The notes beneath the pieces are model-generated. The model did no database searches, was not told the origin of the DNA, and was given only the letters and a program-made list of their open reading frames with translations. A DNA stretch of 59,817 nucleotides, taken from a virus. The stretch is taken from positions 1 to 59,817 of IMG/VR virus record IMGVR_UViG_3300012920_000042; one strand, 5' to 3'. Numbering within the stretch: the stretch's first letter is position 1; every line of letters starts with the position of its first letter. The position numbers and the translations under genes were made by a program. This document shows positions 1 to 59,817 of the stretch, one piece after another.

Positions 1-641
1 TGAGCAACATAATCTATTGTCTCAGTTTCACCTCTTCTAAATGTTCCGCCCTCATCAATAGTGATAACTTCAACACCTTTTGCTCTAAGGTCATTTACTG
101 CTTTGTCTAATACTGCTAACTGATCTCTGAGTCTATCAATTTGTCCTTGTGCATAGTCTATGTCTCCTTGTACTCTTGCCCATGCACCATCTCTGATTTC
201 TTCTTGTTGTTTAATACTTTCACTAACATCTAATCCGCCACCTGTTTGTAAACTAGCAATACGATCTTCAAGTATTTCTATTTTGTTTTCTTCTCTTGCA
301 ATTTGTCCATCAAGTCTTTCTACAATAGCAAAAGCATCAGCACTACTGCCTGATACTTCTTGGTGTGCTTTACTGAGATAACCGAATATGCCTATACTTG
401 TAATGAGCATTAAAAATAGTACGGCCGTAGACAAATACGTCTTTACAAGTAATGAAGTTTCTTTCCAATACCTATAAAGCCAACTAACTGTGACTAATTT
501 ACCAACTTCTAGTGCGCCTGCCATAATAGCAATACTCATTGCCGCTCCTTGGAAGAACGTCATAAGACCCACTATACTAAACCATGCGGCCACGCCTGCA
601 ATAGCCAAAGCGGTAAACAATGTTAATAATCCGAATAGCAT
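1..641 (-). CDS. Membrane-anchored coiled-coil protein (C-terminus beyond window)
   Basis: The reading frame runs off the left edge, leaving about 213 N-terminal residues. The first 90 residues hold roughly three hydrophobic segments (near 1-18, 24-50 and 68-90). From about residue 105 the protein becomes charged and heptad-like (IVERLDGQIAREENKIEILE and onward), which predicts a long coiled coil. Similar membrane plus coiled-coil proteins occur in marine T4-like phages without known function. The ATG at 641 is chosen over the in-frame ATG at 647 because it lies exactly 5 nt after the late octamer GATAAATA, as for eight other genes here. The gene is divergent from the gene at 710. Confidence 0.75.
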   Translation of the reverse strand, partial: MLFGLLTLFTALAIAGVAAWFSIVGLMTFFQGAAMSIAIMAGALEVGKLVTVSWLYRYWKETSLLVKTYLSTAVLFLMLITSIGIFGYLSKAHQEVSGSSADAFAIVERLDGQIAREENKIEILEDRIASLQTGGGLDVSESIKQQEEIRDGAWARVQGDIDYAQGQIDRLRDQLAVLDKAVNDLRAKGVEVITIDEGGTFRRGETETIDYVA

Positions 642-646
642 ATACA

Positions 647-654
647 TATTTATC
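647..654 (-). promoter_or_regulatory. Late promoter, leaderless type
   Basis: On the minus strand GATAAATA is followed by TGTAT and then ATG. With T4 late geometry (octamer at -13 to -6) the ATG would be +1. Confidence 0.7.
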
Positions 655-696
655 GCTTATCAGTGCCAGGAGTCAAGAATTCTAGTATGTGTTAAT

Positions 697-704
697 AATA
701 AATA
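697..704 (+). promoter_or_regulatory. Late promoter, leaderless type
   Basis: AATAAATA, then TAGGC, then ATG at 710. The 5-nt spacing decides the start of the downstream gene against an upstream in-frame ATG at 689. Confidence 0.65.
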
Positions 705-709
705 TAGGC

Positions 710-1894
710 ATGATACACTTAGAAAAGATATCTACAAAAAGATCTAAAACATACAATAAGTTACAGTATGCTTTCAGTGATGCAATGGATCACCCAGGAT
801 TAATAGGTATTTTTTACAATAATCCAGAGTTTGGTGACGAAATCAAAAAGCAATGCAAACAAAAAGGCATTGGATTTGGAGAAAGGTTTGGTGCAGAAGG
901 TGTAAGTGTTGATGCATTATTACAACTACAAGAGCCAATGGAAGACTTTTGGTTTGAAATAACACCTTTTGATTTTATGTCTCTGCCTGTAAAACAACGA
1001 GAGCAATTGATATCAATATATAATATCATTGTGTTCGACTACATAGACGGAGGCTATCACGTAGAACTTGTATTACCTAAGCAATATCTAAATGACAACA
1101 GGATACTAAATGCCAGTGGAGCAATGGATAAGTTTGGCAATGAAACATTAAACATTCCTGTGTTTCCGCATATTACATATATGGAGGCTGTTAGAACAGG
1201 AAACGTTGTTCCTGAAAGTGTAATTGACAATGTAAAGAAAAAGCAATGCTTGTTTCCAAATCATAAACCACGTCCTGGTAGACTTGCAACTTTGGCAAGA
1301 CTAGATGAACTACAAGTGTTAGATCACAATGTTGAATGGAGTCTAACTGTTAATTGGGAAGAAGAAGGACAGCATGGAGACTTTTTTAAAAGTCCTAATG
1401 TAAGTTTAGGAAGATATGGGCATTCTCTGATACAATCAGAATCTGTTAAAAAGTTTGTAAGCAGAAATAGACATGCATTACCCAAAGTATTAGAAGATAG
1501 CACAATAGAACTTTTTAAAGATTGTATACCACTTAATAAAAGATATGCTGGAAACTATACGTGGAAAATTGCTTGTGAAACTTATCCACACATTAAATTT
1601 AATACTGAAAAAACATTCAAAGGATTTATGGCTGGTCTGCCTGTTCTTACACTAGGTCCTAAGAATTTGAATAAATGGCTTACTGATGTAGGCTTTCAAA
1701 TGGAATACTCTGATCTCTATGATCATTTAGAGTTTGGTGAGGAAAGAATCGAAGCAGTTATAGATACCATGCTTTCAAAACAACCTGACTTATACAAAGC
1801 AAAAGTCAATCACAGGTTGATGCATGATGTAGAATTTTTAACAAGTTTGATTGTGAAGCCTTTGTCTGAAAGACTAGTACCTAAATATTTGTAG
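710..1894 (+). CDS. Putative glycosyltransferase-like protein
   Basis: A soluble protein of 394 aa. The C-terminal third contains an EKTFKGFMAGLPVLTLGP stretch followed by a leucine-rich segment and GF. This resembles the nucleotide-sugar-binding end of fucosyltransferase-like glycosyltransferases (EK...G.P...G). The N-terminal half is not recognisable. It is expressed from its own late promoter and is divergent from the membrane protein at 641. The start at 710 is set by the promoter spacing; the seven residues encoded upstream overlap the promoter. A role in modifying host or virion glycans is an inference from one motif; other GT-B-like folds are possible. Confidence 0.45.
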   Translation: MIHLEKISTKRSKTYNKLQYAFSDAMDHPGLIGIFYNNPEFGDEIKKQCKQKGIGFGERFGAEGVSVDALLQLQEPMEDFWFEITPFDFMSLPVKQREQLISIYNIIVFDYIDGGYHVELVLPKQYLNDNRILNASGAMDKFGNETLNIPVFPHITYMEAVRTGNVVPESVIDNVKKKQCLFPNHKPRPGRLATLARLDELQVLDHNVEWSLTVNWEEEGQHGDFFKSPNVSLGRYGHSLIQSESVKKFVSRNRHALPKVLEDSTIELFKDCIPLNKRYAGNYTWKIACETYPHIKFNTEKTFKGFMAGLPVLTLGPKNLNKWLTDVGFQMEYSDLYDHLEFGEERIEAVIDTMLSKQPDLYKAKVNHRLMHDVEFLTSLIVKPLSERLVPKYL

Positions 1895-1902
1895 ACTGAG
1901 GA

Positions 1903-1920
1903 CCTAACTCGTCAGTTAGG
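1903..1920. other. Hairpin after the gene ending at 1894
   Basis: A perfect 7-bp stem CCTAACT/AGTTAGG with loop CGTC lies 8 nt past the stop codon. There is no T tract on the plus strand, so it is a 3'-end stabiliser or weak terminator at best. The rest of 1921-2012 shows no gene; it would be the 3' trailer of the tRNA-Ser transcript. Confidence 0.4.
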
Positions 1921-2012
1921 AATCTCTCATATTCAACACTCTTCATATATTTCTCATTGTATTGACAGCATTCGTTCGTCAACTAGGCCACTGTCGGGAC
2001 CTATTTGGTTAA

Positions 2013-2102
2013 TGGCGGAAAGGGAGAGATTCGAACTCTCGGTACAGTTACCCGTACTCTTCCTTAGCAGGGAAGTGCTTTAAGCCACTCAGCCACCTTT
2101 CC
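2013..2102 (-). tRNA. tRNA-Ser (GCT)
   Basis: A class II tRNA of 90 nt with encoded CCA. The acceptor begins GGAAAGG and the D arm holds the GAGTGG motif. The anticodon arm CTTCC-CTGCTAA-GGAAG gives anticodon GCT. There is a variable arm and a T arm GAGAG-TTCGAAT-CTCTC. It is separated by 5 nt from tRNA-Glu and transcribed after it. Confidence 0.95.
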
Positions 2103-2107
2103 AAAAC

Positions 2108-2182
2108 TGGTACCCTGTAGGAGAATCGAACTCCTGTTGCCGGGATGAAAACCCGGTGTCCTCACCACTAGACGAACAGGGC
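2108..2182 (-). tRNA. tRNA-Glu (TTC)
   Basis: 75 nt with encoded CCA. The acceptor is GCCCTGT/ACAGGGT, with a G-U first pair. The anticodon arm is CCGGG-TTTTCAT-CCCGG, anticodon TTC. The T arm is AGGAG-TTCGATT-CTCCT. Confidence 0.95.
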
Positions 2183-2293
2183 ATGTGTGAGATATAGTAC
2201 ACTCTGGGAAATTTAACAAGGGAAACGGCTCTTGCTACTCTGTCCTCTTACCCTAACCCAATTTACGAAATACCACTCGGATATCTCACATGC
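2181..2293 (-). ncRNA. Candidate structured RNA with tRNA-like closing stem
   Basis: A long inverted repeat closes this stretch: GTGAGATAT with ATATCTCAC (9 bp, 2187-2195 and 2281-2289), extended by GCAT/ATGC across a 2-nt bulge. On the minus strand the 5' arm is followed by a D-arm-like CCGAGTGGTATTTCG. There is no recognisable T arm or CCA, so it is not a functional canonical tRNA. It sits directly upstream of tRNA-Glu in the same orientation. It could be a decayed tRNA, a tRNA-like RNA or a processing structure. No ORF is visible on either strand. Confidence 0.4.
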
Positions 2294-2471
2294 TCTCTAC
2301 AACCTGTAGTTTATAGTCCATAAAGGTTTAGGACTCTATATAGTTTTTATTTAAAGTCACTTAACTATTAAAAAATTGACTCGCAAATTATGTTGTAAGT
2401 TTTATAGTGCAGTAAACACCCGGGCACCCGGGAAAAGTTACACTCCCCTACTCTCTCGTTTTCAGTCAACA
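2294..2471. other. Noncoding stretch with hairpins
   Basis: No gene is visible between the tRNA-like element and the end of the QueD-like gene. There are two structures. TATAGTCC pairs with GGACTCTATA (2312-2340, one bulged base). A GC-rich direct repeat CACCCGGG-CACCCGGG (2417-2432) can fold as a CCGG-type hairpin just beyond the queD stop. The latter may terminate or protect the queD mRNA on the minus strand. Confidence 0.4.
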
Positions 2472-2954
2472 CTAGTCCGAGTAACGTGTCTTCTGATGGT
2501 CAGCAAGTTCACATGTTGCACTATTGGCCTCATGCTCTCTTACTGTCACCTTTTGAACCCAGCAACGACCATCTGTTAAATCTTTAACAATACGATCTGC
2601 TTCGTCAAAAGCCTGTTCGGCAAATCTTTCACAACCTACTGCTCCAACTACTCTCAAATCTATTAGATTTTTATCTGCTAGATCTTGGAATGTTTGAAAC
2701 TCCGGGTCATCACTTGCCAATAAATATGTGTGGTCAAACATAAACTTCAACCACTCTTTAAGTGGCTTTAGTCCGCCAAAGTCTACTGCCCAGTTACGAT
2801 CATCTAATTCATCGCAACCAAATGTAAACTCAAACTGTAATGCGTAACCATGTATCAAATTGCAATGGCTGTCTGCTCTCCATTGTCTAAATGCACAGGA
2901 ATGACCTGTGTTATGTGTATAAGTTTTACCTGAATAAAATCTCTTTGGTATCAT
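2472..2954 (-). CDS. queD: QueD-like 6-pyruvoyl-tetrahydropterin synthase family enzyme
   Basis: 160 aa, the usual length for the PTPS/QueD family. Visible motifs are an N-terminal HSCAF segment, the zinc-ligand HCNLIHGYAL, VDFGGLK, FDHTYLL and a C-terminal VREHEAN. QueD makes 6-carboxytetrahydropterin on the way to preQ0. Phages use the pathway for tRNA queuosine or 7-deazaguanine DNA modification; no other queuosine gene is in this window. The ATG at 2954 is preferred to 2960 because the GAGG Shine-Dalgarno sequence is then 7 nt away. A consensus sigma70 promoter lies just upstream, suggesting early or middle expression. Confidence 0.85.
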   Translation of the reverse strand: MIPKRFYSGKTYTHNTGHSCAFRQWRADSHCNLIHGYALQFEFTFGCDELDDRNWAVDFGGLKPLKEWLKFMFDHTYLLASDDPEFQTFQDLADKNLIDLRVVGAVGCERFAEQAFDEADRIVKDLTDGRCWVQKVTVREHEANSATCELADHQKTRYSD

Positions 2955-2979
2955 GTTCATGCCTCTAAAATATTTGTAT

Positions 2980-3008
2980 ATTATACGGTCTATTTAGACG
3001 TATGTCAA
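2980..3008 (-). promoter_or_regulatory. Sigma70 promoter for queD, with a late-like motif in the spacer
   Basis: TTGACA (3008-3003), a 17-nt spacer and TATAAT (2985-2980), a perfect consensus. The spacer contains CTAAATA, a late-promoter-like heptamer. Confidence 0.8.
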
Positions 3009-3030
3009 CCTAAATCTTAATTTTATTGGA

Positions 3031-3234
3031 TTACTTCTGATGCTTGGGTAGTTTGGCTTCAATAAACATTTCGTGTACTCTTTTAACAGGATTGTACTTT
3101 CTTAATTTAAGTTTCCTGTTTTCAGATACTAATGTTTTTGTTTTAACTGCTGTATAATGATAAGTGTGACTATCCCTAGTTTCTCCTTCAGGGATAAGAT
3201 ACACTATGGTTTTTCTTTTATCCTTTTTTGCCAT
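3031..3234 (-). CDS. rpmG: Ribosomal protein bL33-like
   Basis: 67 aa and strongly basic. The C-terminal half KLKLRKYNPVKRVH (41-54) followed by FIEAKLPK matches the bL33 signature (KL-LRKYDP-x-R-x-H-x-x-F-x-E-x-K). The N-terminal MAKKDKRKT is also typical. It lacks the CxxC zinc pairs of one bL33 branch, including the cyanobacterial form, and so resembles the proteobacterial type. The middle (residues 17-36) is longer and divergent. It probably enters host 50S subunits. Its own promoter is not obvious; it may be cotranscribed from the late promoter upstream of the thermonuclease gene. Confidence 0.75.
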   Translation of the reverse strand: MAKKDKRKTIVYLIPEGETRDSHTYHYTAVKTKTLVSENRKLKLRKYNPVKRVHEMFIEAKLPKHQK

Positions 3235-3254
3235 GTGTCTTACTGTTTGTGTAA

Positions 3255-3273
3255 TGCCCTACTTGGTAGGGCA
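3255..3273. other. Hairpin between thermonuclease and bL33 genes
   Basis: A perfect 8-bp stem TGCCCTAC/GTAGGGCA with a 3-nt loop. It lies between two genes read leftward and lacks a U tract, so it may be an RNA processing or stability element rather than a terminator. Confidence 0.45.
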
Positions 3274-3281
3274 AATACGGG

Positions 3282-3779
3282 TTACTTTTTCTTTTTATTT
3301 TTCTTTTCCATTATTGCTACGGCTTTTTCATAATCACTTTTTGCAACTATACCTTCACGCAATAACTTCTTTCTGTTGGCCAAATGTTTTTGTTCGATCT
3401 CTTCTTTGCTACCTCCAAAGTATGCTACTGCATGTCCTTCTTCAATTAGCACGTCTGTGGCCATTCTTCTCTTTCCATTCTTCTCAACTTCAAAGTCACC
3501 TAAGATACGTCCAAATTTACCTTTCATATCTTCGCCGTCTTTGTTAATCTGTGTCTTGAGGATAGGTCCTGATCTTCCTGCAATAAGTTCTTTCAGTCTA
3601 ACTTTACTTGCATTGCCAAAAACTTTTTCAACTTTATCACTTGTTCTGCTTTCTGGAGTATCTATACCCATTAGCCTAACACGTTCATCACTGAGGATTA
3701 TTCCAAATCCTAAATCTATATCTACGTCTGCTGTGTCTCCATCGACAACTTTCAAGACTTTACATCTATATTCATACAT
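3282..3779 (-). CDS. Staphylococcal-nuclease-like (thermonuclease) protein
   Basis: 165 aa, the family's usual size. The SNase landmarks are in order: VVDGDT near residue 11, RVRLMGIDTPE near 34-44, KGKFGRILG (the Arg-Gly strand) near 87-95, and a GHAVAYFGG C-terminal block. The fold cleaves DNA or RNA with Ca2+, so host nucleic-acid breakdown is plausible. There is no signal peptide, so it is expected in the cytoplasm. The lysine-rich tail (KKNKKKK) is typical of phage copies. It is read from a late promoter with an approximately 30-nt leader and a GGAG Shine-Dalgarno sequence. Confidence 0.85.
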   Translation of the reverse strand: MYEYRCKVLKVVDGDTADVDIDLGFGIILSDERVRLMGIDTPESRTSDKVEKVFGNASKVRLKELIAGRSGPILKTQINKDGEDMKGKFGRILGDFEVEKNGKRRMATDVLIEEGHAVAYFGGSKEEIEQKHLANRKKLLREGIVAKSDYEKAVAIMEKKNKKKK

Positions 3780-3816
3780 ACCTACTACTCCTACATAATT
3801 GTGTGTATTAAAGTAG

Positions 3817-3824
3817 TATTTATC
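3817..3824 (-). promoter_or_regulatory. Late promoter for thermonuclease
   Basis: GATAAATA on the minus strand, followed by a leader of about 30 nt before the ATG at 3779. Confidence 0.6.
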
Positions 3825-3847
3825 GTATGTTGCTAAAAAAACACGGT

Positions 3848-4471
3848 TTAATAAATGGTTGTTTGTCTGTGAAAAACGTGATTATCTATTTGTGCAACTT
3901 TAACATAAACATCTGCCCAAAAAGGATCTGCAATTTTATCATTGTAATAGTGTGTTGCACCTGATGTTATATCTTGTATGTCATGTTTCAGTAATGCTGT
4001 GGCAACATCAAGACTGTCTTCCCAGGCTTCCATATTTTTTTGAATAATTTTTCCTGAGGAAGTTTTCAAAACTATGTCGTCACTCTTACCATCACAGAAC
4101 CAACTGAACTGACACCTATGACGTTTAGGCACCATGTTGCCTTTCCAGTTCTCTCTAAGTTCCGCTTGATATACAACTCCGCATATACTATTCGGATATC
4201 TTTCGCTGTTTACTCTGTTTAGTGTTACGTGGCCTACTGCAAATTTTCCTTCTATGCTTTCTCCACGTGCTTCGTGATATATGTTTGTGGCTAGACAATG
4301 CATTTGATCAATGTCTATTGCTTTGGCTTTTGGTAATGGTAAAGGTTTAGGAACCTGTTTTACTTTTACCTCTGCGATTTCGATTGTTGGCGCAAGTGCT
4401 TCGGAAGTCTTACTGACTATCACATTACCTGCTATTAACACCAACCCAGTTATAATAATTATTCGTCTCAT
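3848..4471 (-). CDS. SleB-like cell wall hydrolase
   Basis: 207 aa. An N-terminal hydrophobic stretch (residues 3-20) looks like a signal peptide or anchor. It is followed by a proline-rich linker (VKQVPKPLPLPK) and a Hydrolase_2/SleB domain from about residue 57: CLATNIYHEARGE (with the presumed catalytic Glu), VGHVTLNRV, YPNSICGVVYQ and FSWFCDG. The family cleaves peptidoglycan glycan strands. In a phage this points to lysis or to a wall-active enzyme exported through the Sec pathway. The start has a clear AGGGAG Shine-Dalgarno sequence. Confidence 0.8.
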   Translation of the reverse strand: MRRIIIITGLVLIAGNVIVSKTSEALAPTIEIAEVKVKQVPKPLPLPKAKAIDIDQMHCLATNIYHEARGESIEGKFAVGHVTLNRVNSERYPNSICGVVYQAELRENWKGNMVPKRHRCQFSWFCDGKSDDIVLKTSSGKIIQKNMEAWEDSLDVATALLKHDIQDITSGATHYYNDKIADPFWADVYVKVAQIDNHVFHRQTTIY

Positions 4472-4501
4472 TTCGGTCTCCCTAATTTGATTCTAGCAAT
4501 C

Positions 4502-4789
4502 CTATACTAGTTTTATATCAGTGGTATTCTCCTGATATGATTTAGCGATCTCCTCGTCTGTTGGTGTGTATGCTACCACTGTAGATTTATTTATTGAAAT
4601 TGTTGCTGTTTGAGATGTCATCATCCAGGGGATAATACCCAAACCTTGCTGTCCATGTGCAACTGTTCTAACCTTAGAGATGTTCAACGAATCATCATCC
4701 TCAGACTCAAACCTTGCAACTAGTTCCTCTCCACTGTTTAATTTAACAGTTACAATACTTCCTTTCTTAATGGGTTTTTCTAATAACAT
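4502..4789 (-). CDS. Small Sm-like (LSM fold) phage protein
   Basis: 95 aa. The N-terminal half, KKGSIVTVKLNSGEELVARFESEDDDSLNISKVRTV broken into an Sm1-like pattern (VTVKLNSGEELVARF then a hydrophobic strand), resembles the Sm/Hfq beta barrel. The tail is acidic. A second protein with the same layout is at 29823-30134. RNA binding is an inference from fold-like pattern only. It is driven by its own sigma70 promoter and separated from the SleB gene by 30 nt. Confidence 0.5.
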   Translation of the reverse strand: MLLEKPIKKGSIVTVKLNSGEELVARFESEDDDSLNISKVRTVAHGQQGLGIIPWMMTSQTATISINKSTVVAYTPTDEEIAKSYQENTTDIKLV

Positions 4790-4815
4790 ATAGTTCTATT
4801 CCGTTTTAATATACT

Positions 4816-4843
4816 ATTATATACTGTTTTAAGTTATTGTCAA
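4816..4843 (-). promoter_or_regulatory. Sigma70 promoter for the Sm-like gene
   Basis: TTGACA (4843-4838), a 16-nt spacer and TATAAT (4821-4816) on the minus strand. Confidence 0.75.
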
Positions 4844-4908
4844 CCTTAAATTTGGCTAAAAATACCATGTTTTGAATGTCAAAAATAGTAAGATAGTAAA
4901 TATTAGTA

Positions 4909-4999
4909 TGGACAGACTTAATTCAGTCTAACAAATTAAAAATATTGCCTCCCTCTTAGAAAAGGCTAGATAGCAGAAGAGTACTGCAATATCTGTCCA
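4909..4999. ncRNA. Candidate structured RNA (nested stems)
   Basis: In the gap 4844-5033 an 8-bp stem TGGACAGA/TCTGTCCA (4909-4916, 4992-4999) encloses a 7-bp stem ATATTGC/GCAATAT (4942-4948, 4986-4992). Inside that is CTCTT/AAGAG (4953-4957, 4977-4981). A separate hairpin AGACT/AGTCT (4914-4918, 4925-4929) competes with the outer stem for three bases. On the minus strand the second stem is followed by a T-rich run (ATATTTTTAATTTG), so part of it may act as a terminator. No ORF or known RNA class is recognised. Confidence 0.45.
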
Positions 5000-5008
5000 G
5001 AACTTTAA

Positions 5009-5036
5009 TAAAGTTATGTGGCGCCACTATACTTTA
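5009..5036. terminator. Hairpin at the 3' end of the glycosyltransferase gene
   Basis: Inverted repeat TAAAGT/ACTTTA around the perfect palindrome GTGGCGCCAC, overlapping the stop codon of the minus-strand gene. It lacks a strong U tract, so a terminator or mRNA 3' protection role is tentative. Confidence 0.4.
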
Positions 5037-5786
5037 TAAAAATAGAGTTTCTTCAGTTTGTGGAATGCGATTTTCTGCAAAGTTTTCCATCAAGGTTAAT
5101 CTATCCGAACTTCCTCGACTTCCATGCACATGAACAGCACATGCTTCTTGCAAATCTATTTGATTGAATTGCTTGTTTATCCTGTTGCCTTGTATGTGCT
5201 GAGGATCATGCAATAGTTGATATGCAAGTCTTGGATTATAAACATCATCTGGTTTGATATTTTGGCTCCACAGCATTGCATTGTAAATAATTTGTTCACT
5301 ATCCCATCTTTCAGGATTCCAATTTTCTAACATTTTAAATCCTAAGTCCCAAACTTCTTGGCTCATATCTTTTGGATAGTATCTAATACCACAATTAAAA
5401 TATGTTTCGAATTTTAAATCATAATGTTCGCAAACAGTTTTAACAGGGTCTGTGAGATTATACATTCTAAATATCTCACTATTCTCAAAATAGTTTACAG
5501 GTTGAGTAAACACAACATCTAAGTCTGCATATAAAACATTGTTACCTTCTTTCCAAAGGTAATACAACTCTGAAAAGTTTTCCTTAAAAACATCTCTGAT
5601 ATTGTCTGCTTCTCCTCGGAACACTCTAATTTCATTTATGTTCTCAAGATTTTTCATTGCTGAAGAAACACAAACCTTTTCCATTTTTAAATAGTTTTCG
5701 GCAAGGTTGGCTTCGTTGGTACGATCGTTGTACCACTTAGAATTGTCTTTTATATTGTAATTTTTTAATGCTAGGAAATTAGCCAT
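5034..5786 (-). CDS. GT-A type glycosyltransferase
   Basis: 250 aa. A central NVLYADLDVVF carries a DxD-type metal and nucleotide-sugar site (LYADLD). FNCGIRYYP and the WDSEQIIYNAML block match the acceptor side of alpha-mannosyl/galactosyltransferase-like GT-A enzymes. It probably adds a sugar to host surface or phage components. It overlaps the FkbM methyltransferase gene by 8 nt, so the two are translated together; O-methylation of a glycan is the natural joint task. The N-terminal region up to residue 60 is unusual and could be a partner-binding part. Confidence 0.65.
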   Translation of the reverse strand: MANFLALKNYNIKDNSKWYNDRTNEANLAENYLKMEKVCVSSAMKNLENINEIRVFRGEADNIRDVFKENFSELYYLWKEGNNVLYADLDVVFTQPVNYFENSEIFRMYNLTDPVKTVCEHYDLKFETYFNCGIRYYPKDMSQEVWDLGFKMLENWNPERWDSEQIIYNAMLWSQNIKPDDVYNPRLAYQLLHDPQHIQGNRINKQFNQIDLQEACAVHVHGSRGSSDRLTLMENFAENRIPQTEETLFL

Positions 5787-6423
5787 CGTGTGTCCAAATG
5801 TAAGAATTCAAATCATCTTCTTGTAATGTGTAATTCATCATGTCCATGAATTCTTTGATATCCTCAGATTCCATATTTTTGTCTTCCACAAAAATTGTAG
5901 GCTTATATTTCTTGATTGTTTTTTGAGCACCTTCTAATATTTCTAGTTCCCAACCCTCTACAACAATTTTAATAAAGTCAATGCTTTCAGCACCTTCAAC
6001 AGGATCATCTAACATTTCTTCTACAAATTTATCTAGTGTATATTCAGTTGATTGTTCTTCGCATTGATAATCTGCTGTGGTTGTAAGTGTTGAGTTTGTT
6101 TTTACTCTATCTACGTCTAGCACTCTTTCATTTTTACTACCTAGTCCTAAACCGTGTATTTCTATTTTATGTTCCCAGGTTGCTGTATTCTTTTCGAGAC
6201 ATCTAATATAGTCTTCAACAGGTTCTATAGCAATAACTCTATCAAACTCAGGTGCTAATCTGTGTGTCCAAAAACCAACATGGGCACCAACATCAATAGC
6301 AACACTATTGTTTTTAAAGAAAGGCTCTGCCATTTCGAATTCTTCTTTCTTGTATGAAGGTTTGCCTGGTAGGAATGTGTCACCTGTAGGAATATAAAAG
6401 TTTGTGTTCTTAATTTTTTTCAT
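5779..6423 (-). CDS. FkbM family methyltransferase
   Basis: 214 aa. The SAM-binding motif I is VAIDVGAHVGFWT (residues 41-53), with the acidic post-motif VIAIEP. The FkbM signature appears as FIKIVVEGWELEILEGA, where the usual IDVEG Asp is replaced by Val; activity may still be supported by the neighbouring Glu. The family O-methylates sugars and secondary metabolites. It overlaps the downstream glycosyltransferase gene by 8 nt and follows a late promoter at 6444-6451, with an AGGG Shine-Dalgarno sequence. Confidence 0.8.
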   Translation of the reverse strand: MKKIKNTNFYIPTGDTFLPGKPSYKKEEFEMAEPFFKNNSVAIDVGAHVGFWTHRLAPEFDRVIAIEPVEDYIRCLEKNTATWEHKIEIHGLGLGSKNERVLDVDRVKTNSTLTTTADYQCEEQSTEYTLDKFVEEMLDDPVEGAESIDFIKIVVEGWELEILEGAQKTIKKYKPTIFVEDKNMESEDIKEFMDMMNYTLQEDDLNSYIWTHDG

Positions 6424-6442
6424 ATCGTTACCCTAATAGCAA

Positions 6443-7501
6443 CTATTTATTTGTGGCTAATGCTCTTTCATATAATTGTTGGCTAGCCAAGTTTTTAGCC
6501 TTAGCCTCACATTGTATGTCAAAGTCGTCCCAGAATGACAATGCCCAATCGTTAGCATCGTCATTTGGATAGTAGTCTGAGTGTGCTCTAAGTTTTTGTT
6601 TCTTAGCACCAGACTCTAAAAGGTCAGGTATGGAATGTAAGGAATCATGCCTGTTTCCTTCATCAATTCTGCTTGATTGATCCAGCCATTCATCTCTGCT
6701 GTAACTGTAATGTAGAGTAGGCCTAACACCGCGCCAACTATCAATGACCCTTTTAACACGGTCATCATCTGCTTGAATATATTCTTCATTTCTAATCCAA
6801 TGGTGATGTATATCTAATACAAGTGCCAAATGTTTTTCAAGTTTAAGACTTTCATCTAAGCCATGGCACATTTCATCATTCTCGATAGTAATGATGTTTC
6901 TGGCCTCAGGTGATAGCCTCGGTAATACTTCTATAAGTCCTTCAGCACCTTTCCTGCCGGAAATGTGTACATTGCACTTGAAGTCTTGGAACTCTTTGCC
7001 ATAGCCCATCCAACGTGCCATGTTCACGTGATACTCAAATTCGTCAATGCTACGTTCTACTACGTCATCATTGTCCGAAGCAAGGACACAAAACTGACCA
7101 GGATGAAAACTGAGCTTAACGTCATGCTTACGAGCATGATCACCAACTCTTCGGAATCCACGTTCAAGTTCTGAAAGAACTGTTTTATCTTCGAATACAT
7201 AACGCCAGTTAGGCTCTGTAGCCATAGGAATCTGATTGCTACCTAACCGGACCATTCTCCTTTCAGCAGGCAATGAGCCTACATAATCCACTAGATTGTA
7301 TGCACTCTGCATATTATGTCGTGCAATTTCTAGTAATCTGTCTTCAGCAACAGAACGCTCTTGTCTGTTACACCATGCAACTGTAGTCTGCCTTTCTGTG
7401 TAGTTCTGCTGTATTTCTTTGAGGATTTTGGGTTTCTGTGTTTGATCGCTGTCTAAATATTTACAACAGAAGCCAATTCTTTTAACGTTATTGTTAAACA
7501 T
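6443..7501 (-). CDS. uvdE: UV damage endonuclease (UvdE family)
   Basis: 352 aa. It has the UVDE TIM-barrel landmarks in order: IGFCCKYLDS at the N-terminus, MVRLGSNQIP, LSFHPGQFCVLAS, NVHISGRKG, IITIENDE and LVLDIHHHW. The histidines and acidic residues are the metal-ligand set of the family. The enzyme nicks 5' to UV photoproducts and other lesions, giving light-independent repair fitting a surface-ocean virus. It overlaps the upstream 91-aa gene by 8 nt and is probably read from that gene's sigma70 promoter, so it may be expressed early. Confidence 0.9.
   Translation of the reverse strand: MFNNNVKRIGFCCKYLDSDQTQKPKILKEIQQNYTERQTTVAWCNRQERSVAEDRLLEIARHNMQSAYNLVDYVGSLPAERRMVRLGSNQIPMATEPNWRYVFEDKTVLSELERGFRRVGDHARKHDVKLSFHPGQFCVLASDNDDVVERSIDEFEYHVNMARWMGYGKEFQDFKCNVHISGRKGAEGLIEVLPRLSPEARNIITIENDEMCHGLDESLKLEKHLALVLDIHHHWIRNEEYIQADDDRVKRVIDSWRGVRPTLHYSYSRDEWLDQSSRIDEGNRHDSLHSIPDLLESGAKKQKLRAHSDYYPNDDANDWALSFWDDFDIQCEAKAKNLASQQLYERALATNK
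6444..6451 (-). promoter_or_regulatory. Late promoter for the FkbM/glycosyltransferase pair
   Basis: AATAAATA on the minus strand inside the 3' end of the UV endonuclease gene. The predicted leader is about 15 nt and carries AGGGTAAC. Confidence 0.5.
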
Positions 7502-7769
7502 TTTTCTTTAGTAGTCCAAGTGTTGTGTCAATTGTTTTCTTAGGATTCTCATCTTTCTCAAATATTTTAGCATCTAATACAGGCTTTGTCAATGCTTGTA
7601 GCATATAAATCATGCTGTGACTTAGCTCTTCTAAATTTTCGCCAAAAGGTGTTATTCCTTTCTCAGTGATCATGTCTGGCTGTTCGTTTTTATAGAATAC
7701 TTCATGTATTTGATAAAATTCTTCGCCATCTTCATGTGTGTGTTTTACCACACGATAGTTCCAAGTCAT
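7494..7769 (-). CDS. Conserved small phage protein, function unknown
   Basis: 91 aa. It starts MTWNYRVVKHTHEDGEEFY, a type of short beta-rich protein common in marine T4-like phages (WNYRV near the start, PFGENLEEL in the middle). It has no catalytic motif. It leads the operon with the UV endonuclease, overlapping it by 8 nt, behind a sigma70 promoter and a TAGGAG Shine-Dalgarno sequence. Confidence 0.7.
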   Translation of the reverse strand: MTWNYRVVKHTHEDGEEFYQIHEVFYKNEQPDMITEKGITPFGENLEELSHSMIYMLQALTKPVLDAKIFEKDENPKKTIDTTLGLLKKNV

Positions 7770-7789
7770 ATGTACTCCTAGTTAGAACT

Positions 7790-7817
7790 ATTATACAACA
7801 TATTATCTTTATGTCAA
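7790..7817 (-). promoter_or_regulatory. Sigma70 promoter for the 91-aa/uvdE operon
   Basis: TTGACA (7817-7812), a 16-nt spacer and TATAAT (7795-7790) on the minus strand. Confidence 0.75.
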
Positions 7818-7874
7818 TCATTAATTTTAGAAAAATATGTTATGTAAAAACATTCAATTTTAGGAATTATAACT

Positions 7875-8480
7875 ATGGCAACAGTAAAGAAATACAATTT
7901 AGCAGGTTTAAATGCTAATGTTGAACTAGGTAAACAAGGTTCTTACATCACTGGCGCATCAGGAAAAGTTGGCTTTTATGCTAACGGTGGTGCATTAACT
8001 AAGTTAGAGATTGCAGATGCGACAGCGGCCACAGAAGCAGTAACTAAAAGCCAGTTAGATGCAGTAGCGGCAGAACTTATTCAGCATATTACTTTAGATT
8101 TTGATTACGATTCAGCAGATTCAAACATTGCCAGTATCTCGGCAGGCAGTAGAATAATCAGTGTTACAGTTGATATTCCTACAGCATGGACGGCTCCGAA
8201 CAATACTGCAACATATATTGAAGTAGGCGATTCATCAAACAACAGCAGATTTATCCGAGCAGGTGATGTTGATGTGCTTAAAGCAGGTCAATACCATTCT
8301 CAATATCAATACGAATACCAAACAGCAGATAACTTACAGATTAACATTGTTGAAGGTACTGCGTCAGCAGGTACTGGAACAGTTAGTGTTGTACTAGCAA
8401 GTGATAGTGTTACAGTTACTGATTACGGTTCAATTACACAATCGCAAAATAGTAACAGCGATCTTGGTAACATATCTTAA
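7875..8480 (+). CDS. Virion-type protein, paralogue of the next gene
   Basis: 201 aa, rich in Thr/Ser/Ala/Gly with a beta-structured look. It shares a plan with the following gene: a KxYxLxGxxxxVELGKxG opening, a (T)EAVTKSQLDA helix near residue 62, then a beta domain with many small residues. The AVTxSQL element also appears in the large fibre-like protein at 34337-37498, so a fibre, collar or decoration role is likely. No obvious late octamer lies directly upstream; an AGGAAT Shine-Dalgarno sequence precedes the ATG. Confidence 0.6.
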   Translation: MATVKKYNLAGLNANVELGKQGSYITGASGKVGFYANGGALTKLEIADATAATEAVTKSQLDAVAAELIQHITLDFDYDSADSNIASISAGSRIISVTVDIPTAWTAPNNTATYIEVGDSSNNSRFIRAGDVDVLKAGQYHSQYQYEYQTADNLQINIVEGTASAGTGTVSVVLASDSVTVTDYGSITQSQNSNSDLGNIS

Positions 8481-8492
8481 TAGGAGTTTAGT

Positions 8493-9035
8493 ATGGTAGA
8501 TGCAGTAAAAAATTATGGCTTAACAGGTGTAGCAAAAGAAGTTGAACTTGGAAAGTCAGGCAACAAGATTGATGGTGAAACAAGCAGTTCAAAGATTAGT
8601 CTTAGAAATAATTCCGATGCCTTGATAAGAGCCGAGATTGCCGATGGAACTGAATCTACCCATGCTGTAACTCAAAGCCAATTAGATTCCATACAGTCCA
8701 GTAAAGTAGGTGTTAGCGAACATACAGTTAATTTTGATGACAGCAGTCCAGTAACATTATGTACTGTGAATGCTGGTACAAGAGTATTAAGTGTAACAAT
8801 GGAAAAAGGTACAGGTAACTGGACCAATGCAACTGCAACTACAAATATCACAGTAGGAGATGCGGCAGACCCAGATAGACTGTTTACTTCATTTGATTAT
8901 GAAGGTGCTCAAGTAATTGATCAAACAGATCATACTTACTCTGCACAAACAGCCTTAATTGCTACTATTACACAAGGTGGTGCAACAGCAGGTACGGCTA
9001 CAATATTAGTTAGATACGCAGGTTCATTAGCATAA
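8493..9035 (+). CDS. Virion-type protein, paralogue of the previous gene
   Basis: 180 aa. The opening KNYGLTGVAKEVELGKSG and the HAVTQSQLDS helix align with the gene 12 nt upstream, while the beta part has diverged. Tandem duplication followed by divergence is the simplest reading, as often seen for fibre or decoration proteins. It has a good TAGGAG Shine-Dalgarno sequence. Confidence 0.6.
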   Translation: MVDAVKNYGLTGVAKEVELGKSGNKIDGETSSSKISLRNNSDALIRAEIADGTESTHAVTQSQLDSIQSSKVGVSEHTVNFDDSSPVTLCTVNAGTRVLSVTMEKGTGNWTNATATTNITVGDAADPDRLFTSFDYEGAQVIDQTDHTYSAQTALIATITQGGATAGTATILVRYAGSLA

Positions 9036-9038
9036 GAT

Positions 9039-9695
9039 ATGAAGTTGTCGGACATCAAACTCGAGGCCAAGAAACCTAAGCAGGTTAAAGCCAAAAGTAA
9101 AAAGCCAAAGATAGTAAAACCAAATAAGGGTGGTAGTTCAAAACACCCTTATAGAGGTTCGCTTGTTGGTGAAGATTTAACTAGACGTCAAGCAATTAAA
9201 GGTTTAAGAGATGCTATAGGAGACTTCCTTGATTTTACAAAAGGTCAAGGCATGATATCTATTGCAGATGTACAACAAAACTTTGATCAGTTAGCATTAA
9301 AGTTTTATAATTTAACAGGCACAAACTTTACAGAAGGTAAAAAGCCTGAACTTCCAAAACAAAACAATCCAGTAGCAAAACACTCTCGCAATAAGAGTGG
9401 TGCTGGTGCTCACAAATCACCAAAAGATTATGACAGAAGAAAGGAAAAGCAGGATCTAAGAAAACAATTAGACGAAGCACCTTTAGTCATGCATCTAAAA
9501 GACGCAGACAATATTGCCATAGATAAAACAGATAAGTGGTTAAAATCACACTATGAAAAAGGCAATCCAGAGAAAAAAATGTCTGCGTACAAAAAACTAG
9601 GGAACCTAGTTGGTTATGAGATATCCCCGAGAGGCGAGGATACTGTTATTTTCAAAAGATTTTTCACACAGACAGAGAATAAAAAAAATAAATAA
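9039..9695 (+). CDS. Basic protein with capsid-targeting-like N-terminus
   Basis: 218 aa and highly basic in its first 45 residues (repeated KKPK, KAKSKKPK). It opens MKLSDIKLEAKKP, close to the N-terminal peptide shared by many proteins in this window. An internal QLDEAP (near residue 145) has the L-x-E-A form of a T4-type prohead-protease site. The pieces would be a Lys-rich DNA-binding part and a C-terminal globular part (GYEISPRGED). A packaged internal protein is inferred. It follows the paralogue pair by 3 nt. Confidence 0.5.
   Translation: MKLSDIKLEAKKPKQVKAKSKKPKIVKPNKGGSSKHPYRGSLVGEDLTRRQAIKGLRDAIGDFLDFTKGQGMISIADVQQNFDQLALKFYNLTGTNFTEGKKPELPKQNNPVAKHSRNKSGAGAHKSPKDYDRRKEKQDLRKQLDEAPLVMHLKDADNIAIDKTDKWLKSHYEKGNPEKKMSAYKKLGNLVGYEISPRGEDTVIFKRFFTQTENKKNK
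9687..9694 (+). promoter_or_regulatory. Late promoter for the small membrane protein
   Basis: AATAAATA overlapping the end of the previous gene, with predicted +1 at 9700 and GGAG in the short leader. Confidence 0.5.
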
Positions 9696-9710
9696 TTAAG
9701 GAGTGCAATC

Positions 9711-9896
9711 ATGAATTATTTAAATTTAGCAAAAGACTGGGTCATGGCTAGACTCGGTGAAAGAACATCATGGGACGGCGGTGTTATTATAGCAGTAAGT
9801 ATACTGGCTCTAATCGCAAGTCCAATGATTAAGTGGGCCGCATGGGCAGGTTTGCTCTACGGTGCATGGGCCATCTATAAGGAAGAATCTAAATAA
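9711..9896 (+). CDS. Small single-span membrane protein
   Basis: 61 aa. There is one long hydrophobic segment from about residue 24 to 55 (VIIAVSILALIASP and WAAWAGLLYGAWAIY), possibly two short spans, with a charged tail KEESK. Such proteins are common beside virion genes in marine T4-like phages. A holin-like or membrane-anchor role cannot be told from sequence. A strong GGAG Shine-Dalgarno sequence precedes it. Confidence 0.65.
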   Translation: MNYLNLAKDWVMARLGERTSWDGGVIIAVSILALIASPMIKWAAWAGLLYGAWAIYKEESK

Positions 9897-9916
9897 AATT
9901 AATTTTTCCTTTCTTT

Positions 9917-9924
9917 GATAAATA
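9917..9924 (+). promoter_or_regulatory. Late promoter, leaderless type
   Basis: GATAAATA, CTACT, then ATG at 9930. This decides the start against an in-frame TTG at 9915, which lies inside the promoter. Confidence 0.75.
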
Positions 9925-9929
9925 CTACT

Positions 9930-12605
9930 ATGAACCTCAAAGACATAGTAGTATTATCAGAGACACCAGAAGACGAAGCCTTACTGGATAAGGCCGAGTC
10001 TGCATTTGCTCAGGTCAGAGCAACAACCAAAGATATAAAATATGATGATACAGCCATTGAGATATTATCTAAAGTGGGTACTATTGCTGATGAACTAAGT
10101 CAAGAGGAAGTATTGCAAGAACTTGAATACTTAGAAAGAGCAGTATTCGACGCAAAAAACAAATTAGAATCTACAGTATACGGATTAGAAGAACCTTTTG
10201 AGGATTTAATTCGCACACTAAGAAATAAAATCGACGATGAAGAATTAGATCGAGAGTATAACGAAGAAAGTAAATTTGCTCAACCACAACCAAAAGGCAA
10301 AAGCATGTTAGATTTCATGCGTGAGCCTCCGCAAGAAAAGTTCCAATATAAAAAACACGAAAGTCCTTTAACAAACTTTGACAAGTATTTTAAATATTTC
10401 TTAGTTCCAAGAGGACTTAAAGTAGATTATCAAGAAGCATGGAATGACTTTAAAAAGGAATTTGGTCACATGTTTCCTCAAGATGATAATCCAAACTTCA
10501 TGGACGAAACAGCAATGGCAAACCCTGCCTTAGATGCCGAGTTTATTCAGTGGTTAGCAAAGAAAGGTGAAAACAGCCTATTCGCGTATAGATTAGGTGA
10601 TATAGATGACCCTGAGATAATGAACTTATTAAAGCAAGAGTATTATCAAGAGAAAGGACTTTATCCAGGTGATGGTGGTGCTACTGCCACTGATGCCGCA
10701 AAAGCAAGAGCAAAAGCGGCTGGCGATAGTTTACAAACTCACAGTATGCACGAAGATGAAGAAAACATGATTGGCGAGCCTGATGATTACTATGATGCTG
10801 AAGAAAGAAAAGAAGCATACCAAGAACTTAAAGATGCATTACAAGGCAACTACATGGACGACTATATCAAAGTTGGGGCATGTCCTAACTGTGCTGGTAC
10901 TGGTTATCAAGATGCTGAAGATGAAGTATGGGACGATGAAGAAGGCGAGTACGTTGAAGGAAACGAATGTGATGGCTTTGGTAGATACGGTTGTGATGAA
11001 GGTGAAATGATGGGTGCTAGTTGGGTTGACATTGTTAAACATGATGAACGTCAAGCAGAACGTAAAGCATTAAGAGACAAACCACAACCAAGCGACGACT
11101 TGCTGTACAAGTCTGCAAAACATTTACATAAAGAATACGTTATCGACAGAGGTACACATAACGCATTTGAAATAAGCAATTTATTAAGACAGATGTACCC
11201 AGAAATAAGTAAGCCGAAGGCTAGGGAAATAGGTGCTAAAGTGTTAGGTGATTATAAACAAGAAAGTATACAAGAAGGTGTTAAAAGTGAGAAAGCAGTA
11301 AGAATATTAGTAGACATGTTCGATGATGGTCTTGATAATTTTAGCAGTGAAGAAGAATTAGAATCAGCAGTAAGCTCAGAAGCGGGAAGATTAACATACC
11401 AACTAGGCGACTTCGATATAGGTAAAGCAACTGAAGATGCTTTGACTATACTCAGAGACTATAACATGGATGACTATCCAGGCTCCATTGACAGAGATTA
11501 CGATGCTAGATATGAAGATGTAGCACAAGGCTACATAACATTTTCTGATTTTATTAAAAAAGCAAAACAGACTCAAGAATTTAAAGTAATTAGAGATAAA
11601 GAACTTATGCTAAAAGCATATGAACTATTTTCAAAAGGTGTTGCTAAAACACCAGACGAAGCAATTGGTATGGCACAGGCACACATGGATAATATGGCTT
11701 ACGAAGGTAAGTCACCACATAAAAAAGGCACAAAGAAATATAAGAAACACATGGCGGCTATGCATGCCGGTGAAAGTGTATTAAGTGGACCTACAAAGAA
11801 GAATATGAGACTTAAAGAGTTAAGTCCTGCAAGAGATAATAGTGCAAACGAACAGAAAGTTGCTGAACTAATTAAAAAAGCAATCAAAGATCCTAAAGGT
11901 GAAGATGCATATGATTTATATGCAGAACTAGAAAGTGAGAATCCTGAACTTGCTGACTTATACAAAGATGTAGCATTACATCAATACGAAGTTAATCTCG
12001 AAGAAGGCAAAGGTGCAATCAGAGGCGGACTTGCCGCTTTATTGCTTTTACTAGGATTGAATACAGCGAACGAATTCACAAGTGCTAAGAATACACCATT
12101 AGGACAAGACTTAAAAGTAGCGGCACAACAAGCCGGAGAACATGCCGACATTGCTAAGTTTTATTACAAGAACTTAGATCTCTATGTTGAAGAAAACGAC
12201 ATGAGAACATTAGTAAACTTAAAAATAATGTTCGATAATGATGACCCAAGATTCGATCCAGCAAGAGATGATGTTGAAGATTTTCTCAGAAATCAAGCAA
12301 GATTGCCTGAGCCAACTAACGAAAGAAAGTTTAGAGATCAAGGTGTAATGGATGTTGTTACAGACAGAAGAGGCAAAGAGTTTAAGTTTGATAAAGATAG
12401 CAAACAGTTCAAATCATTAGATGGTGAAATAGCAGATCCTAAAACTCCATTAGGTAAAGATTTGATGAGACTTAGAAAAAATCAAATGAAGAGAACAACA
12501 CCAAGTTACAATGCAAAACTTAAAACACCGGGTGGACTTAAAACTGTAAGCAAAGAAGGTTGGAGTCCAGAGCAAGCCGGAAGAAAGTATTGGTGGTCTA
12601 AATAA
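9930..12605 (+). CDS. Large acidic multi-module protein with prohead-protease-type sites
   Basis: 891 aa, acidic and helix-rich. It opens MNLKDIVVLSE-TPED with an L-x-E site after residue 11. Further [LI]-x-E-G candidates are IQEG and LEEG. A DnaJ-like zinc motif CPNCAGTGY starts near residue 318 and is completed by CDGFGRYGC about 30 residues later. A GKSPHKKGTKKYKKHM basic patch and a short hydrophobic stretch LAALLLLLGL near residue 700 follow. No enzyme is recognised. The picture is a polyprotein carried in the capsid and cut by the phage protease. Expression is late and, by promoter spacing, leaderless. Confidence 0.6.
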   Translation: MNLKDIVVLSETPEDEALLDKAESAFAQVRATTKDIKYDDTAIEILSKVGTIADELSQEEVLQELEYLERAVFDAKNKLESTVYGLEEPFEDLIRTLRNKIDDEELDREYNEESKFAQPQPKGKSMLDFMREPPQEKFQYKKHESPLTNFDKYFKYFLVPRGLKVDYQEAWNDFKKEFGHMFPQDDNPNFMDETAMANPALDAEFIQWLAKKGENSLFAYRLGDIDDPEIMNLLKQEYYQEKGLYPGDGGATATDAAKARAKAAGDSLQTHSMHEDEENMIGEPDDYYDAEERKEAYQELKDALQGNYMDDYIKVGACPNCAGTGYQDAEDEVWDDEEGEYVEGNECDGFGRYGCDEGEMMGASWVDIVKHDERQAERKALRDKPQPSDDLLYKSAKHLHKEYVIDRGTHNAFEISNLLRQMYPEISKPKAREIGAKVLGDYKQESIQEGVKSEKAVRILVDMFDDGLDNFSSEEELESAVSSEAGRLTYQLGDFDIGKATEDALTILRDYNMDDYPGSIDRDYDARYEDVAQGYITFSDFIKKAKQTQEFKVIRDKELMLKAYELFSKGVAKTPDEAIGMAQAHMDNMAYEGKSPHKKGTKKYKKHMAAMHAGESVLSGPTKKNMRLKELSPARDNSANEQKVAELIKKAIKDPKGEDAYDLYAELESENPELADLYKDVALHQYEVNLEEGKGAIRGGLAALLLLLGLNTANEFTSAKNTPLGQDLKVAAQQAGEHADIAKFYYKNLDLYVEENDMRTLVNLKIMFDNDDPRFDPARDDVEDFLRNQARLPEPTNERKFRDQGVMDVVTDRRGKEFKFDKDSKQFKSLDGEIADPKTPLGKDLMRLRKNQMKRTTPSYNAKLKTPGGLKTVSKEGWSPEQAGRKYWWSK

Positions 12606-12607
12606 CA

Positions 12608-12615
12608 TATAAATA
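12608..12615 (+). promoter_or_regulatory. Late promoter, leaderless type
   Basis: A perfect T4 late octamer TATAAATA, then GTAGC, then ATG at 12621. Confidence 0.8.
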
Positions 12616-12620
12616 GTAGC

Positions 12621-13160
12621 ATGTTGCATGTTACTGAATTAGATTACAAAACAAACCCACAACGTTTAAAAGAAGAACTAGATAGTTTACTAGAGGACGT
12701 TGGATTTGCAAATCCTAATCAACTAACACTAACTAGTGTACTTGGTAACAATCAATGGACAGAAAGCACAGGTAAAATACAGCATTTACAATATCCTGAA
12801 AAAGCATACAGCCAAATAAACGAACGTCTCAAAGGCACTTACTTTGAAGAAATCATAAACCAGTTTCCATCATATACACGTTGGAGATTATTAAAATTAC
12901 CTTCCCACAATAACTACAGTATTCATTCTGATAGCGACAATGGTAAAATGAATATTAGATGTCATATACCAGTTGTTACTAATCCTGATGCATACTTGAT
13001 GTTTTTTGATGAAAGAACAAAGCCAAAGATGTATCATTTAGAAGTAGGCAATGCATATGAAGTAAACACAACAGGTTTACATAGTGCAATTAATTTTGGA
13101 TGGCAAGATAGATATCACATAGTTGGAGTAAGATATGAAAATAGCAATAACAGGACATAG
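12621..13160 (+). CDS. Aspartyl/asparaginyl beta-hydroxylase-like 2OG-Fe(II) oxygenase
   Basis: 179 aa. The cupin-type oxygenase landmarks are RWRLLKLPSHNNYSIHSDSD (HxD iron ligands), RCHIPVVTNPDAYLMFF, and the distal histidine strand NTTGLHSAINFG followed by DRYHIV (arginine for 2-oxoglutarate). The substrate is unknown; related enzymes hydroxylate Asp/Asn side chains. It overlaps the SDR gene by 26 nt, so the two may act in sequence as hydroxylation and oxidation. The promoter lies directly on the start codon. Confidence 0.75.
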   Translation: MLHVTELDYKTNPQRLKEELDSLLEDVGFANPNQLTLTSVLGNNQWTESTGKIQHLQYPEKAYSQINERLKGTYFEEIINQFPSYTRWRLLKLPSHNNYSIHSDSDNGKMNIRCHIPVVTNPDAYLMFFDERTKPKMYHLEVGNAYEVNTTGLHSAINFGWQDRYHIVGVRYENSNNRT

Positions 13161-13674
13161 TAAAGGCATAGGTAAAGCATTATACGATACTTTGTCTGCT
13201 GAACATGAAGTCGAAGGCTTTAGCAGAAGCAATGGATTTGATATACAGAATACAAACCTCATTGTGAGAGCAGTAAAAGGTTTTGATGTATTTGTAAACA
13301 ATGCTTACTTTGATTTAAAGCAGGTAGACATACTTAATAGTTTATGGCAGAAATGGAAATATGATGAGACTAAAACTATTGTAAACATCAGTAGTATGAG
13401 TAAGTATCCAGGACTCAGTGGAAACGAAACAGGTTATTCTGCACACAAGGCCGCACTATCACATCAAGCATTTTTATTAATGTTTTCTGACAGGCAACGC
13501 AAGTGCAGAATGATAAATGTAAATCCAGGTTATGTAGAAACAAACATGACTTCTAGTAATCATGGAAAAGTAAACATGCTAACACCCGAAGAGAGTGTAC
13601 AGCCGATTGCATTTGCAATAAATCAACCACAACATATAGAAATAGGCGAATTAAGTATCTGGCGACCTTTCTGA
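13135..13674 (+). CDS. Short-chain dehydrogenase/reductase (SDR)
   Basis: 179 aa, shorter than the classical 250. The Rossmann nucleotide site is ITGHSKGIGKAL (residues 5-16), followed by DVFVNNAY (the NNAG-type strand), IVNISSMSKYPG (catalytic Ser), YSAHKAALSHQ (the YxxxK pair) and VNPGYVETNM. The family's middle helices are trimmed. It is an NAD(P)-dependent oxidoreductase of unknown substrate. The start is supported by GGAG 6-7 nt upstream inside the hydroxylase gene. Confidence 0.85.
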   Translation: MKIAITGHSKGIGKALYDTLSAEHEVEGFSRSNGFDIQNTNLIVRAVKGFDVFVNNAYFDLKQVDILNSLWQKWKYDETKTIVNISSMSKYPGLSGNETGYSAHKAALSHQAFLLMFSDRQRKCRMINVNPGYVETNMTSSNHGKVNMLTPEESVQPIAFAINQPQHIEIGELSIWRPF

Positions 13675-13680
13675 TAAATA
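13673..13680 (+). promoter_or_regulatory. Late promoter, leaderless type
   Basis: GATAAATA overlapping the SDR stop codon, then GTAAT, then ATG at 13686. Confidence 0.8.
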
Positions 13681-13685
13681 GTAAT

Positions 13686-16124
13686 ATGAGAAAGGTTATT
13701 ATATATCCAGGAAGATTCCAACCAATGCTACCGCATCATGCGGAAGTGTTTAGGCAACTACAAAGCCAAAATCCAGATGCTGAAGTATATATTGCAACTG
13801 CAAACAAAGTAGAGGCAGGTAAGTCTCCTTTTGATGCACAGGAAAAAATCAGCATCATGACTCAACAGCATGATATTCCAGAAGATAAAATTATAATACC
13901 TGCAGGTAATAATCTATACGCAAAAGACTCGTATATAGATGCTTTTTCACCAGCAGATAAAACTGTATTGATATTTGCAGTAGGTGAAAAGGATATGGAA
14001 TCTGGAGATCCTAGATTTCAGTTCAAACCATTAAAGAATGGTGATCCAAGTTATTTGCAAAAAGCACCTGAAAAGATAAATAGTAATAACGTAACTCACA
14101 TGCTCAAACATGGTTATGTAACAACAGCACCAAATGTACCAGGGGTAGACGGTGAAGTAGCAAGTGCAAGTGCATTTAGAAATGCTTTACTTAGTGCTCC
14201 AGACTTAGAAAGTGCTAAAGAAACATATTCAAAGTTTATGGGTGAGTTCAATCAAGAAATATTTGATTTAGTATACGATAAAATAACAGGTAAAATTATG
14301 AAAGAGAACATCGAAATTTTAAAGAAACTGGCAGGTTTGCTAGATGAAGCGCCTGTTGTTTTCAAACCAGGTAAAGGCGGAATGGACTACGAACCTGGCA
14401 TCAGCAAAAAAGATCAAAAGGCGGCCGCAGAAAGGCCAGCCAAAGCGGCGGCTAGTGATCCTAACACAGTAGGATTTAGCAAAATTGCTCCAGAAGATAT
14501 GATTAGTGTTGACACAGGTAAGCCTATCAACAGTAGACAAAGAGCAAGAAGCATGGCTAATCAGTTCCCAGCAGGTGCTGATGTAAATGATCCAGCAGTT
14601 AAAAAAGAAATGTTCCTCAAACTTTTAGCAACTTCTCCAGGCTATGTGCTTGGTGAAATCAATGCTAGACTGGCAACAGATGATGAAGGATTAGCGGCAA
14701 GTGACAGACTAAGTGGTATTGTAGATAACTTACCAGAAGGTGGTATAATGGCACTCAACGATGAAGATCGTAAATGGACATTATCACTTGTAAACAATGC
14801 AATCAACAACATGGAGTTGGCAAGAAAAGATGCAGAACTAGATAAGTTTGATGATTTAGAAGCAGAGCCTGAGCCAGAAATGGACGAGCCTGAAATGGTA
14901 AGCATGGATGATCCAGAGTTTGATGCTCCAGAAGATGAATTAGAAATGGAAGGCTTAGAAACAAAAGAAATGAAAAACTGTGGTTGTGGACTTAGAGTTT
15001 GCAAGACTACAGGATATGTTGATAAATCATTACCTGAATCAATAGAAGAAGCAGATAAGAAAATAGTATCATTTAAAACAAGTGTTGGTATAATGCCTGG
15101 CTATAGTGATCATACTCCATTAGATTTCCAAGACTATTATGATTGGGAAATGAAAACTTCTAAAGACAAACCAAAAGCAAATATTGTTAGTCAAAGATAC
15201 GGAATATACAAATCAGACTTCCAGGCACATCTAAGCGAAAGTGCAAGACAATTAGCAGAACTTAGAAAACTTTCAGGACTTAATGAAGGTGGCGAATGCT
15301 ATCAATGTGATGGCAATGACGAAGATTGTCCACAATGCAAAGGCACAGGATATGTACAATACGATGACGATCCAAATGAACCAAGTGATGAGGAAATACA
15401 GGCTCATGCAGATGCATATGAAATATACAAGAAGCACAGAGATAAAAAAGAAGAATCTGTAGACTTAACATCTGTTATAGAAGACATTGTTGGTGAAGAT
15501 GATTATGATAATAAATATGATTCAGAACCTACAGTAGGTCAAATGAGTTTTGAAGATTTATGTGATTATTTAAATGTTACACCTGAAGAGTGTGAAATGG
15601 ACATCAAAGACTACTACGATGTTGATGAAGTAACAGACGAAGTAATGGACAAGTACAAAGACGATGTATTAATACCAGCGGCAAATGACGTTAGTATGGA
15701 CCATGCAGAATTTGAATCATTAGAAGAATTTGAAACACCAGTTGTTGATGCACCAGAAGAAGATCCAGATGATTTATTCTTAATTATTGACAAAGAAGGA
15801 AATGAAGTAAAAGCAGGTGCTAAATTACCAACAAATCCACCAGCAACAATTTTAAGTGCAATACCACCTACTAAATTAGATCCAGGTGGGATATTAACAA
15901 CAAATGGTAAATTAGGTATTCCTAATGTGTTTGGTTTTGAAGTTAAGAGAAAAGATCGACCAGAACCGAGACAAGGCGAATTAAATTTACCTAAACCAGA
16001 TCCAAAACAACCAGACTTACCTGGTATGAACCCTAAACAACCAAAAAGCGAAGACATAGATACAGCAATAGATAATGCTTTAGAAGAAACTATGTTAGAA
16101 CTTAAGAAACTAGCAGGATTATAA
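13686..16124 (+). CDS. Cytidylyltransferase-like enzyme fused to an acidic polyprotein
   Basis: 812 aa. Residues 1 to about 170 form a nucleotidyltransferase: IIYPGRFQPMLPHHAEVF (GRFxPxHxxH-type nucleotide site), KIIIPAGNN, and ASASAFRNAL in the place of the ISSTxIR motif. The rest is acidic and low in recognisable domains. It is punctuated by LKKLAGLLDE-AP (near 213), IEEA, LRKLSGLNE-GG (near 527) and a final LKKLAGL. A DnaJ-like zinc cluster CYQCDG...CPQCKGTGY lies near 538-555. The LxE-A/G sites suggest prohead-protease cutting into an enzyme plus several peptides. Expression is late and apparently leaderless. Confidence 0.7.
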   Translation: MRKVIIYPGRFQPMLPHHAEVFRQLQSQNPDAEVYIATANKVEAGKSPFDAQEKISIMTQQHDIPEDKIIIPAGNNLYAKDSYIDAFSPADKTVLIFAVGEKDMESGDPRFQFKPLKNGDPSYLQKAPEKINSNNVTHMLKHGYVTTAPNVPGVDGEVASASAFRNALLSAPDLESAKETYSKFMGEFNQEIFDLVYDKITGKIMKENIEILKKLAGLLDEAPVVFKPGKGGMDYEPGISKKDQKAAAERPAKAAASDPNTVGFSKIAPEDMISVDTGKPINSRQRARSMANQFPAGADVNDPAVKKEMFLKLLATSPGYVLGEINARLATDDEGLAASDRLSGIVDNLPEGGIMALNDEDRKWTLSLVNNAINNMELARKDAELDKFDDLEAEPEPEMDEPEMVSMDDPEFDAPEDELEMEGLETKEMKNCGCGLRVCKTTGYVDKSLPESIEEADKKIVSFKTSVGIMPGYSDHTPLDFQDYYDWEMKTSKDKPKANIVSQRYGIYKSDFQAHLSESARQLAELRKLSGLNEGGECYQCDGNDEDCPQCKGTGYVQYDDDPNEPSDEEIQAHADAYEIYKKHRDKKEESVDLTSVIEDIVGEDDYDNKYDSEPTVGQMSFEDLCDYLNVTPEECEMDIKDYYDVDEVTDEVMDKYKDDVLIPAANDVSMDHAEFESLEEFETPVVDAPEEDPDDLFLIIDKEGNEVKAGAKLPTNPPATILSAIPPTKLDPGGILTTNGKLGIPNVFGFEVKRKDRPEPRQGELNLPKPDPKQPDLPGMNPKQPKSEDIDTAIDNALEETMLELKKLAGL

Positions 16125-16125
16125 A

Positions 16126-16557
16126 ATGAACGAAATAGAAAAGTTACAACAGTTAGCGGGTATTACCCCTACAATTATAGAGCAACCTCGTTCAACTACA
16201 CTATTAGACGAAGTTGATCTCAATGAGAAAGACGCAGGTGATAGTGACAATGCTAAATTAGCCATAGGTCATGTAGACAATGAAAGAGATATGATCAGAC
16301 GTGATCTATATGAGATGGGCAAATATAGTGTTGAGTTATTCCAAATGCTTAGTGAATTACCAGATTCAGACTTTCCACATTGGTGGCAAGCAAAACTTAC
16401 AAAAGCAAAAACATATATCGGCGATTGCAAACATTACTTAGAAAATTCTTTAGAAGTATCACCAGGTGATGATATGACTGACGATGGTTCACAAGGTACA
16501 GTTGATGTTGTTGACCCAGACTATCAAGACGATTTAGACCCAAGCGGCGTAAGTTAA
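16126..16557 (+). CDS. Acidic phage protein with LAG motif and protease-type N-terminus
   Basis: 143 aa. The opening EIEKLQQLAGITPTIIE-Q repeats the LxxLAG element that ends the upstream protein and carries an I-x-E site at residue 19; LNE-K follows near 33. A central helical part (HVDNERDMIRRDLYEM, WWQAKLTKAKTYIGDC) is typical of a small conserved marine-phage protein. Its ATG lies one base after the upstream stop codon, so translation is coupled. A packaged protein is inferred. Confidence 0.6.
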   Translation: MNEIEKLQQLAGITPTIIEQPRSTTLLDEVDLNEKDAGDSDNAKLAIGHVDNERDMIRRDLYEMGKYSVELFQMLSELPDSDFPHWWQAKLTKAKTYIGDCKHYLENSLEVSPGDDMTDDGSQGTVDVVDPDYQDDLDPSGVS

Positions 16558-17396
16558 CCTTTATTCTTAACTAATTCAGCACCATATTCAGGCCAAAATC
16601 TGCCTGCTCTTGGACCACCATTTCCTGTACCATCTGATTCTCCAGGTATCTTTATCCACAAATAAGCATCACATTCTGGTAAACCAGTGTCTGTAGTAGG
16701 TGGCTCTCCTAGTGCTCTTCCCGGAGGATTACACCACTCGTTTCCATAAGGACCATTGCCATTACGACTCGTATCGACTACAAAATGTTTGTTAGACGTG
16801 TTCTCTGTAACTCTAAGAGCCCATTTAATACTCTCTTCTGTAGTTCTAAAGTTACTTACATTTACACTAAATCCGCGTACATGTTTATTAGTAACCGAGT
16901 TTAAAAGTCTACCTGCAACATCTGGTTCTAGCCAATTACTATGTCCTATATCAACATAGACTAATGCATTGCTGTTTGTAGTTAAAACTTCTATGCCTGC
17001 TCTCATTAGCCTAATACGAAACTCTTTATCCTCTTTGTCCATTAGTGTACTATGAGGTAAAGCATCGGGCTCAAATATAACAATAGGTTTATGATCACCT
17101 ATTCCATTACAAAATTGATATAAAAAATCTATGTATTCTTGCTCACCACTTGCACCACCTTTACTGTAGTGTCCCATATCACGTGAGGGTAAATTATAGA
17201 TTACAAATACAGGAAGTTGAGGAAGTGTTCTTTTAAGTAAACGTTCTATGCCTTTGTGTAGATCTTTACAGGCTTTGCCATTACGTTGCCCATACCAAAA
17301 AGATACAGGGTGTTTAAATATTTCGCTTACTTCAGGGTGTGTTAGTTTGTGATCTTTAACTCTGTCGAAGTTATTAACAAAGAATGGATAGTCCAT
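16554..17396 (-). CDS. Glycoside hydrolase family 6 (cellulase-type) enzyme
   Basis: 280 aa, a compact GH6 barrel with no signal peptide or binding module. Motifs in order: VFVIYNLPSRDMGH (catalytic-acid Asp73), IVIFEPDALPH (105-115), VYVDIGHSNW (147-155), GFSVNVSNF, VVDTSRNGNG (207-215), EWCNPPGRALG (220-230), AYLWIKIPGESDG (244-256) and GGPRAGRFWPEY. GH6 enzymes cut beta-1,4-glucan. In a phage this might target a host or biofilm polysaccharide. It ends tail-to-tail with the plus-strand gene (4-nt overlap) and is last in the deformylase-glutaredoxin operon, with an AAGGAT Shine-Dalgarno sequence. Confidence 0.85.
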   Translation of the reverse strand: MDYPFFVNNFDRVKDHKLTHPEVSEIFKHPVSFWYGQRNGKACKDLHKGIERLLKRTLPQLPVFVIYNLPSRDMGHYSKGGASGEQEYIDFLYQFCNGIGDHKPIVIFEPDALPHSTLMDKEDKEFRIRLMRAGIEVLTTNSNALVYVDIGHSNWLEPDVAGRLLNSVTNKHVRGFSVNVSNFRTTEESIKWALRVTENTSNKHFVVDTSRNGNGPYGNEWCNPPGRALGEPPTTDTGLPECDAYLWIKIPGESDGTGNGGPRAGRFWPEYGAELVKNKG

Positions 17397-17405
17397 AAAC
17401 TATCC

Positions 17406-17711
17406 TTACTCAAATAACGGTGCTAGTTCGTTGCTGTTATGCATTTCAGTAATAATATCACAACCGCCAACTAGTTCACCTTTAATAAACAGTTGAGGGA
17501 AAGTAGGCCAATCGCTCACACTAGGCAAGTTTGCTCTGATACCTGGGTCTTCTAACACATCTACATAACTAAAAGGCTTACCTACTTCAATAAGTATTTG
17601 AATTACCTTACCACTGAATCCACACTTTGGTTGATGTGGAGTACCTTTCATAAACAAGATTGCATCATTATCGGCAATCATTTCTTTGATTTGTTCTTTA
17701 ACTGTTTCCAT
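17406..17711 (-). CDS. grxD: Monothiol glutaredoxin (Grx4/GrxD type)
   Basis: 101 aa. The monothiol CGFS active site is at Cys30-Ser33, followed by the family's W-x-T-F-P-Q-L (SDWPTFPQLFIKG) and VGGCDI glutathione-binding segments. Such proteins carry or deliver [2Fe-2S] clusters rather than reduce ribonucleotide reductase. A separate dithiol glutaredoxin sits beside nrdB. It overlaps the deformylase gene by 14 nt. Confidence 0.9.
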   Translation of the reverse strand: METVKEQIKEMIADNDAILFMKGTPHQPKCGFSGKVIQILIEVGKPFSYVDVLEDPGIRANLPSVSDWPTFPQLFIKGELVGGCDIITEMHNSNELAPLFE

Positions 17712-18216
17712 TTTTTTGCATTCTCAATAGTTTTTTAACTGTTTTTTCTCTCTTTGCTATCGCACGTTGCAATTTCATATCACTTGCATACTCTAAGAAT
17801 AGTAATCCTTCTAGGTGGTCATATTCGTGCTGAAAGCATTGAGCGTCAGTGCCTGTTAGTTCCATTTCATGTTCTTTTTGAAATTGGTCTTGAAACTTAA
17901 CTACACAACTTGCTGGTCTTGTAACCATAAAAAACAGCAAAGGAAATGTTAAACAACCTTCTTCTCGACAAGCAGTTTCTTCTGATCTAGAAATTATTTC
18001 AGGATTGTAAACACCAATATCTCCTAGTGTAGAATGTGTCATTACAAACATTCTGTAACTTGCACCTAACTGAGGAGCCGCTAAACCTAATCCAAACTTA
18101 TCATGCATAAGTTGGAGCATTTCTTTTTGTCTTTCTGCCCAATCTACATTTTTATCAGTAAACGGATCTATGTCCGCTCTCTGGTGTAGTGCTTGGTGAT
18201 TTGGTTGTACTAACAT
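17698..18216 (-). CDS. def: Peptide deformylase
   Basis: 172 aa, the normal size. All three motifs are present: GLGLAAPQLG (42-51), EEGCLTFP (85-92, Cys88 metal ligand) and QHEYDHLEG (HExxH, His130 and His134). It removes formyl groups from new proteins; marine phages are known to carry it. The start is at 18216 rather than the in-frame ATG at 18243, because the late octamer CATAAATA sits 5 nt upstream of 18216 and the longer form would have to be translated through the promoter. Confidence 0.92.
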   Translation of the reverse strand: MLVQPNHQALHQRADIDPFTDKNVDWAERQKEMLQLMHDKFGLGLAAPQLGASYRMFVMTHSTLGDIGVYNPEIISRSEETACREEGCLTFPLLFFMVTRPASCVVKFQDQFQKEHEMELTGTDAQCFQHEYDHLEGLLFLEYASDMKLQRAIAKREKTVKKLLRMQKNGNS

Positions 18217-18221
18217 ACTTT

Positions 18222-18229
18222 TATTTATG
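18222..18229 (-). promoter_or_regulatory. Late promoter, leaderless type (def)
   Basis: CATAAATA, AAAGT, then ATG at 18216 on the minus strand, overlapping the end of the SWIM gene. Confidence 0.7.
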
Positions 18230-18539
18230 CTGTATGTTTGCACTTACCTCTAAACGTGAACCCAGGGCAAGAACATTTACCATCTTGTATGTAGTAAATT
18301 TTACCATTACTGCCCTCAACTTGTACAACATCCTGTGCAAGTTCTTCTGGACGCTCGCCTATCTTCACGAATTTTCTTCGCGACTTGGAGAACTGTTTGC
18401 TAGGCGATTTAAGAACTTGCACCTCAGAGTCTTGGTTAATTTGATAGGCAACTAATTGGCCTGCACCATTTACATGATACACACCATTGTTTACTTTGAA
18501 TCTACCCCAATCAGTAGTTTCTTGCAGTATTTCTATCAT
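18225..18539 (-). CDS. SWIM-type zinc finger protein
   Basis: 104 aa. The C-terminus GKCSCPGFTFRGKCKHTA has the SWIM pattern CxCxnCxH. Before it is a conserved basic segment SPSKQFSKSRRKFVKIG and an N-terminal beta part. SWIM domains bind DNA or proteins. Conserved in marine T4-like phages as far as I recognise, role unknown. The ATG overlaps the HD gene's stop region (adjacent at 18539). Confidence 0.75.
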   Translation of the reverse strand: MIEILQETTDWGRFKVNNGVYHVNGAGQLVAYQINQDSEVQVLKSPSKQFSKSRRKFVKIGERPEELAQDVVQVEGSNGKIYYIQDGKCSCPGFTFRGKCKHTA

Positions 18540-19036
18540 TACTTGCCTTCCATAATTTGTGCAAATGCTCTTGCTTTAAGAGTCTCATCTGCTTTATCCA
18601 ACATGTTCAAAGTGTTCAACTTCTCCATTTTGTATGTTCTCCAAAACCTCGGATCATGTGAGGCAATGTCCATACTGTTATGAATTAAGTCTGCAACTTT
18701 AATTGTTTGTGCTTCTGCAGGACCTTTAGCATTGTGCTCTGCATCTAATTGCTTTCTGTGAGCCCTGTTACCATCTTCTGGCTTGCTGACATCAGTTAAA
18801 AAGTGTACCAACTCTCCAACCTTTGTGCCAAACTCTTCGACAATTTCTTCAAGGGTAACAGGTGTATCTTCAACAACATCATGCAGGACAGCCGCCACTA
18901 ACATCTCTTCGGTATGCGGAACTGACTTAACAATTTCTGCAACTGCCAAAGGATGCGAAATGTACGGAGTGCCATGGTACTTTCGTACCTGGCTTCCGTG
19001 TGCCTTAGTGGCAAATGTAACTGCTCTGTCTAACAC
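18539..19036 (-). CDS. MESH1/SpoT-like HD hydrolase
   Basis: 165 aa. It has the HD-domain order of the small (p)ppGpp hydrolases: AHGSQVRKYHGTPYISHP (RxYxGxPYxxHP, His28), AAVLHDVVEDT (HD at 52-53), FGTKVGELVHFLTDVSKP, and a second metal site in KVADLIHNSMDI. The C-terminal synthetase half of SpoT is absent. It probably removes alarmones or a related nucleotide during infection. It lies in the operon led by the 143-aa gene and is translationally coupled to the SWIM gene. Confidence 0.85.
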   Translation of the reverse strand: MLDRAVTFATKAHGSQVRKYHGTPYISHPLAVAEIVKSVPHTEEMLVAAVLHDVVEDTPVTLEEIVEEFGTKVGELVHFLTDVSKPEDGNRAHRKQLDAEHNAKGPAEAQTIKVADLIHNSMDIASHDPRFWRTYKMEKLNTLNMLDKADETLKARAFAQIMEGK

Positions 19037-19468
19037 TTATGCTGACTCCTGCTTAATTTTTGCAAGACGCTCGTCTCTGTAATCCAGAGCACCTTCGCCT
19101 AAGTAGATGTTACCATCTGTGTGTCTGAACAAAGTGTCCAGTGATGCTGATTGATCCTTCTGCTTTTGCAGTAAAGAAAATTCTGCTTGTTCAAAAGTGA
19201 TAGCACCAATTTGAACAAAGTCCAACAGCATGTCTGCAAAAGGAACTTCACCGTTTGATTTCCAAACTGTAAGTCCATCAACCTGAGCAGTATCTTCGAA
19301 TTTCATCTCAATACTCTTATTCCAAATGTTACCATTTGGATCTGCTCTAAGTTCACTTGTGAAAAGAACATCGCCTGTAAACGTCTTGTTCTCGTCATGA
19401 ATACTAGCCATTCCAAAACGTTGCTTACGAACTGTTTCTCCTGCTATTTTTACTTCATTTGCTAACAT
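19037..19468 (-). CDS. Conserved phage protein, function unknown
   Basis: 143 aa. It is beta-rich at first (VRKQRFGMASIHDENKTFTGDVLF), then FADMLLDFVQIGAITFEQAEFSL and a charged helical end. No catalytic motif is recognised. It is the first gene of the operon (this gene, HD hydrolase, SWIM, def, grxD, GH6) behind a consensus sigma70 promoter, so expression starts early. Confidence 0.65.
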   Translation of the reverse strand: MLANEVKIAGETVRKQRFGMASIHDENKTFTGDVLFTSELRADPNGNIWNKSIEMKFEDTAQVDGLTVWKSNGEVPFADMLLDFVQIGAITFEQAEFSLLQKQKDQSASLDTLFRHTDGNIYLGEGALDYRDERLAKIKQESA

Positions 19469-19501
19469 AAAAACTCCTACCTTTTTATTTAATATGCTAT
19501 T

Positions 19502-19529
19502 ATTATAGCAAATTCTGGCAGTTTGTCAA
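19502..19529 (-). promoter_or_regulatory. Sigma70 promoter for the HD hydrolase operon
   Basis: TTGACA (19529-19524), a 16-nt spacer and TATAAT (19507-19502) on the minus strand, followed by a TAGGAG Shine-Dalgarno sequence. Confidence 0.8.
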
Positions 19530-19558
19530 CCATTTTAGTGGGGTGTAACCGCTTGTTT

Positions 19559-20317
19559 TTAGTAGGTTTTTGTATTTGTTTTAGTAGATTTTGGCTCAGA
19601 AACGAGCATTTGAGCCCATTTTATCATCAGATAATACGTTCCATCCAGCATACCAAACCTAGCATTACCTGGCTTCCAATGGTGATTTGCATGGTATAAT
19701 TCGCCCATCCACGGTATAGCAAGTAGCCAATTGTTGCGTGGTTTGAGCTCGTTTGTATGCCCTACAAGATTAAGTCCTACTTGATATAGGTAAGACATAG
19801 CAATAAGTGATACCATTACTTGCCAACTTAATAGATATGATAAAATGATATTAAGTACGATTGCTATTTCCCAATAGTATTTAGATTGCTTTGCATATAA
19901 TCTGTCTCTCAACATCCAACGTGGTATGTGTCGCAAAGGTGGTACTTTATTAAACACACAAAAATTATCCCATATACTATGAATGTGACCATGAGGATCT
20001 CCCTCTTTATCCGTGTGCTTGTGGTGAGATAAGTGTATTGCCGCCCAACCCATTGCAGGTTGATTTAGTAAAGCAGTTGTACTTCCTAATAGAAATACTT
20101 CAAGCCATCTTGGCATACGCCAACTTCTATGAGAACAGTATCTGTGTAGGAAACCTGATGTGGTAAAGCCTGTGAATATTGTTCCACCTACAAATAGTGC
20201 TAACCATTCTGCAAGTGTAAAATGGAAAAATGTTAGGTATGCAAATGTGGCACTACACAACATGAAGATTGTTGTGTGTATAGGTCCGTTGTTTTTTCCA
20301 AAAAGTTTAAAAAGCAT
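19559..20317 (-). CDS. Membrane fatty acid desaturase (acyl-CoA/lipid delta-9 type)
   Basis: 252 aa with four to five hydrophobic segments. The three histidine boxes of the di-iron membrane desaturases are present: HRYCSH (58-63), HLSHH (95-99) and HANHH (209-213), plus GHTNE. It would desaturate membrane lipid acyl chains and alter fluidity during infection. It directly follows the 59-aa membrane protein gene (the stop TAA is followed by TAG and then the desaturase ATG), so the two are probably translated together. Confidence 0.88.
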   Translation of the reverse strand: MLFKLFGKNNGPIHTTIFMLCSATFAYLTFFHFTLAEWLALFVGGTIFTGFTTSGFLHRYCSHRSWRMPRWLEVFLLGSTTALLNQPAMGWAAIHLSHHKHTDKEGDPHGHIHSIWDNFCVFNKVPPLRHIPRWMLRDRLYAKQSKYYWEIAIVLNIILSYLLSWQVMVSLIAMSYLYQVGLNLVGHTNELKPRNNWLLAIPWMGELYHANHHWKPGNARFGMLDGTYYLMIKWAQMLVSEPKSTKTNTKTY

Positions 20318-20320
20318 CTA

Positions 20321-20500
20321 TTAGTCCAATTTAATGAATTCAATAATGCCTTCCCTCCCTTTCTTCCATTTCAAGTAACCTTTTTCCATTAGTGTATCAA
20401 TTGTTGCTTCAGAACCGTTTCTGACTCCGCTTTTGAATCCCCAATGTAGTCCTAGTAATGTACCAATAACATATGGTATAAAAAATAAAACTGGGTCCAT
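20321..20500 (-). CDS. Small membrane protein upstream of the desaturase
   Basis: 59 aa. A hydrophobic N-terminus (PVLFFIPYVIGTLLGLHWGF) is followed by a basic tail with MEKGYLKWKKGREG. It has an AGAGGT Shine-Dalgarno sequence and ends 3 nt before the desaturase ATG. Its position suggests an anchor or partner for the desaturase; no family is recognised. Confidence 0.7.
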   Translation of the reverse strand: MDPVLFFIPYVIGTLLGLHWGFKSGVRNGSEATIDTLMEKGYLKWKKGREGIIEFIKLD

Positions 20501-20528
20501 ATTTTTACCTCTGTGAAGTTAAAAGCAT

Positions 20529-20557
20529 ATTGTAACAGTATTTATGCATTTTGTCAA
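20529..20557 (-). promoter_or_regulatory. Sigma70-type promoter with late octamer in its spacer
   Basis: TTGACA (20557-20552), a 17-nt spacer and TACAAT (20534-20529). The spacer contains CATAAATA, a full late-type octamer, so the desaturase unit may be read both early and late. Confidence 0.6.
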
Positions 20558-20886
20558 TCTCGAAATAAATTACTTCGGCTGTAAGTAATGTTTTTAATTT
20601 TTTTCCACCATCTAGCAAATGTTTGTTGCCAAGTTTCACCCGAGTCATACTTTTCTTTGAGGCGAAGGTAATCTTTATCCCAAGACGGCAAAGTAATAAC
20701 ATCACCTTCTTTGCCTTTTGTGCCTTCGTATTCACTATCTTTGTGGAATGTTATTTGCTTGCCACCATGATAATAATGTACAATCATCATGCCATCACGT
20801 GCTTCTAAGGCAGAAACTCCTTCATAGTATTCTATTTCAGCAAAATCTTGTGCAATTTTGTTTATCTTATCCGTATATTGACTCAT
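20554..20886 (-). CDS. Conserved phage protein, function unknown
   Basis: 110 aa. The sequence is amphipathic with a tryptophan-rich end (ETWQQTFARWWKKIKN) and no catalytic motif. The start overlaps the exonuclease stop by 4 nt (ATGA type), so it is cotranslated with the exonuclease and might be its partner. Its last codons overlap the -35 box of the desaturase promoter. Confidence 0.65.
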   Translation of the reverse strand: MSQYTDKINKIAQDFAEIEYYEGVSALEARDGMMIVHYYHGGKQITFHKDSEYEGTKGKEGDVITLPSWDKDYLRLKEKYDSGETWQQTFARWWKKIKNITYSRSNLFRD

Positions 20887-21419
20887 TGAGTAACGTTAAA
20901 GTGCTTGTATGACTGCTGTACGCATACTGCTTGGTAGTATGCATCTTCATCAGCACTATGTAAATTTTGCTGTATTGCTTTACGTGGATCTACAGGCATA
21001 ATATTAAATAATGTTCTGCAATCCATTATTTGCCAAAAAGCCCACCCTTTATGATGTTTGAATTGTGTAAACAAGTTTTCAAGTATAACCATATCAAACT
21101 GTGGTCCTTGACACCATATCTTATCACAACCTACTAAGTATTTGTTTAGTTCTCCCATAAAACTATTTAGTTCTATACGGCCTTCATCACTAAATGCTTC
21201 TGCTTGTATATGCTCTGGTTGTTTTGCCCACCATTGTAAAGTATCTTCTAATACACTACGTTCATTATCCATTTGTACACTTGCATCAGGACGCCATAAT
21301 TTTTTAGCATGAGGTTCGTGTAATGTCCACGGATCAAACTTTACTGCACCTACAGACAGTACAACACAATCTGGCTCTGTGCCTAGTGTTTCTATATCAA
21401 TCATTGCATGTGTGGCCAT
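20883..21419 (-). CDS. dexA: DEDD 3'-5' exonuclease (DexA-like)
   Basis: 178 aa. It has Exo I MIDIETLG (Asp8, Glu10), Exo II-like WCQGPQFDMVILE and Exo III LHSADEDAYYQA (H-x-x-x-x-D), which makes it DEDDh. T4 DexA is the nearest known relative and degrades DNA. The gene is behind its own sigma70-type promoter (TTGACT/TATAAT). Confidence 0.85.
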   Translation of the reverse strand: MATHAMIDIETLGTEPDCVVLSVGAVKFDPWTLHEPHAKKLWRPDASVQMDNERSVLEDTLQWWAKQPEHIQAEAFSDEGRIELNSFMGELNKYLVGCDKIWCQGPQFDMVILENLFTQFKHHKGWAFWQIMDCRTLFNIMPVDPRKAIQQNLHSADEDAYYQAVCVQQSYKHFNVTQ

Positions 21420-21440
21420 ACGAATACTCCTTAATTAAGT

Positions 21441-21468
21441 ATTATAGCAGAATGCGTATAAAAGTCAA
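21441..21468 (-). promoter_or_regulatory. Sigma70 promoter for the exonuclease
   Basis: TTGACT (21468-21463), a 16-nt spacer and TATAAT (21446-21441), then a TAAGGAG Shine-Dalgarno sequence. Confidence 0.75.
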
Positions 21469-21471
21469 GTG

Positions 21472-22137
21472 TTATTTTTGTATAATTTTAGGTGGTACTT
21501 GCTGTTTTAATATTTGTCTTGATAGTGTTTTAGCAAATTTTTTGTGTGATTCTATGCCTGCATGTCCATCATCTGTGCGGTCAGTAGGAGTAAATCTTAA
21601 TACTTGTAGGTCATTCCAATGTGTTCTCTTTATGTTTTGCCATGGAATCATTGCGTGTACAACAATGCTTATACCTATATGCTTTAGGTACAAATCAATA
21701 TGAGACATGTATAATTGTGTACTAATCTCTGCATCTTCTTCTGTGTGTATGTGCTTATAGTATGCTTTTGAATCCTCAGTATCTTTCCAAGTACCTATTG
21801 CTGTTTGATGTTCTGTCCAAAACTTTCCTGTGATACGATCAGCAATTAACCATTTTTCTGTGGTATAAGGATCTTGTTGTGGCGTGTTAATTACACATGT
21901 TCTTGATGGATGTGACCACATAATAACTACAGCATCAGCAGGACTAAGTTTTGTTTGTAGTATGATATTCCAGATCTCTTTGTTACTTGCTCCTGGCGAG
22001 CCATAGTTTAGTGCAGAAGTTTTAAATTTTTCTGCTAGTAACTGAGGATAAGCATATAAACTAGGAGGACCGTGTTCTTGATAATCCGGCATGCCTACAC
22101 CGTAAGTAAAACTATCACCAAAACATAATATCCTCAT
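21472..22137 (-). CDS. SGNH/GDSL-like hydrolase
   Basis: 221 aa. Block I is CFGDSFTYG (Asp8-Ser9), the middle has NYGSPGASNKEI (Gly block), and the C-terminal DDGHAGIESHKKFA supplies Asp/His. These enzymes are esterases or acetyltransferase partners acting on polysaccharide or lipid O-acyl groups. It follows two glycosyltransferases in the same operon, so a glycan substrate is likely. It is one of several SGNH-fold proteins in the window. Confidence 0.75.
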   Translation of the reverse strand: MRILCFGDSFTYGVGMPDYQEHGPPSLYAYPQLLAEKFKTSALNYGSPGASNKEIWNIILQTKLSPADAVVIMWSHPSRTCVINTPQQDPYTTEKWLIADRITGKFWTEHQTAIGTWKDTEDSKAYYKHIHTEEDAEISTQLYMSHIDLYLKHIGISIVVHAMIPWQNIKRTHWNDLQVLRFTPTDRTDDGHAGIESHKKFAKTLSRQILKQQVPPKIIQK

Positions 22138-22146
22138 TGGAGGTCC

Positions 22147-23031
22147 TTACAACTCTATAATTTCATCGTCTGGTATTTCTGGCTCTTCTGCTTGTAATTG
22201 TCCTGCGCCTTTTACATCTTTAGGCCATACCATTTTCTCAAATGGATCTTGCTCACCTGCTTGTACTCTGTCCCACCAATGTGAATGTTGTCCTATTCTA
22301 TCAAGGAACCAAGCAATTTTATATGCACTACGCACTCTGGCTTGTTGAGCATCTGGGTGCGAAAAGTCTGCAGGGTCATCTGGATTACCTTCCATGTACT
22401 TTCTGTTTTGGAAAGTTTCATCATTGTTGTTGCCTGTTAAGTCTGCTCTGTCGTGTAAAAATTGAATATCTATTCTTTCAAAAATATCTAGCATGTATGC
22501 AATATGACTTAGCCAAGCATCGTTTTGTGCATTCAAACTTAAATGGTCCATAAGTCTAAACCAATCCATAGGAAGTATAGGCAGTATTGCATAAGGGTGT
22601 CCATTGTGATTATCTTTTGGTGCAAATAATTTGAACTGACCATTTTTACTTTCAATGACATCGTCCCAACCTTCTGTTTCCATTAGTGCATCATCGTTCC
22701 AAAAGAATATCCAAGAACCAGTTGCCGAAGAGGCTAATGTGTTTACATAGATGTTTAGTTTTTCATATCCCAATGGCTCAAAGATATTTGCTCTACATTC
22801 TACGTTGTTTTCTCTCATCATAGGAGCAATATGTTCTTCTATGTAAGGTCTTACTTCTTCATCATCGTCATCAAGTCCTAAAAGTATTTCAAGTCTACTT
22901 GGATCACTTGCTGTAGTAATTAAACTCTCTATACTTTTCTTTAGTACTTCTGTTCTACCTCTTGTTGGTAATAAAATAGATATAATTGTTTTGTCTATTT
23001 TACTTTCTATTGTTTTTACTTCTTCTGACAT
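22147..23031 (-). CDS. Family 2-like glycosyltransferase
   Basis: 294 aa. It opens with IISILLPTRGRTEVLKKSIE, the GT2 start, then LLGLDDDDEE and SWIFFWNDDALMETEGW (DxD-like metal site, NDD). It is acidic toward the C-terminus. It is probably cytoplasmic, acting with the upstream glycosyltransferase; the two genes overlap at TAATG. Confidence 0.7.
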   Translation of the reverse strand: MSEEVKTIESKIDKTIISILLPTRGRTEVLKKSIESLITTASDPSRLEILLGLDDDDEEVRPYIEEHIAPMMRENNVECRANIFEPLGYEKLNIYVNTLASSATGSWIFFWNDDALMETEGWDDVIESKNGQFKLFAPKDNHNGHPYAILPILPMDWFRLMDHLSLNAQNDAWLSHIAYMLDIFERIDIQFLHDRADLTGNNNDETFQNRKYMEGNPDDPADFSHPDAQQARVRSAYKIAWFLDRIGQHSHWWDRVQAGEQDPFEKMVWPKDVKGAGQLQAEEPEIPDDEIIEL

Positions 23032-23927
23032 TAGTATGCTTCTCCAGTTAATAGTTTTCTAATGTTGCCTCTGAAGGTATAATGTCCAACATGGTTAAGT
23101 GCTGTACGAGGATCTAACCAAACTTCGCCACCCATTTCTTGCCAACGCCTACAGAATGTGTAATCCTCTGACAAGTAACGTCTGCTTTCTGGGTCAATCA
23201 TTGTGTCAAACAATGCGTACATGTGTTTCTCAAATTTTTGGTCAACATTAATATCATTAGCATACTTTAAGTCTTGATGTGCATCAAACATTTGCTGTAT
23301 AGTTTCTTTTTTGATACACATAAAACCTGTGCCAGCATCTTTTAGTTTAATTAAATTATCTGCAATCTGTACCTGTGGTGTTCTATTGCCTTCCTCATCT
23401 TTTAAGAAGTCAAAGTTTACAACATAGTTTGAACTATGTCCTTCAATTGTATGTGCTGTTTCTTCTGGATTTGCTCTAGCGGCATTAATAATGCTATCCC
23501 AATTTACTGCCTTTTTAGGATATGCACCAACTGTAATAGGCTTATCATATGCAACCATTCGTAGTAAATCTTCTGGTTCAAACTCAATGTCAGCATCAAT
23601 AAAGAACAAGTGTGTTGCATCTGGATTTTCCATAAAGAAACTTACAAGTGTATTTCTGCCTCTTGTAATTAAACTTTCATTTGCTAGTGTGCTAATAGTA
23701 TAAGGAATATCATACTTGTTACACATGATTGCAGTTCTCATCATGCTTCTAAAATAAGGCTCGCCTAGTTGTCCACCATAACAAGGTGTTGCAATAAAGA
23801 TATGTTTCTTTCTAAGTAATCCAACAGGAATCTCAATCTTTTGATCAAGTAACCTATGCATTATTTCATCTGATGCTTGTTGAGGTTTTTTATTTGTTTG
23901 AGATTTTGCTTTATTTTTCTTTGCCAT
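23031..23927 (-). CDS. GT-A glycosyltransferase
   Basis: 298 aa. After a basic, low-complexity N-terminus (KKNKAKSQTNKKPQQ) there is HIFIATPCYGG, then THLFFIDADIEFEPEDLLRM with the DxD-type site (IDADIE), then VGAYPKK and a C-terminal HVGHYTFRG. This plan is frequent in marine phage glycosyltransferases. It is first in the operon with the GT2-like and SGNH genes. An AGGAC Shine-Dalgarno sequence is present; no clear promoter lies in 23928-24004, only a weak ATTAAATA. Confidence 0.7.
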   Translation of the reverse strand: MAKKNKAKSQTNKKPQQASDEIMHRLLDQKIEIPVGLLRKKHIFIATPCYGGQLGEPYFRSMMRTAIMCNKYDIPYTISTLANESLITRGRNTLVSFFMENPDATHLFFIDADIEFEPEDLLRMVAYDKPITVGAYPKKAVNWDSIINAARANPEETAHTIEGHSSNYVVNFDFLKDEEGNRTPQVQIADNLIKLKDAGTGFMCIKKETIQQMFDAHQDLKYANDINVDQKFEKHMYALFDTMIDPESRRYLSEDYTFCRRWQEMGGEVWLDPRTALNHVGHYTFRGNIRKLLTGEAY

Positions 23928-24004
23928 TGTGTCCTACTATAAAGTATGTGTTAAATGTATTTAATGATCTGCATGTATATTTTGCGGTGATTTTGGTAAC
24001 AACA

Positions 24005-24080
24005 TGGTGGAGGTGACAGGGGTCGAACCTGCGACCTTCTGGATGCAAACCAGACGCTCTCCCAACTGAGCTACACCCCC
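24005..24080 (-). tRNA. tRNA-Ala (TGC)
   Basis: 76 nt with encoded CCA. The acceptor GGGGGTG/CACCTCC includes the G3-U70 alanine identity pair. The anticodon arm is CTGG-TTTGCAT-CCAG, anticodon TGC. The T arm is complete (CAGG-TTCGAC-CCTG). Confidence 0.95.
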
Positions 24081-24088
24081 ACGGACAA

Positions 24089-24164
24089 TGGAGCTCTGAG
24101 TCAGGTTCGAACTGACGACCTATGGTTTACAAAACCATTGCTCTACCAACTGAGCTATCAGAGC
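24089..24164 (-). tRNA. tRNA-Thr (TGT)
   Basis: 76 nt with encoded CCA. The acceptor is GCTCTGA/TCAGAGC, the anticodon arm ATGGT-TTTGTAA-ACCAT (anticodon TGT), and the T arm GTCAG-TTCGAAC-CTGAC. It lies 8 nt upstream of tRNA-Ala in the same transcript. Confidence 0.95.
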
Positions 24165-24225
24165 CTTTTATTGTTCATTAGTATTTACAATGGAGGGTTT
24201 TGATGCGTGTAATATTTTGGTATGA

Positions 24226-24393
24226 TTACCTTTCGCCGAATGGCTTTTTGGATACAAACTGATTTAGTTTTTCTGCTTCTTCTAGTACTTGTTCAGTTGT
24301 AGGCATATCCTCAGGGTTTTTTGCTTTTGCCTGAAGTATCTCTTTTGCTTCTTTTACTAAGTCCAACCTAATTTCATAAGGTGTCTTTGACAT
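24226..24393 (-). CDS. Conserved 55-aa phage protein
   Basis: 55 aa, beginning MSKTPYEIRLDLVKEAKEIL and ending KPFGER. It is helical and charged. The opening resembles short proteins found throughout marine T4-like phages (TPYExRxDL), of unknown function. It has an AAAGGA Shine-Dalgarno sequence and a late promoter upstream. It lies just upstream of tRNA-Thr and may share the transcript with the tRNAs. Confidence 0.75.
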   Translation of the reverse strand: MSKTPYEIRLDLVKEAKEILQAKAKNPEDMPTTEQVLEEAEKLNQFVSKKPFGER

Positions 24394-24441
24394 GTTTTTT
24401 AAATCCTTTATAATAAATGATAAACAATTATTCTATACCAA

Positions 24442-24449
24442 TATTTATC
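24442..24449 (-). promoter_or_regulatory. Late promoter for the 55-aa gene and possibly the tRNAs
   Basis: GATAAATA on the minus strand with a leader of about 43 nt. It lies back-to-back with the plus-strand late promoter at 24488. Confidence 0.6.
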
Positions 24450-24487
24450 GTGTTGTGCCATTTAGGTTAAGCATAGTGTTAAGTTTT

Positions 24488-24495
24488 GATAAATA
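24488..24495 (+). promoter_or_regulatory. Late promoter with 5'-terminal leader hairpin
   Basis: GATAAATA, predicted +1 at 24501. The leader then folds a 7-bp hairpin ACTACAA/TTGTAGT (24502-24508, 24517-24523) starting at +2, before an AAGGA Shine-Dalgarno sequence. Confidence 0.65.
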
Positions 24496-24539
24496 TTCGC
24501 AACTACAATAATAATTTTGTAGTGTAACCAAGAAGGAAC

Positions 24540-24746
24540 ATGCCAACAAAATTTAAACCAAGCCAAACAACGTTTGTAAAAGGACAAGGTAAAGTTACCA
24601 ATCACTTTTACATCAAAAACACACCTAAAGAAGAATTAATAGATTATATCAACAAAGGCCAAAAGAAAAAGATAAAACAGAAGTGCAGGAATGAACTACA
24701 CAGACGTGGTATCAATTTAGTTTGGAAAACACCCGAAAATGATTGA
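24540..24746 (+). CDS. Small basic conserved phage protein
   Basis: 68 aa. It has an N-terminal MPTKFKPSQ and a C-terminal basic helix NKGQKKKIKQKCRNELHRRG. This layout (PTKFKPS ... KxKCRNELxRRGI) is one I recognise as recurring in T4-like marine phages; the function is unknown and nucleic-acid binding is possible. It overlaps the next gene by 8 nt. Confidence 0.75.
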   Translation: MPTKFKPSQTTFVKGQGKVTNHFYIKNTPKEELIDYINKGQKKKIKQKCRNELHRRGINLVWKTPEND

Positions 24747-24915
24747 TGGAGTAATACTTCTAGCCATAGTGATACCAGGTTTAATTGCTATCTGTCAGAT
24801 GATGTTTAATGTTATAAACAATGAAGGTGGCACAAAAGGTATTACTAAACCTTACAAAACAAAAAGCGGAAAGATGCATACTGCTCGTAAGGACAGAGAA
24901 AACTTTATAGTTTAG
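24739..24915 (+). CDS. Small membrane protein
   Basis: 58 aa. There is one transmembrane helix near the N-terminus (VILLAIVIPGLIAICQMMF) and a basic tail (KPYKTKSGKMHTARKDRE). It starts inside the previous gene (8-nt overlap) and ends 4 nt into the 3' end of the opposing gene. No family function is known. Confidence 0.7.
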   Translation: MIDGVILLAIVIPGLIAICQMMFNVINNEGGTKGITKPYKTKSGKMHTARKDRENFIV

Positions 24916-25292
24916 TTCCAATACATATCATACAAATCATACTCTAAGTTATATGCCTCAAACTCTCTTTTAGGGCATGTTACTTCCTCTTTTCTAATAT
25001 GTTGTTTTGCATGTACTAGTTCGTGTGCAAGTGTTACAATAACTTCTTTGTAATCATATGGAGTGTAGTGTTGATTAGGTATTTGAAATCCTTTTGCTAC
25101 TTCTATAACAATGTGTTCATCGTCACCATAGCAACCACCTGCAGAATTATCCTCTAATGATTTAGATATCCTAACTTCTATATCAATTTCTCTTTTTAAT
25201 CTACCTTTAAAAAAATGTTCTAAGCAGTCATGGCAAAATTGTTCTACTTTTCTTTTGTTTCTAATTTGCCCTGAAAGATAGATGTGTATCAT
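24912..25292 (-). CDS. HExxH zinc metallopeptidase-like protein
   Basis: 126 aa. The zinc motif LAHELVHAKQH (His90, Glu91, His94) sits in the C-terminal third, as in SprT-like and other minigluzincin folds. An acidic region DDEHIVIEVAKG precedes it. The ATG at 25292 overlaps the stop of the upstream PP-loop gene (TAATG), so the two are coupled; an in-frame TTG two codons earlier is less likely. The target is unknown. Confidence 0.7.
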   Translation of the reverse strand: MIHIYLSGQIRNKRKVEQFCHDCLEHFFKGRLKREIDIEVRISKSLEDNSAGGCYGDDEHIVIEVAKGFQIPNQHYTPYDYKEVIVTLAHELVHAKQHIRKEEVTCPKREFEAYNLEYDLYDMYWN

Positions 25293-26389
25293 TACCAATC
25301 AAAGTTATAAGTATTGCATACTTTTGGTTGACATTCTTGTACACTATTTAGAAGTGCTGTTTCTATTTCTTCATCATCACCGTGAAAAGTTAAGTTGTCT
25401 ACTTTTCTTGATTCTGCTCTTCTATCATAAGGATTGAATAGTTTAGGATTATACCAAGCAGTTTCTTTGGCAATATTCAATAAAGGTATTCTATACCTCT
25501 CATCAAATTCATCAAAGTTTCCTGTATGTGATGCAAGATGAAACTTTAAGTTTTCAAAGCCTGTACGTTTTGCAATAGGAAACAAATATTCAAAATCTTC
25601 AAAAGACTTATAGTAATTTTCTTTGTACCTGTGAGGGTTACGTTTTTGCCCACTTGATACTTGTAAACATTCTCCAAAAGACTCTATTGCATATTTGTTC
25701 TGATAATAACCTGCATACAATATTTCAGGTGTAAGCAAAAATGGATCTTTTATAATGTGCAATCCATGTTGTTGCTCTAAGTTAATAAATGGTGCATTGT
25801 AAATAAAATAAAATGCTGATGTAGAAAATCCTAATGCAACTTTCCTGTCGCCGTCAAAATAAAGTTTACGTTCTAAATAAACTGCACTTTGGTCTTGACT
25901 TACATAAACATATGGTGCCTCACCACCTAGCAAAAGTATTCTATCATTGAATTTAGAATTTTTAATTGCCGCTAATTGTAAAGATATTTGAGGACTGAGT
26001 GTGGCATATTTTCTTGTGTACTCTACTAGATTATTTTCAAAATGATCTCTTGCATCAATGTCCTCATAGTGTAATTCTAAATCTATCTTATCAGCAAACT
26101 GTTGTGCTGTAACTACATCGTCTGTGTTTAGAACTACTCCGTCCCATATAAATCTAAAGCAAACAGCATTCACATCTTTGCAAAATCTTTTTGCCAAGTT
26201 TGCTGAAAACTGGCTGTCAAGTCCTCCGCTCAAACATACAGTGACTCCTTCGAGACTGCCTAACTGTTCTTCAAATAAATCCATTAGGTTAGGTTGGCTA
26301 GGTTTAGTTAAGTAAACATCAGTAGAGCCCGACTCAAAGTCTAGTTCTATTGTTTTTGTGTTGCCGATTGATACAGTTGTATTTTCCAT
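25292..26389 (-). CDS. Asparagine-synthase-like ATP-pyrophosphatase (PP-loop) protein
   Basis: 365 aa. The PP-loop SGGLDS is at residues 54-59, followed by VNAVCFRFIW, DIDARDH and a long alpha/beta region with LLLGGEAPY. It lacks the glutaminase half of asparagine synthase, so it would adenylate an acid group and use ammonia or another donor. The C-terminus carries two cysteines (ECQPKVCNTY). It is followed by the coupled metallopeptidase gene. The substrate is unknown. Confidence 0.65.
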   Translation of the reverse strand: MENTTVSIGNTKTIELDFESGSTDVYLTKPSQPNLMDLFEEQLGSLEGVTVCLSGGLDSQFSANLAKRFCKDVNAVCFRFIWDGVVLNTDDVVTAQQFADKIDLELHYEDIDARDHFENNLVEYTRKYATLSPQISLQLAAIKNSKFNDRILLLGGEAPYVYVSQDQSAVYLERKLYFDGDRKVALGFSTSAFYFIYNAPFINLEQQHGLHIIKDPFLLTPEILYAGYYQNKYAIESFGECLQVSSGQKRNPHRYKENYYKSFEDFEYLFPIAKRTGFENLKFHLASHTGNFDEFDERYRIPLLNIAKETAWYNPKLFNPYDRRAESRKVDNLTFHGDDEEIETALLNSVQECQPKVCNTYNFDW

Positions 26390-26415
26390 TAAAGGTTTAA
26401 TTCCTTGACGTTTAT

Positions 26416-26423
26416 GATAAATA
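26416..26423 (+). promoter_or_regulatory. Late promoter for the subtilase gene
   Basis: GATAAATA with a leader of about 40 nt ending in TTGGAGAT before ATG 26470. A second TATAAATT lies 7 nt further on. Confidence 0.6.
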
Positions 26424-26469
26424 CTTAGTATAAATTAGTTTCAACAAAGAACTTTATTGGAGATAAAAC

Positions 26470-28029
26470 ATGGCAAGATACTTAGTTAGCATGAATAGTG
26501 CCGATGATACGGCGGCTCAGAGTGCGATTACTACAGCAGGTGCCACCGTTGTTCAAACGTTAGGATTTAACTTAACATATGAAATTGAAGCAACCGAGGC
26601 ACAAAAAGATGCTATAGTTGGTGTAACTGCCAGCCAAGATGCATCGGAATCAGTAACAGTTTCTGTACAAGCGGGAGCCACATTTGCAAAGACTCACTTA
26701 GATAGATGTATTCACTCTTCAGGTGAAAGACCTTGGAATCCAGCAAGAACTGGTGGTGGTAAGTTTGTATACCTAATAGACACAGGTATCAACTCTGCTC
26801 ACGCAGAATTTGACGGAAGACAAATTCAAAACTTATGGACAAACTTCGGAGACGATGATGCAGTAAGTGACTATGGTGATGAAGCAGGACACGGAACAGC
26901 AGTTGCGTCTATGATCATTGGTAAGAATATTGGTTCAGCACCAGATTGTATTTTGCAGAACGTAAAACTGTTTAACAGTAATGGTGGTTCTGTAACAATA
27001 GGTGAAATAATTAATTCTTTAAGTGCTGTACTTGTACACCACAAGGCTAATACACAATCAAATGTAAAATCAGTTTGTCTGCCATGGACAATACCTACTA
27101 ATACATTTGTTGATGCTAAAATTTTAGAAATGAATGCCGCAAACTTAGTTGTTGTAGCGGCGGCGGGTAACGACGGTGTCAATGTTAATACTAAATCTCC
27201 AGCAGGTGTTGACCAAATTGTTACAGTAGGTTCATTTAATTCAGACGAACAAGTAACATCATTTACTAACGCACCATACAGTTCAAGTAATAGTTTTATT
27301 AACTACGGTGCAGAACTTGATATTTTTGCATACGGTGTGAACATTGATGTTGCAGATTATTCAAACGTATCAAACTATGTTGCAAGTACAGGAACAAGTT
27401 TATCAGCAGGACTAGTTGCAGGTATTACTACACATTATGTAGAAAGAGATACATCAGCAACTTCAAGTGAGATTAAAGAAGAAATGCTAATGTCAGGTCA
27501 CGCCACAGGTATTTTCAACTTAACTTTTGATAACTCAGATCCAAATGTAGATTATACAGGTGTTTATAAGTCGGCTATCACAACTAAAAATGTTGACTCA
27601 AGAGTATTAACAACTGTACCATCAGGTAGAATTGCAAACGTTAAATATGGCGATGCGGCTAGTACAGTTGACTTAGGACTTAATTCTAATGCTACAAACA
27701 AGAAAGTATTAGACTTTGCTCCATTACCACCTTGGGTATCAATTGATTTAGATACAGGTATTGTAACTATTGATACAACTGATTCATCTAAGTGCCCGGC
27801 AGATAGAGCACCAGGTATTTACTTGTTTGCTATCAGAGGTAGTGTTGCAGGAACAGGTACTGATACTACAGCGGCAACAATGGTAGAAGAGTTTGCTATA
27901 GGACTTTATGCAAGTAATGTAAGCGAATTAGACATTGATCAAAACCCTAAAACATTCTATTACGATACAGATGACACAACGTACGACGAAGTTGTAAACT
28001 ACGAGAGTGCTTGTTTGTTTAAACCGTAA
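26470..28029 (+). CDS. Subtilisin-like (S8) serine protease
   Basis: 519 aa. The catalytic triad is intact: Asp104 in YLIDTGIN, His141 in AGHGTAVAS and Ser310 in GTSLSAG, with the oxyanion Asn in AAAGNDG. Residues 1-80 look like an inhibitor-type propeptide (SMNSADDTAAQSAI, VSVQAGATF). After about residue 340 a beta-rich C-terminal domain (SGRIANVKYG, LPPWVSIDLDTG) resembles cadherin/putative-Ig-like virion domains. No signal peptide is seen, so a virion-attached protease is more likely than a secreted one. It is read late. Confidence 0.85.
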   Translation: MARYLVSMNSADDTAAQSAITTAGATVVQTLGFNLTYEIEATEAQKDAIVGVTASQDASESVTVSVQAGATFAKTHLDRCIHSSGERPWNPARTGGGKFVYLIDTGINSAHAEFDGRQIQNLWTNFGDDDAVSDYGDEAGHGTAVASMIIGKNIGSAPDCILQNVKLFNSNGGSVTIGEIINSLSAVLVHHKANTQSNVKSVCLPWTIPTNTFVDAKILEMNAANLVVVAAAGNDGVNVNTKSPAGVDQIVTVGSFNSDEQVTSFTNAPYSSSNSFINYGAELDIFAYGVNIDVADYSNVSNYVASTGTSLSAGLVAGITTHYVERDTSATSSEIKEEMLMSGHATGIFNLTFDNSDPNVDYTGVYKSAITTKNVDSRVLTTVPSGRIANVKYGDAASTVDLGLNSNATNKKVLDFAPLPPWVSIDLDTGIVTIDTTDSSKCPADRAPGIYLFAIRGSVAGTGTDTTAATMVEEFAIGLYASNVSELDIDQNPKTFYYDTDDTTYDEVVNYESACLFKP

Positions 28030-28045
28030 ACAGTTTTAAATATAT

Positions 28046-28083
28046 AAAAACCGTGCTAAATAAAAAGACAGCACGGTTTTTTT
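28046..28083 (+). terminator. Rho-independent terminator of the subtilase gene
   Basis: A 12-bp stem AAAAACCGTGCT/AGCACGGTTTTT with a 12-nt A-rich loop and a run of seven T. The next gene's ATG follows at once (28084). Confidence 0.85.
28055..28062 (+). promoter_or_regulatory. Late-like promoter inside the terminator hairpin
   Basis: GCTAAATA spans the end of the 5' arm and the loop. The predicted +1 at 28068 leaves only the 3' arm in the new transcript, so initiation here escapes the terminator. Confidence 0.45.
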
Positions 28084-29124
28084 ATGAATATAGATCCTAC
28101 AACACACAGCACAGTTTATAATCCATTAAGTTCGCAAGGACAATGGGCACAACACCGTTTCGGTAAAAGAAACTACCCAGAATTAAACTTAGACTTAGAG
28201 ACTGTATTACATTCATTAGACAGTATCTCTGAAGGTTTCTTTGTGTTCGATCAACCTATATATTTGAAAAGTACTTATGGTGATGCTGGGCTATGGAAAG
28301 ATGCAACAAGGATATCTAAACTAGTTGGTGGTATGTTGACTATTTCAACTTACGGAATGATACCATCTAAAACTGTTGAAACACTTAAACAACATCAAGC
28401 AATGATACATGTATTTTGTGACGGCTTTGAACAAGAGTGTGGTAAAATATTCCAGGGACAAACATGGGAGTCTGTTGCTAATGTGCTTAGTTTAGCCAAC
28501 TCTAATGCAATGGTAGAGTTTTTTGTATACGAACACAATCAACATCAAATACCTTTTATTGCAACATTCTGTGCTCAAAGGAGTGTAAAAATAAAATTTA
28601 CACCAGGCATACAAAATGATAACATAGGATCTGTAGTAATTGATCAAGATGGTAATTGGCTATATGATGTTATTCCTGTTGACTTAGAAACAGAAATGCT
28701 TGATGATGATTATGATCATGTACAATTACGAGATATAAAAGATAGATTTAGTAATTTAAAACCTAAGAAGTTAAAGAGGCATTTGTCTAATTACAATAGT
28801 TTGAGAACATTTGTAGGACAAAAACAAGGCAGAGGATTATTGCAATCTCCTATGGTAAGTCACCTAATCAAACATCCACAATTACAAAAATTTGACAACC
28901 CAAACAAAGATGATATACACATCACACCTTCAGGTCATGTAACTGAAAATGGCGAAGAGTATTACATGTTTCTAAACATGTTGAGCCCAGATTGGCAAAT
29001 GACAAATAAGACAGTATCTAAAATAGACCCAACTGACGAATACGCACTTAAAACACTTTACTATGCACAAAAGTTTGATGATGTGTTTTTAAAAGATAGA
29101 CAAGTAAGAAATTACTTTACTTAG
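28084..29124 (+). CDS. Protein of unknown function with a radical-SAM-barrel-like pattern
   Basis: 346 aa. The alternating strand/helix rhythm in residues 40-170 (FFVFDQPIYLKS, LTISTYGMIPSKTVETLKQ, MIHVFCDGF, MVEFFVYEHNQ) resembles the barrel of radical SAM enzymes (TNG, dG and N.xE positions). The CxxxCxxC cluster motif is missing. It is either a degenerate member or a lookalike. It starts directly after the terminator and has no clear Shine-Dalgarno sequence. It ends tail-to-tail with the PAAR gene (8-nt overlap). Confidence 0.45.
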   Translation: MNIDPTTHSTVYNPLSSQGQWAQHRFGKRNYPELNLDLETVLHSLDSISEGFFVFDQPIYLKSTYGDAGLWKDATRISKLVGGMLTISTYGMIPSKTVETLKQHQAMIHVFCDGFEQECGKIFQGQTWESVANVLSLANSNAMVEFFVYEHNQHQIPFIATFCAQRSVKIKFTPGIQNDNIGSVVIDQDGNWLYDVIPVDLETEMLDDDYDHVQLRDIKDRFSNLKPKKLKRHLSNYNSLRTFVGQKQGRGLLQSPMVSHLIKHPQLQKFDNPNKDDIHITPSGHVTENGEEYYMFLNMLSPDWQMTNKTVSKIDPTDEYALKTLYYAQKFDDVFLKDRQVRNYFT

Positions 29125-29407
29125 GATTTACTATAACAGTAGGCGAACCTGCCATTACAGGATGTATACAAGTAGCCTTAGAAGCCGTCATAACTGTAAC
29201 AGGTTTTCCCATTGCTAATACTCTTAGAGCACAAGAAGTAGGATCTATATTTGGTTTGGCATGCAAGTTCTCACCATGAGGTGTAACTTCGTCTCCTGCA
29301 ACACTTATTGGTGAGCCTTCTACTAAAACAGTAGGTGCACCAGGACCTAATATAATACCACCTGGTCCTGCAAATGAAACTCCAACTTTTCCTGCTCCTG
29401 TAATCAT
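29117..29407 (-). CDS. PAAR-repeat spike tip protein (T4 gp5.4 type)
   Basis: 96 aa. PAAR-like beta turns are visible: GPGAPTVLVEGSPISVAGD, VTPHGENLHAKP, then CALRVLAMGKPVTVM and CIHPVMAGSPTVIV. The His and Cys residues (His44, His49 and the late Cys-x-His) form the zinc site. It would sharpen the tail spike tip. The start at 29407 is fixed by a late octamer 5 nt upstream; the longer frame to 29530 would read through the promoter and a terminator hairpin. Confidence 0.85.
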   Translation of the reverse strand: MITGAGKVGVSFAGPGGIILGPGAPTVLVEGSPISVAGDEVTPHGENLHAKPNIDPTSCALRVLAMGKPVTVMTASKATCIHPVMAGSPTVIVNPK

Positions 29408-29412
29408 ACTAT

Positions 29413-29420
29413 TATTTATC
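29413..29420 (-). promoter_or_regulatory. Late promoter, leaderless type (PAAR gene)
   Basis: GATAAATA, ATAGT, then ATG at 29407 on the minus strand, immediately after the terminator hairpin. Confidence 0.8.
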
Positions 29421-29425
29421 AAAGG

Positions 29426-29447
29426 AAAAGGGACCGAAGTCCCTTTT
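29426..29447 (-). terminator. Terminator with cUUCGg tetraloop
   Basis: A 9-bp stem AAAAGGGAC/GTCCCTTTT closing a TTCG loop on the minus strand, 10 nt after the stop of the 51-aa gene. The T run follows within the stem; on the plus strand it could also act for readthrough. Confidence 0.8.
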
Positions 29448-29456
29448 CTAGTATCC

Positions 29457-29612
29457 TTAAGGATAGTAAGGATTGTTTGTGATATAGTCAGGTAGTTCGG
29501 TTTTTTCATAGCGAACACCTCTGTAAACATATTCCACAGTTTTGCCTTGATCTTTCTTAAGTTGTTGTTTTACAGCACGTCGAATGAGTGCTTTCTCTTG
29601 ATACTTAGTCAT
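29457..29612 (-). CDS. 51-aa protein under glutamine riboswitches (DUF4278-like end)
   Basis: 51 aa. It opens MTKYQEKALIRRAVKQQLKK, a basic helix, then VEYVYRGVRYEKTELP, which resembles the YRG-x-x-Y motif of DUF4278-type short proteins. In cyanobacteria, riboswitches of this class stand before short ORFs and before the glutamine-synthetase inactivating factor gene; the small basic character here would fit a regulator of nitrogen metabolism, but that is inference. The start has AAGGAG 5 nt away. The gene ends at a strong terminator, so it is a one-gene unit. Confidence 0.7.
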   Translation of the reverse strand: MTKYQEKALIRRAVKQQLKKDQGKTVEYVYRGVRYEKTELPDYITNNPYYP

Positions 29613-29633
29613 ATCATCTCCTTTTACAAAGAT

Positions 29634-29692
29634 GCGTTCCTTCGGATTAATTTCCTACTTCCGTTCACTGCTACATTTAGAGTGAATGAACG
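29634..29692 (-). promoter_or_regulatory. Glutamine riboswitch aptamer (second, gene-proximal)
   Basis: A three-way junction closed by CGTTC/GAACG. Its P2 hairpin is TTCACT/AGTGAA, its P3 hairpin GGA/TCC, and its junction strands are ACGGAAGTAG and CGAAGGAACGC. These strands are the conserved core of the glnA-type glutamine riboswitch. It ends about 22 nt before the ATG of the 51-aa gene. Confidence 0.8.
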
Positions 29693-29698
29693 AGTTCG

Positions 29699-29748
29699 GC
29701 GTTCCTTCGTCACTTGTTTGACTACTTCCGTCCAATACTGGATGAACG
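29699..29748 (-). promoter_or_regulatory. Glutamine riboswitch aptamer (first, promoter-proximal)
   Basis: Same core as the downstream copy (CGTTC/GAACG, ACGGAAGTAG, CGAAGGAACGC), but with different hairpins: P2 TCCA/TGGA and P3 GTCA/TGAC. The stems vary while pairing is kept, which supports the structure. It begins within 3 nt of the predicted transcription start. Confidence 0.8.
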
Positions 29749-29755
29749 TATATAT

Positions 29756-29763
29756 TATTTATC
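29756..29763 (-). promoter_or_regulatory. Late promoter for the riboswitch transcript
   Basis: GATAAATA on the minus strand, predicted +1 at about 29750, directly in front of the first aptamer. No gene is visible in 29764-29822. Confidence 0.65.
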
Positions 29764-29822
29764 TACAAATATATTGTAAAGCGAAGTAAATGAGGATTAC
29801 TGCTATACCTAGGTGCGTACCA

Positions 29823-30134
29823 TTAATCTTCTTCAAGAGATTCTTTAGCATCTGTTTCTTCTTTTACAGATTCTAAATAATCTTTTTCTGCTTCTGGTAG
29901 AGTAGAAACTATACATAGTATATTATTTAGTTGCATAGGTACCATGTCTGCCTCAGCAGTTAATAAAAAAGGACTTAAAATTACATCTGGACCATTTATT
30001 AATACTGCTCTTGGATGTTCTATAATGATAAAGTCTTCTGAAAAACTTAGCAATTTGCCAACAAATTCATCATTGTTGATGCTTCTGACTGTAACAACTT
30101 TATCTACAAGTGGAGTTAAATTTTCTGTGTACAT
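29823..30134 (-). CDS. Sm-like small protein
   Basis: 103 aa. The first 70 residues follow an Sm-fold pattern: LVDKVVTVRSINNDEFVGKLLSF then a hydrophobic strand FIIIEHPRAVLI and VPMQLNNILCIV (Sm2-like). The tail is acidic (EAEKDYLESVKEET). It shares the plan with the protein at 4502-4789. It overlaps the glutaredoxin stop (ATG at 30134) and closes the nrdA-nrdB-grx operon. RNA binding is inferred only. Confidence 0.5.
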   Translation of the reverse strand: MYTENLTPLVDKVVTVRSINNDEFVGKLLSFSEDFIIIEHPRAVLINGPDVILSPFLLTAEADMVPMQLNNILCIVSTLPEAEKDYLESVKEETDAKESLEED

Positions 30135-30376
30135 TAAATGTCACCTAACTTACTTGCGTCTACTAACTTCTTATAGTCTTGAAAACCGCCAATCTTTTCA
30201 CCATCAACAATAATTTGTGGGAAAGTTCTAGCACCTGGAAATGTTTCCATTAATGTTTCTCTATCAAAATCTTCATCTAACATTTTGTATGTTAGTTCAT
30301 GACCTTCTACTTCTGCTAAACGTTTTGCCATATCACAATATGGGCATTGTGGTTTGCTGTAAATTTCTACTTTCAT
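30134..30376 (-). CDS. grx: Glutaredoxin (dithiol)
   Basis: 80 aa. It has the CPYC active site (Cys11-Cys14) in IYSKPQCPYCDMA, then RTFPQIIVDGEKIGGFQD (the cis-Pro TFP and GG segments). It most probably reduces the ribonucleotide reductase encoded directly upstream; the ATG abuts the nrdB stop. Confidence 0.92.
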   Translation of the reverse strand: MKVEIYSKPQCPYCDMAKRLAEVEGHELTYKMLDEDFDRETLMETFPGARTFPQIIVDGEKIGGFQDYKKLVDASKLGDI

Positions 30377-31503
30377 TATAAACTTAAACCTTTAAATGTG
30401 TCTTCTGTTACGTCTTGTTTGGTACCTCCAATAACGTAACTACTAATTTCTGTCTCTTGTGGTGCTACTTGTACCTCGCCACCACTAATCCATTTTTGTG
30501 TCCATGGTAAAGGATTACTTGCACTAACTGTATAAGGACACGTTAATCCAACTGCTCTCATACGTTTTGCACCTATCCACTCAATGTAGTTCTTTAATAG
30601 TTCTGCATTCAAACCAATCATTGAACCATCTGTAAATAAGTAATCTGCCCAGCCTTTCTCTTGCTGTATGGCTTCCATAAACATCTCTACGCAGGCATCT
30701 TCAGTTTCATTTGCAATCTTGGCAAAGTCTTTGTCGTCTGTTTTTAACAGTTTCAACATTTGCTGAGTACTTGCTAAATGCACGTTTTCATCTCTTGCAA
30801 TAAGTTTAATGATCTTTGCATTACCTTCCATCTTTTTAAGTTCTGCAAATGCCCAACTACATGCAAAGGATACATAAAAACGTACACCTTCAAGTATATT
30901 TACACTCATTAGACATAACCACAGTTTCTTTTTGATATCATATAAGTCTACTGTTACTTTTTTACCATTAACTGTATGCGTACCTTCGCCTAATAAATTT
31001 AAGTAACTAACACTTTCTATAAGTTCATCATAGTGTTTGCTGATAGTATCAGAACATGCAACAATTTCTTTCATGTTTAACATGTTATCAAAAACAGCAC
31101 TTGGATCGGAATATATATTTCTAATAATATGTGTATAACTTCTGCTGTGAATTGTTTCTGAGAACGCCCAAGTTTCAATCCATGTTTCTAATTCAGGAAT
31201 ACTAACAATAGGCAACAAAGCCAAATTAGGGGAGCGGCCTTGTACACTATCTAAAATAATTTGTCTTTTTAAATTACTTGTAAAAATGTGTTGTTCATGA
31301 TCTGTTAAATCTCTAAAGTCCTTTGTGTCTTTAGTGATATCTACTTCTTCTGGTCTCCAGAAAAATCCTAACTGTTTATCAGTTAATTTATCAAATTGTC
31401 GATACTTAAGAGTATCATATCGTTGAACGTTTACTCCACCGGAGGTGTCAAGAAACATAGTAGCCTTGGTATGATCCTTCGGCTTTGAATTAAATACTGA
31501 CAT
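30376..31503 (-). CDS. nrdB: Ribonucleotide reductase class Ia, beta subunit
   Basis: 375 aa, normal length. It carries the di-iron and tyrosyl-radical core: [34 protein letters not shown] (radical Tyr123), and [12 protein letters not shown]. It pairs with NrdA to make dNDPs. The gene is 10 nt downstream of nrdA and followed directly by the glutaredoxin. Confidence 0.95.
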
Positions 31504-31513
31504 TGTCTATTCC

Positions 31514-33826
31514 TTAAATCTTACAACTGTCGCAATCTTCGTCATCATCTACTGACGTGATAAAGTTGGCTTCAACATTCTTACGAGGTTCTTCCTTGTC
31601 AATGTCAATCTCGCCTTGTCCATCATATGTATTGTTGTAGTATAACTGCTTGCCACCATATTTATAAAACATGATGATGTGCTGTAGTAGAACACTCATT
31701 GGAATCTTTTCATCTTCAAAGTGTTCAGGGTTATAACTTGTGTTCACAGAAATACCTTGGTCAATGTATTTTTGTAGAACTGCCATAATTTTTAAGTAAC
31801 CCTCGGGAGATGCCTGGTCCCATAATAGGTCATACTTATTTTTGAGTTTAGCATATTGTGGAACTACTTGTTTAAGTACTCCATGCTTACTTTGTTTTAC
31901 ACTAACGAAACTTCGCGGAGGCTCAATTCCGTTTGTACTGTTACTTATCTGAGCAGACGTTTCTGCTGGCATTAATGCCATCAAAGTTGAGTTTCTGATG
32001 CCCGTATCTTTTAATTGTTTACGCAACCCTTTCCAGTCCATTCTTTCTTTGTGTTTGACTAGTTCGTCAACATCTGCTTTATATGTTTGGTTAGGTGTTA
32101 GTCCGTCACCGTATTTTGTCTCATCATTACCAGGACATGCACCTTTTTCAACTGCCAAGTCGGCACTTGCTTTAATTAAATAATAACTCCATGCTTCTGC
32201 ATATTCATCTACAAGTTCTAAATTAGGATTTTGATATGTGCTATCATTCTTTGCCAACCAAAATGCAAAATTAATAATACCAACACCTAAAGGCCTACGT
32301 TTTTCTGTGGCTAATTGTGCCGCTATTACCGGGTACTTTTGGTAGTCTAAGAGTGCGTCTAAGCCTCTTACAGCAAGTTCACAAGGCTTCTGGAACTCTT
32401 GTGGGCTCTTAATTCTACCCCAGTTAATAGCACTTAAAGTACACAATGCTATTTCACCTTCAGCATCGTCACTACTCATTAATGGCTTTGTAGGTAAGTC
32501 AATTTCACAGCATAAATTACTTTGTCTTACAGGTGCTACTTCTTCTTTAAATGCTCCATGGGTATTAGCATGGTCAACATTCATTAAATAAATTCTGCCT
32601 GTATCTTTTCTTTCTGTAACAAAGGCACTAAACAAATCGATTGCTTTTACTGTTTTCTTTCTAATACTAGTTTTACGTTCTGCGGCTTCATATAACTCTT
32701 GAAACTTGTCTTGATCTGCGTAAAAGGCCTCATACAGTCCTGGAACATCATGTGGAGAGAATAAAGTTATATCTCCTCCTTCAATAAGTCTTTCATACAT
32801 TAACTTATTGAATTGCACACCATAGTCCATATGTCTAACACGATTTTCTTCTGTACCTTTATTGTTCTTTAATACCAACATGTCTTCTATTTCTGCATGC
32901 CAGATAGGATAGTATAGTGTAGCGGCTCCGCCTCTTACACCACCTTGTGAACAACTTTTTACAGCACTTTGGAATAATTTATAGAAGGGGATAACTCCTG
33001 TGTGAGTTGCGTCTCCACTCCTAATAGGTGATCCAATTCCTCTAATCTTTCCTGCACCAATTCCTATACCTGCTTTTTGACTTACATACTTTACAATACT
33101 AGTTGTTGTAGCATTGATGCTATCTAAACTATCATCAGTTTCAATTAGTACGCAACTACTGAATTGTCTTTGTGGTGTACGCACACCAGCCATAACAGGA
33201 GTAGGCAAACTAATATAATGTAAACTAACTGCATCATAATATTCTTTAACAGTTTGCAATCTTGTTTCTTTAGGATATGCACTAAACAATGTTGCAGAAA
33301 TCAACATATAAGCAACTTGAGGAGTTTCAAATATCTCCCCTGTTGTACGATTTTGCACCAAATATTTTCCTCTAAACTGTTCCATCGCGGCATACGTTAA
33401 ACCTTCGTCACGCTCGTGTACGATGTAATTGCTTAGTTCGTCGATTTCATCTTTAGTGTAAAGTTCTAAGATTTCAGGATCATAAAATCCTCTGTCTATA
33501 TTACCTTGAATAATATCACATAAACAAGGAGGTTCAAATGTTCCATAAACCTCTTTACGCAGATGATAGTTAATTAATCTACCTGCAACAAATTGATAGT
33601 TTGGAGTTTCTTCTGTGATTAAATCAGCGGCACTTTTGATAAGTGTTTCTTGTATTTCTGCACTAGTGATTCCAGTATAGAACTGTATATGCGATTTAAT
33701 CTCAACTTCTGATTCACTTACACCCGTAATACCTTCACAGGCATGAAAGACGACTTTATGTAACTTGTCAAGTTCTAATGGTTCTTTTCTTCCGTCTCTC
33801 TTTGTGATTAAAATTTCTTTTGACAT
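31514..33826 (-). CDS. nrdA: Ribonucleotide reductase class Ia, alpha subunit
   Basis: 770 aa. An ATP-cone opens the protein (ITKRDGRKEPLELDKLHKVV to about residue 92). Active-site cysteines are visible in FSSCVLIE and SNLCCEIDLP (near 438). KQLYYNNTYDG holds the Tyr-Tyr radical pair, and the C-terminal redox pair is CDSCKI. The ATP-cone means it can be switched off by dATP. It leads the nrdA-nrdB-grx operon from a perfect sigma70 promoter, so it is an early or middle gene. Confidence 0.95.
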   Translation of the reverse strand: MSKEILITKRDGRKEPLELDKLHKVVFHACEGITGVSESEVEIKSHIQFYTGITSAEIQETLIKSAADLITEETPNYQFVAGRLINYHLRKEVYGTFEPPCLCDIIQGNIDRGFYDPEILELYTKDEIDELSNYIVHERDEGLTYAAMEQFRGKYLVQNRTTGEIFETPQVAYMLISATLFSAYPKETRLQTVKEYYDAVSLHYISLPTPVMAGVRTPQRQFSSCVLIETDDSLDSINATTTSIVKYVSQKAGIGIGAGKIRGIGSPIRSGDATHTGVIPFYKLFQSAVKSCSQGGVRGGAATLYYPIWHAEIEDMLVLKNNKGTEENRVRHMDYGVQFNKLMYERLIEGGDITLFSPHDVPGLYEAFYADQDKFQELYEAAERKTSIRKKTVKAIDLFSAFVTERKDTGRIYLMNVDHANTHGAFKEEVAPVRQSNLCCEIDLPTKPLMSSDDAEGEIALCTLSAINWGRIKSPQEFQKPCELAVRGLDALLDYQKYPVIAAQLATEKRRPLGVGIINFAFWLAKNDSTYQNPNLELVDEYAEAWSYYLIKASADLAVEKGACPGNDETKYGDGLTPNQTYKADVDELVKHKERMDWKGLRKQLKDTGIRNSTLMALMPAETSAQISNSTNGIEPPRSFVSVKQSKHGVLKQVVPQYAKLKNKYDLLWDQASPEGYLKIMAVLQKYIDQGISVNTSYNPEHFEDEKIPMSVLLQHIIMFYKYGGKQLYYNNTYDGQGEIDIDKEEPRKNVEANFITSVDDDEDCDSCKI

Positions 33827-33864
33827 AGTGTTCCTGTGTGTTAGATGTAAAAATTCTATACTTT

Positions 33865-33893
33865 ATTATACATGCTATTATTTAGTTTGTCAA
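33865..33893 (-). promoter_or_regulatory. Sigma70 promoter for nrdA, with a late-like motif in the spacer
   Basis: TTGACA (33893-33888), a 17-nt spacer and TATAAT (33870-33865). The spacer contains ACTAAATA, resembling a late element. Confidence 0.8.
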
Positions 33894-34327
33894 GCATATA
33901 ATTTATCTAGTGTTATTATACTGGAATGGAATGTAACTGAGTTATCTCTGACGTATTTTTCACTTGCAATCTCGCCAGGAATGAAGTTAAAAAAGGAGCC
34001 TTCTACTTCAAATATTGCACCCTCGGTTCCAGTTATGTGATTACTTATCATCTCAAATTTTACTGATTCTGAGTTTATGAAGTTAAAATGATGAAGGGTA
34101 GAAGCCATTACAATAGATAATCCTGTTTGACACAAATAGCCTTCTCTAACTATCTCAAATACGTTAGGCCAATTGCCTGGAGTATAGTAATCTATGTAAC
34201 GTGATTTAGGTTTGACGTCTTTGAAACCTTCAGCAATATGAAGCATAGTTCCGTCTTTTGGAAAGTTGTTTCTGAAGTGTCGCCATGCACGAAGTCGGGC
34301 GTCACCGTCCTGTGTGTTTGTGAACAT
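33890..34327 (-). CDS. Conserved phage protein, function unknown
   Basis: 145 aa. Visible segments are RLRAWRHFRNNFP, YIDYYTPGNWPNVFEIV and a beta-rich C-terminus (FEVEGSFFNFIPG). Similar proteins occur in marine T4-like phages next to structural genes. It is neither an enzyme nor membrane-bound by sequence. It has an AAGAAGG Shine-Dalgarno sequence, is coupled to the fibre gene, and its end overlaps the nrdA -35 box. Confidence 0.65.
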   Translation of the reverse strand: MFTNTQDGDARLRAWRHFRNNFPKDGTMLHIAEGFKDVKPKSRYIDYYTPGNWPNVFEIVREGYLCQTGLSIVMASTLHHFNFINSESVKFEMISNHITGTEGAIFEVEGSFFNFIPGEIASEKYVRDNSVTFHSSIITLDKLYA

Positions 34328-34336
34328 TTAACCTTC

Positions 34337-37300
34337 TTAACTGGTTGCAGACCAACGGTCTTGGACGTATTTAACTTTTAATTGCACTCCTAAATTGTGC
34401 GTAATATTTGTATTTGATTCTGCTTCTAACTGATCGTTTACAAGGAATATTTTGATTAATCCTGAACTATCCATTTGTGCTCTAAACTTAGGCTCAACTA
34501 ATTGGTTAGTATGAGTAGTAATCTCTGAGTGACTTGAGAACGAGTCATTAAATATAACAGCATTTGCTTGATCTGTAAAGTCTGATCTACCTGCTATAGT
34601 CCAAACACCTGCTCTAATATATTTGTTAGCAGATGCACTTGCACTTTCAGATATACTGTAGTCTACTTTAAACACATTGTATGTACTACTAGCATCAAAT
34701 GAAGCAACTAACTTAGCCGCACTCAATTGTGATTGTGTAACTGCCCCTACTCCTGGAATACCGTTGTCTCCTGGTATGAGAACTGTTTGTTCCATACTAT
34801 TGAAACTTGTAACCTTGTTACCAAATGTTGCGGCCTCTCTAGTAGAGATTTCAATGTTGTTTTTGAGATTTACAAGTCCTCTTGAACCTTTGTTACTGTC
34901 TAGTAACTTGTCATATAAACTTGTACCATAAATTCTGTTTGTAATGTTGTTAAAGATACCTGCTTCTTCTCTACTACCAAAAGTAATCTCGTTAAATGTA
35001 TTGTCTATAGATAAACTGTACTGCGTAGACATGTTTGTACTCTTAGGACTTAGTGTTGCATAAGTTGAACTGTCTCCTGGGAATACGTTACTGAATAAGT
35101 TTACATCTCTGCTGTTTACTGTACTGTTTAACCATTGCTCAAACTTTGCTTTAACTGTGTTATTTGCTCTGTCATATAGTTTATCTTCTAAACCTAAAAC
35201 AGACAATGTGTTTACTTTCTTATCTTCAAATAAAGTAAATTCTAAACCACCAGTTGCTACAGACGAGTATGCTGGTCTTTGAGAAATGTATACTGCATTT
35301 TTGGCTCCATCGTCTTGAGGTATCCAATTCATTTGTGGATAAATTTGTACGTTTGAACCTGCTATCTCAACTAAATTTTTGTTTACTGTAACAATAGCAC
35401 TTTCTACTGTTGTGTTAGAGGATAACTTAATGTTAAGTACTGGTACTGCTTTAAATGATGTTGAACCAAAGGTTAATGAAGATATTGGTCTAACTCCTGC
35501 ATCTCCATTTGATATTGTTCCACCTGCACCTGATTCTGTTAATAGTGTTGCCGCTGTTGACATGTTAAATGGATAGTTTTCTACATAGAATGTATCTTCT
35601 GTAATATCACTAGCAGAACTCTTGATGTCATATGCTGTTGGAGGTGAACCTAATGGGAATACAGCAGGACCGCTTATTCTTACTGCTGATATGCCTGGAC
35701 CAATACCATGTGCTTTAGATTGTACTTGTATTGTTGTGTTCACATCACTTGCTGAACTACCGTGGTTAACATACTTAATACCATCGTGTGCAATATTTGA
35801 AGTAAATGTAACATTACTGTTGCCTGCAAGTATGTCATTTGTATCAACTCTAACAGTAAAGTGACTGCCTACTTTACTTGAAACAACTTTAAATACTGTA
35901 TCGTGTAATTCACAAGCACCTGCATTGCCTAAGTTATCTATAATCCTAACATGGTCTCCTGCTTGTACCTCACCTGCTTTTAATGTGTTATCATAAATTC
36001 TAATAACACATGTTGTAGGTGAAGCATTTGTAAAGCCGTTACCTGGGAAGTTTGGATCTACTTCAACGTTTGCACTTGCAGATCTTGAAATTGTGTATGG
36101 TAATGAAGGCATTGCTATTGTTACTGCTGAGCCACTTACACCTGCAACTCCAAATCTTGCTCTGTGTAAATATTCATCATCATTACCTGCGCCACCAATA
36201 AACATCATTGAATCATATTTGTAAACACCTGAGGCGGCTTCTGTTTGGAACTTACCTGCATCATTTGACGAACTAAATGTTACTACATAAGTTTCGCCAT
36301 CATTTGATGAGATAACATTTGCTAAACCTAATTGCTCATCTTCTCTTGCAATATATAAATTTCCAAGTGTAAGTCCTGTTGTTGCTGTAATATTTGCACC
36401 ATCGGCTGTTGCGGCAATATGAATCAAATCCATACCAACGTAACCAACTCCAGTTGACTTACTTATTTGGATATTTTCTTTCTTAAAATGTTTGTAAGAA
36501 GGTAATAGTCCTGATCCCCATAGTGTTGTATTTTGATAAAAACTTGGCATAGGAACACTTGCAGAAATATTTCCTTTATGTGATCCTGATTGCACACCTT
36601 CTATTGCTGAAATAACATTTGCATTTGAATAGTATGTTAATGCTAATGAATCATAGACTGAAGGTGCTGTTCTTAATGTTAAACTATGAGAACCTGTACT
36701 TGATACGTTACTTCCATCAATAGCAAAATCAACATTTGCTGATGGTGTATATGTTGATAACCCTGACTCACCTGTAAGTTCAATAGAATTCTTAACTACT
36801 GTTACGTCTTTAGAGTTGAAAGGTTGATCTGTAAAAATGTTCTTTTGATGTTTTGGAATAAATTGTACTGCTGTTCCACTTGATATTTCTGAAATAGATT
36901 GGTCTATAGTAACTGTATAATAAGTTCCGCCACTGTGCCTACTTACTGTATTAACTTTTGGTCTTGTTCCATTGTATCCAGCAATAATTATTTCGTCATT
37001 GATTCTAATATTACCTGTAGCATCTAAACCAGATACTATTGAAATTTGCATTTCAAAACTACCAGCGGCCTTTGTTGAATGTAATGTACTAGAAACTGAT
37101 GCTGTTGATACTGGGGAGAAAACAGGGTATGTGGAATCAGAAAATGCACTAGCAGTTGAACCTGCTAAAATGCTTCTAGCATCTGTTGGTTGCCAACTTT
37201 TAACTTTGCTGGTACCGTTAAATTCACCTTCAACATATCTAATTGAAGGAACGTTAAATGCAACAATATTATTGTTGGCAATACTTGCCACATGGTCTTT

Positions 37301-37498
37301 TGCACTTAAAGTATTTTCATAGTAACTTACACTATGATAATCTGCTGTTGCAGGGTTAGTTGGATCACCACCGATATAGAGTTGTCTACTATCTGTAGCC
37401 AATCCTATTTCACCAGGACGTAAAGGCTGAGGAAGATCCTGCTTTAGTCCTCTTCGGTGTTGGATTCTAGATACTATTGTTTTATCGTTTTCTGCCAC
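34337..37498 (-). CDS. Long tail-fibre or baseplate-associated structural protein
   Basis: 1053 aa. The N-terminus, SRIQHRRGLKQDLPQPLRPG then EIGLATDSRQLYIGG, is the conserved attachment module of marine phage fibres (RRG...LPxxLxPGExGxxxDxxxxxIG). The rest is a Ser/Thr/Asn-rich beta-structure with repeats and ends with GAVTQSQLSAAKLV. The start is GTG (37498) with AGGAG 9 nt upstream, after a late promoter. An 8-bp inverted repeat ACTGTTAA/TTAACAGT brackets the Shine-Dalgarno sequence. Confidence 0.8.
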   Translation of the reverse strand: MAENDKTIVSRIQHRRGLKQDLPQPLRPGEIGLATDSRQLYIGGDPTNPATADYHSVSYYENTLSAKDHVASIANNNIVAFNVPSIRYVEGEFNGTSKVKSWQPTDARSILAGSTASAFSDSTYPVFSPVSTASVSSTLHSTKAAGSFEMQISIVSGLDATGNIRINDEIIIAGYNGTRPKVNTVSRHSGGTYYTVTIDQSISEISSGTAVQFIPKHQKNIFTDQPFNSKDVTVVKNSIELTGESGLSTYTPSANVDFAIDGSNVSSTGSHSLTLRTAPSVYDSLALTYYSNANVISAIEGVQSGSHKGNISASVPMPSFYQNTTLWGSGLLPSYKHFKKENIQISKSTGVGYVGMDLIHIAATADGANITATTGLTLGNLYIAREDEQLGLANVISSNDGETYVVTFSSSNDAGKFQTEAASGVYKYDSMMFIGGAGNDDEYLHRARFGVAGVSGSAVTIAMPSLPYTISRSASANVEVDPNFPGNGFTNASPTTCVIRIYDNTLKAGEVQAGDHVRIIDNLGNAGACELHDTVFKVVSSKVGSHFTVRVDTNDILAGNSNVTFTSNIAHDGIKYVNHGSSASDVNTTIQVQSKAHGIGPGISAVRISGPAVFPLGSPPTAYDIKSSASDITEDTFYVENYPFNMSTAATLLTESGAGGTISNGDAGVRPISSLTFGSTSFKAVPVLNIKLSSNTTVESAIVTVNKNLVEIAGSNVQIYPQMNWIPQDDGAKNAVYISQRPAYSSVATGGLEFTLFEDKKVNTLSVLGLEDKLYDRANNTVKAKFEQWLNSTVNSRDVNLFSNVFPGDSSTYATLSPKSTNMSTQYSLSIDNTFNEITFGSREEAGIFNNITNRIYGTSLYDKLLDSNKGSRGLVNLKNNIEISTREAATFGNKVTSFNSMEQTVLIPGDNGIPGVGAVTQSQLSAAKLVASFDASSTYNVFKVDYSISESASASANKYIRAGVWTIAGRSDFTDQANAVIFNDSFSSHSEITTHTNQLVEPKFRAQMDSSGLIKIFLVNDQLEAESNTNITHNLGVQLKVKYVQDRWSATS

Positions 37499-37522
37499 TG
37501 TTAATGTCTCCTGACTTAACAG

Positions 37523-37530
37523 TATTTATC
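37523..37530 (-). promoter_or_regulatory. Late promoter for the fibre gene
   Basis: GATAAATA on the minus strand, predicted +1 about 19 nt before the GTG start, with CAGGAG in the short leader. Confidence 0.7.
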
Positions 37531-37541
37531 ACATTTAGCAG

Positions 37542-38216
37542 TTAAACTTTATTATAGTAGTCGGCTAGTCTGCTGGCCCATTTATTGCAGTATTCTTCGA
37601 ACTCATCGCCTTCTATAACAAAGTCTGCATATTTGCCTTCTCTGTCTATCATTAGAATAGCAACTTGTTTAATATCTGTGCCAAACATTTCGTTATGTGC
37701 TAGTGCGTATGCACAGCCTTGTAGAAAATAATCTTCAATCCATTCGCGTTTTTTAATTTTCTTTGCTGTCTTGAAGTCAATTATACTAGGTACACCGTTA
37801 AACATGCCTACTGCATCGCTTGTACCTGCATATAGTCCTTTGGCAATAAGTGCCACTTCAACACCCCAAAGTTCGTCAATTTGACTGAGTCCTTGTGCAA
37901 CCATTTCATTTACCATGTTGCGAGCCATAATACTTATATGATTATTACCTTTAATTTGCCATTCTTCTTGTAATACAAATTTTTCTAAAGCATTATGTAC
38001 TTTAGTTCCAAGTCCTGCTGACTCTGTGCTTATACGAGTTGCTTCTGCTTCTCCTACACGTTTACGCCAGGCAATTAAGGCTGTTTTATCTCCTGTATCT
38101 GATAATACTGTTGTAACACTTGGGACGCCTGCTTCACCGTCTTCGCTGTATTGTCTCTGACCGTTTTTGGCTGTTACCCTCTTTAAAGCAGGGTATTCAT
38201 ACTTTTCTACTAACAT
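37542..38216 (-). CDS. PD-(D/E)XK nuclease
   Basis: 224 aa. The catalytic core is GTKVHNALEKF, GLYAGTSDAVG (Asp), IIDFKTAKK (D-x-K) and QGCAYALAHNE, as in the RecB/MGME1-like exonuclease branch. It would resect DNA ends in recombination or degrade host DNA. It lies between an SGNH protein gene and the fibre gene and is coupled to the former. Confidence 0.75.
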   Translation of the reverse strand: MLVEKYEYPALKRVTAKNGQRQYSEDGEAGVPSVTTVLSDTGDKTALIAWRKRVGEAEATRISTESAGLGTKVHNALEKFVLQEEWQIKGNNHISIMARNMVNEMVAQGLSQIDELWGVEVALIAKGLYAGTSDAVGMFNGVPSIIDFKTAKKIKKREWIEDYFLQGCAYALAHNEMFGTDIKQVAILMIDREGKYADFVIEGDEFEEYCNKWASRLADYYNKV

Positions 38217-38226
38217 AAATTAGATC

Positions 38227-38991
38227 TTATTGTAGTTTGTTATTAATTATATATTCCGCTATGCGTTTGTGACCGTCTTTATTTGGATGGCATTCATTTG
38301 GTGAGATGTAATCATATTGGTGTATTTGCTGTATAATATCTATATTACTAAGTTCAGATGTATCAACACCACCATCTGGAAAAACATTGTCTCCAAAAAT
38401 TTCTTTTAACATATTTGTGTTTGGATCACACATAAATTTACCATTAGGTACAAAATTAACTTCCGGTAACAAATTAATACCTGTCCATAAAGGAACAACT
38501 CTAAGTTTAATATAGTGAGACTTACAAAAACTCCATATAGCATTTAACATCAAGTTAGCATCAAAATCAGAAAACTCTGGTAGTCCTTTTGATTTTTGAA
38601 AGTCGTGTAAAGGACCAGTTTGGTAATTTTTTATGCCTTGGAAATGATGCCTTTTGTAATTATAGTCAATGCCAAATCCTCTAGTAGATGCTGTTGTTTG
38701 TAACCAAAAAGTATATTCATTTTCTGATTTCATTTTGTTATTATTGTACCAATTGCACATTTGAAAGTATGCAAACTCATAACTGCCACCAGACACAGCA
38801 TAGTTTTCATACTTGTTGCCTCTATGCTTTGTAATTAAGTAAGGATATGCTAAGAAAGGATTCTGTGAATTATCACGTAAATTAGGGATAGTTGTTTTTT
38901 TGTATTCTCGTATCTCTGACGTAGTCAGGTCTAATTGCAGTTCACTACCAATAGTCCAACTGTCACCAAACCATATGTCGACTCTATCCAT
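38227..38991 (-). CDS. SGNH-like hydrolase
   Basis: 254 aa. Block I is IWFGDSWTIGSEL (Asp10-Ser11), the middle NYAVSGGSYEFAYF (Gly block), and the C-terminal CHPNKDGHKRIAEYI gives His/Asp. Like the other SGNH proteins here, it probably removes or transfers acyl groups on glycans. It is expressed late from a leaderless-type promoter. Confidence 0.75.
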   Translation of the reverse strand: MDRVDIWFGDSWTIGSELQLDLTTSEIREYKKTTIPNLRDNSQNPFLAYPYLITKHRGNKYENYAVSGGSYEFAYFQMCNWYNNNKMKSENEYTFWLQTTASTRGFGIDYNYKRHHFQGIKNYQTGPLHDFQKSKGLPEFSDFDANLMLNAIWSFCKSHYIKLRVVPLWTGINLLPEVNFVPNGKFMCDPNTNMLKEIFGDNVFPDGGVDTSELSNIDIIQQIHQYDYISPNECHPNKDGHKRIAEYIINNKLQ

Positions 38992-38996
38992 ACATA

Positions 38997-39004
38997 TATT
39001 TATA
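38997..39004 (-). promoter_or_regulatory. Late promoter, leaderless type
   Basis: A perfect octamer TATAAATA, TATGT, then ATG at 38991 on the minus strand. Confidence 0.8.
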
Positions 39005-39015
39005 TGTACGTTATA

Positions 39016-39336
39016 TTACCAACTAATATTCCAGGTTATTGTATCTGTGGTTGTTAAGTTTTGTGCTATTTTGACACCATATCCTAAGTCTTTAAAATAC
39101 TTAGCAACATAGTCTACTTGATCTTTTTTGGTTGCATCTGTTGTTACACCAAAGTATGCTTTATAATAAGCATTGCTGTCTGTCATTGTAGTGCCTGTGG
39201 ATATGTTTGCATACAATACTCCAGCATCTACATTCCCTAAAACAGCGGTTTCAATACTGCGAACTTCAGCATGAATAACTGAATTATTCCTAGTATCTTT
39301 ACGAGCCGTTGCCGCATTAGAGAATATACTTGCCAT
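39016..39336 (-). CDS. Small virion-type protein, function unknown
   Basis: 106 aa. It has a Ser/Thr-rich start SIFSNAATARKDTRNNSVIH and a beta-rich body (AVLGNVDAGVLYANISTGTTM, YFKDLGYGVKI). No enzyme motif is seen. It is coupled to the upstream gene by TAATG and belongs to the late operon from 41.0 kb, so a structural role is likely. Confidence 0.6.
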   Translation of the reverse strand: MASIFSNAATARKDTRNNSVIHAEVRSIETAVLGNVDAGVLYANISTGTTMTDSNAYYKAYFGVTTDATKKDQVDYVAKYFKDLGYGVKIAQNLTTTDTITWNISW

Positions 39337-39683
39337 TATAAATCTGCCTTAATATCTTTCATGGCTTGATTACCAGCCATTTTACTAACATCAACTGTTT
39401 GTTCTGCGTCAGTATTAACATTTTGATCTAGGTCGCCTTTTGCTCTAATTCTGTTTTTATCAAAACTAACAGCAAACTCGCTATCATCGATTGCTTTGAG
39501 CAAAGTATCAATGTTTACTTTTCTGCCTATTTGTGCTTCTACTTCTGCTTTGAAATCATTTGTAGGAATATCTACATCGTCCTGATCGTCTGCGGCATAT
39601 ATACCCAGTAAATCTTTTACGGCATTAACTAACTCTTCCGCAGTTCCCTGATCTTCAGAAACTATGACTTCTGAAATCAACAT
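39336..39683 (-). CDS. Small protein with capsid-targeting-like N-terminus
   Basis: 115 aa, acidic. It opens MLISEVIVSE-DQG, the shared N-terminal peptide form with a V-x-E-type site at residue 10. The remainder is helical (AEELVNAVKDLLGIY, VNIDTLLKAIDDSEFAVSF). No domain is recognised. It is coupled to the upstream 435-aa gene. Confidence 0.55.
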   Translation of the reverse strand: MLISEVIVSEDQGTAEELVNAVKDLLGIYAADDQDDVDIPTNDFKAEVEAQIGRKVNIDTLLKAIDDSEFAVSFDKNRIRAKGDLDQNVNTDAEQTVDVSKMAGNQAMKDIKADL

Positions 39684-39686
39684 TTT

Positions 39687-40994
39687 TTAGACCTCTGCTC
39701 TACCTAGTGGCTCTTCTTCTGGTCCTGACATTGCAGGTACATTATCAGCAACTGGCTCTTCCATTCCTAAATCGTCTAATGCAGGCTCTTCAGCACCCAT
39801 GTCTGCACCCATATCAGCAGTATCACCTATGCCTCCTGGCATTTGTCCACCTGCTAGTGCATCTATTTGTGCATCCATTCCTTGCTTAACACCTTTAACT
39901 GCTTCTAAGTGTGCTGATAGTAATTGGGAAACAGCATCTGAGAATGATTGAGCAACATCGGCACCCATTTCATTTCTCATTGAATCTGCTATTGCAGGCA
40001 AATCTTCATTTTGCATTCTGCCAACTCTTTCAACTTGATCTTGAATATCGTCTGCTAATGCTCTAACTGCCATAACAACTTCTGCTTCTTCAACATTTAC
40101 TTCTTCTGCAAGTATTTCGTTGATGAGGTCATCAAACATTGAATCTTTGCTTTCTTCAACTGACTCTTCTGTTTTAGACATTGCATCTCTTACCTCTTCT
40201 GGCTTCATGTCAAGTTCTTTAGCAATTTCTTCAACACTCTTGCCGTCGTCTTTTAGTTTGTACATATACTGAATGCTGTCATTTAATTTCTTTTCAGCAA
40301 TCTTTCTACCAAACATTTGAATACCGCCAGCAACTGCATCTTCATCTAAACCGTTTAAGAAACCAACAACTGCATCTCTGCTTTTGCCACTGACTTCTGC
40401 AAAACCATTTAGTTTTTCTTCGATAGCATTGTAGTCATCCATAGTGGAAAGATCCATTTCCATTTCTTTGGAAAGTTCTCTTAACAATGCTGGACTTAGA
40501 TCTGTAACTGGTCCTTCTTCAATTGATTCATGCTTAGAACCGCATGACTCTTCAAACTTTTTAATTGCCGCCATAACCATACCTTCTGTGCAAGAATCTT
40601 CATAGCAATGAGATGGGTCTTTTCTGACTTCATTCATGCATTGACTTCTTGCCTCTTCGGCAGTATAGCCTGAATTACAAAGTTCCATAATTCTTTCGTA
40701 TATCTTAGCCTCTAGTGCCTTGTACCCTGGGCTTGACTCGTAATATCCTTCAACAATCATAGTTTCTGAAAGATCCTTTAAACCAAGATACTTAGCATAT
40801 TCTGGCTCTAATTGGAACTTCTTCTTACTTCCTCTAATTTTATACAAAGCAGTCTTGGCTGTCTCGTTAATTTTCATTAACTTTTGGAGGTTGACTGTTC
40901 CTGGATTAATTTTAATACCGAATTGTTCAAAGAGCATTTTATTCAAAGTTGCTACTCTGGTAATCGGTGTCTGATTAAATTCATTCAAAAACAT
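39687..40994 (-). CDS. Acidic coiled-coil-rich late protein
   Basis: 435 aa. The sequence is helical and Glu/Asp/Met-rich, with a cysteine region near residues 110-135 (AEEARSQCMN, CYEDSCTEG) and several [IV]-E-E sites (SIEEGP, VNVEEAE). The C-terminal 60 residues are low-complexity (GDTADMGADMGAEEP). The opening MFLNEFNQTPITR is a weaker form of the shared N-terminal peptide. It may be an internal head protein or scaffold-like; I do not recognise a family. It is expressed from a late promoter with an AGGAAA Shine-Dalgarno sequence. Confidence 0.55.
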   Translation of the reverse strand: MFLNEFNQTPITRVATLNKMLFEQFGIKINPGTVNLQKLMKINETAKTALYKIRGSKKKFQLEPEYAKYLGLKDLSETMIVEGYYESSPGYKALEAKIYERIMELCNSGYTAEEARSQCMNEVRKDPSHCYEDSCTEGMVMAAIKKFEESCGSKHESIEEGPVTDLSPALLRELSKEMEMDLSTMDDYNAIEEKLNGFAEVSGKSRDAVVGFLNGLDEDAVAGGIQMFGRKIAEKKLNDSIQYMYKLKDDGKSVEEIAKELDMKPEEVRDAMSKTEESVEESKDSMFDDLINEILAEEVNVEEAEVVMAVRALADDIQDQVERVGRMQNEDLPAIADSMRNEMGADVAQSFSDAVSQLLSAHLEAVKGVKQGMDAQIDALAGGQMPGGIGDTADMGADMGAEEPALDDLGMEEPVADNVPAMSGPEEEPLGRAEV

Positions 40995-41026
40995 AGTGAT
41001 TTCCTGTTATAAGTTAGTTATTACAC

Positions 41027-41034
41027 TTATTTAT
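41027..41034 (-). promoter_or_regulatory. Late promoter for the 435-aa gene operon
   Basis: GATAAATA on the minus strand with an approximately 27-nt leader containing CAGGAAA. Confidence 0.65.
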
Positions 41035-41060
41035 CATTTAAGTGAAATTTATGAAAAGTT

Positions 41061-41522
41061 TTATAACTGGTGTTTTAGTTCTTTAGAGACGTACTTCAAT
41101 TTAAGTATAGTTTCATGGAGTCTTACAAATGCAACATCACGCATGAATTGTTTCTTAGTTGTTTTAATTGTGTACTTGTGGAAAATAGATTCTGTGTACA
41201 AATCAGCATATCTGTCTAATAGTTTCTGTACACGTTCTAACTGTGTTTCGCTTACAGGTTCATAGGCGTTCTTGGGCTTATTTCGGGCGTTTAGACTTGC
41301 ACAGAGCGTCTGTGCTACACTTTTTTGAAATATATGTGTCAATACAACCCTTTGGTTCTTTAATGCGTTTACAATGCAATAAAAGTCCTTATTTGGGGAC
41401 TGCATAACCACATAGGCACCACGTTTAGACACATTTTGAGCAAGTTTATCTAGTTTTACTGCTAGTTGTTGCTTTTGTGCTTTATTAAACTTTGGTTTTT
41501 TGCGGGTATGTCTTGTAGCCAA
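41061..41522 (-). CDS. Basic protein of unknown function
   Basis: 153 aa, basic throughout (RHTRKKPKFNKAQKQQLAVK at the start). It is predicted alpha-helical in its second half (LERVQKLLDRYADLY). It overlaps the upstream 74-aa gene by 38 nt in another frame. No motif points to an activity; nucleic-acid binding is possible. Confidence 0.6.
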   Translation of the reverse strand: MATRHTRKKPKFNKAQKQQLAVKLDKLAQNVSKRGAYVVMQSPNKDFYCIVNALKNQRVVLTHIFQKSVAQTLCASLNARNKPKNAYEPVSETQLERVQKLLDRYADLYTESIFHKYTIKTTKKQFMRDVAFVRLHETILKLKYVSKELKHQL

Positions 41523-41709
41523 CTTTTCCTTCCTTTGTAGTTATTTTACGAATGACGTTTTGCTTATACATCTCCTCGCATTGATGTAAAGTTCTTTCGT
41601 CAAGTGTATTTATATCTAAAAATTTGTCAAAGTCGATTTTGTTGAAGAGTGTTGCGTCATGCGAACTGATAAAACTTAAATGTCCATCTTTGCATTTAAC
41701 GGCTTTCAT
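41485..41709 (-). CDS. Small protein of unknown function
   Basis: 74 aa. It begins KAVKCKDGHLSFISSHDATL and has a basic end. It sits 3 nt after the 112-aa gene and overlaps the next gene by 38 nt. Its reality rests on the tight operon spacing on both sides rather than on family recognition. Confidence 0.55.
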   Translation of the reverse strand: MKAVKCKDGHLSFISSHDATLFNKIDFDKFLDINTLDERTLHQCEEMYKQNVIRKITTKEGKVGYKTYPQKTKV

Positions 41710-41711
41710 GA

Positions 41712-42050
41712 TTAACCTTCAGGTTGATATGACCAGTTCCAAGCACCTGCACCTATGTAACCATCTCGAACATAACCTGCAAGACACATAGCATCATCGC
41801 TGTCAATACCTTTCTTTTCGGCCCATTTCATAATATAGTAAGGCCTATTTTTTTCAGGGATAACGTCGGCAAATTTTGCAACAATTTCTGGATCTGCTTT
41901 AGGGTCCATATCTTCCTTTACCTTTTTCTTCTTACCTTTGCTAACAAAAACACTAGGGTTAGGCCTTTTATGCATAGGGCCACCGCTAACTCCCCCAATG
42001 GCTATTGCACCACTAGTTGTTGTTTCCTTTATGATATCATTAATTAGCAT
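41712..42050 (-). CDS. Small protein with capsid-targeting-like N-terminus
   Basis: 112 aa. It opens MLINDIIKE-TTTSG, nearly identical to the start of the protein at 57777-58292 (MLINDILSE-D). A basic patch (SKGKKKKVKED) is followed by PEIVAKFADVIPEKNRPYYI and a C-terminal CLAGYVRDGYIGAGAWNW. The start is at 42050, since the in-frame TTG three codons earlier overlaps the Shine-Dalgarno region. The promoter at 42074-42081 gives a short leader. Confidence 0.6.
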   Translation of the reverse strand: MLINDIIKETTTSGAIAIGGVSGGPMHKRPNPSVFVSKGKKKKVKEDMDPKADPEIVAKFADVIPEKNRPYYIMKWAEKKGIDSDDAMCLAGYVRDGYIGAGAWNWSYQPEG

Positions 42051-42073
42051 TTTTGTCAACCTTTATTTTATAG

Positions 42074-42081
42074 TATTTATC
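42074..42081 (-). promoter_or_regulatory. Late promoter overlapping the stop of the SOD polyprotein gene
   Basis: GATAAATA on the minus strand, predicted +1 at 42068, leader with AAAGG before ATG 42050. Confidence 0.6.
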
Positions 42082-45000
42082 TTGTTTCCTTGGCTTTGTC
42101 TATAAAGTAATTTGGATTTCTTTGCTTCATTGCCCAAATCATTCTTTTTGCTTTGTCTTCTCCGTGCTTACTAATAAACTTTTGTAATGTACGCCTTTCT
42201 AATTCTTCCGGAGAAATTTGCTTACGCATTTGTGCGTATGCTAAATCTCCTAAACTTTCAATTTGTTTTTTGATGTCGTGTTTTAATTCTTCTTTTTTGG
42301 ATTTTTTCTTGCCTGCTTTCATGTTAGCACACCAGTGATACATCTTGCCACGTTCACCACTATACTTTTTAGCCTTGGCTCTTAAACTGGTAACTGAACC
42401 TTTACAACTTGCACCACTACGTTTTACTCTGCCTGGACGACTTTTGCCTTTCTTTTTGCCGTCAGCAAAGTTTTCGTCTATAATTTCTGCTGGTATTACA
42501 TCTCTGCCAACACGTTTTGCTTGATACACTCTGTGAAAGCCATCAAGTATTGTTTTGCCATCTATATCTATCAGTATTGGTTTATCTAAATCAACACCCA
42601 CATCTGGATCAACATCTATAACTCTTCCGAAACGGTCATCAATTGCCTCGTCATCTAAGTCTGCTACTTTAACTTTGATTAGTTTAGTCTTTTTACCTTT
42701 TATATAATCTTTAACATCAGGATTTAGATTTCTTTCATTTACATTTTTGTAAACACTATACAACACAGGATTATTTTCACAGCCAAGTTCGTCATACGCA
42801 ACACCTCTAACTAATGCTTGTTGTCCTTGTCTGCTATCAAAATCTCTATAAGCATTTGCATACTGATTGTCTATAGACTCATCATCATGCCCATCATTGC
42901 ATTCATCTGTAAATCCTTCGTAGTGTACAATATATTCGCCAACTTTGTCCTTACCAACATCATCTGGTCTTAAACTTTTAACAAACTGTTGTACTTCTGG
43001 CGGAAGTTGTTGATTTTCGTTTATTTCATTTGGATCATCAGGATAATGTCCTGTTGCACTATGATAGTATAATAGTTCTGCGGCATCTGGATAGCCTTCT
43101 GTGTCTATGTAGTTAGGATCTGTAAGTCCTTGTAAAAATACTTCACCATCTTCAAAGTGTTGATTGCCGTAACTGGTCATTATGCGATATTGTTTACCGT
43201 CTGTGCCTTTTATAATTACACCATCTTCTTGATCTACCTGTGCTTGGTTTACCCATTCATCATTGGCTCTGTTTGCTTCTTCTGGTGAGAAGTATGGTTT
43301 TACAGCCTGTGGATTCATGCCCACAACATCTTCCTCTAACTCTGGATGATATTTCATTGTAACTTTTTTAGCATCTTTTTTAATTGATACTCCGTCTACT
43401 AATACTTCTACTGGATAAGTTTTAAACTCATCATACCAATATGCCATATCGTATCCGCCGTCTTCAAGTAATTCTATAAGTACACCTCTGTCGTAATCAT
43501 TATCTTCTGCTTTAAGAACTTTAATTTTACCTCTTGGTAATACTAAGTCTACACCTTCATTGTTTGATTTCTTTTTACTTTTTGGATGATCCTCAGGATT
43601 TTCATGCTCTTTTGTTTTTTTCTTTTTTGGTAATCCTTTGTGCTTTGTTCCTGCAAAGTCTTTGACATCTGAAACTTTCATATCTTTGGCTACTTCACCT
43701 GCTTCTCCGCTTTTAGGCATGTCACCTTTTTGCATAGCTCTTACTACACCAAAGAATTTTTGTTGTTGTTTGCTGACTGCTTTCTCATTATAGATACTTG
43801 CTTTCATTCTTTTCTTGAGGTCTTTTTTACGTTGTGCCAAGTCTGAATCAATGCCTTTCATCAATGCTCGAATATCTTGTGCGGCTTCTATACTTTCGTT
43901 AAGTGTTGCTAGTCTAATAACACCACAACCTAATCTATCTCCAGCATTACCTGTTTTAAGACTTTCTGCATCTCCGCCTTTGCCTAAATCATCTCTGTCA
44001 GCATGTACAATTAATGCTCTACCTACAACACTTCTATCACCGTGTAAGTCTACACGTTTTAGTACTAAACTAACATCTGCAATACCATCTTCATTAGCAA
44101 CTATATTACCTAAGTCCCCCACATGGCCGTTATCTAAATCGCCATGATCCACATTATCTGGATTGTAATGTCCTCCTGCAGTTGTACAGCCATCACTTAA
44201 ATCACCAAATTCGTGTATGTGGAAGCCATGCTCTCCTGGAGTTAAACCTGTTACTCTGCCTACTAATAATGTTGGCTTTCCTGGGTCCTGTCTAAATAAA
44301 AACTGTCCTTCTCCTATTTCGCCTTCAGTGTGTTCAAACTCACACTTAGCAAACACAGTTTTTGTTTGTGCTTCATAAACACCTTTACCAAATTTTACGT
44401 TCGATGACTTTTTCTTTTTCTTCTTTTTCTTTTTCTTAGATTTGCTGTATGCTGGCATAGAACCAATATAATAAAATCCTCTTGCTGGTGCTGGTGTACT
44501 GTCACCACTGTCTGTGCTACCACCTGCATCACTGCTACCTGCAGAGCCACCATCTCCACCAGATGATCCTCCACCGTCTCCACCACCTGCACTTGCACCT
44601 GCTCCAGCACCGCCTCCAGCGGCACCTCCGCCTCCAGCACCACCACCGGCTCCACCTCCGCCGCCTCCGCCGCCTCCGCCGCCTCCGCCGCCACCTTCAG
44701 CATCTAATCTGATGCGTTTTTCTAAGGCAACTTTAAGTTTGCGTTGGAACTCTGCGATTTCGACATCTTCGTCGACAACTGGAGTGTTACTGGTTGTATT
44801 AGGAAACATTTTAATAAGATCTTCTATAGACGCATCAATTATAATTGCTGGAACTACATTTATATCTAGCATTCTAGCGGCATCATATCGATGATGTCCG
44901 TTTACTAAATATCCGTCTTTGTCTAATATGAATGGTTTGTCTTTTCCGTGAAAATCTTGTGCAACTTTTCTTGCAAGTCCTGGTACACGTTGAGTCTGTA

Positions 45001-45163
45001 CAGGTTTGATAGAATCTGTTCGTACTGTGGCTTTGCGAAATTTTAATTTGGATTTTTGAAGGTCAGGTAATTTAAGTTGAGGCATTACATTGCGATCAAA
45101 ATGCTTATCGCCTACATTACTTGGCAATGTACTTGCTATTGCTTCAAATATTGATATTCTCAT
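42077..45163 (-). CDS. Multi-domain protein: ParB-like, glycine linker, Cu/Zn superoxide dismutase, second ParB-like domain
   Basis: 1028 aa. It opens [12 protein letters not shown] with an I-x-E site at residue 7. Residues about 50-130 form a ParB/sulfiredoxin-like fold ([17 protein letters not shown]). A long Gly/Ala/Ser-rich linker follows (about 156-215). Residues about 258-420 hold a complete Cu/Zn [47 protein letters not shown] and DRLGCGVI. A second ParB-like segment ([16 protein letters not shown]) lies near 870, then a basic end with [13 protein letters not shown]. Further LNE-S sites suggest protease cutting. This may be a packaged antioxidant enzyme. Confidence 0.8.
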
Positions 45164-45303
45164 CTAAATCTTCTTCCTATGTTCATTAACTTTTTAGTTG
45201 CACATTTAGGACAAAGTGTTTTACCATATATAAATGCAAAGTGTAATACTGGTCCAGTATATTTACACTTGTGACACTTTATGTGGTCTTTGCCATTCTC
45301 CAT
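45160..45303 (-). CDS. Zinc-ribbon small protein
   Basis: 47 aa. It has two CxxC pairs: CHKC near residue 10 and CPKC near 31, giving a compact zinc ribbon. It starts inside the upstream 43-aa gene in another frame and its TGA overlaps the ATG of the SOD polyprotein gene (ATGA). Its role is unknown; a nucleic-acid or protein adaptor is possible. Confidence 0.65.
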
Positions 45304-45394
45304 TCCTGTATACCGCAACCTCACCTTTATTACAAAGTGTGAACTCTCCTTCTGTTGGTTTTTGTGGTTCTCTGACCCTTATTTCCTCGCTCAT
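45263..45394 (-). CDS. Small protein of unknown function
   Basis: 43 aa (MSEEIRVREPQKPTEGEF, then [12 protein letters not shown]). It starts with an ATGA overlap at the end of the 2129-aa gene and itself overlaps the zinc-ribbon gene. It looks like a short beta-hairpin peptide. The overlaps on both sides argue that it is translated. Confidence 0.55.
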   Translation of the reverse strand: MSEEIRVREPQKPTEGEFTLCNKGEVAVYRNGEWQRPHKVSQV

Positions 45395-48300
45395 TTACTC
45401 AATTGTTTTTTAAGAGAGTCATGCAATTTTAATTTAGCATAACTTCTCACTATACTTCTTAAATCGTGTTCGTCACCATAACTTGCTCTAGCGGCTCTAA
45501 AATCTCTTATCATGCTAGGATCTGGTATAGCCACATAAGCATCCATTTGTCCTTTAATATCATTTGTAAGTAAAGGTTTGGCAAATATTTCTCTTAACTT
45601 TCTTATAGTATCGTTGTTAGGTACAGCACCTTCTCTGATGCTTTCTACTTTTTTACGCATACCTGAACCTCTTACTTTAGTTAAATCAACTAATCCTTTT
45701 TCTTTTTCAATGTAGTTTCTTATGTATCCACTACCTGCTTGATACATTCTTATTGATAAAAAGTCCTTGTTTGTGACTTTATTAAAAATTGTAATCTTAG
45801 GATGTTTAGCAGTTTCAATCATTTTTGCTTCTAAGTCAACTTTATCTTTGTCAAACATTCTATTTAACTTTTTAAAATCCAGCACATAGTATCCACCTGC
45901 TTTGAGATCTGTAAACTGTACTAGTTTTACTCTATCATCATTTAGTGTTGCAAAGAACTTGATAGCATTCAATAAAGTCAATAAAAATTCTTCTTCTTTT
46001 TCTTCACTTGTTAAATGAGAATTGAGTTGTCTTACTGCTTCTGTGTAAGCAATCTTATATCCTTGTTCTACGGTTTCTGCATTTAAAAAGTCTTGTTCTA
46101 TGTTTGAAATATCAACATCAAACCTTTGCCACATTTCTGCAAGTATGCCGTAACGTACACTTAATGGTTCTGTTTGCTTGCCTCCGCCTACTTGTCCCAT
46201 TTGTTTTGTGCTACCTACTTTAACACTCATGTCAAAATGTTGTAGTGTTTTTTCTGGACCACCATCTAAACTGTGTGTTAAGAATACATCTACTTTAGTA
46301 TCTGTTTCTCCACTAACACCATCAGCAATAACTTTTACAGTATCTACTTTACCATTTGCTTGGAAATAGTTTGTGTACTTTTCTAAATTATCATTTACAT
46401 AATCAACTACACCGCTTGTAATACTTTGCATTACACTCCATTTTTGAGGATCAATAAAGTCTTGATAAGTATCTGACTTTAAATTAAGTGTAAGTGTAAA
46501 GAAGTCAGCAATAGGATTATCTACTTCTTGAGCAGTAAGTGTTAGTTCATGCCAACCACCTTGATCCGGTGCATCTGTTGGTAACTGTTTAATAACATTC
46601 TCTATGTCTGCCGCTGTAACAGGCGCACTTGGACGTACTAATAAACGTGCAAATGTACCACAACCTAATATGCCTTCTGCTACTTCTCCTTTGTTGGAAA
46701 CTTTCACTGGTGCATCATCACCTGCAGGGCCTCCTGTCCTAGCACCAAACTCTGCTGTTTTTTCTAAAGTGCCATATGAAACTTGTTCGCCATCTGCTGT
46801 TGTAAGTTTTGCAGGAAGTTGTCCAGCATTCTCGGCATTGTCAAAAGCATCTGCCATACTTGGGTCTAACTTTATAGAGCCTTCGCCACCTGCAAGTGTA
46901 AAGTCTCCATCTGCTCTTAATTTATCTGCAAAATTTTGTCGCCTGTCAGGTGTTTTTAAATCTGCTCTACCTAATGCTTTCTCATGTAGTTGATTTATTT
47001 TAGTAACATCTATATTTTCTAATTTTGCTATTTGTTCTTGCAATGGCAGTTTGTCAAATCTATCAAACACACTTTCATTTTGACTTTGCAGTACCATTCT
47101 ACCTCTTGCTAATGCACCCTGGAAATCATTTGGTTCTTCGCCTGAGTTTTTATCAAAAATTAATTTTTGTATAACAGCATGTTTAAACTCTTCATCATTG
47201 TCTGGATTTTTTAAGAATGCTACAAATCTATTTACATCAGGTCTAAGCAAATAATTTTGCATACCTGTAATCATCATGTAATCAAATTTTTGGTATTTTC
47301 TTCGCATAGCATCATAATCGTCTTCTGATACATCATCGCCAGGCCTTTCTCCTCTTAAATCACTTACTGAAGGACCTGATGCGTTTCCATAAACATCGCT
47401 TACATCATCACCTGGATTGCCGTCAGCATCTTTTCTAAAGTAGTTTCCGCCTCCGCTAGTGTAGTTTGCATTGATATATTTTCTGGCATCTCTTACAGCC
47501 TGTAACCATCTTTGTAATCCTATTACAGGAACTTCATCTGGTCCTGATCTATACTTTGTTGAATCACTTTGGAATTGATCAACTACTTTTTTAAGTAAGT
47601 TTACACCTTGATTATTTACACCCGGTTCTATACCTATTGCAGGTGCTAATAGATCATATTTTGCTTGAGTATGTATTGTTTCAGATGATTCGCCATCTAG
47701 ATGATCAACTCTAGCGGCTTTGGCTATTGCATTACTTGTAGCATCATCTACAGGATCAAACTCATCACCATCTTTGTTTTGTGTTTCTTCATGAGGTATT
47801 AGAGGTGCATCATCTATACTGGAACCTTTTCTGGTAACTTCAATACCAGCCTTTTTCATCTGATTATATAAATTACTTGAATAAGAATCTGTCATTATAT
47901 ATTCATCAGTATCCATTCTATTCCAGGATATCTTATACATCAACATAAACTTTTTAATAATCTTGTTAGCAATAGGTTCACGCCATAACTGAGAAGTTTT
48001 TAATGGTGCATCATCTGGTAAATCATTTAGCATTGCTAAAGTGTCATAAGCCTGTCTGACTTGATCTACATGAGGACCAGGAATAATATATACACCTGCT
48101 TGATTTATTTTTCCTAAAAACTTGCTTCTATCTTGAACCTGAGCACTTTGTCTCTGAGCCTGAGTTATATCTGGATCTATACACCTATCATAAATGTCTT
48201 TCCTAATAACTAACACAGAATGTTCTGGAACGTTAATTGATATAGGAGGTCTGTTTTGTACTGCTTTTTTAAAGTTTGTTTCTCTTTTATCCACACGTTG

Positions 48301-51300
48301 CTTGTCTGCAATCTCATCTGCTTGGCTATCAAATCCCATTTTCTTAGCAATACTATCAAAACCAGTCATCCAATCTTTAATACCAGACCAACGATTTTCT
48401 ATAACATCTTCCAGTCCTTTATAATAATTAGAATCTTTTTCTTTACGCCCATAATAAGAGCCAAGCATTTCTCTTAAAGCATCGCTCATTCTTTCGTTGA
48501 GTCTCATTACAATATTTTCACCGAATGGACTTTCAAACTCTCCTTTTGCAATACTGTCAAGAATTTCGTTTAATTTTTCTAACGGATATTCATTGATTGC
48601 TAGATATCTAGAGTTGTCTTTGTAGCCTTCATGTTGTGTACCTTCAAAATCACTATCATAATCTTCCCAATACATATCGTGTAAAGGCTTGTTTGTTCTA
48701 ACAAACTGTTCTGTTAGTACACCTAACTGTTTAACAGCATCATAATATAGTTGAGGATTTATGTTTTTCATTTCTTCTAAGTATGATAAACGTTTTCTCA
48801 ACTTCATGGTATATGTGTTTAAATAGTTTTCCACGTAAGTATCATCGCTGTGAAAATTTCTATTATAGTTAGGCGACACAGGTTCTTTATAATCTTTAAA
48901 AGTTCCTAGAAACTCCATTAATTCTTTGTAATATTCTTCGTTGTATATATTACCTACTTGCACAGGAGGATTAGATACATCGTAACTTCCTTTAGTCATT
49001 CTAGTATAGAATAAATTGAACTCTCTGGTATCCATTGTATTATTAATAGACACCTTCATATTGTGTGGTTCATTATCTGAGAAGTCAATATCATCACCAT
49101 AATTAAATTTTAATAACAAGTCAGTTATTTTTTCATACTGTTCTCTGGTAAGATCGCTACCAACAGCATTCCACAATCCAGTTATAACTTTTTCTGCCAT
49201 TGGCGTTTTAATAAAACTAGGTGCTTTAATAATGTCTTTCTTGAAAAGTTCGTCAATACCTTTTTTAACTACATTAATTTTTTGATCTAATCTGTCGTTT
49301 TGAGTAGGTATGTTTACTCCGTCTATAGAACGTACTATACGTCTACTAAGTTCATCAGCATCTAAGTCAAAGTCTTTTAAACTGTTTCTAAGTGTGCCAA
49401 TAACTTTAACAGTAACGTTACCTCTGTTCATTTCGGTTGCAACGTCTACTGCTAGTATACCTAATGCCTGTAAATAGTATTTTTGTGCTTCTTGCAATTT
49501 TTCTGGAGCTCTTTTACTTGGAGGATTTCTTGGTGGTTCAATATAACCAGTTATTTCTTCTTCTGTAATACTTTCACCCATCCAACTTGGATCTCGGCCA
49601 GTTCCCTTTCTATAATCTTCTATATCCTGCTTCCATTCATCGTCTGCCTCTGGACGAGATAGTTCTTCGTATTCTGACTTAGAACTGTATGCATTTACAA
49701 TTTTGCCAATGCCATCAAAATAGTTATCTTTGCTTAATAATGTTTTGAATACATCTACAATAGGCTCTTTGATATTATCTATATCAAATCTATCTTTTGT
49801 TGCTTCTATGTCTGCTTTGCTGATATTTCCCGCGGTATTAACAATTCTGTAGAGCATAGCATTGTAGTCTGCTTTATACTTGTCCTCGTCATAACCTGCC
49901 TCCATGATAGTTGCATATCTTATAACTGCTTTAACAATTTTACCCATGTCTCTATGGTAGTCTTCGCCGCCACCTATTCTAAACTCTATGAGTTGATTTT
50001 TGGAATCTCTATCTACTTCGCCTTTAAAATTAATACTGCTAAATTTGTCTCTGCTCAAAGACTTTGAAAGTACAGCCTCTATTTCTTTTCTTCCTTCTTC
50101 GCCTTTGCCTATTTCTCTAGTAAGTTGTTTTGCGGCTTTTCGTAATCTTTCGCTTTGTTGCTTTGTGTAACTATTTCTTTCTCTACCGAAAGTACTGAGT
50201 AGATAAGTATCTCCTAATAGTGCCGCCATTTTTAATTTGTTTGGACCTGCGGATTCTGAATCGGAAATGGCTCTTGTTGTATCTTCTGCACCATTCCAAC
50301 TCATTGTAACATGCAAACCTGTAGAATTATTAGTTTCCATATCTGCACCTTCAAAAAACTTGAACATAGAACGCATTTCATCTAACATTTCTCTAGGAGT
50401 ATTAAATACTGGCGATATAATTTCTGCTCCAGTACCATAACTGTCAATACTGCTATCTGATTCTACGGCATAACCGCTAGTAGTACTTGTATACCCATAA
50501 TCACCTGTTTCTGGATATTCATTGAACTTACTGTTATCTTCTATCCAGCCACCATACAATGTTGAAGCAACTTCTTCTAAGCCGCCACCTTGTAGTTCAG
50601 AATAGTCAATGCCATAATCATCTAAAAATGAAGTCATTGTGTAGTATGCATCACTAATCCAGTCGTCCATGCTGTAATCACCATATGCTTCATCAAATGC
50701 TTCTTGGAAAACATCACCGTCAGCATCTAAATCCTCACGCAACCAATCAATGTATTCCGGTTCGTAATTTTCGTCAATGTACTCTCTTATCCAATTAATT
50801 TCGTCCCAACCATCCTCTTCTCTGTTTTGAAACTCTGCAGGATCGTTTTCTTTCATCTCTTCTTTGTAATCTTCAACTGCTTCATAAGTAGGTGCATCAT
50901 CGCTTTCATCCATATAACGTGTATAAGTATCGTCGTCATCTCTGGCATTTTCAATGGCAGTATCCATAGCATCTTCATAATAGTCAGGTGCTTTATTTTC
51001 TCTTATCCATTCATCAAAGCCTTCATCGATGTAACCTGCGTCACCGCTACCTATGTATAATGTACCTTCAACTTCACTCCAACTCATTTCATCTACATCT
51101 TCATTACTTCCGCTGATGTATTCCCATGATGTTTCTGCTTCGAACCCGCACTTGATAGGCAAGTCTAATGCTTTGTTTACAATTTCTTTACTGTTAAAGT
51201 TTATTTCTGCTAGATACTCGCCTTCTCTTAATCGGCTTCTTGAGAGTCTTTTAATTTTTTTAGCAATGGAGTTTTTCTTTGTGGTTTGTTGTTTTGTAAC

Positions 51301-51780
51301 TTTTTTAAGTATGTCATGACCTATGTCCTCATCTATCATAACTTCTACATTAGGATCATATAATTCGTATTCGCCTTTAACATTTTGTACAACAATCTTA
51401 TCTGGATTAGGTGACATACCTACTTTACTAATTACTGTACCTACTGTATTACCGTCCTTGTCTTTGAATACAGCACCATCGTCTAGGCCTTTTGCTGGTA
51501 CGCCAACCATTTTAGGTGCCGCACTTTTACCTGTTGTATTAGGACTTGCTTTTTGTCTTGCATTAGGACTTGCTTTTTGCATGGTATTTGGTGATGATGA
51601 TTGTCCCATAGCACCTTTTATATCACCTTGTGCTAGATCTGATCCTGCTTTTACTCTATCCTTAACAAATTTTGCGGCGGCTTTTGCTTTTTGACCAAAA
51701 GTACTATACGCAGGAGCACCTGGTGTAGACCCATATTCTTTTAAAAAATGTTCTAAAGTTTTAATATCATTAAACTTCAT
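45391..51780 (-). CDS. Giant late protein with amidoligase-like domain and capsid-targeting-like N-terminus
   Basis: 2129 aa, the longest gene here. It opens MKFNDIKTLEHFLKE-YGS (L-x-E at residue 15), with further sites at LREG and IREG. The first 160 residues are low-complexity. From about residue 205 to 620 it matches the Amidoligase_2 pattern: GFEAET, a highly acidic insert, GAEIISPVFNTP near 451, TGLHVTMSW near 488 and IEFRIGGGEDYH near 598. Such enzymes ligate amino groups to carboxyls (glutamine-synthetase-like fold). The remainder is Asp/Lys-rich and not recognised. It may be a capsid-carried polyprotein or an ejected enzyme. Confidence 0.65.
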   Translation of the reverse strand: MKFNDIKTLEHFLKEYGSTPGAPAYSTFGQKAKAAAKFVKDRVKAGSDLAQGDIKGAMGQSSSPNTMQKASPNARQKASPNTTGKSAAPKMVGVPAKGLDDGAVFKDKDGNTVGTVISKVGMSPNPDKIVVQNVKGEYELYDPNVEVMIDEDIGHDILKKVTKQQTTKKNSIAKKIKRLSRSRLREGEYLAEINFNSKEIVNKALDLPIKCGFEAETSWEYISGSNEDVDEMSWSEVEGTLYIGSGDAGYIDEGFDEWIRENKAPDYYEDAMDTAIENARDDDDTYTRYMDESDDAPTYEAVEDYKEEMKENDPAEFQNREEDGWDEINWIREYIDENYEPEYIDWLREDLDADGDVFQEAFDEAYGDYSMDDWISDAYYTMTSFLDDYGIDYSELQGGGLEEVASTLYGGWIEDNSKFNEYPETGDYGYTSTTSGYAVESDSSIDSYGTGAEIISPVFNTPREMLDEMRSMFKFFEGADMETNNSTGLHVTMSWNGAEDTTRAISDSESAGPNKLKMAALLGDTYLLSTFGRERNSYTKQQSERLRKAAKQLTREIGKGEEGRKEIEAVLSKSLSRDKFSSINFKGEVDRDSKNQLIEFRIGGGEDYHRDMGKIVKAVIRYATIMEAGYDEDKYKADYNAMLYRIVNTAGNISKADIEATKDRFDIDNIKEPIVDVFKTLLSKDNYFDGIGKIVNAYSSKSEYEELSRPEADDEWKQDIEDYRKGTGRDPSWMGESITEEEITGYIEPPRNPPSKRAPEKLQEAQKYYLQALGILAVDVATEMNRGNVTVKVIGTLRNSLKDFDLDADELSRRIVRSIDGVNIPTQNDRLDQKINVVKKGIDELFKKDIIKAPSFIKTPMAEKVITGLWNAVGSDLTREQYEKITDLLLKFNYGDDIDFSDNEPHNMKVSINNTMDTREFNLFYTRMTKGSYDVSNPPVQVGNIYNEEYYKELMEFLGTFKDYKEPVSPNYNRNFHSDDTYVENYLNTYTMKLRKRLSYLEEMKNINPQLYYDAVKQLGVLTEQFVRTNKPLHDMYWEDYDSDFEGTQHEGYKDNSRYLAINEYPLEKLNEILDSIAKGEFESPFGENIVMRLNERMSDALREMLGSYYGRKEKDSNYYKGLEDVIENRWSGIKDWMTGFDSIAKKMGFDSQADEIADKQRVDKRETNFKKAVQNRPPISINVPEHSVLVIRKDIYDRCIDPDITQAQRQSAQVQDRSKFLGKINQAGVYIIPGPHVDQVRQAYDTLAMLNDLPDDAPLKTSQLWREPIANKIIKKFMLMYKISWNRMDTDEYIMTDSYSSNLYNQMKKAGIEVTRKGSSIDDAPLIPHEETQNKDGDEFDPVDDATSNAIAKAARVDHLDGESSETIHTQAKYDLLAPAIGIEPGVNNQGVNLLKKVVDQFQSDSTKYRSGPDEVPVIGLQRWLQAVRDARKYINANYTSGGGNYFRKDADGNPGDDVSDVYGNASGPSVSDLRGERPGDDVSEDDYDAMRRKYQKFDYMMITGMQNYLLRPDVNRFVAFLKNPDNDEEFKHAVIQKLIFDKNSGEEPNDFQGALARGRMVLQSQNESVFDRFDKLPLQEQIAKLENIDVTKINQLHEKALGRADLKTPDRRQNFADKLRADGDFTLAGGEGSIKLDPSMADAFDNAENAGQLPAKLTTADGEQVSYGTLEKTAEFGARTGGPAGDDAPVKVSNKGEVAEGILGCGTFARLLVRPSAPVTAADIENVIKQLPTDAPDQGGWHELTLTAQEVDNPIADFFTLTLNLKSDTYQDFIDPQKWSVMQSITSGVVDYVNDNLEKYTNYFQANGKVDTVKVIADGVSGETDTKVDVFLTHSLDGGPEKTLQHFDMSVKVGSTKQMGQVGGGKQTEPLSVRYGILAEMWQRFDVDISNIEQDFLNAETVEQGYKIAYTEAVRQLNSHLTSEEKEEEFLLTLLNAIKFFATLNDDRVKLVQFTDLKAGGYYVLDFKKLNRMFDKDKVDLEAKMIETAKHPKITIFNKVTNKDFLSIRMYQAGSGYIRNYIEKEKGLVDLTKVRGSGMRKKVESIREGAVPNNDTIRKLREIFAKPLLTNDIKGQMDAYVAIPDPSMIRDFRAARASYGDEHDLRSIVRSYAKLKLHDSLKKQLSK

Positions 51781-52128
51781 TTACTTTTTCCTGTTTGGGA
51801 ATCTGTTTGTTTTTGCTTTGAAAGGACTCTTTTTAGGTTTAAATCTCGTAGGCTTGTTCATTTGTGCTACCCTACGACTAATTGGATTATACTTCTTAGA
51901 CCTTTTAGCCTTACGAGCAATCTTGGCTCCAAATTTTGCTTTTGTTTTTTTAAGTGTTAAACGTTTTTTGAAGTCTATAGGAGCACCACATTGGCTAGCC
52001 TTTGAGACTACCCTACCTTTACGCCTACCAGATGTACACCTGACAGCACGTTTTACTTTGTTGCCCATTTTACGCCAGACCATTCTGGCTTCAAATATTT
52101 CGCTATCGTCGACTTCGTTAAATCTCAT
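51781..52128 (-). CDS. Basic protein with capsid-targeting-like N-terminus
   Basis: 115 aa. It opens MRFNEVDDSEIFE-ARMVW (I-x-E-A at residue 13). The remainder is very basic with Lys/Arg runs (KVKRAVRCTSGRRKGRVVSK, KKRLTLKKTKAKFG, RFKPKKSPFKAK). After cutting, a DNA-condensing peptide of about 100 residues would remain, like the T4 internal proteins. The stop is directly followed by the giant gene's ATG (TAAATG). Confidence 0.65.
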   Translation of the reverse strand: MRFNEVDDSEIFEARMVWRKMGNKVKRAVRCTSGRRKGRVVSKASQCGAPIDFKKRLTLKKTKAKFGAKIARKAKRSKKYNPISRRVAQMNKPTRFKPKKSPFKAKTNRFPNRKK

Positions 52129-52129
52129 T

Positions 52130-52576
52130 TTACCACTTCTTACATGACCAGTATCTTGCTTTAGTCTTTGGACCTGGATTATCGCAATTATGTCTTGCTC
52201 TAAAACTCTTTCTTGCTTTAGGATTGTTTTTGCGAATTTTCATAGCCTTACCTTTTACACTTGAACCGCCGTGTCCAAAGTTTACTTTTTTAACGTTTCC
52301 TGTTTTAGGATCTTTCACATAAACTTTAAACTTCTTAACATCGCCTTGCATAGGTTTGTTAAGTTTAACTTTACGTCCGCGGTATTCTGCTTCTTCTAGG
52401 TTATCTTCAATCCATCCGTAGTCTTCAAAGAAAGCATTGTCGTCATCATAATCATATTCTTCGAGACCTTCTTTTTTGACACAGTTTGGTACACGTTTTC
52501 CGAACATGGTTTTCATGCCCTTCTTCTCGTAACCTTTCCAACAACGTGTGCCTTCTTCAATTTCTCTTATATTCAT
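52130..52576 (-). CDS. Basic protein with capsid-targeting-like N-terminus
   Basis: 148 aa. It opens MNIREIEE-GTRCWKG (I-x-E-G at residue 8). An acidic middle (YDYDDDNAFFEDYGW) precedes a basic C-terminus KSFRARHNCDNPGPKTKARY then WSCKKW, a cysteine-containing tail I recognise as recurring in phage proteins. The start at 52576 overlaps the upstream stop (ATGA); the longer frame would need an unsupported start inside that gene. Confidence 0.65.
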   Translation of the reverse strand: MNIREIEEGTRCWKGYEKKGMKTMFGKRVPNCVKKEGLEEYDYDDDNAFFEDYGWIEDNLEEAEYRGRKVKLNKPMQGDVKKFKVYVKDPKTGNVKKVNFGHGGSSVKGKAMKIRKNNPKARKSFRARHNCDNPGPKTKARYWSCKKW

Positions 52577-52824
52577 AATAATATACTTCCTAATAGTGTT
52601 CCTACTGTGGCTAAAAGTGTAGTTACAGTAATACCAACAATAGCAACTATCCAACCTTCTAGTTTATCAAGTCTTGATTTAGTATCATCTTTGAATTCTC
52701 TTAGTTCAGCAGTAATGCTTTCTATACGCAACATATCTGCAATAATATGTGCTTCAACACCACCCTCTTGAATATACTGCTCTGGTTGTGGTACTTCTTT
52801 AGTTTCTACCTTTTTTCTAGCCAT
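52573..52824 (-). CDS. Tail-anchored coiled-coil protein, XhlA-like
   Basis: 83 aa. A helical, charged middle (LRIESITAELREFKDDTKSR) is followed by one C-terminal membrane span (WIVAIVGITVTTLLATVGTL). This architecture resembles XhlA-type holin-associated proteins and other tail-anchored phage proteins. Membrane association in lysis is plausible but unproven. Confidence 0.55.
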   Translation of the reverse strand: MARKKVETKEVPQPEQYIQEGGVEAHIIADMLRIESITAELREFKDDTKSRLDKLEGWIVAIVGITVTTLLATVGTLLGSILL

Positions 52825-52838
52825 TTTTTAGTCTACTC

Positions 52839-53243
52839 TTATAATAAATCTTGTTTAGTGAATTCCATATTCACTGTACTTTTAGTATCTATGGTTCCAC
52901 CATTTAATACTATACCATTTAATTCATCTTTGAGAGTATCTATTGTGTGAACGCCTTCACGTTCAAATGCAAATTTAAAAATCCACCCTGCTCCTGTAAG
53001 TGTAGGTGCCCCATAGTTTTCTAATACTAATGCACCACTTCCACTTAGTGCTACAGGGTTATTCATAACAACGGGCATAGCCCTTAGTCCTATAACTTGC
53101 ACTATACTTTCAAAGTCTTTTTGTGTGTTGTCATTGAAATCACCTGTTCTAGTGATGTCTAACGACGTAAACAATGAATAAAATTCTATATTACCAGATA
53201 AAACCTCCTGGTTATTCATTGCTCCTGCTCTTGTTAATGCCAT
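52839..53243 (-). CDS. Conserved virion-type protein
   Basis: 134 aa, beta-rich (SGNIEFYSLFTSLDITRTGD, PVALSGSGALVLENYG, GGTIDTKSTVNMEF). No enzyme motif. The ATG at 53243 is preferred to that at 53255 because GGAG lies 6 nt upstream. It is the first gene of the long late operon reaching to 42 kb, with a leader that begins in a hairpin. Confidence 0.65.
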   Translation of the reverse strand: MALTRAGAMNNQEVLSGNIEFYSLFTSLDITRTGDFNDNTQKDFESIVQVIGLRAMPVVMNNPVALSGSGALVLENYGAPTLTGAGWIFKFAFEREGVHTIDTLKDELNGIVLNGGTIDTKSTVNMEFTKQDLL

Positions 53244-53283
53244 GTGTGTCTCCATTGCAAGACATTAGTGTCCTTGCTTACAC

Positions 53284-53291
53284 TATTTATC
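53284..53291 (-). promoter_or_regulatory. Late promoter of the 53-42 kb operon, with 5'-terminal hairpin
   Basis: GATAAATA, predicted +1 at 53278. The leader then folds GCAAGGACA/TGTCTTGC (8 bp, one bulge) starting at +2, before GGAGA. Confidence 0.65.
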
Positions 53292-53316
53292 AGTTTTTGG
53301 ATTATTGTTTTGGAGT

Positions 53317-54378
53317 CTAGAATGGCACGTCTTTAGAACGTGTAGTAATAGGTGTGTAAACTTCTTCTTTTGGTAATGATTTATTTTCTAATGCACGTTG
53401 TACAAATGCTTTTCTCAGTATTTGGAAATCTTTCATTATTTCAGATTTGGTTCTTGTTATTTCAAAGTTACCATACCAGACACCCAGTACTTCTATTAGC
53501 ACTTGTATTATATCATTGTGTATGTGTAGTCCTTTGTCTCTGTAATCTGTGAAGTATTCTTGTATTAATTCATACAAAGGAAAGTAATTTTCACGCATTG
53601 TTTCTTCTACTGCAACACGAATGCTGGATTTTGCAACAAAGGATAGTGCTAAAGGAGGGTGATCCTCTGGGAAAGATTGGCTTGCAAATCCAAAAGGACT
53701 GAGTATAAAGAGTACATCTTTACAAATATATTTGTGTATTAATTCTAATACTTCTTTGTGTGACTGCAATGTTTCTTCATGAGACATTCTGCGTATAATA
53801 TGTCTTTCATGATCTAAGTGTGCTAATGGCGGTGCCGCATGTAGGTCCTGCCCTGTTACTTTGTCATGATAAATGTCTGTGGTGCCACTAAATAATACCA
53901 TTTTATTAAAGTCAAGCATTTTTAGTTTCAAAAACTCTTTGTCTCTTTTGCTGATTTTAAATTGCTTAGGACTGTAATCTTCCCAGATGCTTTCTTGATA
54001 CATATCACCATCTTCAAAAAGCCAACGTAAGTTCATAGCAAGTGTTTTCATATTAAATACACCTTGTCCATATCTAAAAACTTTGTTGGTTGTCCACATT
54101 TTCTTTTCAAATATACTAGCAAAGTCTGTTACTATACAACTGCCTGCCCATAGTACAGTATCACCTTGTTCAAAAAAGTCAGTGTTAAATGAATGGAACC
54201 ATTCATAATTGAAGAATTCTTTGGATTTTTCAAAGCCAGGTGTAGATGTAGTAATTAATTTACCTGGTCTTGCATTAGCAACTTCCATAGGAATTTTGAA
54301 GTTGCCAAACACAGATTCTGTGGAACTCATTTCCAGGATGTGTTGGTTTATGATTAATGGGTCGTCTAGTATTGCCAT
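53317..54378 (-). CDS. GSCFA-domain (SGNH-like) protein
   Basis: 353 aa. LWAGSCIVTDFASIF is the GSCFA block (block I of the SGNH-like fold). It is followed by LFSGTTDIYHDKVTGQ (GTT-type block) and SFVAKSSIRVAVEETMREN then YFPLYEL. The family acts on polysaccharides or is of unknown activity. It is a one-gene late unit with a leaderless-type promoter. Together with the two SGNH proteins it suggests work on surface glycans. Confidence 0.75.
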   Translation of the reverse strand: MAILDDPLIINQHILEMSSTESVFGNFKIPMEVANARPGKLITTSTPGFEKSKEFFNYEWFHSFNTDFFEQGDTVLWAGSCIVTDFASIFEKKMWTTNKVFRYGQGVFNMKTLAMNLRWLFEDGDMYQESIWEDYSPKQFKISKRDKEFLKLKMLDFNKMVLFSGTTDIYHDKVTGQDLHAAPPLAHLDHERHIIRRMSHEETLQSHKEVLELIHKYICKDVLFILSPFGFASQSFPEDHPPLALSFVAKSSIRVAVEETMRENYFPLYELIQEYFTDYRDKGLHIHNDIIQVLIEVLGVWYGNFEITRTKSEIMKDFQILRKAFVQRALENKSLPKEEVYTPITTRSKDVPF

Positions 54379-54383
54379 ACTAG

Positions 54384-54391
54384 TATTTATT
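54384..54391 (-). promoter_or_regulatory. Late promoter, leaderless type (GSCFA gene)
   Basis: AATAAATA, CTAGT, then ATG at 54378 on the minus strand; the octamer overlaps the stop of the upstream gene. Confidence 0.7.
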
Positions 54392-54960
54392 TAGGCGTCG
54401 AACTTACTGGCTACGTCTTTGGCGTCACTACCTACTTTATCTAAATATGATTGAACTTCGCCTTTGCCTAATCCAACCACCTCTTCACCTTTATTAACAA
54501 TCTTTCTAAGTGCTGTTTTGATTAGATCCATTCCTGGTATTTCAGGATCGTCGGGGGACTGTCCAGCCGTCTTTGAGTATTTTCTTAGTGGCTTTGCTCT
54601 TTTTTCAGCATCTGCCGCCGCCTGAGCCGCTGATTTCCAATCACCTGCTTTACCACCAGTTTTTCTAATATGTCTATCAACAGCATCTTGGTCTCTGGTT
54701 TTTAGTGCCGCTAATTCCGTGTTAGCATAACTGATTGCTTGTTGCATGGTCTGTATGTGAGGCATCATTAAAGCAACTTGTACAAGATTCACAAACTCTG
54801 GATTGTCTTTGTATGTTTGACGCATTTGGGTAAGTTCGTTTTGATCCCAACCTTTGTCTTGTGCTTGTTGTCTAAAATCTTTAGCCCTAGCAGGTTTTAC
54901 GTTGCTAGACGGTTCAACATCGTCAAGATCTGGTGCTTCTGTTATTTCATAAATCTTCAT
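54391..54960 (-). CDS. Protein with T4-like capsid-targeting N-terminus
   Basis: 189 aa. It opens MKIYEITE-APDLDD: very close to the T4 internal-protein leader, with an I-x-E-A site at residue 8. The remainder is helical with Ala/Lys/Gln-rich stretches (AAQAAADAEKRAKPLRK). No enzyme domain is seen. The ATG overlaps the upstream stop (ATGA). Confidence 0.65.
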   Translation of the reverse strand: MKIYEITEAPDLDDVEPSSNVKPARAKDFRQQAQDKGWDQNELTQMRQTYKDNPEFVNLVQVALMMPHIQTMQQAISYANTELAALKTRDQDAVDRHIRKTGGKAGDWKSAAQAAADAEKRAKPLRKYSKTAGQSPDDPEIPGMDLIKTALRKIVNKGEEVVGLGKGEVQSYLDKVGSDAKDVASKFDA

Positions 54961-55781
54961 TTCTGTCTCTTTCTACCACTTGCCCAGTAGCCTGCTATTG
55001 CTCCTATGCCTGTACCTATCTTATCTTGTGTAGAAGGTTTTGCTTTTCTTAACTTATCTATAGCATATTTACCTGCTATGGCACCTGCAACTGTACCCGC
55101 GGCTCTAGTGGCAAATGATGGTCTTTGTGCATCAGCCGCCGCTTTGTTAGCCTTTCTCTCAAGATCTCTGTAACCTCTTTTCTTGAGAAATGGTTCTAGT
55201 GCAGGAACTAATTCGCTACCTCTACCTGCTCCACCACCTATTCTTTTAATTTCAAATACCAGTTGAGCATATATGGCATTTCTTTGTGCAAATTTTAAGT
55301 TCTTATATGTACTTATCAATCTACGCCATCTTTTATAACGAGAATCTTTTATTTTTAACTGATTTTCTAGTCTATAAAAATACATATTTGCATATTCTCT
55401 GCCTGCTCTTGATTGTGCAACCATACGCAAATATTTAATGTACATGCCTTGATCAAACTGTAAACCTTCCATGAATTTTTTACTTTCTGAATGTTTTGTA
55501 AAAGTCATGTTTTGATTGTCTGGATGTAAAAGTGCGTATGCTAATAGATATAAATCTGAGGCCGCTGTTCTAAACAATGCAAAGTTACCATATGCAACTG
55601 TTATTTTTGCATAATCTTTTGCTCTCTTTACTGTTTTATCTTCGAGATAAAGTAAGTGTAGTGCTAACGTATTCAAGAACAATAAGTCAGCAATTTGTCT
55701 ACCTGTAAAGGCACCAAAACTTCTAGAGTATCTAAATAGTCTTGCTTCTGCTATTTCTTGATTTATTAATTTTAAATCCAT
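54957..55781 (-). CDS. Basic internal-type protein
   Basis: 274 aa. It opens MDLKLINQEIAE-ARLF with an I-A-E-A site at residue 12, the same as in T4 internal proteins. Most of it is helical and aromatic (LLFLNTLALHLLYLEDKTVK, YKRWRRLISTYKNLKF). The C-terminus has Gly/Ala-rich, possibly membrane-seeking repeats (AGTVAGAIAGKYAI, IGAIAGYWASG) ending KRQK. A pilot or ejection protein is a reasonable guess. Confidence 0.6.
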   Translation of the reverse strand: MDLKLINQEIAEARLFRYSRSFGAFTGRQIADLLFLNTLALHLLYLEDKTVKRAKDYAKITVAYGNFALFRTAASDLYLLAYALLHPDNQNMTFTKHSESKKFMEGLQFDQGMYIKYLRMVAQSRAGREYANMYFYRLENQLKIKDSRYKRWRRLISTYKNLKFAQRNAIYAQLVFEIKRIGGGAGRGSELVPALEPFLKKRGYRDLERKANKAAADAQRPSFATRAAGTVAGAIAGKYAIDKLRKAKPSTQDKIGTGIGAIAGYWASGRKRQK

Positions 55782-56905
55782 TATCTTGTTACCGCCCTGT
55801 TTGCCGCACTAAATGTTGCCCTTGGCACTAATTTAATATCACCGTCTGGGTGTGCTAATACATATCCTTCGCCACCACTATTACCATTTATATTCTGTTG
55901 TATATCACCACCTTGATTTTCAAACTGTGATATAACTTTATCTTTAACCTGCATAATAGCAGAAACTGTTTTCCACATTGCCGAATAGGCTTTACTGTGT
56001 TTTTGTATATAGTCTGCTATACGTTGTTTCTTTACAGCACTGACATTTGATGTTTGTAACCAATCTATAAAGTCAACTCCTAATTCATCTAAGCCTGTAT
56101 CTACTTTAGAATTAATATATCTATACAGTATCTGAGGAAAGTCCTTCATTTTTAATATAGATAATTCTGTTGTACTAAGCAACTCATCTATAAGACCTGC
56201 ATTTTGTTTTACCATTGCTTCTAATTTATTTAATGCAGGACTAATCTTTTGTGCAGGTTTCTCGACACTGATAGGTGGTACAACAAGTACATTATCACCT
56301 GTAAATATATCATAATTTTGTAAAGGTGATTCATTGCCTTCTTCATCTACCATCCTATGAATAACTATACCAGCATTACTTTGTCTAATTTTTTGTCCTA
56401 ATTCTGATTCTACGTCAACAGCATATTCCACAATGTTAGGTTTAAAAACATAGTTATTATTTTGTACAGGAGGTGTTTGACTGTAAAGTAAGTCTCCTTT
56501 AAAATAACCTTTAAAATTTTCTGGAACTATTAATTCAAATTGATTGAATAAATCCGCCATTGTGTTAGCAAATTCTATTTGTGCTGGATCTTCTCTTCTG
56601 GAACCTCCACTACGTGATAAAAACATGTTTCTAACTTCTTCAGCAGATGTTGTTTTACCATCATATCCTTTTGCTGTCCAACCACTTTTATCAGTGAACA
56701 CAAATTGTCCTTGTGGATTCCTACCAAATATAACAGCAGGAGAGCCGTCCCATTTTATTGTGACGTCTTTGTGCCCATCTTTTTCTAAACTTTTTAAACT
56801 GTTTACAACACGCATGGCACCTTTTGAACCTTCCCAAAAGATAATATCTTCAGCATGTTGAATCCTTGCGGCTTCCATTAGCAATTTGATTTCTCTAAAC
56901 CTCAT
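55781..56905 (-). CDS. Ligase-like nucleotidyltransferase with capsid-targeting-like N-terminus
   Basis: 374 aa. It opens MRFREIKLLME-AARIQ (L-x-E-A at residue 11). The nucleotidyl-acceptor motif of DNA/RNA ligases, KxDG, appears as TIKWDGSPAVIFG (Lys51-Gly54). It is followed by FVFTDKSG and, further on, GYFKGDLLYSQ, NYVFKPNIVEYAV and the C-terminal EGYVLAHPDGDIKLV (motif V-like lysine). It could ligate nicks or transfer a nucleotide to RNA or protein. It is adjacent to and coupled with a pol-beta-like nucleotidyltransferase. Confidence 0.65.
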   Translation of the reverse strand: MRFREIKLLMEAARIQHAEDIIFWEGSKGAMRVVNSLKSLEKDGHKDVTIKWDGSPAVIFGRNPQGQFVFTDKSGWTAKGYDGKTTSAEEVRNMFLSRSGGSRREDPAQIEFANTMADLFNQFELIVPENFKGYFKGDLLYSQTPPVQNNNYVFKPNIVEYAVDVESELGQKIRQSNAGIVIHRMVDEEGNESPLQNYDIFTGDNVLVVPPISVEKPAQKISPALNKLEAMVKQNAGLIDELLSTTELSILKMKDFPQILYRYINSKVDTGLDELGVDFIDWLQTSNVSAVKKQRIADYIQKHSKAYSAMWKTVSAIMQVKDKVISQFENQGGDIQQNINGNSGGEGYVLAHPDGDIKLVPRATFSAANRAVTR

Positions 56906-57777
56906 GCTAGTTTCCTCATGTACATTAATATATCTTCAGACATTTCTAGTTCGGAAGGAATGCCCATGTCTTGTATTTGTTTATTATCCCTGATACTGTC
57001 AAGTATTTTATTTACTAGTTCAGCAGGATAGTTTTTTTCTATTGCATTTTTTAAACTTTCAAAACTGTTTAAATCTGCTTTGTTGTCTAATCCTAATACT
57101 TTTACAATTTCTTCTGGTGTAAGCCAAGGACCATCAATGATAACATTATTGTTTTGTTTTGTATACCCGTCGCCATTCTTCTTAGGCACTGGTGTTCTTT
57201 TAACTCTTACTAAACCTTTTGTAGGAGAAAACAAAAATTGTTCTGACTCTAAACTTCTACCATCCTCTGTTTGCTCTTCTGAATCTTTTCTATTATATAA
57301 TGCGGCAACTGTGGCTAACATTATGTTTCTGTATACACCTTTGTATTGACTTTCTCCTTCGCCCGGCGAATGGTAATAAGTTTTCATCCAACCTGGATTA
57401 CCTGGCATAAAGTCTAATTGTACAAAACCTGTTCTTGCTCTATCTGATTTTTTATTAGGATCATAGTTTGCTATTTTTACTTTTGTCATTATAACACTAC
57501 TCTTAGCAATGTCTATGATATCAGGATTAGTTTTTAATTTGTCTAGTAGTTCAGGCATTGCATCAGGCTCTACATCTATAGCAACATCTATGTCTCCTGA
57601 AAATTCCTTTTTACCCACTGAACCTAACACGTTGTTTTTCAATTCCATTCCCAAAGATTTTTCTAAGTAATCTAAAGTAGGTTCAATTTCGTCAATGTGA
57701 ATAGCACCCACGCCAGACATACTTCCACTTTCGTTAAGTGTTTCAAGCCGTTCTTTGGTAACTTCAAACAAACGCAT
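56902..57777 (-). CDS. Pol-beta superfamily nucleotidyltransferase with capsid-targeting-like N-terminus
   Basis: 291 aa. It opens MRLFEVTKERLETLNE-SGS (L-N-E-S at residue 16). GSVGKKEFSGDIDVAID (Asp62, Asp64) carries the two catalytic aspartates, and VQLDFMPG (Asp122) the third; a YYHSPG turn follows. The fold transfers nucleotides to DNA, RNA, proteins or small molecules. No helix-hairpin-helix or lyase domain is present. It overlaps the ligase-like gene (ATGA). Confidence 0.75.
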   Translation of the reverse strand: MRLFEVTKERLETLNESGSMSGVGAIHIDEIEPTLDYLEKSLGMELKNNVLGSVGKKEFSGDIDVAIDVEPDAMPELLDKLKTNPDIIDIAKSSVIMTKVKIANYDPNKKSDRARTGFVQLDFMPGNPGWMKTYYHSPGEGESQYKGVYRNIMLATVAALYNRKDSEEQTEDGRSLESEQFLFSPTKGLVRVKRTPVPKKNGDGYTKQNNNVIIDGPWLTPEEIVKVLGLDNKADLNSFESLKNAIEKNYPAELVNKILDSIRDNKQIQDMGIPSELEMSEDILMYMRKLA

Positions 57778-58292
57778 TATTTTTTCTTCTTGGATTTATT
57801 GCCCCAATTCTTAGCACCCTTCTTTCTGCATTGTACCAATGCACCACTGGCGTAAGCACTAGGCCATATTTTATACCTGCTTTTTACTTTGTGATAGCAG
57901 GCATCTCTTTTTGGTTTTTTCTTTTTCTTTGCTTCATCTAAGCCTTCAATAGGCCCACCGCATTGTGGACATTGATCAAAAGGAATCTCTAAATATAAAC
58001 TTTCATTGCTTACATTTTTTGCTTTACCTTTACGATTTTTGTTGCCGTCTTTTCTACGTTTTCTATTAACTGCTTTGGCTATTTCTTTTTTGCCACCTTT
58101 TGCTCTTAACTTTGCGGCTTTTGATTTACTTAAACACTTAGGTTTGCCTTCACCTTTTTTGCTGTCGCCACACTTACCAATTCTTTCACCTTTAGAATTG
58201 TATCTATCCCAACCGCCGCCTCCGGCTCCACCTTTTTTGCCTTTGCCAAACCATGCTCTTAGGTCTTCTGATAGGATATCATTTATTAACAT
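57777..58292 (-). CDS. Basic cysteine-containing protein (DUF5872-like C-terminus)
   Basis: 171 aa. It opens MLINDILSE-DLRAW (L-S-E-D at residue 9). The middle is extremely basic (NRKRRKDGNKNRKGKAK); a CPQCGG knuckle and GLDEAKKKKK (L-D-E-A site) come next. The end ACYHKVKSRYKIWPSAYASG then ALVQCRKKGAKNW is a short domain I recognise from phages and large DNA viruses (DUF5872 type). DNA condensation inside the capsid is inferred. Confidence 0.65.
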   Translation of the reverse strand: MLINDILSEDLRAWFGKGKKGGAGGGGWDRYNSKGERIGKCGDSKKGEGKPKCLSKSKAAKLRAKGGKKEIAKAVNRKRRKDGNKNRKGKAKNVSNESLYLEIPFDQCPQCGGPIEGLDEAKKKKKPKRDACYHKVKSRYKIWPSAYASGALVQCRKKGAKNWGNKSKKKK

Positions 58293-59245
58293 TAGGCGGC
58301 TCCTGCCCTCGCATCGTTCCTTGCTTTGATTGCCGATGTTAATTGTGCTCTTTGATCTGCTGATAAGTTAAAAATTCTATCAACTATATCATTTAGTTGA
58401 GGGTCATCTACTTGTCCTGGTCCATCATCTATTGGCTCGCCTGTTTCATCGTCTCTGCCATTGTTATCTCTGTCTCTAGGATTAGTGCCGTCTCCTGCGC
58501 CGGCGTCCCGAGCTGATTCACCTGCATCTGCAAAAATTTCTTTTGCAAGTACTTTTGGCTCTGTTGCTGTTTGAGGTAGCACTAAGTTTTGTAATGCAGA
58601 AGGCTGTCTCATCTGAGCCTGTAGAGCGGCTTTTACAACTTCATTTCTTCCCTTAGCAGTTAATATCGAAGCACCTCCAACACCTTTTCCGCCGGAACCA
58701 AATTGTGTGCCGCCTTGATTGCCTGGTCTAAATTGTCCTACTAGAGCATCGGGTATTGGTTTATTAAAGTTTGGATTTTGTACTGGTTGTCCTGGTACAA
58801 ATTTCTGGAGGTCCACATCACCATTTTCACCTGGAGTTGGCCAACCATAAATAGCGGCCTGTTGTTTTCTTTTTGCCATATCTTTATTAACAACTATTTC
58901 TTTTCTATCATCAACATCACCAGGGTTCCATCTTTTTAAATCGATGTCTACTTCTACTTTTGCTGTTTGAAATGCTTTTGTGAGTATCTGCGGACTAATA
59001 CCTGCATCTAATAAAAATTGTGCAAGGTCCTCTGCTTTGATTTGATTTTCTTGGACACCTGCTGATTTCATTGATGCTGTAAATCTGCTCTGCAACTCAG
59101 TCTGATAAGTGTTTACAAAGAGTTTCATTTGGGCCTCTTCAAAGCCCATAGAGGCTAATGCCGCATTTCCTAAATTAAGAAAATTATTTTTAAGACTTTG
59201 TTTCCAATCTTCGTTGGTTTGTTTAGTTACTTCTGAGATTTTCAT
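58292..59245 (-). CDS. Internal-type protein, function unknown
   Basis: 317 aa. It opens MKISEVTKQTNED, the shared N-terminal peptide form but without a clear L-x-E in the first 15 residues; FEEA near residue 37 might serve. It is helical at first, then Gly/Asn/Pro-rich (GQFRPGNQGGTQFGSGGKGV), then acidic (RDRDNNGRDDETGEPIDDGP). It ends in a helix QRAQLTSAIKARN. No enzyme motif is seen. It overlaps neighbours on both sides. Confidence 0.55.
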   Translation of the reverse strand: MKISEVTKQTNEDWKQSLKNNFLNLGNAALASMGFEEAQMKLFVNTYQTELQSRFTASMKSAGVQENQIKAEDLAQFLLDAGISPQILTKAFQTAKVEVDIDLKRWNPGDVDDRKEIVVNKDMAKRKQQAAIYGWPTPGENGDVDLQKFVPGQPVQNPNFNKPIPDALVGQFRPGNQGGTQFGSGGKGVGGASILTAKGRNEVVKAALQAQMRQPSALQNLVLPQTATEPKVLAKEIFADAGESARDAGAGDGTNPRDRDNNGRDDETGEPIDDGPGQVDDPQLNDIVDRIFNLSADQRAQLTSAIKARNDARAGAA

Positions 59246-59501
59246 CTTGTTTTCCCTGGGCTTCTTTAATTACTTTTCTAATACCACGGGAAAACTTCTT
59301 TGTGTCTTTACTGCGAATGCTGTTGATAAGCCTGTTTGTTAAATCTTTAGAAACTTTTTCATCATAGTTGCTTTCAATTTGCTCTATTAAATTAATTGCA
59401 CTATTGATAACATGCTCACCACGATTTTCTACAACATAATCTTTCGATCTGTCGATAGAGATAGAGTTGAGTTCCTCTAATATGCTTTTTGTTTTTCGCA
59501 T
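59223..59501 (-). CDS. Small helical late protein
   Basis: 92 aa. MRKTKSILEELNSISIDRSK with charged helices throughout (SKDLTNRLINSIRSKDTKKF). An L-E-E site lies near residue 10. It heads the late operon running to 54.4 kb and overlaps the next gene by 23 nt. The Shine-Dalgarno sequence is AAAGGAAA. No family is recognised. Confidence 0.55.
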   Translation of the reverse strand: MRKTKSILEELNSISIDRSKDYVVENRGEHVINSAINLIEQIESNYDEKVSKDLTNRLINSIRSKDTKKFSRGIRKVIKEAQGKQDENLRSN

Positions 59502-59529
59502 TATTTTCCTTTCGTGATATTACTATGAG

Positions 59530-59537
59530 TATTTATC
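59530..59537 (-). promoter_or_regulatory. Late promoter of the 59.5-54.4 kb operon
   Basis: GATAAATA on the minus strand, predicted +1 about 23 nt before ATG 59501. Confidence 0.65.
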
Positions 59538-59817
59538 ACTTTTTATTCTTAAGGAAGTCTCTTAATTGCAACCCTGCCTCTACAACATCCTGTGCTGACT
59601 CCTCATCAGCATTAATTGAGCCTGTACGTTTGAGTTGACTAACCAAAGAATTGGTTGTCATTGTTAAAGTATCCTCATCACCTTCATCTAAATCTTCAAT
59701 ACGCAACGTATCTGGATTAAATTTTAAGTCTACTTTACTGCCTACACCACTACTAGAACGTGTTTTCATAAATTGTATCTGATATCTACCACGTTCCCTC
59801 ATAGCATTACTTGTAAA
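59536..59817 (-). CDS. C-terminus of a RecA-fold helicase-like protein (5' end beyond window)
   Basis: The frame is open to the right edge (94 codons including stop, partial). It reads AMRERGRYQIQFMKTRSSSG then VGSKVDLKFNPDTLRIEDL. The strand pattern (K-x-R-x-x-x-G-x-x-x-x-x-L-x-F) resembles the end of DnaB/gp41-type SF4 helicases, where a basic R/K-rich strand is followed by a final beta-strand. An acidic tail follows. The replicative helicase gp41 is the best guess, but other RecA-fold ATPases fit. Its stop lies just before the late promoter at 59530. Confidence 0.45.
   Translation of the reverse strand, partial: FTSNAMRERGRYQIQFMKTRSSSGVGSKVDLKFNPDTLRIEDLDEGDEDTLTMTTNSLVSQLKRTGSINADEESAQDVVEAGLQLRDFLKNKK

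Follow-up and report, generated by a model that had tools for sequence, protein, structure and literature searches.

Tandem glutamine riboswitch aptamers precede a small basic protein gene in a marine virus of bacteria and in SAR86 chromosomes

Introduction

Does a marine virus of bacteria sense the glutamine of its host late in infection? The question is raised by a locus in a 59,817-nucleotide stretch of viral DNA (IMG/VR record IMGVR_UViG_3300012920_000042, positions 1 to 59,817; this whole stretch is referred to as the window in the rest of the paper). An initial annotation made from the sequence alone proposed that two tandem glnA-type glutamine aptamers, known from cyanobacteria and marine metagenomes, lie at the very 5′ end of a late phage transcript whose only gene encodes a 51-aa basic protein, and that this gene could link nitrogen status to lysis or to the control of glutamine synthetase (GS). 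To determine whether this is the case, we examined the aptamers, the promoter, the leader and the protein, and searched for related loci in viral and cellular genomes.

Results

Two glutamine aptamers lie between a late-type promoter element and a small ORF

A covariance-model search against Rfam 15 (cmscan) confirmed that both three-way junctions are present on the minus strand. Both units match RF01739 (glutamine riboswitch, glnA RNA) over the full 53-position model, with 56.9 bits (E = 6.3e-10) at 29694-29631 and 52.0 bits (E = 1.4e-8) at 29750-29696, against a gathering score of 35. No other copy occurs in the 59.8-kb record. The P2 and P3 pairings named in the initial annotation are those found in the Rfam alignment, and the interval 29612-29763 that it proposed encloses the promoter, the aptamers and a Shine-Dalgarno (SD) hairpin which it had not noted. 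The locus contains the following features:

29756..29763, minus strand: T4-late-type promoter element GATAAATA; the T of its TAAATA is 13 nt before P1 of the first aptamer
29696..29750, minus strand: glutamine riboswitch aptamer, 5′ (first) unit
29631..29694, minus strand: glutamine riboswitch aptamer, 3′ (second) unit
29615..29634, minus strand: proposed expression platform, a hairpin CAUCUUU-GUAAAA-GGAGAUG that pairs the SD; its first C (29634) is the nucleotide directly after P1 of the second aptamer
29457..29612, minus strand: ORF for a 51-aa basic protein MTKYQEKALIRRAVKQQLKKDQGKTVEYVYRGVRYEKTELPDYITNNPYYP (pI 9.6), preceded by the SD AAAGGAG
29426..29447, minus strand: terminator-like hairpin AAAAGGGAC-UUCG-GUCCCUUUU, closed by cUUCGg, after the ORF

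The 43-nt stretch around the last hairpin folds at −16.3 kcal/mol (z = −2.8), although a terminator scan did not list it, apparently because the scan counts the A/T pairs into the stem. The next gene, which codes for a PAAR-motif protein (about 29407-29117, minus strand), has its own GATAAATA at 29420-29413, so the cassette looks monocistronic, as the initial annotation supposed. The start codon of this PAAR gene lies 5 nt after its GATAAATA, so its mRNA would have almost no leader. Elsewhere on the minus strand, the window encodes a 1028-aa phage protein (42077-45163) containing a strong Cu/Zn superoxide dismutase domain (PF00080, 8e-43, residues 286-416), as well as a HUP-domain (Asn synthase/NAD synthase-like) protein (25292-26389) and a phrog_1574 protein (23031-23927) whose best relative is annotated dpG-synthase-like, the latter two being possible DNA base modification genes.

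The cassette is widespread in marine viral contigs

In a survey of viral contigs (loci are designated L followed by a number), 99 of 123 loci have two aptamers less than 120 nt apart, a fraction that is biased upward because the search pattern asked for GTTCA soon after the first unit. Of 109 loci with a readable ORF, 50 carry the family of the window protein and 25 have a YRG motif, and all ORFs are short (32-95 aa). Thirty members of the family align with invariant M1, T2, P41, Y43, N47, P48 and Y50, and their pI is 9.6-10.6. Between related members the third codon position changes most (684/613/1470 over non-independent pairs; 0/0/5 for L007 versus L012), so the ORF is coding. L081, the closest genomic relative of the window among the loci, has the cassette at the same place near nrdA/nrdB (74.7% over 3.4 kb). 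In contrast, in L122/L123 the same cassette sits between genes that look like tail sheath and tail tube (the tail tube was confirmed, whereas the sheath is named by its position and length), so it occurs as a unit in different places. DNA and protein searches of cultured phages with the cassette and several of the small proteins gave nothing meaningful.

The T4-type element is also found at the related loci. In 116 of 119 viral loci TAAATA lies within 30 nt of the first aptamer, compared to 1.8% of random positions in the same contigs. Distances peak at 12-13 nt, with a second group at 27-30 nt that has a small hairpin in between. Such a hairpin (for example UGUAACAGCAAUGUUACAU), found in L016, L033, L079, L099 and about 20 more viral loci, is probably located at the very 5′ end of the RNA. 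If transcription begins as expected for T4 late promoters, which carry a TATAAATA-like element close to the transcript start, the inferred start would fall within about two bases of the aptamer. Interestingly, cassettes with a 33-37-aa MTMWTRYCREQAQ-type ORF (L006, L009, L025, L027, L031 and similar loci) have TTGACT about 17 nt before TATAAATA, so a σ70 promoter may overlap the late element.

A covarying SD hairpin begins at the conserved C after P1

Directly after the GAACG of the last aptamer, the sequence runs C-A-U-C-U...GGAGAUG..AUG. Across 39 distinct leaders the two arms of this hairpin change together (CAUCU/AGAUG, CAAUCU/AGAUUG, CACC/GGUG, CACUC/GAGUG, CAUUUUCC/GGAGAAUG). The mean Watson-Crick stem is 4.6 pairs, compared to 2.8±0.17 when arms are exchanged (0 of 3000 shuffles reached the observed value). 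The shuffles do not remove relatedness, but the version with one leader per distinct arm (ten), which gave 4.0 compared to 2.49±0.28 (0 of 5000), limits it. In the window, the hairpin is present in both the MFE and the centroid fold of the 158-nt leader, although the fold of the free leader is not exceptional (z = −1.44) and its MFE does not show the P1 helices. Pairing between P1 strands of neighbouring units (GAACG...CGUUC, −2.1 to −3.5 kcal/mol) is possible, but it follows automatically from the conserved P1 sequence and is thus only an idea.

The first base of the SD hairpin is C in 123 of 123 last units. In the solved glutamine riboswitch, we read this position, matched by eye as the one directly after P1, as corresponding to C60, the linchpin nucleotide that pairs with G23 only when glutamine is bound (PMC11477058). 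Both units of the window have the ACGGAAGUAG strand of J2/3 and the C after GAACG. The SD hairpin and the bound aptamer would therefore compete for one base, and loss of the C-G pair weakens each of six tested hairpins by 2.6 kcal/mol (from −5.0 to −2.4 in the window). This predicts a translational ON switch, which is the direction shown for gifB and for a Prochlorococcus gene (PMC6316151). However, a plain secondary-structure model with both aptamers formed and the C blocked still leaves the SD mostly paired, so static base pairing alone does not explain switching, and the proposed switch needs tertiary or kinetic effects.

Cellular relatives are found in SAR86 genomes

A pattern-based scan of 84,980 species genomes with the family alignment found four relatives, three in SAR86 genomes and one in a gammaproteobacterial MAG that a later family search places in the same family. 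One is on a 312-kb single-cell contig between bacterial genes. The SAR86 copies have tandem aptamers, the same SD hairpin and a terminator-like repeat, but no TAAATA next to the aptamer, and the flanking genes are chromosomal and shared among four genomes. In 35 genomes of this family, 5 have the tandem aptamers and all 5 have the protein behind them (one cut by the contig end), while none of the other 30 has either above the cut-off. Weak sub-threshold RF01739 hits (26.9 bits, 78 nt) recur in several SAR86 genomes (L141-L144 and L148, in genomes G028, G029, G030, G033 and G002) and could be a divergent aptamer or chance. SAR86 cassettes form one clade (100/99) among viral ones in an unrooted tree and reach 90-95% DNA identity with viral cassettes over 150-182 nt, which argues for exchange between these phages and SAR86, in an unknown direction. 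This does not prove the host, as no SAR86 genome held a close phage tail-sheath gene, and tRNA similarity did not single out the cassette-bearing SAR86.

In wider samples RF01739 is rare, with 3 of 369 gammaproteobacterial genomes over the cut-off, counting the SAR86 genome G001 itself, and 1 of 398 from the phylum, which is G001. In one of those genomes (0.9 Mb), tandem aptamers precede glnA, and a second tandem, with the SD hairpin CAUCUUUUUAAAAGGAGAUG, precedes a 43-aa ORF. In another, single aptamers precede gltB and gltD (gltB named from its sequence, gltD from Pfam). The class is therefore not confined to cyanobacteria. At one of the loci in these genomes (L157 and L160 in genome G069; L155 and L158 in genome G325), L160, the first aptamer of the tandem has U instead of the linchpin C after GAACG, although the second unit keeps the C.

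Evidence for a nitrogen-related function is indirect

The window protein has no Pfam match at E≤10, and Pfam and PDB searches with the protein or its profile gave nothing useful. AlphaFold predicts a helix at residues 3-32 followed by a low-confidence tail. Only the stretch VYRGVRYEK resembles the YRG motif of DUF4278 (PF14105), which is the N-terminus of the cyanobacterial GS inhibitor IF17, and this match is short and weak (phrog_5049, E = 0.0083; hhalign probability 24%); most family members lack YRG. However, sister phage cassettes (L014, L015, L019, L039, L066, L093) have tandem aptamers before small proteins with three YRG repeats (MATYYRG... in L014, L019 and L066), and two of these products, from L015 and L039, hit DUF4278 above its cut-off (3e-9 and 1e-7). 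In cyanobacteria, glutamine riboswitches sit mainly before DUF4278 genes (PMC6316151). GlnE (PF03710), the GS-adenylylating enzyme, was found in none of the 35 SAR86 genomes, while the E. coli, Caulobacter and Corynebacterium controls matched and GS genes are present in several SAR86 genomes.

Discussion

Our analysis supports the initial annotation as regards the tandem type-1 aptamers, the late promoter at the first aptamer and the single small basic gene, which belongs to a real, conserved protein family. In contrast, the cyanobacterial link is not supported for this phage, and the tie to lysis or GS control remains inference. We propose that the locus is a monocistronic late-phage cassette in which a T4-type late promoter is inferred to start the RNA within a few bases of the two aptamers. 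Without glutamine, the SD would be paired in a hairpin whose first base is the C directly 3′ of P1 of the second aptamer. With glutamine, that C would be taken by the G23-C60 linchpin pair, thereby removing the closing pair of the hairpin and opening translation. The second aptamer in series would sharpen the response, and the 51-aa protein would be made only when glutamine is plentiful late in infection, suggesting that the virus probably reads the nitrogen state of its host. We give this riboswitch mechanism, in which glutamine binding and the direction of the switch are inferred, a probability of roughly 0.7. By analogy with the glutamine-switched IF17/DUF4278 proteins, action on host nitrogen assimilation, with GS as the first candidate, is the most economical function for the product, but this part of the model remains tentative. 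As the cassette is shared with SAR86 chromosomes, the host, although unproven, is probably SAR86 or a close streamlined gammaproteobacterium, and is more likely SAR86-like than cyanobacterial.

A comparably tentative alternative is that the switch is real but the protein has nothing to do with nitrogen, being instead a late structural, nucleic-acid-binding or lysis-timing protein, with glutamine used only as a gauge of remaining biosynthetic capacity. The late-type promoters, the lack of a Pfam hit for the window protein and the presence of small basic proteins of several unrelated families behind the same riboswitch in viral contigs are in line with this view, and a lysis-timing role was proposed for the riboswitch of phage Melnitz (PMC9004378). 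Yet a purely virion or lysis protein would not explain why some SAR86 keep the same gene in syntenic position on the chromosome, without the phage-type promoter next to it, nor does this view account for the DUF4278 hits in sister cassettes. It is unlikely that the aptamers act as an OFF switch that allows the protein to be made under nitrogen starvation. Repression by glutamine would be expected where such aptamers precede glnA, gltB and gltD in gammaproteobacteria, but the leaders of those biosynthetic genes differ, the SD hairpin described here shares the linchpin C with the aptamer so that binding should weaken it, and the tested riboswitches with small-protein targets are ON switches (PMC6316151).

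Infection of cyanobacteria, with a classical GS inactivating factor (IF7/IF17 type) acquired from that host, also seems unlikely. Glutamine riboswitches and DUF4278/IF17 are typical of cyanobacteria (PMC6316151), cyanophages are reported to have such RNAs (PMC9964418), and the window protein carries a YRG motif. However, cellular relatives of the family were found only in SAR86 in the pattern-based scan, the window nrdB and the L123 tail tube are closest to jumbo phages of proteobacteria rather than to cyanophages, and there was no match in cultured cyanophages. Least likely is that the aptamers are a passive 5′ structure stabilising the transcript that no longer responds to glutamine. Although they lie at the extreme 5′ end and about 24 related loci have an extra hairpin before the aptamer, the ligand-binding strands are near-invariant in about 120 diverse leaders (even if the search pattern selected for some of them), and a covarying SD hairpin is joined to them through the linchpin C.

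A bolder and less probable extension of our model is that phages of SAR86 share a chromosomal glutamine-sensing cassette with their hosts, drive it from a late promoter and use it to control host nitrogen assimilation through a small basic GS-controlling protein. This protein would be the first GS inhibitor of the IF kind outside cyanobacteria, in bacteria that seem to lack the GlnE adenylylation system. The locus represents a widespread, uniform case of a phage gene probably switched by a host metabolite, and offers a candidate handle on which phages infect the abundant SAR86 group and on how bacteria without GlnE control GS.

Glutamine riboswitches in phages, namely Melnitz, Mosig and a Prochlorococcus phage (PMC9004378) and cyanophages (PMC9964418), as well as tandem glnA RNAs (PMC2864571), were already known, while a search for papers on DUF4278 and phage found none. 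As far as reviews and the literature examined show, the cassette with its late promoter, the protein family, the SD hairpin sharing the linchpin C, and the copies in SAR86 and other gammaproteobacteria appear to be new. Compared to glnA RNAs (RF01739), both units have all consensus strands and the linchpin C, but they lie in a phage at a late-type promoter before an undescribed small-protein family, and cellular copies occur in gammaproteobacteria although a review calls the class restricted to cyanobacteria (PMC6316151). The riboswitch of Melnitz and of Pelagibacter phage Mosig belongs to a marine myophage of streamlined heterotrophs, as the one described here probably does, but was described as lying with ssrA (tmRNA), whereas here two aptamers are followed by a proposed platform and a protein gene. 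As for gifB/IF17 and the DUF4278 proteins of cyanobacteria (PMC6316151), a small protein gene with a YRG motif lies directly behind a glutamine aptamer, and the ON switch shown there is expected here; however, the window protein is not a DUF4278 hit, and has a different N-terminal helix and a conserved C-terminus LPxYITDNPFYP. Finally, the downstream-peptide RNA, or type 2 glutamine riboswitch (RF01704), also lies upstream of short ORFs of 17-100 aa (PMC2864571), but the window matches RF01739, not RF01704.
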